From the NCBI GenBank assembly GCA_023248535.1, contig JAHFEJ010000024.1, forward strand, positions 1 to 39,995: DNA of 39,995 nucleotides, written 5' to 3'. Position numbers and translations under genes: made by a program. The stretch is from Nitrospinales bacterium. GTDB taxonomy: Bacteria > Nitrospinota_A > UBA7883 > JACRGQ01. Shown one piece after another: positions 1 to 39,995 of this stretch. Numbering within the stretch: position 1 is the stretch's first letter; every line of letters starts with the position of its first letter. The notes under the pieces were generated by a model. The model saw only the letters and a program-made list of their open reading frames with translations. It did no database searches and was not told the origin of the DNA.

Positions 1-35
1 CTTTTCTCGATACATGCCCCATTTTCCACGCTCCT

Positions 36-116
36 TTCGGTTACATGGAATATGAGGCAACGAAGCATTTTCCGTAAAATCAGACCAATCCTTCGGTTAC
101 ATTTAATATGAGGCAA
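36..116. repeat. Pair of 25-nt near-identical direct repeats (36-60 and 92-116)
   Basis: ttcggttacatGGaatatgaggcaa versus ttcggttacatTTaatatgaggcaa, 23/25 identical, 56 nt period. Confidence 0.75.
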
Positions 117-208
117 TTCGCGGTTAATGCTGGAATATCAAACCGCTATGTTGATTTATTGCCCTATGCTACAATCGCACGCTATAGAATTGTTCCTGGA
201 TTTGCGCT

Positions 209-2029
209 GTGCGGCAAACATCCTTCAGTTTTTGTTCCAGACAGCACGAAACTTGCGGTGACAATGTGGCGCTTAAATCAGGGGAGGCCCGATCAGTGTT
301 TGGTGACTTTGGCATTGAAGTTTTTTATGGATATCTTCTTCCCGCCAGTATCACTGCGATGTTTGTTGCCATTGTGTATCTGGTGTTGCGTTTTACGGGA
401 AGCCGCTTCGAAAGGCTTTACGCATATCTTCTTGAGGACGATGGACGGCGGCTTTCCCGTCTGGCCTTTGTTGTTTTTGCAGGTGTGTTTTTGTTTGGCT
501 TTTCCTGGATAATCATTCACCGCTATTCGCCCGTTCTCAATGAATCCGATGCGGGCACGATGAATCAGGCGCTTTACTCCGCAACGCATGGACATCTGTT
601 TTCCGATTCAATGATGTATACGGCTAACGGAATATACAAGTTTAAAAGCAGCTATTATTACGGTTCGATCATTGCGACCAATTTATACTTTGTGCCATTG
701 TGTGTAATTTCATGGGTCTATCTTCTGTGGCCCGAATCTCCCATGCAGATACTTATTCCCTATGTTCTTGTCATGCTCGTTGGCGGAGCATCTTTTTATT
801 TTGTTGCCCGGATGGTTACCGGCCGCCGGGCCACGGCCGCCTATCTCCTTATGCTTTATGCGCTACTGCCACAGATGCATCTTCTCAGTCTTGTCACCAA
901 GGGAGCATTTGATATTTACAGCGGGCCATTTTTATTGTGGGCGTTGTTTTTCCTCTACCGGAGGAATTTTTTATGGTTTGCTTCATTTGCCGTGCCGGCG
1001 TTTTTTGTAAGCATTTTTCCCCAGTACATAACCATCGTGTTGGCTTTAGGGGGGTATTGGTTATACCGGGAGAAGAAGTACCTGTTCCTAGCCGTGGTTT
1101 TAACGGCATTAAACCTTGCGACCTACGCGACTTTTGATGCCGCCCGGTTTTGTATGTCCACGATGACCGAGAGCACGGCGCATAGATTGGCCGATTACGT
1201 TCTAGTGGACAACCAGGAATTAGCCATTAGGCTTCTGCGCGAATCATTTTCAATGGCGACTTTTATAATATACATATGTCCATTGCTGATCTTCGCATTT
1301 TTCAGAAATAGGTTTTCCATGGTGCTTCTCGCCGCGTTAGCGCCTGTTTGCGTAATGACGGCGCTGAGGGACGGGAACATAGCCAGTCACCACAATGCTG
1401 ATGTTTTGATTATTCTTTTATTTCTGTACGCGGTTTATCTTAAGGATGGTTTTTCCGAAAAGATACAGAAGATACAGGCAGGACGTTTGGCGGCGGCGCA
1501 ATTGGCGGTGTTTTTTGCGGTGCCGTTTTTTATAGTGACGTTATCCGCAAATAAATACGCCGCCTTTATGATGAACCGGCAATTGTATGGCGTGGTAACC
1601 GTTACGCCCCGCTTTAAATACAATCACTCGATGGACGGCGGTTTCCGTGAGGTGCGGAAAGCTGTGAATCGGGTGATTCCCAAAGATGCGTCGCTTTGTG
1701 TACTGACGGAGTTAGGGAACGAAGCGATATTTTCCAATCGGCATAGTATCTGGTTTATCAACGAGGTCAAGACACCTGCTTGCCAGTTCTATGTGCTGCA
1801 AAATGACATCGATGTTTTCAATAACCCGTATTACAATGGCAACAACATTCCGGTTGCCAGCCTTTCCAAAATATGGGGTAATGACCTTTATGCTATATAC
1901 CGCAATTCCAACCCCGAAGATATCCCGTATCCGCATTGGGTTATGGGGTTCAATTATCTTCAAAACTTCCGGCGGACCGAGTGTCCCAATAATGCTCAAA
2001 GTATATTGCCCCGCTTAGCCAATCCATAA
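209..2029 (+). CDS. Polytopic membrane protein, DUF2079-like / GT-C-like
   Basis: 606 aa, many hydrophobic segments; N-terminal loop NESDAGTMNQALYSATHGHLF resembles the DUF2079 acidic loop. Start codon uncertain. Confidence 0.65.
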   Translation: MRQTSFSFCSRQHETCGDNVALKSGEARSVFGDFGIEVFYGYLLPASITAMFVAIVYLVLRFTGSRFERLYAYLLEDDGRRLSRLAFVVFAGVFLFGFSWIIIHRYSPVLNESDAGTMNQALYSATHGHLFSDSMMYTANGIYKFKSSYYYGSIIATNLYFVPLCVISWVYLLWPESPMQILIPYVLVMLVGGASFYFVARMVTGRRATAAYLLMLYALLPQMHLLSLVTKGAFDIYSGPFLLWALFFLYRRNFLWFASFAVPAFFVSIFPQYITIVLALGGYWLYREKKYLFLAVVLTALNLATYATFDAARFCMSTMTESTAHRLADYVLVDNQELAIRLLRESFSMATFIIYICPLLIFAFFRNRFSMVLLAALAPVCVMTALRDGNIASHHNADVLIILLFLYAVYLKDGFSEKIQKIQAGRLAAAQLAVFFAVPFFIVTLSANKYAAFMMNRQLYGVVTVTPRFKYNHSMDGGFREVRKAVNRVIPKDASLCVLTELGNEAIFSNRHSIWFINEVKTPACQFYVLQNDIDVFNNPYYNGNNIPVASLSKIWGNDLYAIYRNSNPEDIPYPHWVMGFNYLQNFRRTECPNNAQSILPRLANP

Positions 2030-2063
2030 GTGACTGTATGGCAATGCGATACAATTTGGCAAC

Positions 2064-2092
2064 TTGAGCCGCAATGATTAATAGGGTATCTT
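2064..2092 (+). promoter_or_regulatory. Possible sigma70-type promoter ahead of the 2.1-14.3 kb operon
   Basis: TTGAGC (2064-2069), 17 nt spacer, TATCTT (2087-2092); 4/6 matches in each box, so weak. Confidence 0.25.
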
Positions 2093-2126
2093 AATTAACT
2101 CTGTTTGAGATTGAAGAGGATGAGAA

Positions 2127-3164
2127 ATGATACTTCCCTTTGGCGCTAAAGAACGGGCGGAATATTATCGGCTTCTTGATGGCATGTTCGACTCGAATTT
2201 CTGGTCGGATGGGCCGCTGACGAGGCGTTTTGAAGAGGATTTTTCGCGGTTCACCACTCATTCCCACGCCTGTGCCTTTTCTTCCGGCGGTTTGGCCCTA
2301 CTTGGTATGCTCGAATATCTAGATGTCAGGGGCGCTGAGGTAATAGTTCCCACTAATACCTTTATGGCCACGCCGCTGGCGGTTCAGCGGGCGGGGGGGA
2401 GGGTGGTATTCGCCGATTGTGGGCGCGCCGATCTTTGCCTGACGCTGGCCGAAGTAAAGCGTTTGACGAACGAAAAAACCAAAGCGGTTATGGTGGTGCA
2501 TATCGGCGGCCATATCGCCTTTGAAATTGAAGGGATTGCCGCGTTTTGCAGGGAAAAAGGCATTGCGCTGATTGAAGATTGCGCTCACGCCCATGGCGCC
2601 ACATTTAAGGGGAAAACCGCCGGCTCTTGGGGCATCGGAGGGGCGTATTCATTTTATGCCACCAAGACGATGCCGACCGGGGAAGGGGGCATGGTGGTGA
2701 CGAACGACCGGGGGTTCGATGAGTGGCTTAAGATGTGGCGTAACTATGGTAAAAAAGTGGAGAAGGTGAACGGCGAAAATGTTATAACCTATCCCCTTAC
2801 CAGCGGCTTTCATGCCCGCATGCCGGAAACAACGGCCGCGCTCGGCATCGTGCAGCTTAAGCGGATGCCGGAGATGCTTGAGTGGAAAAGGAAATTGGCG
2901 GAAAAGTATGACCGGATTTTCGAGCGCCATGTGCATTTTCCTGCCGGCATGGAGTCGGGTTATTACAAATATATTGTTTTTGATTACGCTCTGAAGGAAA
3001 AAACCGGTCCGGTATTTGGCGAATTGTGCAACTGGTTCCTCAAGGATGGCAAGACCTATGCCGAATCCGAGTGGGTGGCCAAGCACCATGCGTGTCCGCC
3101 TATGTATTTTGGCTGGGAACATTCCGATAAGAGTGTGGACGCGCTGAGAAAAATACTGTTGTGA
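2127..3164 (+). CDS. DegT/DnrJ/EryC1/StrS-family PLP-dependent aminotransferase
   Basis: 345 aa; IEDCAHAHGA and SFYATKTMPTGEGGM with PLP lysine retained. Confidence 0.93.
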   Translation: MILPFGAKERAEYYRLLDGMFDSNFWSDGPLTRRFEEDFSRFTTHSHACAFSSGGLALLGMLEYLDVRGAEVIVPTNTFMATPLAVQRAGGRVVFADCGRADLCLTLAEVKRLTNEKTKAVMVVHIGGHIAFEIEGIAAFCREKGIALIEDCAHAHGATFKGKTAGSWGIGGAYSFYATKTMPTGEGGMVVTNDRGFDEWLKMWRNYGKKVEKVNGENVITYPLTSGFHARMPETTAALGIVQLKRMPEMLEWKRKLAEKYDRIFERHVHFPAGMESGYYKYIVFDYALKEKTGPVFGELCNWFLKDGKTYAESEWVAKHHACPPMYFGWEHSDKSVDALRKILL

Positions 3165-3781
3165 TTGTGGCTGTAATTCCGGCGCGTGGAGGGAGCAAGG
3201 GTATCCCCCGTAAAAATATTCGCGACATGGCGGGGAAGCCCCTGATTGCTTGGAGCATAGAAGCGGCGAAAAAAAGCCGCTTCATTGACCAGACAGTGGT
3301 TTCGACGGAAGACGAAGAAATTGCCACCATTGCGCGGTCATTTGGCGCGGAAGTTGTCATGCGTCCGGCGGAGCTTGCCACCGATGAGGCTTCAACCCTT
3401 GCGGTTTTGCGCCATGTGATAAACCACGTTTCGTGCGATACCGTGGTGGTGTTGCAGCCGACTTCGCCTGTGCGGCGGCCGGGATTGGTGGATGATTGCA
3501 TCTGTGAATTTCAAGCGGCCGGCGCGGATTCGCTTGCTACCGGCTGGTGGTGCAAATACACCGAGTACGCCAGCAATGTGAAGCGCCGGCAGGACATCGC
3601 CGGCTTTTTTTATGACGATGGAAACGTTTACGTCATTAAAGCGGAACTTTTGAAGCAAGGTGGCCGGTATGGAAGTAAAATAGTCCGCAAGGTCGTTTCG
3701 CGGGAAGAAAACCTTGATATCGATGACGAGTTTGATTTCTGGATGGCGGAAAAGGTTTTACGCGAGAGGGTGAAAGGATGA
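3161..3781 (+). CDS. Acylneuraminate cytidylyltransferase-like (NeuA/PseF/LegF family)
   Basis: 206 aa; IPARGGSKGIPRKNIRDMAGKPLI, LQPTSPVR, FYDDGNVYV, IDDEFDF; GTGA overlap with upstream gene. Confidence 0.92.
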   Translation: MIVAVIPARGGSKGIPRKNIRDMAGKPLIAWSIEAAKKSRFIDQTVVSTEDEEIATIARSFGAEVVMRPAELATDEASTLAVLRHVINHVSCDTVVVLQPTSPVRRPGLVDDCICEFQAAGADSLATGWWCKYTEYASNVKRRQDIAGFFYDDGNVYVIKAELLKQGGRYGSKIVRKVVSREENLDIDDEFDFWMAEKVLRERVKG

Positions 3782-4455
3782 ACATGGGACGGAAGATATT
3801 GGTTGTTGCTCCGCACATGGATGATGAAACGCTGGGGATGGGGGGAACGATTGCCCGCCACTGCGATGCGGGGGATTCGGTCTCCGTCTGCGTTGTGGCA
3901 CACCGTATTTACGATGGCAAGTTTGACAAAGCGGCAAATGATCGGGAGAAGGAGCATTGCCGCGCAGCGGTGAAAGAACTCGGTTGTCAAAACATCGAGT
4001 TTCTGGATTTGAACGATGAGCGGCTGGATGTGGCGATACAGGATATTATCAAGCCGATTGAACGGCTGATGGCAAAAGTTTCCCCCAGCTTGGTATACAG
4101 CAATTTTCATGGCGATAACAACCAGGATCACCGGGCTGTTTTTCAGGCGTTGCGGGTAGTGCTCAGGCCCTATGCGCGCCACACCGCCACGGAATGGCAT
4201 TTGTACGAAGTTCCTTCCTCCTCGGACCAGTCGCCCCCGGTTTTGGAAGCGGCTTTCCTGCCCAATTATTATGTCGATATTAGCGCTACGTTCGCCCGCA
4301 AGGTGGCGGCCCTTGCCTGCTATGAAACCGAGTTGCGAAAGCCTCCCCATCCGCGGTCACGGGAATATTTGGAAGCGCTGGCTGTAAAGCGTGGCGGCGA
4401 GATGGGTTTATTGAAGGCGGAGGCCTTCATGATGATGCGCAACGTATGGCGGTAG
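3778..4455 (+). CDS. PIG-L/LmbE-family deacetylase
   Basis: 225 aa; VVAPHMDDETLGMGGTIARH metal-binding motif and FHGDNNQDHRAVFQA; ATGA overlap. Confidence 0.92.
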   Translation: MNMGRKILVVAPHMDDETLGMGGTIARHCDAGDSVSVCVVAHRIYDGKFDKAANDREKEHCRAAVKELGCQNIEFLDLNDERLDVAIQDIIKPIERLMAKVSPSLVYSNFHGDNNQDHRAVFQALRVVLRPYARHTATEWHLYEVPSSSDQSPPVLEAAFLPNYYVDISATFARKVAALACYETELRKPPHPRSREYLEALAVKRGGEMGLLKAEAFMMMRNVWR

Positions 4456-6164
4456 AGCGCGGGTATATCGGCGTAGTGCAGGTGCGCTACCGGTCGGACG
4501 AACTCCCCGGCAAGAGCCTTTTGGGGTTGGGGGATACAACCGTCCTCACCTATTTGCTTGAGCGGCTGAAAAGCGCCTCGTTTCTCAAAAAGCTGGTGGT
4601 GGCCACCACGCCGGAAGCTGAAGATGACATAGTCGAGCGTCAAGCCGCCGCTTGTGGCGTTCCCGTATACCGGGGCGCGGCCGATGACGTTATCAGGCGT
4701 TTGTACGGCGCGGTGAAGGACGGGCAGCCATACGGCATCGTAAGGATACTGGGGAACACCCCCTTGGTGGACATTCGCGATATGGAGGAGATGCTCCGGT
4801 TGCACCGTGATGGCGGGTATGACTATGCCTATAACGAGCATGTGAACGGCGTTATTTTCGGCATGGGGTGTTCGGTGTTCAGTTACAAGATATTGGAGGA
4901 GTTGACCAACAACCAATCGCTCACCCCGGAGCAAAGGGAAATCGGGTCACTCTACATCCGCCAACATCCGGAAAAATTCAAGATTCTGAAAAAAGACGCC
5001 GTTAATGCGCGCCCTTTATACCGGGTCACGCTTGATGAGCCGCGGGATGCTGAACTCATAAAGTCCATTATAGGGCATCTCCCGGTGATCGATAACGATA
5101 CCGTTGGCGAATACCTCGACCAGAATCCGCTTTTGACGGTGTATCAGAAAGGTTCCACCGTTTCGGAAACGGGGGTGGACAAGCTGTTTTTATTTCCTTC
5201 CAAAATTGAAAAATATCTTACGGCCTCATTTGACACTACCTATCCCGTCAGCGTGGAGCTTTCCCTGACTAACGTATGCAATTTCGATTGTGAATGGTGT
5301 TCCGACAGCGGCTTGCGTGAGCGTCTTGGGGGGGAGTTCTCGGTTGATGATATGCGCCGTCTTTTTCATGACCTGAAGGAGGGGGGAACCAAGGGCGTGG
5401 TTATCGAGGGCGGCGGCGAACCGATGATCCATAAGGACTTCCGGGCCATTGCACTGCTCGCCGCGGAGACGGGGCTGGCGCTTGGCATGATCACCAACGG
5501 TTCCGTGCCGCTGGACGCCGATCTCATTCCCCTGTTCGAATGGGTGCGGGTGAGTTTGGACGCGGCCACACCCGAACAGCACGCAAAGGCGAAAAAAGTA
5601 CACGTCTTTGAGCGGGTAATGGAGAATATAAAACATTTAGGCGAACACAAGGGGAAAACGACCATTGGCGTGGGGTATGTTGTCACCAGGGAAAACATTG
5701 ATAATCTCGAAAACCTTCTCCTGCGCCTGCGGAACTACAAAGTGGATTACATCCAACTCCGGCCGGTTATTGACTGTCCCCACCTTTGGCCGGATACCGA
5801 TTTGGCCTTCCTGAAAAAATATGAAACGGCGGCTTTCCGGGTGGACATTGGTGCCATGTACGCCAACGATGTGCGCGGCAATGCCGGCAAGGCGTGTGTC
5901 GCCCACTCCATCAGCACGGTTATCACGGCGGACGGCGGGGTGTACCTCTGCGGCCGTCTTAACATCTACGATTGGGTCAAGCCAATCGGCAATTTGCATG
6001 CGGCCACGTTCAATGAAATATGGCATGGTGAAGAGCGGCGGTTGCAGGCCGGCAAGGTTGCGGATCCCGCGTTTTGCAAGGAACACTGCCCCGAGTGCCG
6101 CATGACAAAATACAACATTCTTATCGACCGCGCGAGAAACTTCAAAACGAGGAGCTTCATTTAG
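4446..6164 (+). CDS. Fusion protein: N-terminal SpsF-like cytidylyltransferase domain plus radical SAM/SPASM domain
   Basis: 572 aa; N-terminus LPGKSLLGLGDTTVLTYLLERL and YRGAADDVIRRLYGA; then LTNVCNFDCEWCSDSG (CxxxCxxC) and C-terminal cysteine-rich SPASM region CVAHSIS...LCG...CKEHCPEC. Confidence 0.9.
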   Translation: MAVERGYIGVVQVRYRSDELPGKSLLGLGDTTVLTYLLERLKSASFLKKLVVATTPEAEDDIVERQAAACGVPVYRGAADDVIRRLYGAVKDGQPYGIVRILGNTPLVDIRDMEEMLRLHRDGGYDYAYNEHVNGVIFGMGCSVFSYKILEELTNNQSLTPEQREIGSLYIRQHPEKFKILKKDAVNARPLYRVTLDEPRDAELIKSIIGHLPVIDNDTVGEYLDQNPLLTVYQKGSTVSETGVDKLFLFPSKIEKYLTASFDTTYPVSVELSLTNVCNFDCEWCSDSGLRERLGGEFSVDDMRRLFHDLKEGGTKGVVIEGGGEPMIHKDFRAIALLAAETGLALGMITNGSVPLDADLIPLFEWVRVSLDAATPEQHAKAKKVHVFERVMENIKHLGEHKGKTTIGVGYVVTRENIDNLENLLLRLRNYKVDYIQLRPVIDCPHLWPDTDLAFLKKYETAAFRVDIGAMYANDVRGNAGKACVAHSISTVITADGGVYLCGRLNIYDWVKPIGNLHAATFNEIWHGEERRLQAGKVADPAFCKEHCPECRMTKYNILIDRARNFKTRSFI

Positions 6165-6247
6165 TGCACACGGGGCGCGAATACCATAACGGCCTATCCC
6201 AAACAGGAGACGGCTCCGTATATTGGCTTGGGTCCAAAAAGCCATGA
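6164..6247 (+). CDS. Possible 27-codon small ORF MHTGREYHNGLSQTGDGSVYWLGSKKP
   Basis: GTG start shares one base with the TAG stop of the fusion gene; TGA stop overlaps the ATG of wbqC (ATGA). Coding status unproven. Confidence 0.3.
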   Translation: MHTGREYHNGLSQTGDGSVYWLGSKKP

Positions 6248-6945
6248 TTGTCACCATTCAACAGCCAGAGCATCTTCCCTGGCTTGGGTTCTTTAATAAA
6301 ATGGCGCAATGCGACTTGTATGTGTATCTGGATAATGTGCAGTTCAAAAAACGCTATTTTGAAAACCGCAACCGCATTCGCACCAAAGAGGGTGAGCAAT
6401 GGCTTACCGTTCCGGTGCTGACCAAGGGGAGTTACGAGCAAAAGCTGCGCGATGTGGCGATTCAGGACGATGCCGCGTGGAAAAGAAAATACCTCGGCAC
6501 ACTTGAGCATAATTATAAAAAAGCGCCGTATTGGGCGGATGTCCGATCAATAGTATATCCGGCTCTGGAAGCTTCCGGAAACTCGTTGTTGAACCTCAAT
6601 CTGTCGTTGATCGAAGCGGTGCGCGGGTACCTCGGCATTGATACGAAAACGGTGCTGGCTTCATCGCTGGGCGTGGATGAGTATGCGGGAAGCGACCTTA
6701 TTCTGGAAATTTCGAAGGTGACCGGCGCATCGGTTTATATCAGCGGTCCGGATGGCCGCAACTACCTTCAGTTGGATCGGTTTCAAGCGGCAGGCATTAA
6801 GGTGGGCTATCATGATTTTACGCATCCCGAATATTCCCAGCCGTTTGTTCCGTTCATGCCGTATATGTCTATTATCGACTGTATCGCAAATTGCGGGAAA
6901 GACACGGGGCGGATCGTGCGCGACTGCTACAGGATAACCGTATGA
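6244..6945 (+). CDS. wbqC: WbqC-family protein
   Basis: MIVTIQQPEHLPWLGFFNKMAQCDLYVYLDNVQFKKRYFENRNRIRT is characteristic of WbqC; ATG at 6244 preferred over TTG at 6223. Confidence 0.9.
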   Translation: MIVTIQQPEHLPWLGFFNKMAQCDLYVYLDNVQFKKRYFENRNRIRTKEGEQWLTVPVLTKGSYEQKLRDVAIQDDAAWKRKYLGTLEHNYKKAPYWADVRSIVYPALEASGNSLLNLNLSLIEAVRGYLGIDTKTVLASSLGVDEYAGSDLILEISKVTGASVYISGPDGRNYLQLDRFQAAGIKVGYHDFTHPEYSQPFVPFMPYMSIIDCIANCGKDTGRIVRDCYRITV

Positions 6946-8003
6946 AGATAAACAAAGGCCAATTCGTTCTTTCCCGGTGGAAGCAGTGGCAGTTTGATTA
7001 CCGGAGGGCCAAGGGGCACATCTTCAGTTACCTCAAGAACCGGTTTTATTGGCACTACATCCCCCGGATGAAACATGTGCTTTCCTTTCCCGATCACGTT
7101 GACTTGGAAATCGCATCCGCCTGCAACCTGCGCTGTCCCATGTGTTACACCATCACGGATGAATTTAAGCAACAGGTGAAGCGGTCATTTATGGATTTTG
7201 ACCTTTTCAAAAAATTGGTGGATGAGTGCGCTGCAAATGGCGTTTATTCAATACGGCTGTCGCTTCGCGGCGAGGCGTTTTTGCACAAAAATGTAATTGA
7301 GATGATCGCGTATGCCAAAAGCAAGGGAATCAAGGAGGTCGCCAGCCTGACGAACCTGTACAGCTTGCCGCCGGAAAAATTCGAGGCAGCGATGAAGGCG
7401 GGCCTTGATTGGCTTACCGTCTCATTTGACGGGCTTGACGGAATGTACGAGAAGGTACGTACGCCGGCAAAATTTCCAGAGATGTATGCGCGGATAAAGG
7501 AGTTCAAGCGGATCAAGGACAAGTATGGTTCCATCAAGCCCGTGATCAAGATACAAACGCTTTGGCCCGCCATCAAGGAAGACCCCGTGGCGTATTACAA
7601 TGCTTTTGACCCGTATGTGGATCACATTGCCTCCAACCCGCTTATTGACTATCTCCATAATGACGGGCAGGAAACAATAGAGTACGAAAATAACTTTACC
7701 TGCCCGGTGTTGTTTCAGCGCCTGGTTGTCGGGTCGGACGGCGTTGTACTACTCTGCTCAAATGATGAAATGGGGAAATTTATCGTCGGTGATTCAAACA
7801 AGGAAACGTTGAAACAGATATGGCATGGAAAGCGAATGACGGAGGCCCGGAAGCTGCATCTTGAACATCGCGGACATCTTGAAATACCCTGCTGCCTGGA
7901 GTGCTATCTCCCCCGCAAGACAGAGCCGGTGCTTGAAAGTTTTGGCGACTCGAATATTGTGGTGGATAAATACATTGGCCGCGCGGACGAGATAGGAAGG
8001 TGA
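6942..8003 (+). CDS. Radical SAM/SPASM-domain protein
   Basis: CNLRCPMC motif and C-terminal cysteines (LLCSNDEMGKF...CCLECYLPRK); ATGA overlap at 6942. Confidence 0.92.
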   Translation: MKINKGQFVLSRWKQWQFDYRRAKGHIFSYLKNRFYWHYIPRMKHVLSFPDHVDLEIASACNLRCPMCYTITDEFKQQVKRSFMDFDLFKKLVDECAANGVYSIRLSLRGEAFLHKNVIEMIAYAKSKGIKEVASLTNLYSLPPEKFEAAMKAGLDWLTVSFDGLDGMYEKVRTPAKFPEMYARIKEFKRIKDKYGSIKPVIKIQTLWPAIKEDPVAYYNAFDPYVDHIASNPLIDYLHNDGQETIEYENNFTCPVLFQRLVVGSDGVVLLCSNDEMGKFIVGDSNKETLKQIWHGKRMTEARKLHLEHRGHLEIPCCLECYLPRKTEPVLESFGDSNIVVDKYIGRADEIGR

Positions 8004-8017
8004 AGGAGTTGAAGAGC

Positions 8018-9046
8018 ATGGAATTCAAGCTGGGTGGAAAAACGGTCGGTCCCGGCCGGCCTTCTTACATCATCGCGGAGATCGGGTACAACTTTAATAC
8101 AATGGAAGAAGGGATCGCCTCGATAGAGGCGGCCGCGCGTTGTGGGGTAGATGCCGTGAAGTTTCAGACCTTCCGCGCCGAAACGATCACTTCGAAGCTG
8201 AACGATTTTCCGCCGGAGGCGGGTGGCGGCAGCCAGTACGATGAATTCAAGAGTTACGAAATGGATGAGGCGCAGCACCGTGCGCTGTGGGATGCCGCCA
8301 AACGGCTTGGATTGGACGTGTTTTCGACCCCAAGCTATTACGATGACGCCGAACTGTTGATGAAGGTTGGCGTGCCGGCTTTCAAAACAGGCGCGGATGA
8401 CCTTACCAATCTGCCGTTTCTCTCTTACCTCGCCAAGCACGGTATCCCGATGATCGTTTCAACCGGTATGGGGACGATGGAAGAGGTGGCGGCCGCCGTG
8501 GATACCGTTCTTTCCACGGGCAATGACAAGCTGATAATGTTGCACACCGTGAGCAACTATCCAATCAAGGATATTGCGGATGTGAATCTCAGGGCGATGG
8601 TCACGATACGCAATGCCTTTGGGATATTGACCGGCTACTCCGACCACACCACCACGCTGTCGGTGCCGATGGCGGCGGCGGCGTTGGGAATGGCGGTGTA
8701 CGAACGCCACTTCACGCTTGATAAAAAAATTCCGGCGCCCGATTGCGCGTTGTCGGCGGATCCGGCCGAGATGGCCGCCATCGTAAAAGGCATTCGCGAA
8801 GTGGAGGCGGCCATGGGGGACGGCCTTAAGCGTCCTGCAAAGTCCGAGAAGGATATGCGCAAGGATGCGCGCAAGTCGATCATGGCGGCGCGTGACATTG
8901 CGCCCGGAACGGTGTTACGCAAGGAAGACATCATCATTAAGCGTCCCGCATGGGGCATTCAGCCGAAGGAAATGGGAGCGCTGATAGGGCGCACCCTTAA
9001 AAAAGGGATTAAGAAAGATCATCCCATAACGTGGGAAGATGTGTGA
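8018..9046 (+). CDS. N-acetylneuraminate synthase-like (NeuB/PseI/LegI family) with C-terminal SAF-like domain
   Basis: YIIAEIGYNFN, GVDAVKFQTFRAETI, FKTGADDLTNLPFL, LHTVSNYP, GYSDHT, ERHFTLDKKIPAPD; C-terminal RKSIMAARDIAPGTVL. Confidence 0.92.
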   Translation: MEFKLGGKTVGPGRPSYIIAEIGYNFNTMEEGIASIEAAARCGVDAVKFQTFRAETITSKLNDFPPEAGGGSQYDEFKSYEMDEAQHRALWDAAKRLGLDVFSTPSYYDDAELLMKVGVPAFKTGADDLTNLPFLSYLAKHGIPMIVSTGMGTMEEVAAAVDTVLSTGNDKLIMLHTVSNYPIKDIADVNLRAMVTIRNAFGILTGYSDHTTTLSVPMAAAALGMAVYERHFTLDKKIPAPDCALSADPAEMAAIVKGIREVEAAMGDGLKRPAKSEKDMRKDARKSIMAARDIAPGTVLRKEDIIIKRPAWGIQPKEMGALIGRTLKKGIKKDHPITWEDV

Positions 9047-10056
9047 GTTCTCCTTTATCCTTTCTCATCCGGACCCGGGGCAACCATAAACAGGGGATGG
9101 GAGATATTACCGGTTCGCTGCGTCTTGCGGAAGCGTTGCTTCAGATGGGGCATGATCCGCTGATTGCCGCGGACCCGGACCGGGAAGCGGTGGAATTCTT
9201 GCGCGATGCCGGGTGGGATCGTTGTGTGACCATATCATCGATAAATGAGGAACGGGAACTGCTGCGCAAGCGCCGTCCCGACGTGCTAGTGACCTACTGG
9301 GTGGACAATCCGCCGGGGTATCTGGAGGCCGTGAGGGGAGAAGTCCGGTTTCTCGCGGCGGTGGACGATGTCACGGAGGCCGCCCGCCGGTTTGCCAATC
9401 TGCGGGTGAACCCCCTTTACCCGGTCGAAGGTGCCACGAATGATATGCGGTTTGTTACCCTTGCGCCGGTTTTCAGGGAACTTCATGCGCTGCCCAGGCG
9501 CACCGAAACGGTAAAGAGTATCCTTGTCACGCAGGGGGGGGCGGACACATACGGTTTTACCCCTATGATTGTCAGCGGCCTTTCCGGGGTGCCAGAACCG
9601 GTGAGAATAACAGTGGTGTTGGGGCCGGCGTTTCAGCATGACCGCGAATTGGATGAAGCGCTCCGGAATGCTTCCCGCCGGTTTGATATTATCCGAAACG
9701 CGCGCAATATGCCCGATCTGCTGATGGAGCACGACCTTGTGATAACGGCGGCGGGGAACACACTGTTTGAGGCGGCCTGTACCGGCATTCCCGCCGTGAT
9801 TGTTTGCGGTGAAGAGTTTGAAGATATAACCGCACGCCGTTTTCAGAAGGAAGGGTACGGCGTAAATCTTGGTTTTGGCGGGCGGGTAACGGCTGCCAAT
9901 GTCCGCATGGCTGTTGAACGGATTATGGCGGATGAAGACGCCCGCCGCGTCATGGCGGAGGCCGGCAAACGATTGGTGAAGGGGGATGGAGCCGCTTTGA
10001 CCGCCGCGCTTATCGTGGAGCGCTATCAGGCCAAATTGGTTGAAGAGGGACGATAG
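9031..10056 (+). CDS. SpsG/PseG-like protein (GT-B fold nucleotide-sugar hydrolase or glycosyltransferase)
   Basis: N-terminal RGNHKQGMGDITGSLRLAEALLQMGHD and C-terminal NMPDLLMEHDLVITAAGNTLFEAACTGIPAVIV. Confidence 0.82.
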   Translation: MGRCVSSPLSFLIRTRGNHKQGMGDITGSLRLAEALLQMGHDPLIAADPDREAVEFLRDAGWDRCVTISSINEERELLRKRRPDVLVTYWVDNPPGYLEAVRGEVRFLAAVDDVTEAARRFANLRVNPLYPVEGATNDMRFVTLAPVFRELHALPRRTETVKSILVTQGGADTYGFTPMIVSGLSGVPEPVRITVVLGPAFQHDRELDEALRNASRRFDIIRNARNMPDLLMEHDLVITAAGNTLFEAACTGIPAVIVCGEEFEDITARRFQKEGYGVNLGFGGRVTAANVRMAVERIMADEDARRVMAEAGKRLVKGDGAALTAALIVERYQAKLVEEGR

Positions 10057-10066
10057 AGGAGAGGAT

Positions 10067-10825
10067 ATGAAAGAACGGGTTGTGGCTGTTATTGAAGCGC
10101 GGATGGGGTCCACGCGTCTTCCCCGCAAGACACTGATGGATGTGGCCGGGAAAACATTGCTTGAGCGGGTGGTGGATCGCCTTCGGCTGGCGCGAAGCGT
10201 TCATGAAGTTGTTGTGGCCACATCGACAAATGCGGGGGACAATCAGATAGAAGCGTTATGCGCGGAACGCGGGATCGCTTGTTTCCGCGGGAGCGAAGAC
10301 GATGTGCTGGAACGTGTGCATGGAGCTTCGGATCGTTATAAAGCCGATGTTGTGGTACAGTCGGGCGCGGATTGTCCGTTCTACGACCCCGACTTGGTTG
10401 ACCAGTTGGTTTATACGCTTATTTGGGGCGGCTATGCTTATACCGCGAACGATATGGAACTTACCTTTCCGGAGGGCGTTGATGCGCACGTTATCCGTTT
10501 CGACGCCCTTGAAGCTTCGGCGCGCGAAGCCAAAAAAGAGGATGAGCGTGAGGATACGCCCCGGTTTATTTGGAACCATCCGAAGCGGTTTCCTATCTTC
10601 AATTTGAAGGCGCAACCGGGGAGCTTTTATAACAGGACGGATATCCGCGTGACCATTGATTACGCGGAAGACATGGAACTGTGCCGGAAAATTTATACGG
10701 CATTCGGCGGGAAGGTCGATTTTTCCACGCGGGATTTGATAGAGCTTTTGGACGCCAATCCAGAGTGGATAAAGATAAACGCCAATTGCGAACAGCGGTC
10801 GGCAGCCTATGTGAAAAAGGAGTAG
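10067..10825 (+). CDS. spsF: SpsF-like cytidylyltransferase family protein
   Basis: VAVIEARMGSTRLPRKTLMDVAGKTLLERVVDRL, VVATSTNAGDNQI, CFRGSEDDVLERV, GADCPFYDP; RBS-like gaggagagg upstream. Confidence 0.9.
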   Translation: MKERVVAVIEARMGSTRLPRKTLMDVAGKTLLERVVDRLRLARSVHEVVVATSTNAGDNQIEALCAERGIACFRGSEDDVLERVHGASDRYKADVVVQSGADCPFYDPDLVDQLVYTLIWGGYAYTANDMELTFPEGVDAHVIRFDALEASAREAKKEDEREDTPRFIWNHPKRFPIFNLKAQPGSFYNRTDIRVTIDYAEDMELCRKIYTAFGGKVDFSTRDLIELLDANPEWIKINANCEQRSAAYVKKE

Positions 10826-10826
10826 C

Positions 10827-11804
10827 ATGACCAGGGCGGCTATTATCGGTTGCGGCGCCATCGCCGGCGGCTATGATGAAACGAGCACTGACGGGGGGAT
10901 ATACTCGCATGCGGGAGCCTACCGCGCGTGCGGCGTGGAAATTGCCGCCGTGTATGATATCGACCAGGAGCGGGCGCGCGCATTTGCAAACTACTGGGGG
11001 GCGGCGCATGTCTTTACATCGCTGGAAGACCTATACAAGTGGGAAGAGTACGACATTGTTTCTTTTTGCACTCCCGACCGTCTCCATCGCCGGCATGTAA
11101 CCGATTTTCTTGCCGCTGGCAGTGCGAAACTGTTATGGGTTGAAAAGCCCCTCGCCCACACCTTCGCCGATGCGCTGGCTATGATTTCCGCCGCGCGCGC
11201 GAAAGGAACGGGGATGCGCGTTACGTATCAACGGCGATGGGAGCCGGTGCATGAACAGCTGCGGCGGGAAATTGCCGCCGGACTCATCGGCGAGTTGACC
11301 GCCGCCCGCGGCTGCTATGTGAAAGGCCTTGTTCATATCGGTACCACCATTATTGATACGTTCCGGTTTTTGCTCGGAGAACCCGCCGGTTCGCGGCGCA
11401 TATCGCTGGCGGAAAAAGGGTCGTATCCAAACGACTCATCCACCGATATCACGCTCCTGTATCCAAATGGCGCCACGGCGGTCGTGCAGGGAGTTGATGG
11501 ACGGGAGTATTCCTACAGCCTTTTTGAACTCGACATACTGGGAACCAAGGGGCGGGTAAAGATTACCAACAACGGTGATGAATATGAAGTATTCCGCGTT
11601 GTGCCCTATGGACATTACGCCGGGTTTAACGATCTGAAACGTGAACGCGGCGGCGCCACCAAGATGGGACAGTCAATGCGCTATGGGCTTGAACGGATGT
11701 TGGCAAGCCTGGCTGGCGGGTGGGCTGACGTATCGGAAGCGGAAAGCGCCGCACGCAACCTGCATCTGGCCGAAGAAGCCGTTGATGCGCAAAAGGGGGA
11801 ATGA
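10827..11804 (+). CDS. Gfo/Idh/MocA-family oxidoreductase
   Basis: 325 aa; AAIIGCGAIAGGYDE Rossmann start and WVEKPLAHT (EKP motif). Confidence 0.9.
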   Translation: MTRAAIIGCGAIAGGYDETSTDGGIYSHAGAYRACGVEIAAVYDIDQERARAFANYWGAAHVFTSLEDLYKWEEYDIVSFCTPDRLHRRHVTDFLAAGSAKLLWVEKPLAHTFADALAMISAARAKGTGMRVTYQRRWEPVHEQLRREIAAGLIGELTAARGCYVKGLVHIGTTIIDTFRFLLGEPAGSRRISLAEKGSYPNDSSTDITLLYPNGATAVVQGVDGREYSYSLFELDILGTKGRVKITNNGDEYEVFRVVPYGHYAGFNDLKRERGGATKMGQSMRYGLERMLASLAGGWADVSEAESAARNLHLAEEAVDAQKGE

Positions 11805-12931
11805 TGGGGAACAAACGTATTTTGGCGTTCGCGCGGGAGGCCGGCGGCGCGGCGGCGATTGCTCCTGTAATCGCTTTGCTAAAATCGGCAGGCGCGGATG
11901 TGGCCGTCTGCTCAAAGGACGCGGGCGTTCAGGTATTTGAACGGTGGGGGCAGCGCCCCATTCCGTTGGCCGAGGGAAGTGGTGGTGCGGTTACGCAGAT
12001 ATTTGCAAAAGCTTGGGGGGGCGCATTGCCCGACTGTGTGTTTACCTCGGCTACCAGCCTTCCACAGTTGGATATGACCGAGAAACATTTGTGGCAATGG
12101 GCCGGTGAAAATGACGTTCCTTCGGTTGCCGTTCTCGACCAGTGGCAAAACTACGGGCTGCGTTTTTCAGGAACGGAGAAAAAGGATTACCTGAAATATC
12201 TTCCCGACGTATGTTGTGTGATGGATGAAATTGCCAAAACCGGAATGGAGCGGGATGGTTTTCCCGCGGAACGGATAGCGATTACGGGGCAACCGGCGTT
12301 CGATGCCATTGCGGCCGAGGCAAAACCGTTGCCACCAGGCGAAAAGGCCGCGCTGCTCGCGCAGCTGGGGTTCCAAAGTGACCGGCCGCTGGTAATGTTT
12401 GTTGGAGAGCCGATCCGCCTTGATTTCAATACAACCTACGGGTATGACGAGTGCTCCACATTACGGGCATTGCTGGAGATACTCGGGGAGCGTCCGGTGC
12501 GGCCTAATCTTCTGGTAAAAAAGCATCCCGCAAACACGGATGATGATTATGTGGGTTGCGGGACAGAGGAATACCATGACCGGATGAATATCAGGATTGT
12601 CGGCACGGAGTTCCCCCCACGGCCCTTGGCGCGCGCCGCGGATGTAGTGGTAGGTATGGCGTCCATACTGCTAACCGAATCCATATTGCTGGAACGGCCG
12701 ACCATGAGCTTCCAGCCGGATGCACAGGTGCTTGATAAATGTTTTCCGGCCACTGTGGGGGCGCTTCCGCTCATCACTGCCCGTAAAGATGCCCGTACGG
12801 CGCTGTACGGCCTTTTGGACGATCCGGCGTACCGCGCGGACTGGATGGCGCGGCAAGGAACCATCCGGCATTTGCATGGCGCGGCGCACCGTGTGGTTGA
12901 TATAATAAACTCACGTTGCGCGATTAACTAG
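11801..12931 (+). CDS. Putative GT-B-like surface-carbohydrate protein of uncertain function
   Basis: 376 aa; ILAFAREAGGAAAIAPVIALLKSAGADV N-terminus, AITGQPAFDAI and LLVKKHPAN segments resemble GT-B-type families. Confidence 0.55.
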   Translation: MMGNKRILAFAREAGGAAAIAPVIALLKSAGADVAVCSKDAGVQVFERWGQRPIPLAEGSGGAVTQIFAKAWGGALPDCVFTSATSLPQLDMTEKHLWQWAGENDVPSVAVLDQWQNYGLRFSGTEKKDYLKYLPDVCCVMDEIAKTGMERDGFPAERIAITGQPAFDAIAAEAKPLPPGEKAALLAQLGFQSDRPLVMFVGEPIRLDFNTTYGYDECSTLRALLEILGERPVRPNLLVKKHPANTDDDYVGCGTEEYHDRMNIRIVGTEFPPRPLARAADVVVGMASILLTESILLERPTMSFQPDAQVLDKCFPATVGALPLITARKDARTALYGLLDDPAYRADWMARQGTIRHLHGAAHRVVDIINSRCAIN

Positions 12932-12958
12932 CAACCCGTTGAAGGAGAAAACTGGACT

Positions 12959-14263
12959 ATGACACTGGCACTGCTCGGCGGCAAACCGGTTCGCCCCAAC
13001 CCCTATCCCCCGCATATCACCACCGGTAAAGAGGATATGGAAATTACGATGGAGGTTATGCGGGAAGGAATACTTTCCGACTTTGAGGGAAGCAACAACC
13101 AGTGGTTCCTTGGCGGCAAGTATGTGAAAATGGCCGAAAAGGAATGGGCGGCTTATTTCGGCGCCAAACACTGCATCTCCATGAACAGCGCGACTTCAGG
13201 TCTCTACGCGGCGGTTGGCGCGGCGGGCGTTGGCCCGGGCGATGAGGTTATCACGTCGCCGTGGACCATGACGGCGACCGCGGCCGCCATCGTGGTGAAC
13301 AACGCGGTGCCAATTTTTGCGGATATTGATCCGGAAACCTTTTGCCTGTTGCCCGATGATGTCGAGCGCAAAATAACCCCACGAACAAAGGCGATCATGC
13401 CGGTTCATATTTATGGGCATCCCGCGGATATGGATGGCATCATGGCTTTGGCAAAGAAGCATAAGCTGGTGGTAATAGAAGACGCCGCGCAATCCACCGG
13501 CATCCGCTATAAAGGCAAAATGACCGGTTGTATCGGGCACATGGGGATACACAGCCTGAATTGCCACAAACTTATTCAGACCGGCGAAGGCGGAATGGTC
13601 TTCACCGATGATGACGACCTGGCTCAGCGTTTACAGCTTATAAGGAACCATGCCGAAGCTGTAGTGGGAACAGGCATGGCGGTAAAGTCCTTGGTGAATA
13701 TGGTTGGCTGGAACTACCGGATGAATGAGGTGGAGGCCGCAATTTCCATGACGCAATTGCGCAAGCTTAAAACGCTTCAGGAAGAGCGGTATTTGCTGGC
13801 TGATCACATCACGAGCGGCATTAAAAAGTTCAAAGGGCTACTTACACCCACCATCCGTGAAGGCTGCGAGCATACCTATTATCGGTATGCCGTGCGGCTT
13901 GACCCGGCGGCAGTGCCAATTACCGCCCATACGTTGGTGGAGGCGCTCAATGCCGAAGGTCTGGATTGGTACGCGGGATATAAACCGCTCAATCTGTTTC
14001 CAGTCTATCAGGAGCAGATAGCGTTTGGCGATAAGGGATGTCCTTTTAAGTGCCCGCTCTATAAAGGAAAGCCGGACTATTCGCTTGATTCACTTCCCAA
14101 CGTTCGCCGCCATTTGAAATACAGCTTTTCCACCGAAAATGTCCGTCCCCCATTAACCATCGCGGACATGGACTTGATGCTGGAAGGGTTTGACAAGGTA
14201 TACAAGAATATGGACAAGCTGGTGGAGTGGGAAAAGCGTAACATGAAGCCAGGCAATAAGTGA
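12959..14263 (+). CDS. DegT/DnrJ/EryC1/StrS-family aminotransferase (second copy)
   Basis: 434 aa; VIEDAAQSTGIRYKGK, HSLNCHKLIQTGEGGM with PLP lysine retained. Confidence 0.93.
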   Translation: MTLALLGGKPVRPNPYPPHITTGKEDMEITMEVMREGILSDFEGSNNQWFLGGKYVKMAEKEWAAYFGAKHCISMNSATSGLYAAVGAAGVGPGDEVITSPWTMTATAAAIVVNNAVPIFADIDPETFCLLPDDVERKITPRTKAIMPVHIYGHPADMDGIMALAKKHKLVVIEDAAQSTGIRYKGKMTGCIGHMGIHSLNCHKLIQTGEGGMVFTDDDDLAQRLQLIRNHAEAVVGTGMAVKSLVNMVGWNYRMNEVEAAISMTQLRKLKTLQEERYLLADHITSGIKKFKGLLTPTIREGCEHTYYRYAVRLDPAAVPITAHTLVEALNAEGLDWYAGYKPLNLFPVYQEQIAFGDKGCPFKCPLYKGKPDYSLDSLPNVRRHLKYSFSTENVRPPLTIADMDLMLEGFDKVYKNMDKLVEWEKRNMKPGNK

Positions 14264-14282
14264 ATATACATAAATAGCGATG

Positions 14283-14305
14283 GTGCCAGAATATCCAATT
14301 GGCAC
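14283..14305. terminator. Weak inverted repeat between convergent genes
   Basis: GTGCCA-11 nt-TGGCAC; no following T run. Confidence 0.2.
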
Positions 14306-14340
14306 GGGGAATAAACCGGACAATGTACCAGTGTTATGGC

Positions 14341-15819
14341 TTAAAACCGGAACAAAACCCTGATTTTTGTTTTTAGTTCTTTAGACAATTGCATTGATAC
14401 AGTATGTTGGAGCCAGAGGAGGATAGCTTTCAGATAGTTCCCTTTTTTCCATTGGTAGCTGACTATCACATCCCGCTTAAAGCGAACCATGGAGCGGTTG
14501 AGCCATGCATCGGAGTGTTTTGTCAAGTTCACCCGCAATACACTTGCGTTTCCAAGGTTTAATAAAAACTGTTCTTTGTCGGCGATTAAATTGTTGGCCA
14601 TACAGTAATCCCATAGGGGGGTTTCCGGGAAAGGGATGGGGAAATTCAGGGAGAAGCTTGGTACACCCAACTGTTTTATAAAGTTGATACTGTCGTTGAT
14701 AGTCTCGTCGGTTTCTTCCGGGAACCCAATGATCATTTCCGGCACATTGGTTAAGCCGCACTTTAAGGTCAATAAGCCGGCATTGATATTGTCTTGGCGT
14801 GTTGTGCCCTTGCTCGTACCCTTAAGGACGATATCGGATCCCGACTCGTATCCGTAATTAATCATTAAGCAGCCGCTTGATTTGAGAGCGTTAAGCATTT
14901 CCTCGTCCACATTGCATGAGCGGGCGCTTAGCACCACATACCGGATATCCATGTTGCGCCGCTTTATCTCGGCGCAAAAATGCATGATCCATTTTTTTGT
15001 CACGGTCGTCAACTCATCGCCGATATAAAAGAGGTTGATATCAAAAGCATCCCTTAGATATTGCATATGATTAAGGACGAACTCGACGCTTTGCTGCCGC
15101 ACTCCTTTCACATGGCGGTAGCAAAACGAACATGCATGTGTGCACCCGCGGGAGGTCATCATTGCAAAGATTTTTGGGTATTTTTCCGCGAGTTCTTCGA
15201 TATCCTTCCCGCTCCAGTGCATTTCAAGAAATTCGCGGTAAGCCTCAACCCATTGGCTCGTGGGGGTAATGTATTGCGAGATGTTTACCATGTCATATGG
15301 GGGCATTCCGATTTCGTCAAGGTTCTTGACTTGAGTCGGCCGGGGAGTGTCAATGATTTGTCCGTTTTCCAAAAACGAGATACCGGGAACATTCCGGAAG
15401 TCTTTTCCGGTGCGCAGGCATTCAAGCAGATCGGGGAAGGAGTAATCAGCTTCACCGCGAACGCATATGTCGATGCCGGCCTTCGTGAGCAATAAATCGG
15501 TAACGGAGGTAATGATACCCCCCGCGACGAAGGGTGTTTCAGGAAACTCTTTTTTCAGGGCGAGGGCGAGGGGTTTCAAATGGCGATAGGATGGGGTGAT
15601 TCCACCAAAGCCGATAAGCGCCGGGTTGTATTGCCGGGTTATATCAATTACCTGTTCGGTGGTGAGCTTGTTCATCGTAAGATCGTGTACTTGAACGGGG
15701 TATCCGGCCTTTCGCGCAATGTTCGCGGCCGCCAAAACACCAAACGGAATAGATCCGTTTACTTCCCGGGATGGAACATCGAAGAGAATTATGCGAAAGT
15801 CATTGATTGCGCTGTTCAT
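14341..15819 (-). CDS. B12-binding-domain radical SAM protein
   Basis: 492 aa; N-terminal Rossmann-like region, MTSRGCTHACSFCYRH (CxxxCxxC), ESGSD and MIIGFPEETDETI typical of the class. Confidence 0.9.
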   Translation of the reverse strand: MNSAINDFRIILFDVPSREVNGSIPFGVLAAANIARKAGYPVQVHDLTMNKLTTEQVIDITRQYNPALIGFGGITPSYRHLKPLALALKKEFPETPFVAGGIITSVTDLLLTKAGIDICVRGEADYSFPDLLECLRTGKDFRNVPGISFLENGQIIDTPRPTQVKNLDEIGMPPYDMVNISQYITPTSQWVEAYREFLEMHWSGKDIEELAEKYPKIFAMMTSRGCTHACSFCYRHVKGVRQQSVEFVLNHMQYLRDAFDINLFYIGDELTTVTKKWIMHFCAEIKRRNMDIRYVVLSARSCNVDEEMLNALKSSGCLMINYGYESGSDIVLKGTSKGTTRQDNINAGLLTLKCGLTNVPEMIIGFPEETDETINDSINFIKQLGVPSFSLNFPIPFPETPLWDYCMANNLIADKEQFLLNLGNASVLRVNLTKHSDAWLNRSMVRFKRDVIVSYQWKKGNYLKAILLWLQHTVSMQLSKELKTKIRVLFRF

Positions 15820-15856
15820 TGCTTTGTGATATTATTCTACACCTATGCGAAAGTCA
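15790..15856. repeat. 13-nt exact direct repeat TATGCGAAAGTCA (15790-15802 and 15844-15856)
   Basis: Read directly; spans the start codon of the minus-strand radical SAM gene. Confidence 0.6.
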
Positions 15857-15891
15857 ATAAATTATTTGTGCAACTGTAATCGGAGCATCGC

Positions 15892-16473
15892 ATGAAGGTT
15901 GTACGCGATCTTTTCAAGGACACTGCTTCTTCCCACACCCGTACATGGACAGATGCTATTCGCGCATTTGTTCAACTTGACATAATGGGTAAGGGGAGAG
16001 TGATCGTCGGCAAGCAGGTTATCCTGAAACATAGTGTTGAAATCAGGATATGTAAAACGGGAAAATTGATACTTGGGGATCATTCCATAATCGATCCCTA
16101 TGTGTTTTTTCAATTGACGATGCCTCATCCTACGGTGACGCTTGGAAATTATGTGGGGATCGGCCGCGGCTCCATCATCGCCGCAAAAAACATGATCACC
16201 ATCGGCGATTATTCCCAGCTGGGACCAAATTGCCAGATTAATGACCAATCACATGGTATGGCCAAGTCCGATTTGATAATGAATCAGCGTGCTATTTTAG
16301 GCGAAGTGCATATCGGCAGTGATTGTTGGCTTGGTTCTGGCGTAAAAGTGCTTCCTAATGTGCGAATCGGTAATGGATCCATTGTTGGCGCTGGATCGGT
16401 AGTGACACGCGATATTCCGGAATACGAAGTTTGGGCTGGCGCTCCGGCCCATTTTATCAAAACACGCGAATGA
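15892..16473 (+). CDS. Left-handed beta-helix (hexapeptide-repeat) acyltransferase
   Basis: 193 aa; IGRGSIIAAKNMITIGDYSQLGPNC, IGSDCWLGSGVKVLPNVRIGNGSIVGAGSVVTRDIPEYEVWAGAPA. Confidence 0.92.
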   Translation: MKVVRDLFKDTASSHTRTWTDAIRAFVQLDIMGKGRVIVGKQVILKHSVEIRICKTGKLILGDHSIIDPYVFFQLTMPHPTVTLGNYVGIGRGSIIAAKNMITIGDYSQLGPNCQINDQSHGMAKSDLIMNQRAILGEVHIGSDCWLGSGVKVLPNVRIGNGSIVGAGSVVTRDIPEYEVWAGAPAHFIKTRE

Positions 16474-16567
16474 GATTGTCCAGTATGTCCAGGTGTCATC
16501 ACCTGGCGATCGTTGTTTGCGGATTGTGCCGTACCCTGTCCGCATAGAAACAACTAAGTCGATAATT

Positions 16568-18445
16568 ATGAATATATACTTCCTTGAATACGAGGGAGAT
16601 TGTCAGCGGTACGGCGCAATATCTCCCGATAACAACAACGAACCCTCCCTGGTAGTGTCACTTTCTCCGATGGCAATGGCGTGGCTCGAAAGAAATGGGG
16701 TGGAATATCTGAGCATAGATGATTTCACCACAATGGAAGAGGAAGCGCGGATAGGGCAGGCGAATCTGGAGAATTGTTCCGACTTATGTGCGGCAATTGA
16801 TGAAATCATCGCCAGCCATATGGATACCGAAAAGCATTTTGGCGTTTCCGGTTATCCATTGATGCGCTTTCAAAGGCAGAGAACCAAAATATTTCTTGAT
16901 AACATCACGATTCGCGCATTGCGGGGCAGCAAGCTTTTGAAAAAGTATCGCCCCCAGTTAATCTATATTCCCAAGCCCGTTTATCATTCGGCTGAATCGC
17001 CCATGTTTTATCATTGGATGGATTCGTTATATGGCCGCATCCTTGAGCTTGCGGGAGGGGCGCTGGGAATAGAAGTGCGTTTTTGGGATGCCGCCAAACA
17101 GGCGCCAGAGGCGCGGATGAATATAAGAGGGCGTATTAGGCAAAAGGTGCGCTTGATAGCACTGCAATTGCGGTATTATTTCCAGATTTTGTCGCGGGGT
17201 ATTAAAGAATCCCCGATTTTGTTTTCCATGGGATACGATTTGGGGGAAATATTCGCCGGGCGGAAGCATGTTTTCTATCCTATGGTGTTATTGGCGCCCG
17301 CTCAAAAGGAAAGTTTGGGTGCTGACGAGCGCGCGGCGCAAAGCGCGATAGCCAGCGATGTCCGGGTAAATGATTTGTTAACCGTGGAGGGGATATCGTT
17401 TGTCTCTTTGCTGGCGGCAAAAATCGAAGAGCTGTTGATTCTGGATATAAAGAAAAGCGTTAATAATATCCAGTCATTGGTGCGCCGGCACCGGGGCGCA
17501 CCGGCGGTATTTTTCGCCGCCGGCCCGCAGGATTTAATTGATTGCACCTTGTTCACTTGTCTGGCGGCCAGCGGTATTCCTCCGGTTATCGTCCAGCACG
17601 GGGGGTATGGGTACGCGCGTAGCAGTATGCTTTCACTGAGTGATCTCAGTTTCCGGGGGTATTGGCTGTCGTGGGGGGATGGTGTCGATGAGTTGTTCGG
17701 AGCGGAAACACATGGACGCATGGAATTTATCTCCATCGGTTCCAGGGGGATAGCGGAGATACAATCCGTAAGCCGAGCGCAACCGGGGAAAGCATTGAGC
17801 CGTGAAAAGAAGAAAGTTATGTTTATATTGCCCGGAGCCACGAATTATATATATTATTGGGGCGGATCTCCTTGGACCGATGGGAAATTGTATAGATTTG
17901 TAAAGCAATCCCTTGACGTGCTCAAGCGGTATTCCGATGAATACGATATTATCATCCGCCCTCACGGCAAGATGTTGTCGGCACGGAATGACACATTAAG
18001 TTATTTCCCCTTTTGTGAATTGTATAAGGAATACTTACCTTTCTTCCGGGTGGAATCGCGGTCCTTCAAGGAGATTGTACACGAACCCGATCTTTTCCTC
18101 TTTAATTACCCAACCACAATATTATTGCAAGCTCTTGCTACTGGCAGACCGATAGCCACCGTCAACTACCCCATGTATTATATGCCCGCTGCCGTGCGTT
18201 CCCTTTTACCGGATAATGTGTATTTGGCGGATTCCGAAGATCGGTTCTTCGACATAATGAATGAGGTGCTTCGCAAGGGAGAATTCCCGGTTAATACGGC
18301 AGACGGGCGGTTTTTGGAAAAATATGGAGTCCACCACGGTTCGCTTGAGGAAAATATGGATAATGCCATGGTGAAAATCAAAGAGCGGGGAATGAAGGGA
18401 TTTGATAGGGAAGACTCCAGGTTCGATTTTCGGTGGCCCCAATAA
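16568..18445 (+). CDS. Large surface-carbohydrate transferase-like protein (GT-B-like; possibly LIC12162-type family)
   Basis: FFAAGPQDLIDCTLFTCLAASGIPPVIVQHGGYGYARSSM and C-terminal YDIIIRPHGK...PTTILLQALATGRPIATVN; family name from memory, untested. Confidence 0.55.
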   Translation: MNIYFLEYEGDCQRYGAISPDNNNEPSLVVSLSPMAMAWLERNGVEYLSIDDFTTMEEEARIGQANLENCSDLCAAIDEIIASHMDTEKHFGVSGYPLMRFQRQRTKIFLDNITIRALRGSKLLKKYRPQLIYIPKPVYHSAESPMFYHWMDSLYGRILELAGGALGIEVRFWDAAKQAPEARMNIRGRIRQKVRLIALQLRYYFQILSRGIKESPILFSMGYDLGEIFAGRKHVFYPMVLLAPAQKESLGADERAAQSAIASDVRVNDLLTVEGISFVSLLAAKIEELLILDIKKSVNNIQSLVRRHRGAPAVFFAAGPQDLIDCTLFTCLAASGIPPVIVQHGGYGYARSSMLSLSDLSFRGYWLSWGDGVDELFGAETHGRMEFISIGSRGIAEIQSVSRAQPGKALSREKKKVMFILPGATNYIYYWGGSPWTDGKLYRFVKQSLDVLKRYSDEYDIIIRPHGKMLSARNDTLSYFPFCELYKEYLPFFRVESRSFKEIVHEPDLFLFNYPTTILLQALATGRPIATVNYPMYYMPAAVRSLLPDNVYLADSEDRFFDIMNEVLRKGEFPVNTADGRFLEKYGVHHGSLEENMDNAMVKIKERGMKGFDREDSRFDFRWPQ

Positions 18446-18502
18446 TTTCCCCAGCAAGATATTCATCATTGTGGGGAAGTAAAAAAGGGTACTATTCATA
18501 CC

Positions 18503-20044
18503 ATGCAAGTCGAATCGGTTAATAAGCGTTACCTGTTTAAATTTATTTCAACGCTCTCAAGCATGTTTTCGGGGATATTAAGCCACGCATTCATCAGCCG
18601 CGCTATTGGGCCGGCCGGTTTGGGTAATTATAATTTCCTTGTTGGTTTTTTCGATCAAATCCTAGCGATGCTTGATTTCGGTATTATCAGGTATGTGTAC
18701 AACAAAGTATCGCAAAAACAGGATGCCGCCCGCTGGACCGATTTTTATTTCCGGTTTATGGCTCTAGTGGGATTGACCGTGCTGCTGGGGGTATGTGGTG
18801 TGTGGCTGCTTGGCGTGCGGGAAATGGTGTGGCCCGGCCAGCAAGGCGTATTCATTCTTGCCGCATTTTTCATGAGTTATATCCTCTGGTCAATGCAGGT
18901 GGTGGGACAGTTTGCCGACGCGCATGGACTGACGGTGCAAACCGAACGGCTGCGCTGGTTTCAGGGAATTGGATCTGCTGGTATATTTGTGTTGTTCTAT
19001 TTCATGTCGGCGCTTAACCTGACCACCTATTTTCTCTTAAATTATGCAATCTTTGGCCTCTTGGTTGTGGGATGGGTCATTATTATTCGTAAAAATGGCA
19101 TCATTCTACTGCAGCGTTCCGGTGTTGATTTGAAAAAGATGGCGTTGCAGTTCCGGGAAACGTGGGATTATGTAAAACCAATGGTGGTGTATGGTTTAGT
19201 TGGGACGCTGTGCGCCCTTATCGACCGATGGATGTTGCAGTATTTTGGCGGGTCAAGCCAGCAGGGATATTTTGCGTTTGCGTACCGGATTCAACAATTC
19301 TGCGTGTTGTTTGTTTCCGCATTCGTGCCGATCGCAACGCGGGAGTTTGCCATTGCCCTTGGCCAAAATGATAACAGGCGCATTGCTAATATTTATGCAA
19401 GTTCAATCCCCGTTTTTATGGCGGTGTCCGGTTATATCGCCTATTTTGTTGTCACGCAATCCGATGGCTTGGTGCGGGTGTTAGGGGGAGACCAGTTTGA
19501 CACCTCTTCCGTGGTCGCAAAAGTCATGATGTTCCAGGTTATTTATTATCCGATCAGCCTGATTTCCACTTCAGTTTTTATGGCGACGGGCCGCACCGTG
19601 CTTTATAGCAGGGTCGGCATGTTAACGATGTTGCTGGGCGTACCCGTGCTTTATTTTATGGTTGCTCCGGGCAGTAGCTATGGCTTGGGGCTTGGCGCGG
19701 CTGGATTATCCATTAAAAACATTTCCGTCGACATAATAACCACAAACACTTTTTTGTGGTGGATATGCCGCACCTATAACATCTCTTTCTGGTCTATCTT
19801 CCGCTTGCAAATAATTTTTCCACTTGTCTTTATCCCGCTTGCAAAGAGCTCCGCATTGCTAGCCGGATTGTTCTTTGCCAATTCCACCGCCAATTTTATT
19901 TTGAGCGGTATGATTTACACGCTGGGTGTCGCCGTGATGATCCGGGTTGCTCCCCGGGGCTTTGGATTGCCGCCTGACTTCATGAGCCGGTACATAACAA
20001 CTCCTTTGGGTAACTATTGGGCCTCCATGCGGAGTGCAAAGTAA
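18503..20044 (+). CDS. wzx: Oligosaccharide flippase (Wzx-like, polysaccharide transporter family)
   Basis: 513 aa polytopic; FKFISTLSSMFSGILSHAFISRAIGPAGLGNYNFLVGF typical MATE/PST N-terminus. Confidence 0.87.
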   Translation: MQVESVNKRYLFKFISTLSSMFSGILSHAFISRAIGPAGLGNYNFLVGFFDQILAMLDFGIIRYVYNKVSQKQDAARWTDFYFRFMALVGLTVLLGVCGVWLLGVREMVWPGQQGVFILAAFFMSYILWSMQVVGQFADAHGLTVQTERLRWFQGIGSAGIFVLFYFMSALNLTTYFLLNYAIFGLLVVGWVIIIRKNGIILLQRSGVDLKKMALQFRETWDYVKPMVVYGLVGTLCALIDRWMLQYFGGSSQQGYFAFAYRIQQFCVLFVSAFVPIATREFAIALGQNDNRRIANIYASSIPVFMAVSGYIAYFVVTQSDGLVRVLGGDQFDTSSVVAKVMMFQVIYYPISLISTSVFMATGRTVLYSRVGMLTMLLGVPVLYFMVAPGSSYGLGLGAAGLSIKNISVDIITTNTFLWWICRTYNISFWSIFRLQIIFPLVFIPLAKSSALLAGLFFANSTANFILSGMIYTLGVAVMIRVAPRGFGLPPDFMSRYITTPLGNYWASMRSAK

Positions 20045-20057
20045 TGGGGTATTTTTC

Positions 20058-20753
20058 ATGACGTATTCGGAAAATTATGGAATGAATGTGGTGTTTTTGT
20101 CCTATTCATTGGATGCAAACACGCCTCATTATGGCGGGGCATCGCAGGGTTTGCTTGTGGATGGCATCAAGCGGATCGACCGGGGCGACACGGCAAACGT
20201 GCAGCAATGGACATTACAAAACCATGCGGGAACGCATATTGATGCGCCCCGTCATTTTTTCGAACAGGGAGCGTCCGCGGACAGCTATCCCGCCGGGTTT
20301 TGGGTCTGCCGGGAGGTGGCGATTGTGGAGTGTCTTTTGCCGGAAGGCCGCTTGCTTGCGCCAAGTGACGTAGAAGGGCGGATAGCGCGGGACGCGGAGT
20401 GCGTGCTAATCAAAACGGGATATGGCCTGCGGCGCCACTTGCCGGAATATATCAATGATGCGCCGGGGCTTTCGCCGGAATTGTGTACATATCTGCGGAG
20501 GGAATATCCGGATCTGAGGTTTGTAGGATTTGATTTCATCTCGGTCACACGGCTGGGTGACAGGCCGGCGGGGCGCGCGGCACACCGGATACTTCTTGAT
20601 CCGGAAGCGCCGGGTTCCCCGCTGCTTCCTATCGAAGATATGGATTTGAGTTCCATCTCGGTTGGGCGCCGGGTTCGAAGGATGGTAATAAGTCCCCTCA
20701 GGGTGGCTGGGGCTGATGGCGCTCCTGTCACCATCGTGGCGGAAATCGAATAA
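20058..20753 (+). CDS. Cyclase-family / kynurenine formamidase-like metal hydrolase
   Basis: NHAGTHIDAPRHFFEQG matches the HxGTHxDxPxHF signature; VLIKTGY and FVGFDFISVTR downstream. Confidence 0.88.
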   Translation: MTYSENYGMNVVFLSYSLDANTPHYGGASQGLLVDGIKRIDRGDTANVQQWTLQNHAGTHIDAPRHFFEQGASADSYPAGFWVCREVAIVECLLPEGRLLAPSDVEGRIARDAECVLIKTGYGLRRHLPEYINDAPGLSPELCTYLRREYPDLRFVGFDFISVTRLGDRPAGRAAHRILLDPEAPGSPLLPIEDMDLSSISVGRRVRRMVISPLRVAGADGAPVTIVAEIE

Positions 20754-20818
20754 GCTATGGGACGGGAAACGGTATAATGCGGACAGGCATGGGATTGTGA
20801 CAACGATAAGGGGGGCGG

Positions 20819-21583
20819 ATGAAGCCGGGAGAATTGAAAGAAAAGCTTAAGAAAAAGCAGTTCACCATTGGTTCCTGGATTACCATAGGAAATGGCGATG
20901 TCGCCGAAATCATGGTGCAGGCCGGTTTTGATTGGCTTACCATTGATATGGAACACTCCTCCATAGGCTATGATCGCGCCCTGGAACTGATCCGGGTTGT
21001 TGATCTTGCGGGAGCGGTGCCGCTGGTGCGGGTGGGAGCGAACGATCCGCTCATCATTAAACGGGTGATGGACGCTGGAGCCAAAGGGGTGATTGTGCCG
21101 ATGGTAAATTCCGCGAAAGAGGCGGAGTGTGCCGTCGCCGCGGTCCGGTATCCACCTGTCGGTAAGCGGGGGGTGGGACTTTACCGCGCACAAAAATACG
21201 GAACCGGCTTTGATGCTTATTTAAAGTGGGTTGCCAGGGAAAGCATTGTTATCGTTCAGATAGAGCACAAAGACGCGGTCGAGAACCTTGACGCCATTTT
21301 ATCGGTCGACGGCGTTGATGGCTTCATTGTGGGCCCATACGATCTTTCCGGCTCACTTGGGGTGCCGGGAAAATTTACCCATCCCAAAATGCTTGCCGCC
21401 ATGAAGACGATCCGGAAGATAGCCCATCGGCATAAAGTGTCCGCTGGTTTTCATGTGGTGCCGCCCGATCCCGCTTTGGTGAAACTGCGCCGGAAGGAGG
21501 GCTATACCTTTATTGCGTATAGCGTCGATTTCCTGTTGCTTGGCGAGATGGCGCGGCAAGGGATAAAAGCCATTAAAGGGTAA
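20819..21583 (+). CDS. HpcH/HpaI-family aldolase (pyruvate-dependent class II)
   Basis: 254 aa; GSWITIGNGDVAEIMVQAGFDWLTIDMEHSS, VPMVNSAKEAE, GVGLYRAQKYG, IVQIEHKDAVENLDAI, IVGPYDLSGSLG. Confidence 0.92.
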   Translation: MKPGELKEKLKKKQFTIGSWITIGNGDVAEIMVQAGFDWLTIDMEHSSIGYDRALELIRVVDLAGAVPLVRVGANDPLIIKRVMDAGAKGVIVPMVNSAKEAECAVAAVRYPPVGKRGVGLYRAQKYGTGFDAYLKWVARESIVIVQIEHKDAVENLDAILSVDGVDGFIVGPYDLSGSLGVPGKFTHPKMLAAMKTIRKIAHRHKVSAGFHVVPPDPALVKLRRKEGYTFIAYSVDFLLLGEMARQGIKAIKG

Positions 21584-21708
21584 CGGGAAATCTTTCCTTG
21601 ATAGTAATCGCTTCTTTACCTGCGGGGAGATAATTTGACTTTATCTGAAAAAATAGGCAAGATAACCCTTTGAATTTTATCTTAAACAGAGTAGGGAAAC
21701 CACTGGAT

Positions 21709-23442
21709 ATGCTGCAAAAACAAGTGATTATTGGTATTAATTATGGAAGCGGCCATGATTCTTCTTCTGCAATTCTTGTTAATGGCAAGTTGATTGCTAT
21801 AGGTGAGGAAGAGCGTTTTACCCGTGTAAAGCACGATATTAGTTTCCCCTGGAAATCAATCGAATTTTGTCTTAAAGAAGCTGGCCTCAAGCCTGTTGAT
21901 GTTACCCATGTATGCATAGGGTGGGATAAAGATGTACATGCCGGTAAGCGGTATTCTTTTCTTTTCAGGGATTTCACCATTTCCGGCCTACGAAGGCGTT
22001 TTTCGTTTCTTCGGGTGCTTCGCAATGCGGCAATCATTGGAGTTGCGAATGCCAAACAATTATTCCCAAACGCCAAGGTAACTACTGTTGAACATCATTT
22101 GGCGCATATTGCCAGTTGCTATTTCACCTCACCGTTTGAAGAATCGGCTGTTATTTCTTGGGATGGGCGTGGAGAGTGGAGCACTGGAATGCTTGCACAC
22201 GCTAAGGGGAACCAAGTCGCGGCATTGCGAACATCGTATTATCCGTCTTCCTTTGGTATGCTTTACACCGCTTTCACGCATTATCTCGGCTTTGATAGCA
22301 ATGATGAATACAAGGTTATGGGTCTTTCGGCATATGGCCGGTTAAGCTATGTTGAGAAGATCCGGCAGGTCGTGAAGTTCTCGCCGGAGCATATTTATGA
22401 TATTGACCTATCCTATATTCAGCATCCCGGCATAAACCCCAATATGGGATATGGACGGGAATACTACTCTGCCAAGCTCGAAACTTTGCTCGGTCCGGCG
22501 CGCAGGAAAGGTGAGCCGATCAATAAACATTATGAGGATGTTGCCGCCAGCCTGCAGCAAGTGTTTAATGAAATAGGTGTGCAGATTGCGCAGTACCTTA
22601 GGGGTTTGACCGGTTCCGAAAACCTATGCATTACTGGCGGTGTGGGCCTAAATGGCGTAATGAATATGGCGATAATAAAAAATGCAGGGTTTAAGAATTA
22701 CCACTTCATTCCCGCACCAGACGATGCTGGAGTTGCGTTAGGCGCGGCGTTATGGGTGCATAACCACATACAAAATAATGTTGACCGGGTGCCGCTGTCT
22801 GTTCCGTATTGGGGTATTCATTTCTCTAATGATGAAATACGCAAGGAAATAGAAACCTACCGTTTTAAGAATGTGGTGGAACTTGATGATCCGGCAAAAA
22901 CAGCTGCGGAATTACTTGCCATGGGAAAGATCATAGGTTGGTTCCAGGGCCGCGGGGAATTTGGGCCCCGCGCTCTTGGTTGCCGCAGTATTTTAGGTGA
23001 TCCCCGTCCTGCAGAATTCAAGGATGTAGTTAATGCACGTATCAAGTTTCGTGAAGAGTTCCGTCCGTTTGCCCCTTCGGTTCTTTATGATCATGCCAGC
23101 GCATATTTCGATTTGCCTGACGAATCTCCTTACATGTTGCAAATTTGTTCGGTAAAAAAAGATAAAAGATCAATCATACAAGCAGTGACTCATGTGAACG
23201 GTTCGGCGCGCCCCCAGACGGTTAGGCCGGACGTAAATCCGCTTTATTATTCCCTCATTGAGAACTTCTATAAAATCACCGGCATACCGTTAGTGTTGAA
23301 CACCAGTTTCAATGTAAAAGGGGAGCCTATTGTAAACGCTCCCGCTGACGCCATCCGATGCTTTTATGCCACCGGTCTTGACTACCTCATAGTGGGCAAG
23401 TTCCTATTTCACAAGAATCTCAGCAGCGATTATCTCGCGTAG
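21709..23442 (+). CDS. Carbamoyltransferase (NodU/CmcH/TobZ family)
   Basis: IIGINYGSGHDSSSAIL, EHHLAHIASCY, GRGEFGPRALGCRSILGDPR, FREEFRPFAPSVL, LNTSFNVKGEPIVN. Confidence 0.95.
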   Translation: MLQKQVIIGINYGSGHDSSSAILVNGKLIAIGEEERFTRVKHDISFPWKSIEFCLKEAGLKPVDVTHVCIGWDKDVHAGKRYSFLFRDFTISGLRRRFSFLRVLRNAAIIGVANAKQLFPNAKVTTVEHHLAHIASCYFTSPFEESAVISWDGRGEWSTGMLAHAKGNQVAALRTSYYPSSFGMLYTAFTHYLGFDSNDEYKVMGLSAYGRLSYVEKIRQVVKFSPEHIYDIDLSYIQHPGINPNMGYGREYYSAKLETLLGPARRKGEPINKHYEDVAASLQQVFNEIGVQIAQYLRGLTGSENLCITGGVGLNGVMNMAIIKNAGFKNYHFIPAPDDAGVALGAALWVHNHIQNNVDRVPLSVPYWGIHFSNDEIRKEIETYRFKNVVELDDPAKTAAELLAMGKIIGWFQGRGEFGPRALGCRSILGDPRPAEFKDVVNARIKFREEFRPFAPSVLYDHASAYFDLPDESPYMLQICSVKKDKRSIIQAVTHVNGSARPQTVRPDVNPLYYSLIENFYKITGIPLVLNTSFNVKGEPIVNAPADAIRCFYATGLDYLIVGKFLFHKNLSSDYLA

Positions 23443-23452
23443 CATATGCATT

Positions 23453-24343
23453 TTGGTGATTCGGGAGCGCACAGCCGAAATGATTGCTAAAGGTGCACAT
23501 TTAATTTCGCGATTGGTTGCATATTGCATATTATTATTCTGGAAAGGTGGCCAGGGAGTGGGGGCTCGTTTTATTCTAAATGTAGCCTCCAGGTTCTCAT
23601 TGGTTTATAAAGTTGAGGGTGCGGATGCCCAATCGTATTGTTTTGCCACCCCTAATCAGTTAACTTTGTGGCGCGCTAAAACTTTTTTCGAGAAAGAACC
23701 CGAAACCCTTGAGTGGATCGACGGTTTTTTGCCTGACAGCGTATTTTACGATATCGGCGCGAACGTGGGGCTTTATACTGTTTATGCCGCCAAGGGCGGA
23801 AAAGTAAAATCAGTTATCTCATTCGAGCCGGAGTCGGGCAACTATGCGCTCCTCAACCGGAATATCGCCCTCAACAGTTTGCAGGATTCGGTGTCGGCCC
23901 TCAACGTGGCCCTCTCGGACAAGGTGAGCCTGGACACACTCTATCTATACGATGCGTCGCCGGGAGCGGCGCTGCACTCGTTTGGCGAGGCGGGGGTGTA
24001 TATTCAGGATGTCCGGCGCACGCCGCATAAACAGGGGGCGATATCGTTTTCCCTGGACCGCTTCGTCGCCGAGTTTTCCCCCCCGTTTCCGAATTACATC
24101 AAAATTGATGTGGATGGGCTGGAAGCGAAGATTATCGCGGGGGCCGGCACCTTGTTGGCTGACCGGCGTCTGAAAGGGATGTTGATTGAAATAGACGAAA
24201 CCCATGTGGGTGATGTGTCATTGGTGGAAGCTCTAAAAAAGCACGGATTCATGCCGGAAAAGAAAAAGCATTCGGCGATGGTGGCCGCCGGAGACTGCAC
24301 CGGCAGTTCCAACTATATATTTACGAGAAATCAGGCGGGATAA
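23453..24343 (+). CDS. FkbM-family methyltransferase
   Basis: 296 aa; FYDIGANVGLYTVYAAKGGKVKSVISFEPESGNYALLNRNIALN, FPNYIKIDVDGLEAKIIAGA. Confidence 0.9.
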   Translation: MVIRERTAEMIAKGAHLISRLVAYCILLFWKGGQGVGARFILNVASRFSLVYKVEGADAQSYCFATPNQLTLWRAKTFFEKEPETLEWIDGFLPDSVFYDIGANVGLYTVYAAKGGKVKSVISFEPESGNYALLNRNIALNSLQDSVSALNVALSDKVSLDTLYLYDASPGAALHSFGEAGVYIQDVRRTPHKQGAISFSLDRFVAEFSPPFPNYIKIDVDGLEAKIIAGAGTLLADRRLKGMLIEIDETHVGDVSLVEALKKHGFMPEKKKHSAMVAAGDCTGSSNYIFTRNQAG

Positions 24344-24344
24344 T

Positions 24345-25106
24345 ATGGTTTATAAGCCTAAAATCATAGCAGTGGTGCCGGCGCGGATGGCATCCACCCG
24401 TTTTCCGGGAAAACCGCTGGCGGACATTTTAGGATTGCCGATGATAGAGCATGTGCGCCGGCGCGTAGCGCTTTCACCGGTGTTTGATAGTGTGGTGGTG
24501 GCCACTTGCGACCAGGAGATATTTGATGTGGTGCGGAGGCATGGAGGCAAGGCGGTGATGACCGCGGACACCCACGAACGTTGCACCGACCGCATCGCGG
24601 AGGCGACGCTTACGGAAAAAGCGGATATCGTGGTGAATGTGCAGGGTGACGAACCGTTGGTGCGGCCCGAAGGGTTTGCCGCGCTTATAGAACCCCTTCT
24701 GAAATACCCCGACCTTCAGACAACCAACTTGATTGGCGAGATATTAACGGACGCCGACTTCAAAAGCCCCAATGTCGTGAAGACGGTGGTGGACCCGCAT
24801 ATGAATGTACTTTATTTTTCGCGCGAACCGATCCCTTCCGCTTCAAAGGCGGGGGGGGTGAAATACCGCCGATATCGGCAATTGGGGATCATCGCATTCC
24901 GGTACGATTTTCTCCACATCTTCTACCGTTTGGAGCCGACGCCGCTTGAGCAGGTGGAGTCGGTGGATATGATGCGGGCAATCGAGCATGGATACCGTGT
25001 TCACGCGGTATTAAGCGGGTTCCAAGCCATAGGGGTGGACGTTCCCGCTGATTTGGAAGTGGCGCGGAACATGATGAAAGAGGACAACTTGTTCGGCAGT
25101 TATTGA
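24345..25106 (+). CDS. kdsB: 3-deoxy-manno-octulosonate cytidylyltransferase (KdsB-like)
   Basis: IAVVPARMASTRFPGKPLADILGLPMIEHV, THERCTDRIAEA, IVVNVQGDEPLV, YFSREPIPS, LEQVESVDMMRAIEHGY. Confidence 0.9.
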   Translation: MVYKPKIIAVVPARMASTRFPGKPLADILGLPMIEHVRRRVALSPVFDSVVVATCDQEIFDVVRRHGGKAVMTADTHERCTDRIAEATLTEKADIVVNVQGDEPLVRPEGFAALIEPLLKYPDLQTTNLIGEILTDADFKSPNVVKTVVDPHMNVLYFSREPIPSASKAGGVKYRRYRQLGIIAFRYDFLHIFYRLEPTPLEQVESVDMMRAIEHGYRVHAVLSGFQAIGVDVPADLEVARNMMKEDNLFGSY

Positions 25107-25113
25107 TCAAGAA

Positions 25114-25148
25114 CCTTTTGTATGCTTCCGCCGCTTTGCCGCAAAAGG
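25114..25148. terminator. Candidate bidirectional terminator between convergent kdsB and radical SAM genes
   Basis: CCTTTTG (25114-25120) pairs with CAAAAGG (25142-25148), 21-nt loop; lies in the 48-bp convergent gap. Confidence 0.35.
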
Positions 25149-25154
25149 GAGGGA

Positions 25155-26201
25155 TTATTTTCCCGTAAAGGTTCGAATGCTTCTAACCAGTTTTTTTGCA
25201 AACTTTTCACGACGGGTTGCGTACCCCATGCAGTGACGGCAACATTCGTAGGGGCTGCCGACATTTCGAATTTGGTCAACGAGGGCCGTATATTTTCTAA
25301 ATATGGCGTCCAGCGGTTCCGTCCTCATGGAGGCAAAGGTCGTCTGATGGCGAAAATCGATACAGCAGAATTTCACTTGCCCGTCGCCATAAAAAACAAA
25401 ATTGTCTGTAGAGCACGTTGGGGGATCATCGGTGGGGATTTTGCCGTAGAAGTTTTTGGTATCCACAAACCTTTTTAGCCCCACAACAACCCGCCCATCC
25501 GCGGTATTGGCGACCGCCCGTTGCCATGAATACCGCTTGGAAGTTCCTTCTCCACGCACGAGGGGAACTCCGCTTCTATCTGAAAGGTTTTTTACGAAAG
25601 CCGGCAGATACCCCATTTGCTCATTAAAAAATGGGATGTGAATATTCTCCCTCTTCCCTAGTATTTTTCTGGAAAAACTCCGGTCGTTATACGCCACTTC
25701 GATGGAGATGAGCGTGGAATGGCAGTTCTCATAAAAGAAGCGGAGCAACCGGCCCACCGAATCGAGATAAGCATCCCAACTCACGCCTTTCAGCCGCGTG
25801 TTTGCCAAAAACTGTTGTTCGGTTATGGTTTGCACACCTATAACAAGTTGCTTGGGGGGGAAGTTCTTGTACTCTTCAATGTCTTTAGGATAAACAGAAC
25901 CGTTGGTTGCTATAAGATAATTAAGCCCCCTTTTTTTCAGTTCCGGCAAATAGAAAGTAGTTAGCCCTTTCGTAAGAAAAAATTCGCTCACGTTGGTGAG
26001 GCGCACCATCTCAAGGTTTTTCAGGTTTGCCGCGGCATAATCGATGATTTGCAGGTAAAGGTCATCAGGAAAACGAACAAGGCCCCCTTTGTTAGGTGGA
26101 TCATCAAGTGAAAGTGAGCAATAATCGCAAGTCATGTTGCATAAATTGGTAAGCTCTATGCTTATGTTTTTTATGTCGGTTATCGCAAAATTCTTCATCA
26201 T
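25155..26201 (-). CDS. Radical SAM protein with SPASM-like C-terminus
   Basis: 348 aa; LTNLCNMTCDYCSLS (CxxxCxxC) and C-terminal FYGDGQVKFCCIDF...YECCRHCMGY. Confidence 0.9.
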   Translation of the reverse strand: MMKNFAITDIKNISIELTNLCNMTCDYCSLSLDDPPNKGGLVRFPDDLYLQIIDYAAANLKNLEMVRLTNVSEFFLTKGLTTFYLPELKKRGLNYLIATNGSVYPKDIEEYKNFPPKQLVIGVQTITEQQFLANTRLKGVSWDAYLDSVGRLLRFFYENCHSTLISIEVAYNDRSFSRKILGKRENIHIPFFNEQMGYLPAFVKNLSDRSGVPLVRGEGTSKRYSWQRAVANTADGRVVVGLKRFVDTKNFYGKIPTDDPPTCSTDNFVFYGDGQVKFCCIDFRHQTTFASMRTEPLDAIFRKYTALVDQIRNVGSPYECCRHCMGYATRREKFAKKLVRSIRTFTGK

Positions 26202-26300
26202 TTTCCCAGATTAAATAATCAATGGTGCTTAGAAGTAGCAGTGAGAGTAGCACATTAATTTCCGCCTATCAATCGTCACCTCCCTGTTTTGTCAAAACGC

Positions 26301-26329
26301 TTGCAAAGAAAGGTGTAAGCTGATTTAAT
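26301..26329 (+). promoter_or_regulatory. Candidate sigma70-type promoter for the 26.4 kb gene set
   Basis: TTGCAA (26301-26306), 17 nt, TTTAAT (26324-26329), in the 168-bp divergent intergenic region; 4/6 and 5/6 consensus. Confidence 0.4.
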
Positions 26330-26369
26330 ATACCACCTTAACTGATTCTGATGGGGATGATATTTCACG

Positions 26370-27407
26370 ATGGAACACAAAAAATTGCGCGTTGGCATTG
26401 CTGGCTATGGAGTAGTGGGTAAGCGCCGCCACTTGTATGTGGATAAAAACCCCAACCTCAAGGTGGTGGCCGTTTGCGACCAGCATTTAAAAGAAGGAGG
26501 GCAATTGGAGGGGGAAATCCATTGCCATTCCGACTACCGGAAACTGCTGGAGGAAAAACTCGATGTATTGCTTGTATCGCTTCCAAACTACTTAGCTCCG
26601 GAAGTGACGATAGCCGGCTTTGAGCGCGGCCTTCATGTTTTCTGCGAAAAACCGCCCGGCCGCAACGTGGAGGATATCACCAGGGTCATCGAAGCCGAAA
26701 AGAAGCACCCCGGCCTTATTTTAAAATACGGCTTCAATCATCGCTACCACGGATCGGTCAAGGCCGCGTTGCGGATTATCCAGTCTGGCGAGATGGGATC
26801 GATTGTTAATATGCGCGGCGTATACGGCAAAAGCAAAATCATTCCATTTGAAGGGGGTTGGAGAGCGGAAAGGCAGTATGCGGGCGGCGGCATATTGCTG
26901 GATCAGGGAATCCACATGGTGGATCTGATGCGCCTTTTTTGCGGAGACTTCCGCAAAGTGGTCAGCATTGTTTCCAACGACTATTGGAAGCATGATGTTG
27001 AAGATAATGCGTATGTGATCATGGAAGATGAACGGGGAAGGGTGGCGATGCTGCATTCCACCGCAACACAGTGGCAACATACGTTCTCGCTTGATATCGC
27101 GCTCGATGCGGGGTATCTGGAACTGTCCGGCATCCTTTCCGGTTCAAAAAGTTATGGCGAGGAGCGGCTGCATATCGGCCGCCGCGACGAGGCGGACACC
27201 GGCGCCACCCGTGAAGAGGTGATTACCTACCTGAACGACCCCTCGTGGGGCGACGAGATCGACGAGTTCGCCAATGCCATCGTGCATGGCGCCGCTATTC
27301 AGTCGGGTTCCAGCAACGATGCGCTCGAAACCATGAAACTCGTCTACCGTATCTATTGTGCCGATGAAGGATGGAAAAAAAGATATAATCTGTCTTCACC
27401 AGATTAA
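26370..27407 (+). CDS. Gfo/Idh/MocA-family oxidoreductase (second copy)
   Basis: 345 aa; VGIAGYGVVGKRRHL, VFCEKPPGRN, GGGILLDQGIHMVDLMRLF. Confidence 0.93.
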   Translation: MEHKKLRVGIAGYGVVGKRRHLYVDKNPNLKVVAVCDQHLKEGGQLEGEIHCHSDYRKLLEEKLDVLLVSLPNYLAPEVTIAGFERGLHVFCEKPPGRNVEDITRVIEAEKKHPGLILKYGFNHRYHGSVKAALRIIQSGEMGSIVNMRGVYGKSKIIPFEGGWRAERQYAGGGILLDQGIHMVDLMRLFCGDFRKVVSIVSNDYWKHDVEDNAYVIMEDERGRVAMLHSTATQWQHTFSLDIALDAGYLELSGILSGSKSYGEERLHIGRRDEADTGATREEVITYLNDPSWGDEIDEFANAIVHGAAIQSGSSNDALETMKLVYRIYCADEGWKKRYNLSSPD

Positions 27408-27429
27408 TTATGGAGATATTGCGGAAAAA

Positions 27430-28056
27430 ATGAATAATTTAAAAACGATGTACGCCAAGAAGGCGGGGTTTCGTCAGTTTGCGGCCGAGTATTTCGCGTA
27501 TCTAGGCAAATTGCTGAGCGAACTTGATCTGAGCGCCGTAGAGGAACTGTTGCGCGAATTCGAACGGAGCCGGGAAAGCGGCAACACCGTACTCATCGCC
27601 GGTAATGGCGGTTCGGCGGCCACTGCCTCGCACATGGCGAATGATATGGCGCTGGGGACTTGGTGCGGCGAGGGGACCAAGCCCTTCAGGGTGATATCGG
27701 TCACCGATAACAATGCCGTCATGACTGCTATCGGAAACGACAATGGTTTTGAACACGTATTTTTACATCAACTAAAGATGATCTACCGCCCGGGAGACCG
27801 TTTGATAGTTATCTCGGCTAGCGGCAATTCCATGAATCTCGTCACTGCGGTCGAATGGGTGAAAAAAAACGGCGGTAAAACGATCGGGTTGCTCGGTTTC
27901 GATGGCGGCAAGTTGGCGAAATTATGCGATCTTGTTATTCTCGTTAAAACGCCGAAAGGGGAGTATGCTCCGGTTGAGGATGTCCATATGATTCTCGACC
28001 ATTTAGTACTTTCCTATCTCCAGTATCATCACGCGGCTGTAAAAGCGAACTATTAA
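27430..28056 (+). CDS. SIS-domain protein, GmhA-like phosphosugar isomerase family
   Basis: LIAGNGGSAATASHMANDM, TDNNAVMTAIGNDNGFEHVF, ISASGNSMNLVTAVEWVKKNGGKTIGLLGFDGGKLAKLCD, VEDVHMILDHL. Confidence 0.9.
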   Translation: MNNLKTMYAKKAGFRQFAAEYFAYLGKLLSELDLSAVEELLREFERSRESGNTVLIAGNGGSAATASHMANDMALGTWCGEGTKPFRVISVTDNNAVMTAIGNDNGFEHVFLHQLKMIYRPGDRLIVISASGNSMNLVTAVEWVKKNGGKTIGLLGFDGGKLAKLCDLVILVKTPKGEYAPVEDVHMILDHLVLSYLQYHHAAVKANY

Positions 28057-28072
28057 TCGTAAAGGATATTTT

Positions 28073-28837
28073 GTGAATTCAAACGAGATCAAGTATTTCA
28101 AGGCGCAGGATTTTACAAAATATGATGCGACGGAATTTCCGTTCTGGTACCTCGTAAAAGTTCTGTTGGTTAAAATCCGGCGCAGGTTATTGGGGAAAAT
28201 CCTCGATAGAAACGCACGAATAGTCTGGACGCCGACCGCGGTTACTGATGCCTTCGGCGCGGAGGACAATGTGCGCAATTACGTTGAGCGTAAACATTTG
28301 CGGAAACTCATCGGCTTTGTCAAGGAGCGCTACCCGATTAGAACCGCCTGCGAGGTGGGCTGCGGGTATGGCCGTGTAGTCATGGCATTGAGCGAGTTTG
28401 CGGACGAGGTCACGGGTTTTGAGCGGGAGAAACTGCTTGTTGATATGGCTTCCCATGCGATGCCGTGGATCGAGTTTGTCAACGTCCCTTCGTTGGACCA
28501 GGTTGGTCTCGTTGCGAAAAAGAAATACGATTTTGTTCTTACCAACGCCATCCTCCAGCATATGAACGACGAATTTTGCCAAAAGGTTTTGGATCAGATA
28601 CGGCTGATCGCGCCGGAAGGGCATGTGTTGATTATCGAAAAGACCGAAAGTATTTCCGTCACCGAGAATACCTCGAACAACGCCCGATTTTTGAGCCGCG
28701 CCCGGCCGGTCGAAATGTATCAGAAAATGATGGAGCCCTACTCGCTGGTGAAAACGTGGCCGAGGGTGCTTGAGCCGACCTACTTCAACAAGAATCCCGG
28801 CACCTGCATGCTGTTCAGAAGCGACAAGCTGAAATAG
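28073..28837 (+). CDS. Class I SAM-dependent methyltransferase
   Basis: 254 aa; TACEVGCGYGRVVMALSEFADEVTGFEREK, YDFVLTNAILQHM; GTG start. Confidence 0.85.
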   Translation: MNSNEIKYFKAQDFTKYDATEFPFWYLVKVLLVKIRRRLLGKILDRNARIVWTPTAVTDAFGAEDNVRNYVERKHLRKLIGFVKERYPIRTACEVGCGYGRVVMALSEFADEVTGFEREKLLVDMASHAMPWIEFVNVPSLDQVGLVAKKKYDFVLTNAILQHMNDEFCQKVLDQIRLIAPEGHVLIIEKTESISVTENTSNNARFLSRARPVEMYQKMMEPYSLVKTWPRVLEPTYFNKNPGTCMLFRSDKLK

Positions 28838-28841
28838 GCCC

Positions 28842-29771
28842 GTGGCGATGAGGACACTTGCCGGCCGAAAGATACTCTTGGGGCCTTCGTCGTTCGCGGC
28901 GGGGGACAAGAGTCCTTTGCGCGTGCTTGAGGAAGCCGGACTTATCATTATTGACAACCCGCATAAACGCAAGCTGACAAAGCCGGAGCTTATGGAACTC
29001 GCGGCGGGGGGGGTGACGGGGCTTATCGCGGGATTGGAAACCCTGGACCGCGAGGTGATGGAGAAGACGGCCATCAAGGTAATTTCCCGTTGCGGTTCCG
29101 GTATGAGCAACGTGGACCAGCAGGCCGCGAAAGAGTTGGGGATATCCGTCTATTCTACGCCCGACGCCCCGACCACCGCGGTTGCTGAAATAACCATCGG
29201 CGCCTTGCTTGCCCTGTTGCGCAGAATCGCTCCGCTTAACGCCAAGATGCATATGCGGATATGGGAAAAGCACACCGGGTTTGAACTTGCCGGGAAAACG
29301 GTTTGCATCGTTGGACTGGGCCGGATCGGGCGAAGAGTCGCGAAAATTGTTGCGGCTTTTGATGCCGCCGTTATCGCGGTTGATCCGTATCTCGCCGCCG
29401 CCCCGGATGACGTGTCGTTGGTTACAATGGACGAAGCGCTTGCGCGGGCGGATATCATAAGCTTGCACGCGAGCGGCGAGCATTGCATTATTGGCGGCGC
29501 CGAATTGGACCGGATGAAAAAAGGCGTCTACATCTTAAATGCCGGCCGTGGCGGTCTGGTGGATGAAACGGCTTTGGCGGAACATCTTCGCGCCGGTAAG
29601 GTGGCCGGCGCGTGGATAGACACGTTTGCCGAAGAGCCGTATAGCGGCGAACTATGTGGTCTTCCACAGGCGATTCTTACGCCGCATATTGGATCCTATT
29701 CGTATGAGGGAAGGCTGAAGATGGAGATGCAAGCCTCCGAAAACCTGCTGGAAGGCCTGCGCCTGCTGTAG
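28842..29771 (+). CDS. D-isomer-specific 2-hydroxyacid dehydrogenase (SerA-like)
   Basis: 309 aa; SRCGSGMSNVDQQAAKELGISVYSTPDAPTTAVAE, GKTVCIVGLGRIGRRVAKI, LNAGRGGLVDETAL, LTPHIGSYS. Confidence 0.93.
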   Translation: MAMRTLAGRKILLGPSSFAAGDKSPLRVLEEAGLIIIDNPHKRKLTKPELMELAAGGVTGLIAGLETLDREVMEKTAIKVISRCGSGMSNVDQQAAKELGISVYSTPDAPTTAVAEITIGALLALLRRIAPLNAKMHMRIWEKHTGFELAGKTVCIVGLGRIGRRVAKIVAAFDAAVIAVDPYLAAAPDDVSLVTMDEALARADIISLHASGEHCIIGGAELDRMKKGVYILNAGRGGLVDETALAEHLRAGKVAGAWIDTFAEEPYSGELCGLPQAILTPHIGSYSYEGRLKMEMQASENLLEGLRLL

Positions 29772-29777
29772 GGCAAT

Positions 29778-30542
29778 ATGCGGCGGCAAGCGGATCCCGC
29801 GTTATTGAAGATCGCTGAAAGCGCCGCGCGGGCGGGTGCCCGCCACATTATCCGCCACGCCGCCGCTTTCCGTAAGGTAAAACGGCATATCAGCCGCGAT
29901 GTTAAAGTAGCGGCCGATCAACAGGCCGAGGATGTAATCTGCGCATTGCTTCACCGGAGCACCGGTCTGCGGATACTTGCCGAGGAGCGCGGGGAATATC
30001 CCGCGCGGCGGGTGGGGGATGACTGTTACTGGGTGGTTGATCCGCTGGATGGCAGTCTTAATTTCTCGCGCCATATCCCGCTTAATTGCATATCCATCGC
30101 GTTGTGGAAAGATGACCGCCCGTTATTGGGGGTGGTATTCGATTTTAACCGGGGCGAAATGTTCAGCGGCATTGTGAAACGGGGGGCGTGGCTTAATGGG
30201 GTGCGGATACGGGTGAGCCGGATAGATGAGAAATCCCGATCCGTGCTTTGCACCGGATTTCCCGCCGCCACCACTTTTACCGATAAAGCGATTGCCGGAT
30301 TTGTGCGGGGGGTGATGGAGTATAAGAAGATTCGGTTGCTGGGGAGCGCGGCGCTTTCCCTTGCCTATGTGGCTGCCGGGCGGGTGGAGGCGTATCGGGA
30401 AAATGATATCAAATTATGGGATGTCGGCGCCGGTTTGGCTTTGGTGTTGGCGGCGGGTGGGGCGGTGATAATGCGCCCTTCAAAAAAGAAAAATGCGTTA
30501 AGGGTGTTGGCGACAAACGGTAAGATCAAAGACGAGATATAA
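29778..30542 (+). CDS. Inositol monophosphatase / CysQ-family sugar phosphatase
   Basis: 254 aa; YWVVDPLDGSLNFSRHIP (DPxDGxxNF) and LWDVGAGLALVLAAGG. Confidence 0.93.
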   Translation: MRRQADPALLKIAESAARAGARHIIRHAAAFRKVKRHISRDVKVAADQQAEDVICALLHRSTGLRILAEERGEYPARRVGDDCYWVVDPLDGSLNFSRHIPLNCISIALWKDDRPLLGVVFDFNRGEMFSGIVKRGAWLNGVRIRVSRIDEKSRSVLCTGFPAATTFTDKAIAGFVRGVMEYKKIRLLGSAALSLAYVAAGRVEAYRENDIKLWDVGAGLALVLAAGGAVIMRPSKKKNALRVLATNGKIKDEI

Positions 30543-30544
30543 AA

Positions 30545-32452
30545 GTGTCCAGCACAACTACCCTCCATGTTCTGTATTCCCCGCCTTCCGTTCGAATCCC
30601 CCACGGTGATTTTGTGTTGTGCTTTCTTTCCCCGCAAGAGGAGGAGATACTGCCCCAGGAGATACGGAAACGGATCATCGTAGGACGCCGGGAAGTAGAC
30701 CGCCACCGGGAGGCGGCGGAGCGTTTTTACAAAGAACTGCTTCCGCGTTTTTCGGCGACCCCGTGCGGCGGCAAAACGCTCCGTCAATCGCTTGCCATGG
30801 AGGGCGCATCCAATCCGTGGTGGTATCACCAGGTAAGTTGCCGGGCCGTTGAATGGGATCCCACGTTTAACACCATTCTCCATGTTTTTGCGGTCGATGG
30901 GGTGGCGAAGGAACGGCACGTTTCCGCCATCGCGTTTCATGGCGGGGGGAAGGATTTGGCGGAAGCGTTTAAGCAAAAGTACCGGATTGAGATGCATGGC
31001 ATTTCCCGGCCGCAAAAATGGCTTTTCCGTTCCGTTGGATCGCGTTTTAAGAAGATGTTGGGAGAGCTTCAAAATCTTCATCTCCTGAAGAAACATTTAA
31101 GCCTTCCCAAGATTAAGGTGGATGTGGCGTTTCAGGGGTTTTGGGATTGGAGCGTGTCTTACGATCAGAAAACGGGGGAAATGACCGACAATTACTTTCG
31201 CGCCCTTCCCGGATTATTGAAGGAGGCCGGGAGGGAAATATGCTGGTTTGCCTGGTTTTCACCGGAGGGGAGAAGTTACCGGCAAATCCCCGCTGAACAG
31301 GTGGCGCGCGGCGCGCGCGGCGTACCCGGCCTTGTAATCCTTCAGCTTTTCCTGACATATATGGATATTATGAAATGCTATGCGGATTTCCGTCCTTTAA
31401 TCGCGTATCTGGCTTTTAGGAAGAACAGGGAATTCGGCGAATTGTTTATTGAGGACGGGGTGGACTATTTTCCCCTGATAGATACCCGCCTGTTGGCTGG
31501 CTTTTATGACGGCTCCATTCCCGACGCCGTATTGACCGAGCGGGCGACCCGGCGGGCGGCCGCAAAGTATGCCCCGCGGCTTGTTATTGCTTTTTTGGAG
31601 ATGTTTCAGTTCTCCCGCGCCCTGTATGCCGGGGCTGGAAACGGCTCGCCAGATTCGATTTTATGCGCCATGCAGCATGCAAGCTACAATAGGGAAAAGT
31701 GTATGTATTATATTGATCCGGAGCGGGATTATGCGGGGCGTCCCGACGGCATTGCCTGTCCGCGCCCCGATTATGTTTTTGCGATGGGGGAATTGGGCAA
31801 ATTGCTTTTTGAAGAGGCCGGTTTTACGAAGGTGATATTGACAGGCTCGGCCCGCTACGATACCCCCTACGCGCCAGTGACCCGGATTCCGGACGAAGGG
31901 CTTTCGATCCTTCTCATGCCGACCTTATTCAGGGAGCAGGAAATCGAAATGGTGCAGGCGGCATATTTTGCCACGGAACATATGCCGGGCGTCCGGTTGC
32001 TGTTGCGGAGCCATCCGGCGCATAGGGTGGAGGACATGCCTGAATTCAAGCGGTACAGCGACCGGGTAACTCCGGTGGGGGGAGACCTTCGCGGCAATTA
32101 TGCTATGGCGGATGTAGTTCTTTTTTCATACAGCACCACGGCAGAAGAGGCAATCATGTGCAATGTCCCCGTGTGGCAGTGGCTTCCCGCCGGTTTTAAC
32201 GGCTCCGCATTCCGCGAAATCGGAGGGGTTCGCGCCTTTGCGTCCACCGTGGAGTTGCGCGATGCAGTCGGGGATGCCCTGGAACATGGAATTCTTCCGG
32301 TATCGGCATCGTTTCGGGAAAAGGTGCTGCGGGCCTGTTTTTACAAAAATGACGGGGGCAATGCAAGGCGGATTACGGATGAATGCATACGGTTAATGGA
32401 AGGGCGGCGCGAACATATGCGGTCTTCCGGCGCGCATGGTGGTGGAGAATGA
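30545..32452 (+). CDS. Large surface-carbohydrate biosynthesis protein, GT-B-like (possibly LIC13510-type family)
   Basis: 635 aa; NPWWYHQVS N-terminal segment, VFAMGELGKLLFEEAGFTKVILTGSARYDTPY, LLLRSHPAHRVED, VVLFSYSTTAEEAIM; family name from memory. Confidence 0.5.
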   Translation: MSSTTTLHVLYSPPSVRIPHGDFVLCFLSPQEEEILPQEIRKRIIVGRREVDRHREAAERFYKELLPRFSATPCGGKTLRQSLAMEGASNPWWYHQVSCRAVEWDPTFNTILHVFAVDGVAKERHVSAIAFHGGGKDLAEAFKQKYRIEMHGISRPQKWLFRSVGSRFKKMLGELQNLHLLKKHLSLPKIKVDVAFQGFWDWSVSYDQKTGEMTDNYFRALPGLLKEAGREICWFAWFSPEGRSYRQIPAEQVARGARGVPGLVILQLFLTYMDIMKCYADFRPLIAYLAFRKNREFGELFIEDGVDYFPLIDTRLLAGFYDGSIPDAVLTERATRRAAAKYAPRLVIAFLEMFQFSRALYAGAGNGSPDSILCAMQHASYNREKCMYYIDPERDYAGRPDGIACPRPDYVFAMGELGKLLFEEAGFTKVILTGSARYDTPYAPVTRIPDEGLSILLMPTLFREQEIEMVQAAYFATEHMPGVRLLLRSHPAHRVEDMPEFKRYSDRVTPVGGDLRGNYAMADVVLFSYSTTAEEAIMCNVPVWQWLPAGFNGSAFREIGGVRAFASTVELRDAVGDALEHGILPVSASFREKVLRACFYKNDGGNARRITDECIRLMEGRREHMRSSGAHGGGE

Positions 32453-33699
32453 AGCCGACGGTTGAGTTGCTCGCGAATCAAAAAGCGGGATTCTTTATGG
32501 TGATATTAGGCGGTCCATTGATAATAGGTTTTTTAATGCTTTGGCCCAATATGATTTTTCATTACGCGGAATGGACGCAGAATTACATGCAGCCGTTTTT
32601 TTTCGGGGGCGTATTTGTGGCGGCCTTCTTCGTCGGCCTCAGGTCAGTATTTAAATTCACCATTCTTGGTATTTTTTTGCTTTTATTTGCGTCTAATATT
32701 TCCTATGTGGCGGAAAAGGTGCACTTCCAACTCTTTAGTGAGGGTTTGCTTTTGATTTTTCTGGCGGCGATGTTGTATCGCCAGCCCCGTTATATTGGTT
32801 TTGCTTTTAAGGTGCTTGTGTTCCTGGCGGTTATTTTTTCAATCCAGACGGTTATAGTATTCATGGCATGGCTGATCGGTTACAGGATACCGGTGGAATG
32901 CAATGATTTCCTAGGGTACATAAAATTTACGCGGGGGATGGAGTGTTCTTTTAACTTATGGTTGGGGGATAACGGTTATTTAAGAAGAGACTGGTATGGC
33001 TTTCGCGCAACAGGATATTTTACTGAGGCCAATCGCCTTGCTTACTTCCAGACAATCCCCATGTTCTTAGCATATCATTACAGAAAGGAGTCTTTTTACT
33101 ATCATGCCGCGTTTTATCTGATTATCTTTTCTATTATGGCCACTGTTTCCGTCGTTGGGATGGCTGCGGCATTTGGGGCATTTTTTTTATATAAGAACCG
33201 CAACCTGTCGCGGAAGGTGAAAGGAGTGCTGTTTCTTTTATTCATCGTTATCCCCACGTTGTTTATTGTGGTTAGCGTAAACCCGGAGATGTTCGGGCGT
33301 ATCCTCGATAAGTCAGGATCGTTTGCGGTGAGACTTGCAGGCGCAAAAGGAGCCATGCTCTACCTCTTGCAAAACCCCTTTGGGTTTAAATTAGGGGATG
33401 CGATTTTATCGCAAGAACTCATGTTGGCTTCAGGTGTGTCCATCGGATTATTTTATTGGATATTCTGGGGAGGTTTAGTGGCGGCAGGGCTTCTTCTTCC
33501 AATCTTGTTTGTTTATCTAATAAATATGTATGAACTGGTTGCAAAGGGGGATCAATTTGAAAGAATGTTCGGGTATGCATCTTTAGCATATTTCATGGAG
33601 CAATCATTCTTCGGCAATTATTTTGAATCATATTTTATCGCCGTAATGGCCGTTACATTGGCGATTAATAGGCTAAGAGCGCGGCTGGCGATTCTTTAG
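32449..33699 (+). CDS. O-antigen polymerase/ligase-like polytopic membrane protein (Wzy-like)
   Basis: 417 aa from 32449, many TM segments, periplasmic-type loop before FRATGYFTEANRLAYF; ATGA overlap with upstream gene. Confidence 0.65.
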   Translation: MKPTVELLANQKAGFFMVILGGPLIIGFLMLWPNMIFHYAEWTQNYMQPFFFGGVFVAAFFVGLRSVFKFTILGIFLLLFASNISYVAEKVHFQLFSEGLLLIFLAAMLYRQPRYIGFAFKVLVFLAVIFSIQTVIVFMAWLIGYRIPVECNDFLGYIKFTRGMECSFNLWLGDNGYLRRDWYGFRATGYFTEANRLAYFQTIPMFLAYHYRKESFYYHAAFYLIIFSIMATVSVVGMAAAFGAFFLYKNRNLSRKVKGVLFLLFIVIPTLFIVVSVNPEMFGRILDKSGSFAVRLAGAKGAMLYLLQNPFGFKLGDAILSQELMLASGVSIGLFYWIFWGGLVAAGLLLPILFVYLINMYELVAKGDQFERMFGYASLAYFMEQSFFGNYFESYFIAVMAVTLAINRLRARLAIL

Positions 33700-33834
33700 T
33701 GCCGGTGCATTCGTCGGTTTGCCATTGCCGGAGCAGCCTGTTTTTCCGCCTGTTGGAGGTTGCGGGATGCTGGCCAAAAAGGTAATATGACGCAGCGTTA
33801 TGACGAAAGAGAAAGATGAGGCGGGACAGGTAGA

Positions 33835-34620
33835 ATGAAAGTAGTGATTCTTTGCGGGGGGTATGGGACGAGGATTCGGGATGTTGCCGATAATATTCCT
33901 AAACCGATGATTCCCATCGGGGGCGATCCCATCCTGTTACATATCATGCGATATTACGCGCATTGGGGCCAGAAGGAATTCATCCTCTGTCTTGGATATC
34001 AAGGGAGCGTCATTAGGAACTATTTCCTTAATTATGAGGCGTTCTCAAACGATTTTACTCTGGAGCTGGGGCAGCACCGCAAGATTGAGTTTCACACGAA
34101 GCATTCGGAGGTCGGCTGGAAAGTCACGTTGGCCGAAACGGGCCTGGATGCCATGACCGGCGCCCGCGTTCGAAAAATTGCGGACTATATCGGAAATGAT
34201 GAGAACTTCATGCTTACCTATGGGGATGGCGTGGGGGATGTCGATATCAACGCGCTGTTGGCCTTCCACCGGTCGCATGGAAAAATACTTACGGTAACCG
34301 GCGTCCGTCCTCCCGGCAGATTTGGCGAACTTGAATGCGACGCGCAAAATATGGTGATTGGTTTTAACGAGAAACCCCAAGCCACCGGCGGGTTGATTTC
34401 CGGCGGTTATTTCATATGCCGCCGCGAAATATTCAAATATATCGAGGGTGGAGATGATGTGGTGTTGGAGCAAGAACCGTTACGTAGGCTGGTTGCCGAT
34501 AATCAGATGATGGTGTATCAGCATGACGGGTTTTGGCAGCCGATGGATACGTTCCGGGAGTACAAAATGCTTAACGAGTTGTGCCAGTCCGGCAAGGCTC
34601 CCTGGATGCGCTGGGCCTGA
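33835..34620 (+). CDS. rfbF: Glucose-1-phosphate cytidylyltransferase
   Basis: 261 aa; VVILCGGYGTRIRDVADNIPKPMIPIGGDPILLHIMRYYAHWG, LTYGDGVGDVDI, GFWQPMDTFREY. Confidence 0.95.
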   Translation: MKVVILCGGYGTRIRDVADNIPKPMIPIGGDPILLHIMRYYAHWGQKEFILCLGYQGSVIRNYFLNYEAFSNDFTLELGQHRKIEFHTKHSEVGWKVTLAETGLDAMTGARVRKIADYIGNDENFMLTYGDGVGDVDINALLAFHRSHGKILTVTGVRPPGRFGELECDAQNMVIGFNEKPQATGGLISGGYFICRREIFKYIEGGDDVVLEQEPLRRLVADNQMMVYQHDGFWQPMDTFREYKMLNELCQSGKAPWMRWA

Positions 34621-34640
34621 CCACATCTATATTGGGCAGC

Positions 34641-35738
34641 ATGTTTAAGGAAATATACAAGAACCGGCGTGTTTTGGTGACCGGACATACTGGTTTCAAG
34701 GGATCATGGCTGTGTGAATGGCTGTTGCATCTTGGGGCCGAGGTCGCGGGATATTCAAAATACATTCCATCGGATCCCTCGCACTTCGTATCCTTGGGGC
34801 TGGAAAAAAAGATCCAGCATCACACCGGAGATGTGCGGGATTCTGTCTCCCTGAAGGCGGTATTTGATGAGTTTAAACCCGAAATCGTTTTTCACTTGGC
34901 CGCGCAGCCGATAGTTAGCGCTTCTTTCGAAGACCCCCGCTTGACTTTCGAAACCAACCTGATGGGGACAGTTAACATACTTGAAGCGATCCGTGAAGCT
35001 CCTTCAGTTTCCGTGGCGGTTATTATCACCAGTGATAAGTGTTATGAGAATGTAGAGTGGGAATACGGATACCGGGAACAAGACCGCTTGGGAGGAAAAG
35101 ACCCATACAGTGCATCCAAAGCGTGTGCGGAAATCGCTTTTAGCGCGTATTTTCGTTCTTTTTTTGAAAAGATGGACGGGGTCCGGTTGGTCACCGCTCG
35201 TGCGGGCAATGTTATCGGTGGGGGAGATTGGGCGAAGGACCGCATTGTTCCCGATTGCGTCCGGTCCTGGGTTGAGCATCGGGAAGTGGTGTTGCGGCAT
35301 CCGTCCGCGACTCGTCCATGGCAGCATGTGCTGGAACCGTTGAGCGGGTACCTGTGGCTCGGCGCCCTTTTGGCCGCAACGGGGAAGGGAATAAATGGCG
35401 AAGCTTTTAATTTCGGGCCGGGGCCGGAAGTAATCTGGTCTGTGCAGTCCTTGGTGGAACGCATGTCGGGGCGTTGGCCGAAGGCGAAGGTTAAGGTGGA
35501 GCCTGACATGGCGTTCGCCCACAAGGAGGCATCGTTATTAAAACTCAGCTGCGATAAGGCGATCCACCGCACAGGCTGGCAGGCGTCGTTGGCGTTCGAT
35601 GAAACCGTTTCGATGACGATGGACTGGTATCTGGAATTTTACCACGACCGCAACGCTCACATGGAAGCTTTTACCCGGCGGCAAATCGATCAGTATTGCG
35701 CGTTTGCCGCCGATAGAGGGCGGTCGTGGGTGAAGTAA
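34641..35738 (+). CDS. rfbG: CDP-glucose 4,6-dehydratase
   Basis: VLVTGHTGFKGSWLCEWLLHLGAEVAGYS, FHLAAQPIVSASFEDP, TSDKCYENVEWEYGYREQDRLGGKDPYSASKACAE. Confidence 0.95.
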   Translation: MFKEIYKNRRVLVTGHTGFKGSWLCEWLLHLGAEVAGYSKYIPSDPSHFVSLGLEKKIQHHTGDVRDSVSLKAVFDEFKPEIVFHLAAQPIVSASFEDPRLTFETNLMGTVNILEAIREAPSVSVAVIITSDKCYENVEWEYGYREQDRLGGKDPYSASKACAEIAFSAYFRSFFEKMDGVRLVTARAGNVIGGGDWAKDRIVPDCVRSWVEHREVVLRHPSATRPWQHVLEPLSGYLWLGALLAATGKGINGEAFNFGPGPEVIWSVQSLVERMSGRWPKAKVKVEPDMAFAHKEASLLKLSCDKAIHRTGWQASLAFDETVSMTMDWYLEFYHDRNAHMEAFTRRQIDQYCAFAADRGRSWVK

Positions 35739-36187
35739 AAACCTCTTTTCCCGGCATTGACGGGGTAGTCATAACTCCCTTAAAACAGTTCCGCGACCAC
35801 CGGGGAGCGGTGATGCACATGATTCGCGCCGATTCTCCCCAGTTCAAGTCGTTCGGGGAAATTTACTTTTCCTTTGTGGTAAGCGGTGCTGTGAAGGGGT
35901 GGAAGCGCCACCAGCGGATGACACAGAACTTCGCGGTGCCGGTAGGGATGCTGAAACTGGTGCTCTTCGATGACCGCGACGGCAGCCCCACCAAGGGGAT
36001 CACGCAAGAAATTGTTATGGGTGCAGATGCGTATGGCCTTGTCACCATCTCGCCGATGATATGGTATGCTTTTACCTCAATCGGTTCTTCCGAAGCAATG
36101 ATAGCAAATATGACCGATATGCCGCATGATCCGGCCGAATCGGAAACCAGGGAATTGCACAACGGCCCGGTCGCGTATCAGTGGTAA
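35726..36187 (+). CDS. dTDP-4-dehydrorhamnose 3,5-epimerase-like (RmlC/cupin) sugar epimerase
   Basis: 153 aa; FRDHRGAVMHMIR, EIYFSFVVSGAVKGWKRHQRMTQNFAVPVG; overlaps rfbG stop. Confidence 0.8.
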   Translation: MGEVKTSFPGIDGVVITPLKQFRDHRGAVMHMIRADSPQFKSFGEIYFSFVVSGAVKGWKRHQRMTQNFAVPVGMLKLVLFDDRDGSPTKGITQEIVMGADAYGLVTISPMIWYAFTSIGSSEAMIANMTDMPHDPAESETRELHNGPVAYQW

Positions 36188-36220
36188 ATCCGCTGTTGGC
36201 CGTGGACGCATGACGCCGCC

Positions 36221-37153
36221 ATGAAAATACTTATAACAGGTGGAACCGGATACGTCGGCACCATTATGGCCGACCAGTTGTATGCTACCGGGCATGCGGT
36301 GACATTGTTGTCGCAAAAGCCAAAACCCGCTCTTGTCGAATGGAGCAGGCGTTTTGCCATGCTGTATGGCGATGTGGCGGAAAGGCCCTCCATAGCGGGA
36401 GTGTGTTCGGGCGCGGATGTGGTGGTACATCTGGCAAGCCTGAATGAGCATGATTCCGCCGCCGACCCGCGACGGGCCCTTTTGGTGAACAGCTATGGCA
36501 CGCGCAATATGCTTGAGGAAGCGCTTTGCGCCGGTTCGCCGCTATTCATTTATGTAAGCACCTTTCATGTGTATGGCGATCATGATGGGCGCATTGGGGA
36601 AGATGCGTATCCGCGACCTATGGCCGATTATGCCTCCACGCATTTGTTTTCTGAATTTTACGGCCTGCAATTCGCCCGCGCCAAGGGGCTGCCGGTTTCC
36701 ATCGTCCGCTTGTCGAATGGGTATGCGGCGCCGGTGGCGAAGGAGATAGACCGCTGGAGCCTGTTGGTTAACGATCTTTGCAAGGCCGCCCATGAGCGGG
36801 GCGTTTTAGTGCTTAAAACGCCGGGATTGCACAAGCGGGATTTTGTCTGGATACCGGATTTGGCGCAGGCGGTGACGCTGTTGGCCGCCGCGCCGCGTGA
36901 CGCCGTTACGCGGCAGGTTTTCAATGTCGCATACGGCGAAAGCCGTGCGATTTATGATGTCGCCTTGATGGTGCGGGATGTGTATCGGGGCCTATATGGA
37001 AAAGAACTTCCGATCGAGCGTCCCCAGCCGCGCTCAGTCGAAAAATATTCGGCTCCTGAAGTCAGCATCGATAAACTGCGTGCGCTTGGTTACCGGCCGC
37101 ACGATATGTTGCGTGAGGAGATACGCCGCACGCTCCTTCTTCTGGAAAGCTGA
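36221..37153 (+). CDS. NAD-dependent epimerase/dehydratase (SDR)
   Basis: 310 aa; MKILITGGTGYVGTIMADQL, VVHLASLNEHDSA, YVSTFHVYG. Confidence 0.9.
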   Translation: MKILITGGTGYVGTIMADQLYATGHAVTLLSQKPKPALVEWSRRFAMLYGDVAERPSIAGVCSGADVVVHLASLNEHDSAADPRRALLVNSYGTRNMLEEALCAGSPLFIYVSTFHVYGDHDGRIGEDAYPRPMADYASTHLFSEFYGLQFARAKGLPVSIVRLSNGYAAPVAKEIDRWSLLVNDLCKAAHERGVLVLKTPGLHKRDFVWIPDLAQAVTLLAAAPRDAVTRQVFNVAYGESRAIYDVALMVRDVYRGLYGKELPIERPQPRSVEKYSAPEVSIDKLRALGYRPHDMLREEIRRTLLLLES

Positions 37154-37168
37154 GCGGGCGGTGCGCGC

Positions 37169-38110
37169 ATGGCAGATAGCAATAGCGCCGTAACCGGCCC
37201 GGCATCCGCCGTGCCGCTATTCAGCGTTGTCATTCCCACCTATAACCGCGCGGCGATTATCGGCAAGGCGGTGGAAAGCGTATTGGCGCAGACCTGCCGG
37301 GACTTTGAGATTGTCGTTGTGGATAACGGCGGTTCAGACAACACAAAGCAGGTGCTTGAACAGTATCGCAATCCTTCTATCCGCTATCATTGGCAGAGGG
37401 GAACGGGCGGTCCCGCCGGTCCGCGCAACACCGGCATAAGGCTGGCGCGCGGAACATATGTGGCATTTCTGGATTCCGACGATTGGTGGTATCCGGAAAA
37501 GCTGGCGAAGGTAAAACAGGCGTTGGATGCGCACCCCGGCGCCGCATTGATCCACCATCCGGTCGATGTCATTATGCGTTCCACCATGAAACCGGTTTAC
37601 ACCACCAAGGCGAAAGGGCCTGCCGTGTTTTCGGCATACGAAGATTTGCTGATCGAGGACAATTATATCGCCACCTCATCGGCGGTGGTGTTGCGTTCGG
37701 CGGTGTTGGACCTGGGCGGGTTTCGGGAGGACGATCTGCTTGTCGCGGTTGAGGATTTTGATCTCTGGCTGCGGCTTGCGCGGCAAGGATATGCGTTCGT
37801 GCCGATTCCCGAGCGATTGGGAGCGTTGTCCCAATGGGAAGGGAATCTTTCTTCGCTGGAGAGTCCAAAGCGTATGGCGCGGCTGGAGTATCTTGTCAGC
37901 CAGCACCTGCCGCACTTGCCGCCGTATTCCCCGGCGCGCAAGGGGGCGGAGGGGAACCTTTCATTTCAGCGCGCCCGGTTTTTTCATTCCCAGGGAAAAT
38001 TTATGGCGGCCATTGCGCAGTATCTGAAGTGTTTGCCGGGTGTTGTGCCCGTTTGCAAAGCGAAGGCGCTGGCGGGAATACTTCTTTGCCTCGCCCGTAT
38101 CCGGCGCTGA
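37169..38110 (+). CDS. Glycosyltransferase family 2
   Basis: 313 aa; FSVVIPTYNRAAIIGKAVESVLAQTCRDFEIVVVDNGGSDNT, GPRNTGIRLARGTYVAFLDSDDWW. Confidence 0.95.
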   Translation: MADSNSAVTGPASAVPLFSVVIPTYNRAAIIGKAVESVLAQTCRDFEIVVVDNGGSDNTKQVLEQYRNPSIRYHWQRGTGGPAGPRNTGIRLARGTYVAFLDSDDWWYPEKLAKVKQALDAHPGAALIHHPVDVIMRSTMKPVYTTKAKGPAVFSAYEDLLIEDNYIATSSAVVLRSAVLDLGGFREDDLLVAVEDFDLWLRLARQGYAFVPIPERLGALSQWEGNLSSLESPKRMARLEYLVSQHLPHLPPYSPARKGAEGNLSFQRARFFHSQGKFMAAIAQYLKCLPGVVPVCKAKALAGILLCLARIRR

Positions 38111-38126
38111 GGGGCGCTCTTCGTTC

Positions 38127-39599
38127 TTACCGGTTTTTAAGGTGCAATTTCTTCTGGGGAAGAATTGCCTTCATCTGGTAAACCGTCTCCACGATCAGCT
38201 CCTTGATTTTCCTGCCGAACGCGGTTCTCGGTTTTTTGGGAGGAACGATGGTCTGGTAAATGAGCCGCATGACATGGATGCCCCCCCATGTCCACTTGGG
38301 GAGAAGAACATACCAGTCGAAGAAACCCTGGTAGCCGATCAGCGTGCGGGGCGGAATGTTGGGGTTCTTGATCGCCACCTCCGAATAGTAGTTGGTGGTG
38401 TCCTTGATGTTCTTGTCGATCAGATTGTTTTCCAGACAGTGCGTCCAGAGCGCCGTGCCGGGCAGAGGCATAAAAATGGTGCATAGCACCCGGTGGGGTT
38501 TCAACTCGCGGTTTACTTCGATGGTTTCCCGTATGGTATCCATGGTTTCCCCGGGAACGCCGAGCATGTTGAAGCTTGAGGACATCATGCCGTGCTCGTG
38601 CACGATGTTGTAGGCCGCCAGCACCTGCTCCATGGAGACCTTTTTCTTGAGGATGACATTGCGGATGTTTTCGTTGCCGTTTTCAATGGCCATATTGACC
38701 ATGAAACAGCCGGCGTCGGCAAGATGTTTTGCCAGTTCTTCATTCATGTGATCCACGCGGGTCTGCACCATGAAAGGTTTATTGATCCGTTTTTTATATT
38801 CCTGGCAGAATTCCAGGACGCGCTCTTGGTTGAGCGTGAACATTTCGTCGGAAAAATAGAAGGAGGGCGCCTGGTATTTGTCGATAACGTACTCCATCTC
38901 GGCGAACACGTTGTCGAAACTCCGGTACCGCACGAACTTCCCTTTTCTTTTGTAAATGTCCATCAGCGCTTTGTTTTGGCAGAACGTGCAGGGGAACGGG
39001 CAACCCCGCGCCGTGAGAATGTTCGCGCCGGTCAATTCCGCCCGGTAATACTTAGGTTCCATCAGATCCCTGTTGGGAAAAGGAACCGAATCGAGGTCGT
39101 CCACCAGGTGCGGCGTACCGGTTCTGGTTATTTTTCCGCTGGAGGATTTTCCCCATATGCCGGTAACGGTTAGCGGATCCTTTCCGCTTTGGAACTTTTC
39201 CAAAAATTCGGGTATGACGTTCTCGGCTTCGCCCGTGCAGATGAAGTCAACTTCGGGTTCATTTATGCACTCTTCGGGCTGCAAAATGGGCTGTATCCCA
39301 CCCCAAATGACCGGGACTTTATAGCGGTTCCGCGCAATGCCGGAAAGCTGTTTCGTAATGTTGTAATCCTGAATCATCACTGAAAAGCCAACCATGTCCG
39401 GCTTATATTCGTCCATTTTCCGGACAAATCCTTCCACGATCCGCTCCGCGGTTGTTTTTGTCCACGACTGCTTTTTGTAAGGGGAAAAGTGAAACAACGC
39501 GGTCTGGTGACCCGCATTTCCCATTACCGCGCTGACATACATGATGTTGAGGGGGACTTCGCGTACCACGAATCCCGGATATACCAATAAAATTTTCAT
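38127..39599 (-). CDS. B12-binding-domain radical SAM protein (second copy)
   Basis: MKILLVYPGF..., ILTARGCPFPCTFCQN (CxxxCxxC), MAIENGNENIRNVILKK, FNMLGVPGETMDTI; ATG at 39599 preferred. Confidence 0.92.
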   Translation of the reverse strand: MKILLVYPGFVVREVPLNIMYVSAVMGNAGHQTALFHFSPYKKQSWTKTTAERIVEGFVRKMDEYKPDMVGFSVMIQDYNITKQLSGIARNRYKVPVIWGGIQPILQPEECINEPEVDFICTGEAENVIPEFLEKFQSGKDPLTVTGIWGKSSSGKITRTGTPHLVDDLDSVPFPNRDLMEPKYYRAELTGANILTARGCPFPCTFCQNKALMDIYKRKGKFVRYRSFDNVFAEMEYVIDKYQAPSFYFSDEMFTLNQERVLEFCQEYKKRINKPFMVQTRVDHMNEELAKHLADAGCFMVNMAIENGNENIRNVILKKKVSMEQVLAAYNIVHEHGMMSSSFNMLGVPGETMDTIRETIEVNRELKPHRVLCTIFMPLPGTALWTHCLENNLIDKNIKDTTNYYSEVAIKNPNIPPRTLIGYQGFFDWYVLLPKWTWGGIHVMRLIYQTIVPPKKPRTAFGRKIKELIVETVYQMKAILPQKKLHLKNR

Positions 39600-39847
39600 T
39601 TGGTCACTCCTGTTGCTTCGCAATAACCGCCAACTTAAAAAGCGTTTGGGCTTATCAAGCGAAAGGCGCGGATTATGTTTCTTGGTATTTTAAGCAATGT
39701 TGCGACACAATATCATATTGCCGGGTTCAAAACAATATTACAGCGGCCCCCCCAATCTCCGGTTAATGCTAATCACAATTCATGAAGAAACGTATTCCAA
39801 CCATGATTGACAATATCAACGCCACATATCCGGCCCGGCATGGCCTT

Positions 39848-39960
39848 CACCCACGGGGTGATTGGGGAGTTGCCTGGTACCATAGGTTTCAACCTGTGGA
39901 TTGCCGCGCCGGCGGCAATGCTATCTTGGCCCTTGCGGGCCAACAACAGAATGAATTCTG
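39848..39960. repeat. Segment with five short inverted repeats in tandem, possible dispersed repeat element
   Basis: TCACCC/GGGTGA (39847-39861), CCATAGGTT/AACCTGTGG (about 39881-39899, one G-T wobble), ATTGCCG/CGGCAAT (39900-39919), TTGGCCC/GGGCCAA (39926-39943), CAGAAT/ATTCTG (39947-39960). Confidence 0.55.
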
Positions 39961-39995
39961 ATACGATAAGCTCACGAGTAGGGGTTCCTGATACG

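Follow-up and report, generated by a model that had tools for sequence, protein, structure and literature searches.

A single gene in the window, i.e. the whole 39,995-nucleotide stretch of DNA analysed here, encodes NT-rSAM (P0001), in which a degenerate SpsF-like cytidylyltransferase domain is fused to a radical SAM core and a SPASM/Twitch-like domain. Computational analysis identified these domains, degeneration of the CTP and metal sites, conserved cysteines in the radical half, a conserved nonulosonic acid (NulO) gene cluster around the gene, and alternation of NT-rSAM with an SDR in sister clusters. The best explanation, to which we give an even chance, is that NT-rSAM is a tailoring enzyme of a NulO pathway, in which an activated sugar bound by the dead domain is oxidised or epimerised by the radical domain, in place of the SDR. 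This explanation is preferred because of the conserved cluster, the SDR alternation and the co-occurrence with PseF, together with the degenerate nucleotidyltransferase site, the folds and auxiliary cysteines of the radical half, and the precedent of EpaA.

NT-rSAM is encoded by a single ORF at 4446-6164 (plus strand) with an ATG at 4446, a stop at 6164 and 0 internal stops, in agreement with the original prediction of an uninterrupted 572-aa frame. When the window was shuffled 30 times the longest ORF was 262 aa, compared to 572 aa for NT-rSAM. The predicted joining of an SpsF-like domain to a radical SAM core was likewise confirmed, with CTP_transf_3 (PF02348, residues 8-207) at 68.6 bits against a Pfam cut-off of 22.6, and Radical_SAM (PF04055, residues 273-425, with CNFDCEWC at residues 278-285) at 74.4 bits against 29.5. 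The SPASM model matched residues 484-549 (33.2 bits, Pfam cut-off 21.5). GC3 was similar between the two halves (0.69 and 0.66), and the first 10 bases of NT-rSAM are also the last 10 of the PIG-L gene, placing NT-rSAM within a tight gene run. The features of the ORF are:

4446..6164, plus strand: NT-rSAM, predicted fused pseudo-cytidylyltransferase / radical SAM / Twitch-like SPASM protein, 572 aa
4467..5066, plus strand: N-terminal CTP_transf_3 (SpsF-like) domain, residues 8-207 (Pfam); best PDB fold 6oew; degenerate catalytic residues
4755..4757, plus strand: codon 104 (Asn), at the position of the Asp in the SpsF GDxP motif
5139..5231, plus strand: linker, residues 232-262, low model confidence; holds ETGVDKLFLFP, near the start of solo relatives
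5262..5720, plus strand: radical SAM core, residues 273-425; CNFDCEWC at 5277-5300
5895..6092, plus strand: SPASM/Twitch-like domain, residues 484-549 (Pfam)

The search for the same architecture elsewhere, which the original prediction had proposed, recovered the fusion in four further genomes: G614 (Omnitrophota), G773 and G999 (both Nitrospirota) and G1421 (Desulfobacterota).

Nonulosonic acids decorate flagella, capsules and LPS. The gene run containing NT-rSAM holds both a NeuB-family synthase and a PseF-like CMP-NulO synthetase, the combination used to define a NulO cluster; the PseF and NeuB scores lie under the NCBIfam equivalog cut-offs, so the assignment is to NulO in general and not to one particular NulO. 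Gene order in the window is DegT1, PseF-like, PIG-L, NT-rSAM, WbqC, rSAM2, NeuB, PseG-like and SpsF, with the genes other than NT-rSAM as follows:

2127..3164, plus strand: DegT1 aminotransferase, adjoining NT-rSAM in G614, G773 and G999
3161..3781, plus strand: PseF-like CMP-NulO synthetase, motifs intact, 61-66% identity in three other fusion genomes
3778..4455, plus strand: PIG-L deacetylase, overlapping the NT-rSAM start
6223..6945, plus strand: WbqC-like protein
6891..8003, plus strand: rSAM2, second radical SAM/SPASM protein, probably starting at 6942; retained across these clusters and in one NeuB cluster from an archaeon
8000..9046, plus strand: NeuB-family NulO synthase with SAF domain, 247 bits
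9031..10056, plus strand: PseG-like protein (NDP-sugar hydrolase), 82 bits, below the cut-off of 153.55
10040..10825, plus strand: stand-alone SpsF-like cytidylyltransferase, catalytic residues intact; paralog of the fused domain

NulO clusters from several phyla retain the second radical SAM protein, rSAM2, as does a NeuB cluster of Hadesarchaea, where locus L040 contains rSAM2 with two NeuB and PseF. Between the two NeuB genes of this Hadesarchaea MAG lies a GT2 glycosyltransferase fused to CTP_transf_3 (L040:9782-11170). Elsewhere in the window three more radical SAM-like proteins, recognised by sequence and BLAST similarity only, are encoded on the minus strand (14341-15819, 25155-26201 and 38127-39623), for about five in 40 kb, counting NT-rSAM and rSAM2.

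DegT, PIG-L, PseF, WbqC, NeuB, PseG-like and rSAM2 genes were common to the window, G614 and G1421. The order in G614 is NT-rSAM, DegT1, PIG-L, PseF, WbqC, NeuB-like, PseG-like and rSAM2, and in G773 it is NT-rSAM, DegT1, PseF, GT2 and NeuB-like; in G999, NT-rSAM and DegT1 are followed by the contig end. The fusion of G1421 is located on a separate 3-kb contig and the remaining cluster genes on another, with a DegT nearer DegT2 than DegT1. Three sister clusters, in G1349 (L174), G1277 (L173) and Candidatus Anammoxibacter (L048), share the order DegT-SDR-PIGL-PseF with rSAM2 nearby. NT-rSAM was absent from these three SDR loci, and SDR and NT-rSAM never occurred in one locus; genome-wide absence from G1277 and G1349 refers to a search that scored the top three candidates per genome only. 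The SDR of L048 is 66-68% identical to those of G1349 and G1277, and the DegT1 of G614 is 69-70% identical to the SDR-adjoining DegT of the same two genomes.

The simplest reading of the three loci is that NT-rSAM would do the step of the SDR by radical chemistry. Replacement of a 4,6-dehydratase by NT-rSAM was considered and is not favoured, since the alternating SDR has the motif STTWVY without the Asp-Glu acid pair seen in the dehydratase RmlB. The SDR of the sister clusters may be an epimerase instead of a dehydrogenase. This counts against the best explanation, as do several other points: the replacement is drawn from three loci, the genome-wide absence of NT-rSAM from G1277 and G1349 comes from the top-three search, the DegT of G1421 is nearer DegT2, and G1277 encodes a PseB/PglF-like dehydratase beside DegT1 that could itself feed DegT1. 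A related cluster in G003, from the genus of the window, contains rSAM2, NeuB, SpsF, PseG-like, WbqC, PIG-L and two other SDRs, with no NT-rSAM.

Co-occurrence with PseF was examined across Desulfobacterota (395 genomes). Six genomes carried the radical half (E <= 1e-38) and nine carried this PseF subfamily (E <= 1e-48), with all 6 among the 9 (naive p = 1.7e-11, an optimistic value because the five genomes with a solo radical half may be related). Two of the three PseF-subfamily genomes without the radical half carry the SDR. The PseF locus of each solo genome holds a NeuB-like gene, and those of L165 and L166 flagellin genes as well. A gene with a weak MbnB/TglH/ChrH (MNIO-like) match was also observed in Desulfobacterota PseF loci (L165:7704-8579, minus strand, with relatives in L166, L167 and L175), situated between NeuB and a methyltransferase, in some loci with flagellin genes.

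Within the radical half, Cys 278, 282 and 285 of the CxxxCxxC motif for the SAM cluster were present in all 22 aligned relatives. The C-terminal domain contains five Cys (484, 502, 544, 548 and 551); Cys 544 is confined to the close clade, and the other four are conserved in all 22 relatives, save beyond the truncation point of G1421. Full SPASM domains bind two auxiliary clusters through a seven-Cys motif, CX9-15GX4C-gap-CX2CX5CX3C-gap-C (PMC6231123), whereas NT-rSAM has C484-x12-G497-x4-C502 followed only by C544-x3-C548-x2-C551. The SPASM-type cysteine cluster proposed originally therefore stands as a Pfam match and not as the full set of seven. Cys 484, 502, 548 and 551 provide four Cys able to ligate one cluster, as in Twitch domains, and by ligand count NT-rSAM probably carries one auxiliary cluster, Twitch-like rather than full SPASM. 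Foldseek searches with the radical half gave DesII as the best structural match, with SkfB, SuiB, BlsE and PqqE also recovered. The AlphaFold model had a mean pLDDT of 81 with the linker unresolved, and its alignment comprised 17 sequences with fused orthologs left out, leaving the interdomain arrangement uninformative. As a low-confidence linker joins the domains, the model shows no shared active site, which also counts against the best explanation.

From these features we infer the substrate, site and reaction of NT-rSAM as follows. The former CMP-sugar synthetase domain would not transfer nucleotides and would instead hold an activated sugar, probably a CMP- or NDP-sugar, while the radical SAM domain would generate a 5'-deoxyadenosyl radical that abstracts hydrogen at one of the sugar's carbinol carbons. 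The auxiliary Fe-S cluster would then accept an electron, yielding a ketone that neighbouring DegT1 could aminate; in the main variant the same carbon would be epimerised. NT-rSAM would thus occupy the place of the NAD-dependent SDR in sister clusters. The most specific form of this proposal, an NAD-free radical SAM enzyme acting on a nucleotide-activated NulO held by a dead CMP-sugar synthetase, replacing the SDR and giving an unusual amino or epimeric NulO, is offered more tentatively, at somewhat short of an even chance. The original suggestion that the radical SAM domain acts on a nucleotide-activated sugar acid fits the NulO cluster and the DesII and BlsE folds, with the substrate itself still one that we infer.

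With the domain roles otherwise unchanged, the radical domain might instead epimerise the bound sugar in the manner of NeoN, or deoxygenate or deaminate it in the manner of DesII, a possibility that we consider real but doubtful. DesII, a deaminase, is the best structural match of the radical half, the family of the alternating SDR includes epimerases, and the EpaA precedent ends in epimerisation. However, DesII has a single Fe-S cluster (PMC11434129) and hence no auxiliary one, unlike NT-rSAM with its four extra conserved Cys, so net oxidation suits NT-rSAM better than a DesII-like reaction. The adjoining DegT1 in three fusion loci also argues against it.

Many SPASM proteins of known function modify a protein or peptide, and the radical domain of NT-rSAM could do the same, in which case the N-terminal domain would serve for recognition or would sense a glycan. 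We regard this as improbable. Many of the NCBIfam models listed for NT-rSAM are peptide maturases, SkfB and SuiB rank high in the fold search, flagellin genes occur in the PseF loci of two solo genomes, and one distant relative adjoins flagellin and Maf. Yet the NCBIfam scores were far under their cut-offs, the N-terminal fold is that of a sugar nucleotidyltransferase, and an unsystematic look nearby revealed no RRE or precursor peptide.

The N-terminal half of NT-rSAM matched cytidylyltransferase 6oew (32% identity) and CMP-Kdo synthetases in Foldseek, and resembles SpsF and KdsB in fold and overall sequence. Legionaminic acid is the product of the sps genes in B. subtilis, where moving it onto the spore surface requires spsF (PMC7439481), suggesting that SpsF-like domains belong to NulO activation. 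In KdsB the CTP triphosphate is bound by R10, T14, R15 and K19, and a metal by two conserved Asp (PMC3149649); by CTP-loop spacing the four triphosphate residues were mapped to NT-rSAM residues 14, 18, 19 and 23, with the GDxP Asp at residue 104. Position 14, an invariant R in ten SpsF-like proteins, is R/T/T/S/T in the five fusions, and position 19, also an invariant R in the ten, is E/M/F/Y/T, such that the second CTP-loop Arg is lost in 5/5. The invariant K of position 23 is K/K/R/R/K, the D of position 104 (10/10 SpsF-like proteins) is N/N/N/H/N, and the invariant D of position 197 is D/D/D/A/E. The fused domain is thus SpsF-like by Pfam but without the full catalytic complement of CTP-loop Arg/Lys and metal-binding Asp, these CTP-loop arginines and the metal Asp of SpsF and KdsB being lost mostly or always. 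R85 and G103, by offset the KdsB cytosine/ribose contacts R76 and G94 (PMC3149649), are kept in 5/5 fusions, and Y129, N130, H132, G135 and G141 are invariant among the fusions and not in SpsF.

These residues make it almost certain that the cytidylyltransferase half is no longer catalytic, and the domain may be a binding module for which the beta and gamma phosphates have become dispensable, as they would be with a CMP-sugar. A substrate-binding module, one of two ideas raised originally, suits the loss of CTP-triphosphate and metal residues in five fusions better than an active cytidylyltransferase, and is favoured of the two. A bifunctional enzyme, whose active N-terminal domain activates the sugar that the radical domain modifies, is accordingly unlikely: the CTP_transf_3 score is well over its cut-off, K23 and D197 are each retained in 3/5 fusions, and the EpaA authors propose a dual role for their own fusion (PMC12053666), but the GDxP Asp is gone in 5/5, as is the second CTP-loop Arg. 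Furthermore, 4/5 fusion genomes encode an intact PseF, in the cluster itself or elsewhere in the genome (no strong match in G999), and the window additionally encodes an intact SpsF.

The NT-rSAM fusion is conserved but rare. Four full-length or near full-length orthologs with 40-55% identity were found in about 1,175 genomes, in 1/384 Omnitrophota (G614, 55%), 2/396 Nitrospirota (G773, 45%; G999, 40%) and 1/395 Desulfobacterota (G1421, 45% over residues 10-549, the contig ending at residue 549). No fusion was found in the other 23 genomes searched from the phylum of the window. Separate halves in relatives, which the original prediction named as a sign of artefact, were found in part: in five other Desulfobacterota only the radical half is present (43-49% identity), with no N-terminal partner adjoining, while five genomes carry the fusion. 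The solo proteins begin near a shared linker motif, E-x-G-x-x-K-x-x-L-F. The five fusions and five solo proteins formed one clade (98/97) apart from more distant relatives, with the solo proteins grouping together (92/89); it is possible that the fusion arose once (68/73, weak support). The solo radical gene is near RecO, Sel1-repeat or M24 metallopeptidase genes in 4/5 solo genomes, and the fifth adjoins an M17 aminopeptidase; such solo radical halves, without the nucleotidyltransferase domain and outside sugar clusters, count against the best explanation. An assembly or frameshift artefact is ruled out by the orthologs, the fusion being present in five genomes of at least four phyla. An accidental fusion of halves without joint function is hardly credible, for although SpsF-like proteins occur widely and the radical half occurs alone in five genomes, the five fusions share one junction and linker motif, and the invariant N-terminal residues Y129, N130, H132, G135 and G141 are specific to the fusions.

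Among mobile elements, viral contigs scanned with the NT-rSAM protein gave no match and phages a single weak match, to the N-terminal domain. Plasmids searched by tblastn held no full-length fusion, only stand-alone radical SAM relatives (about 30%) in Azospirillum and Streptomyces. On Streptomyces vietnamensis plasmid pSVL1 (L178:7770-13862) a radical SAM, a SPASM protein, UDP-galactopyranose mutase, WbqC, DegT and a separate MobA-like NTP transferase lie in one run, a possible unfused analogue of NT-rSAM. Two degenerate peptide patterns scanned against genome contigs detected no fusion, though the later genome searches did recover fusions.

The literature searched contained no paper joining radical SAM to nonulosonic or legionaminic acid. 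If the most specific form of the proposal is true, NT-rSAM and rSAM2 would open a radical-chemistry branch of NulO biosynthesis found in no paper searched. NT-rSAM also exemplifies a catalytic domain that has probably been turned to a new use, the holding of a substrate. Within these clusters for sialic-acid-like sugars, NT-rSAM, with its oxygen-sensitive radical half, takes the position that an ordinary NAD-dependent sugar oxidoreductase has in other bacteria, making a radical step on surface sugars testable. Its alternation with an SDR offers a concrete test for many unassigned radical SAM proteins in polysaccharide loci.

Several known systems resemble parts of NT-rSAM. DesII (PDB 8hzv) and BlsE (PDB 7vob), radical SAM enzymes acting on a TDP-sugar and a cytosine-sugar acid, respectively, rank high among the structural matches of the radical half; unlike NT-rSAM, neither has an N-terminal nucleotidyltransferase. 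DesII can also dehydrogenate TDP-quinovose (PMC11434129). The Twitch dehydrogenase BtrN has one four-Cys auxiliary cluster, comparable to the four conserved auxiliary Cys of NT-rSAM, and oxidises a carbinol to a ketone in a two-electron step (PMC9012708), with its fully ligated auxiliary cluster thought to accept an electron (PMC9012708, PMC6231123). Its substrate is a free cyclitol, it has no close sequence similarity to NT-rSAM, and it was absent among the matches listed (50 PDB fold matches).

The possibility, also raised originally, that the architecture is widespread with a known function was not borne out. Some members of spiro-SPASM (TIGR04321) combine a MobA-like NTP transferase, Radical_SAM and SPASM in one chain, and nearly all spirochaetes have the family (129/149 genomes over cut-off), with no known function found. 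NT-rSAM was rejected as a member (41.8 bits against a cut-off of 250), this similar layout belonging to a different family with an N-terminal domain degenerated differently. Several spiro-SPASM proteins (L115, L125 and other spirochaete loci) are without the CxxxCxxC motif and look like dead radical SAM proteins. The nearest precedent for NT-rSAM is EpaA, with an N-terminal CTP_transf_3 (5-192), a linker and then an oxidoreductase domain (PMC12053666), a likeness judged from the described domain layout. The C-terminal domain of EpaA is an aldo-keto reductase, compared to radical SAM in NT-rSAM. Together with EpaB, EpaA acts on a nonulosonic acid, converting Pse5Ac7Ac to 8ePse5Ac7Ac (8-epi-Pse) (PMC12053666).
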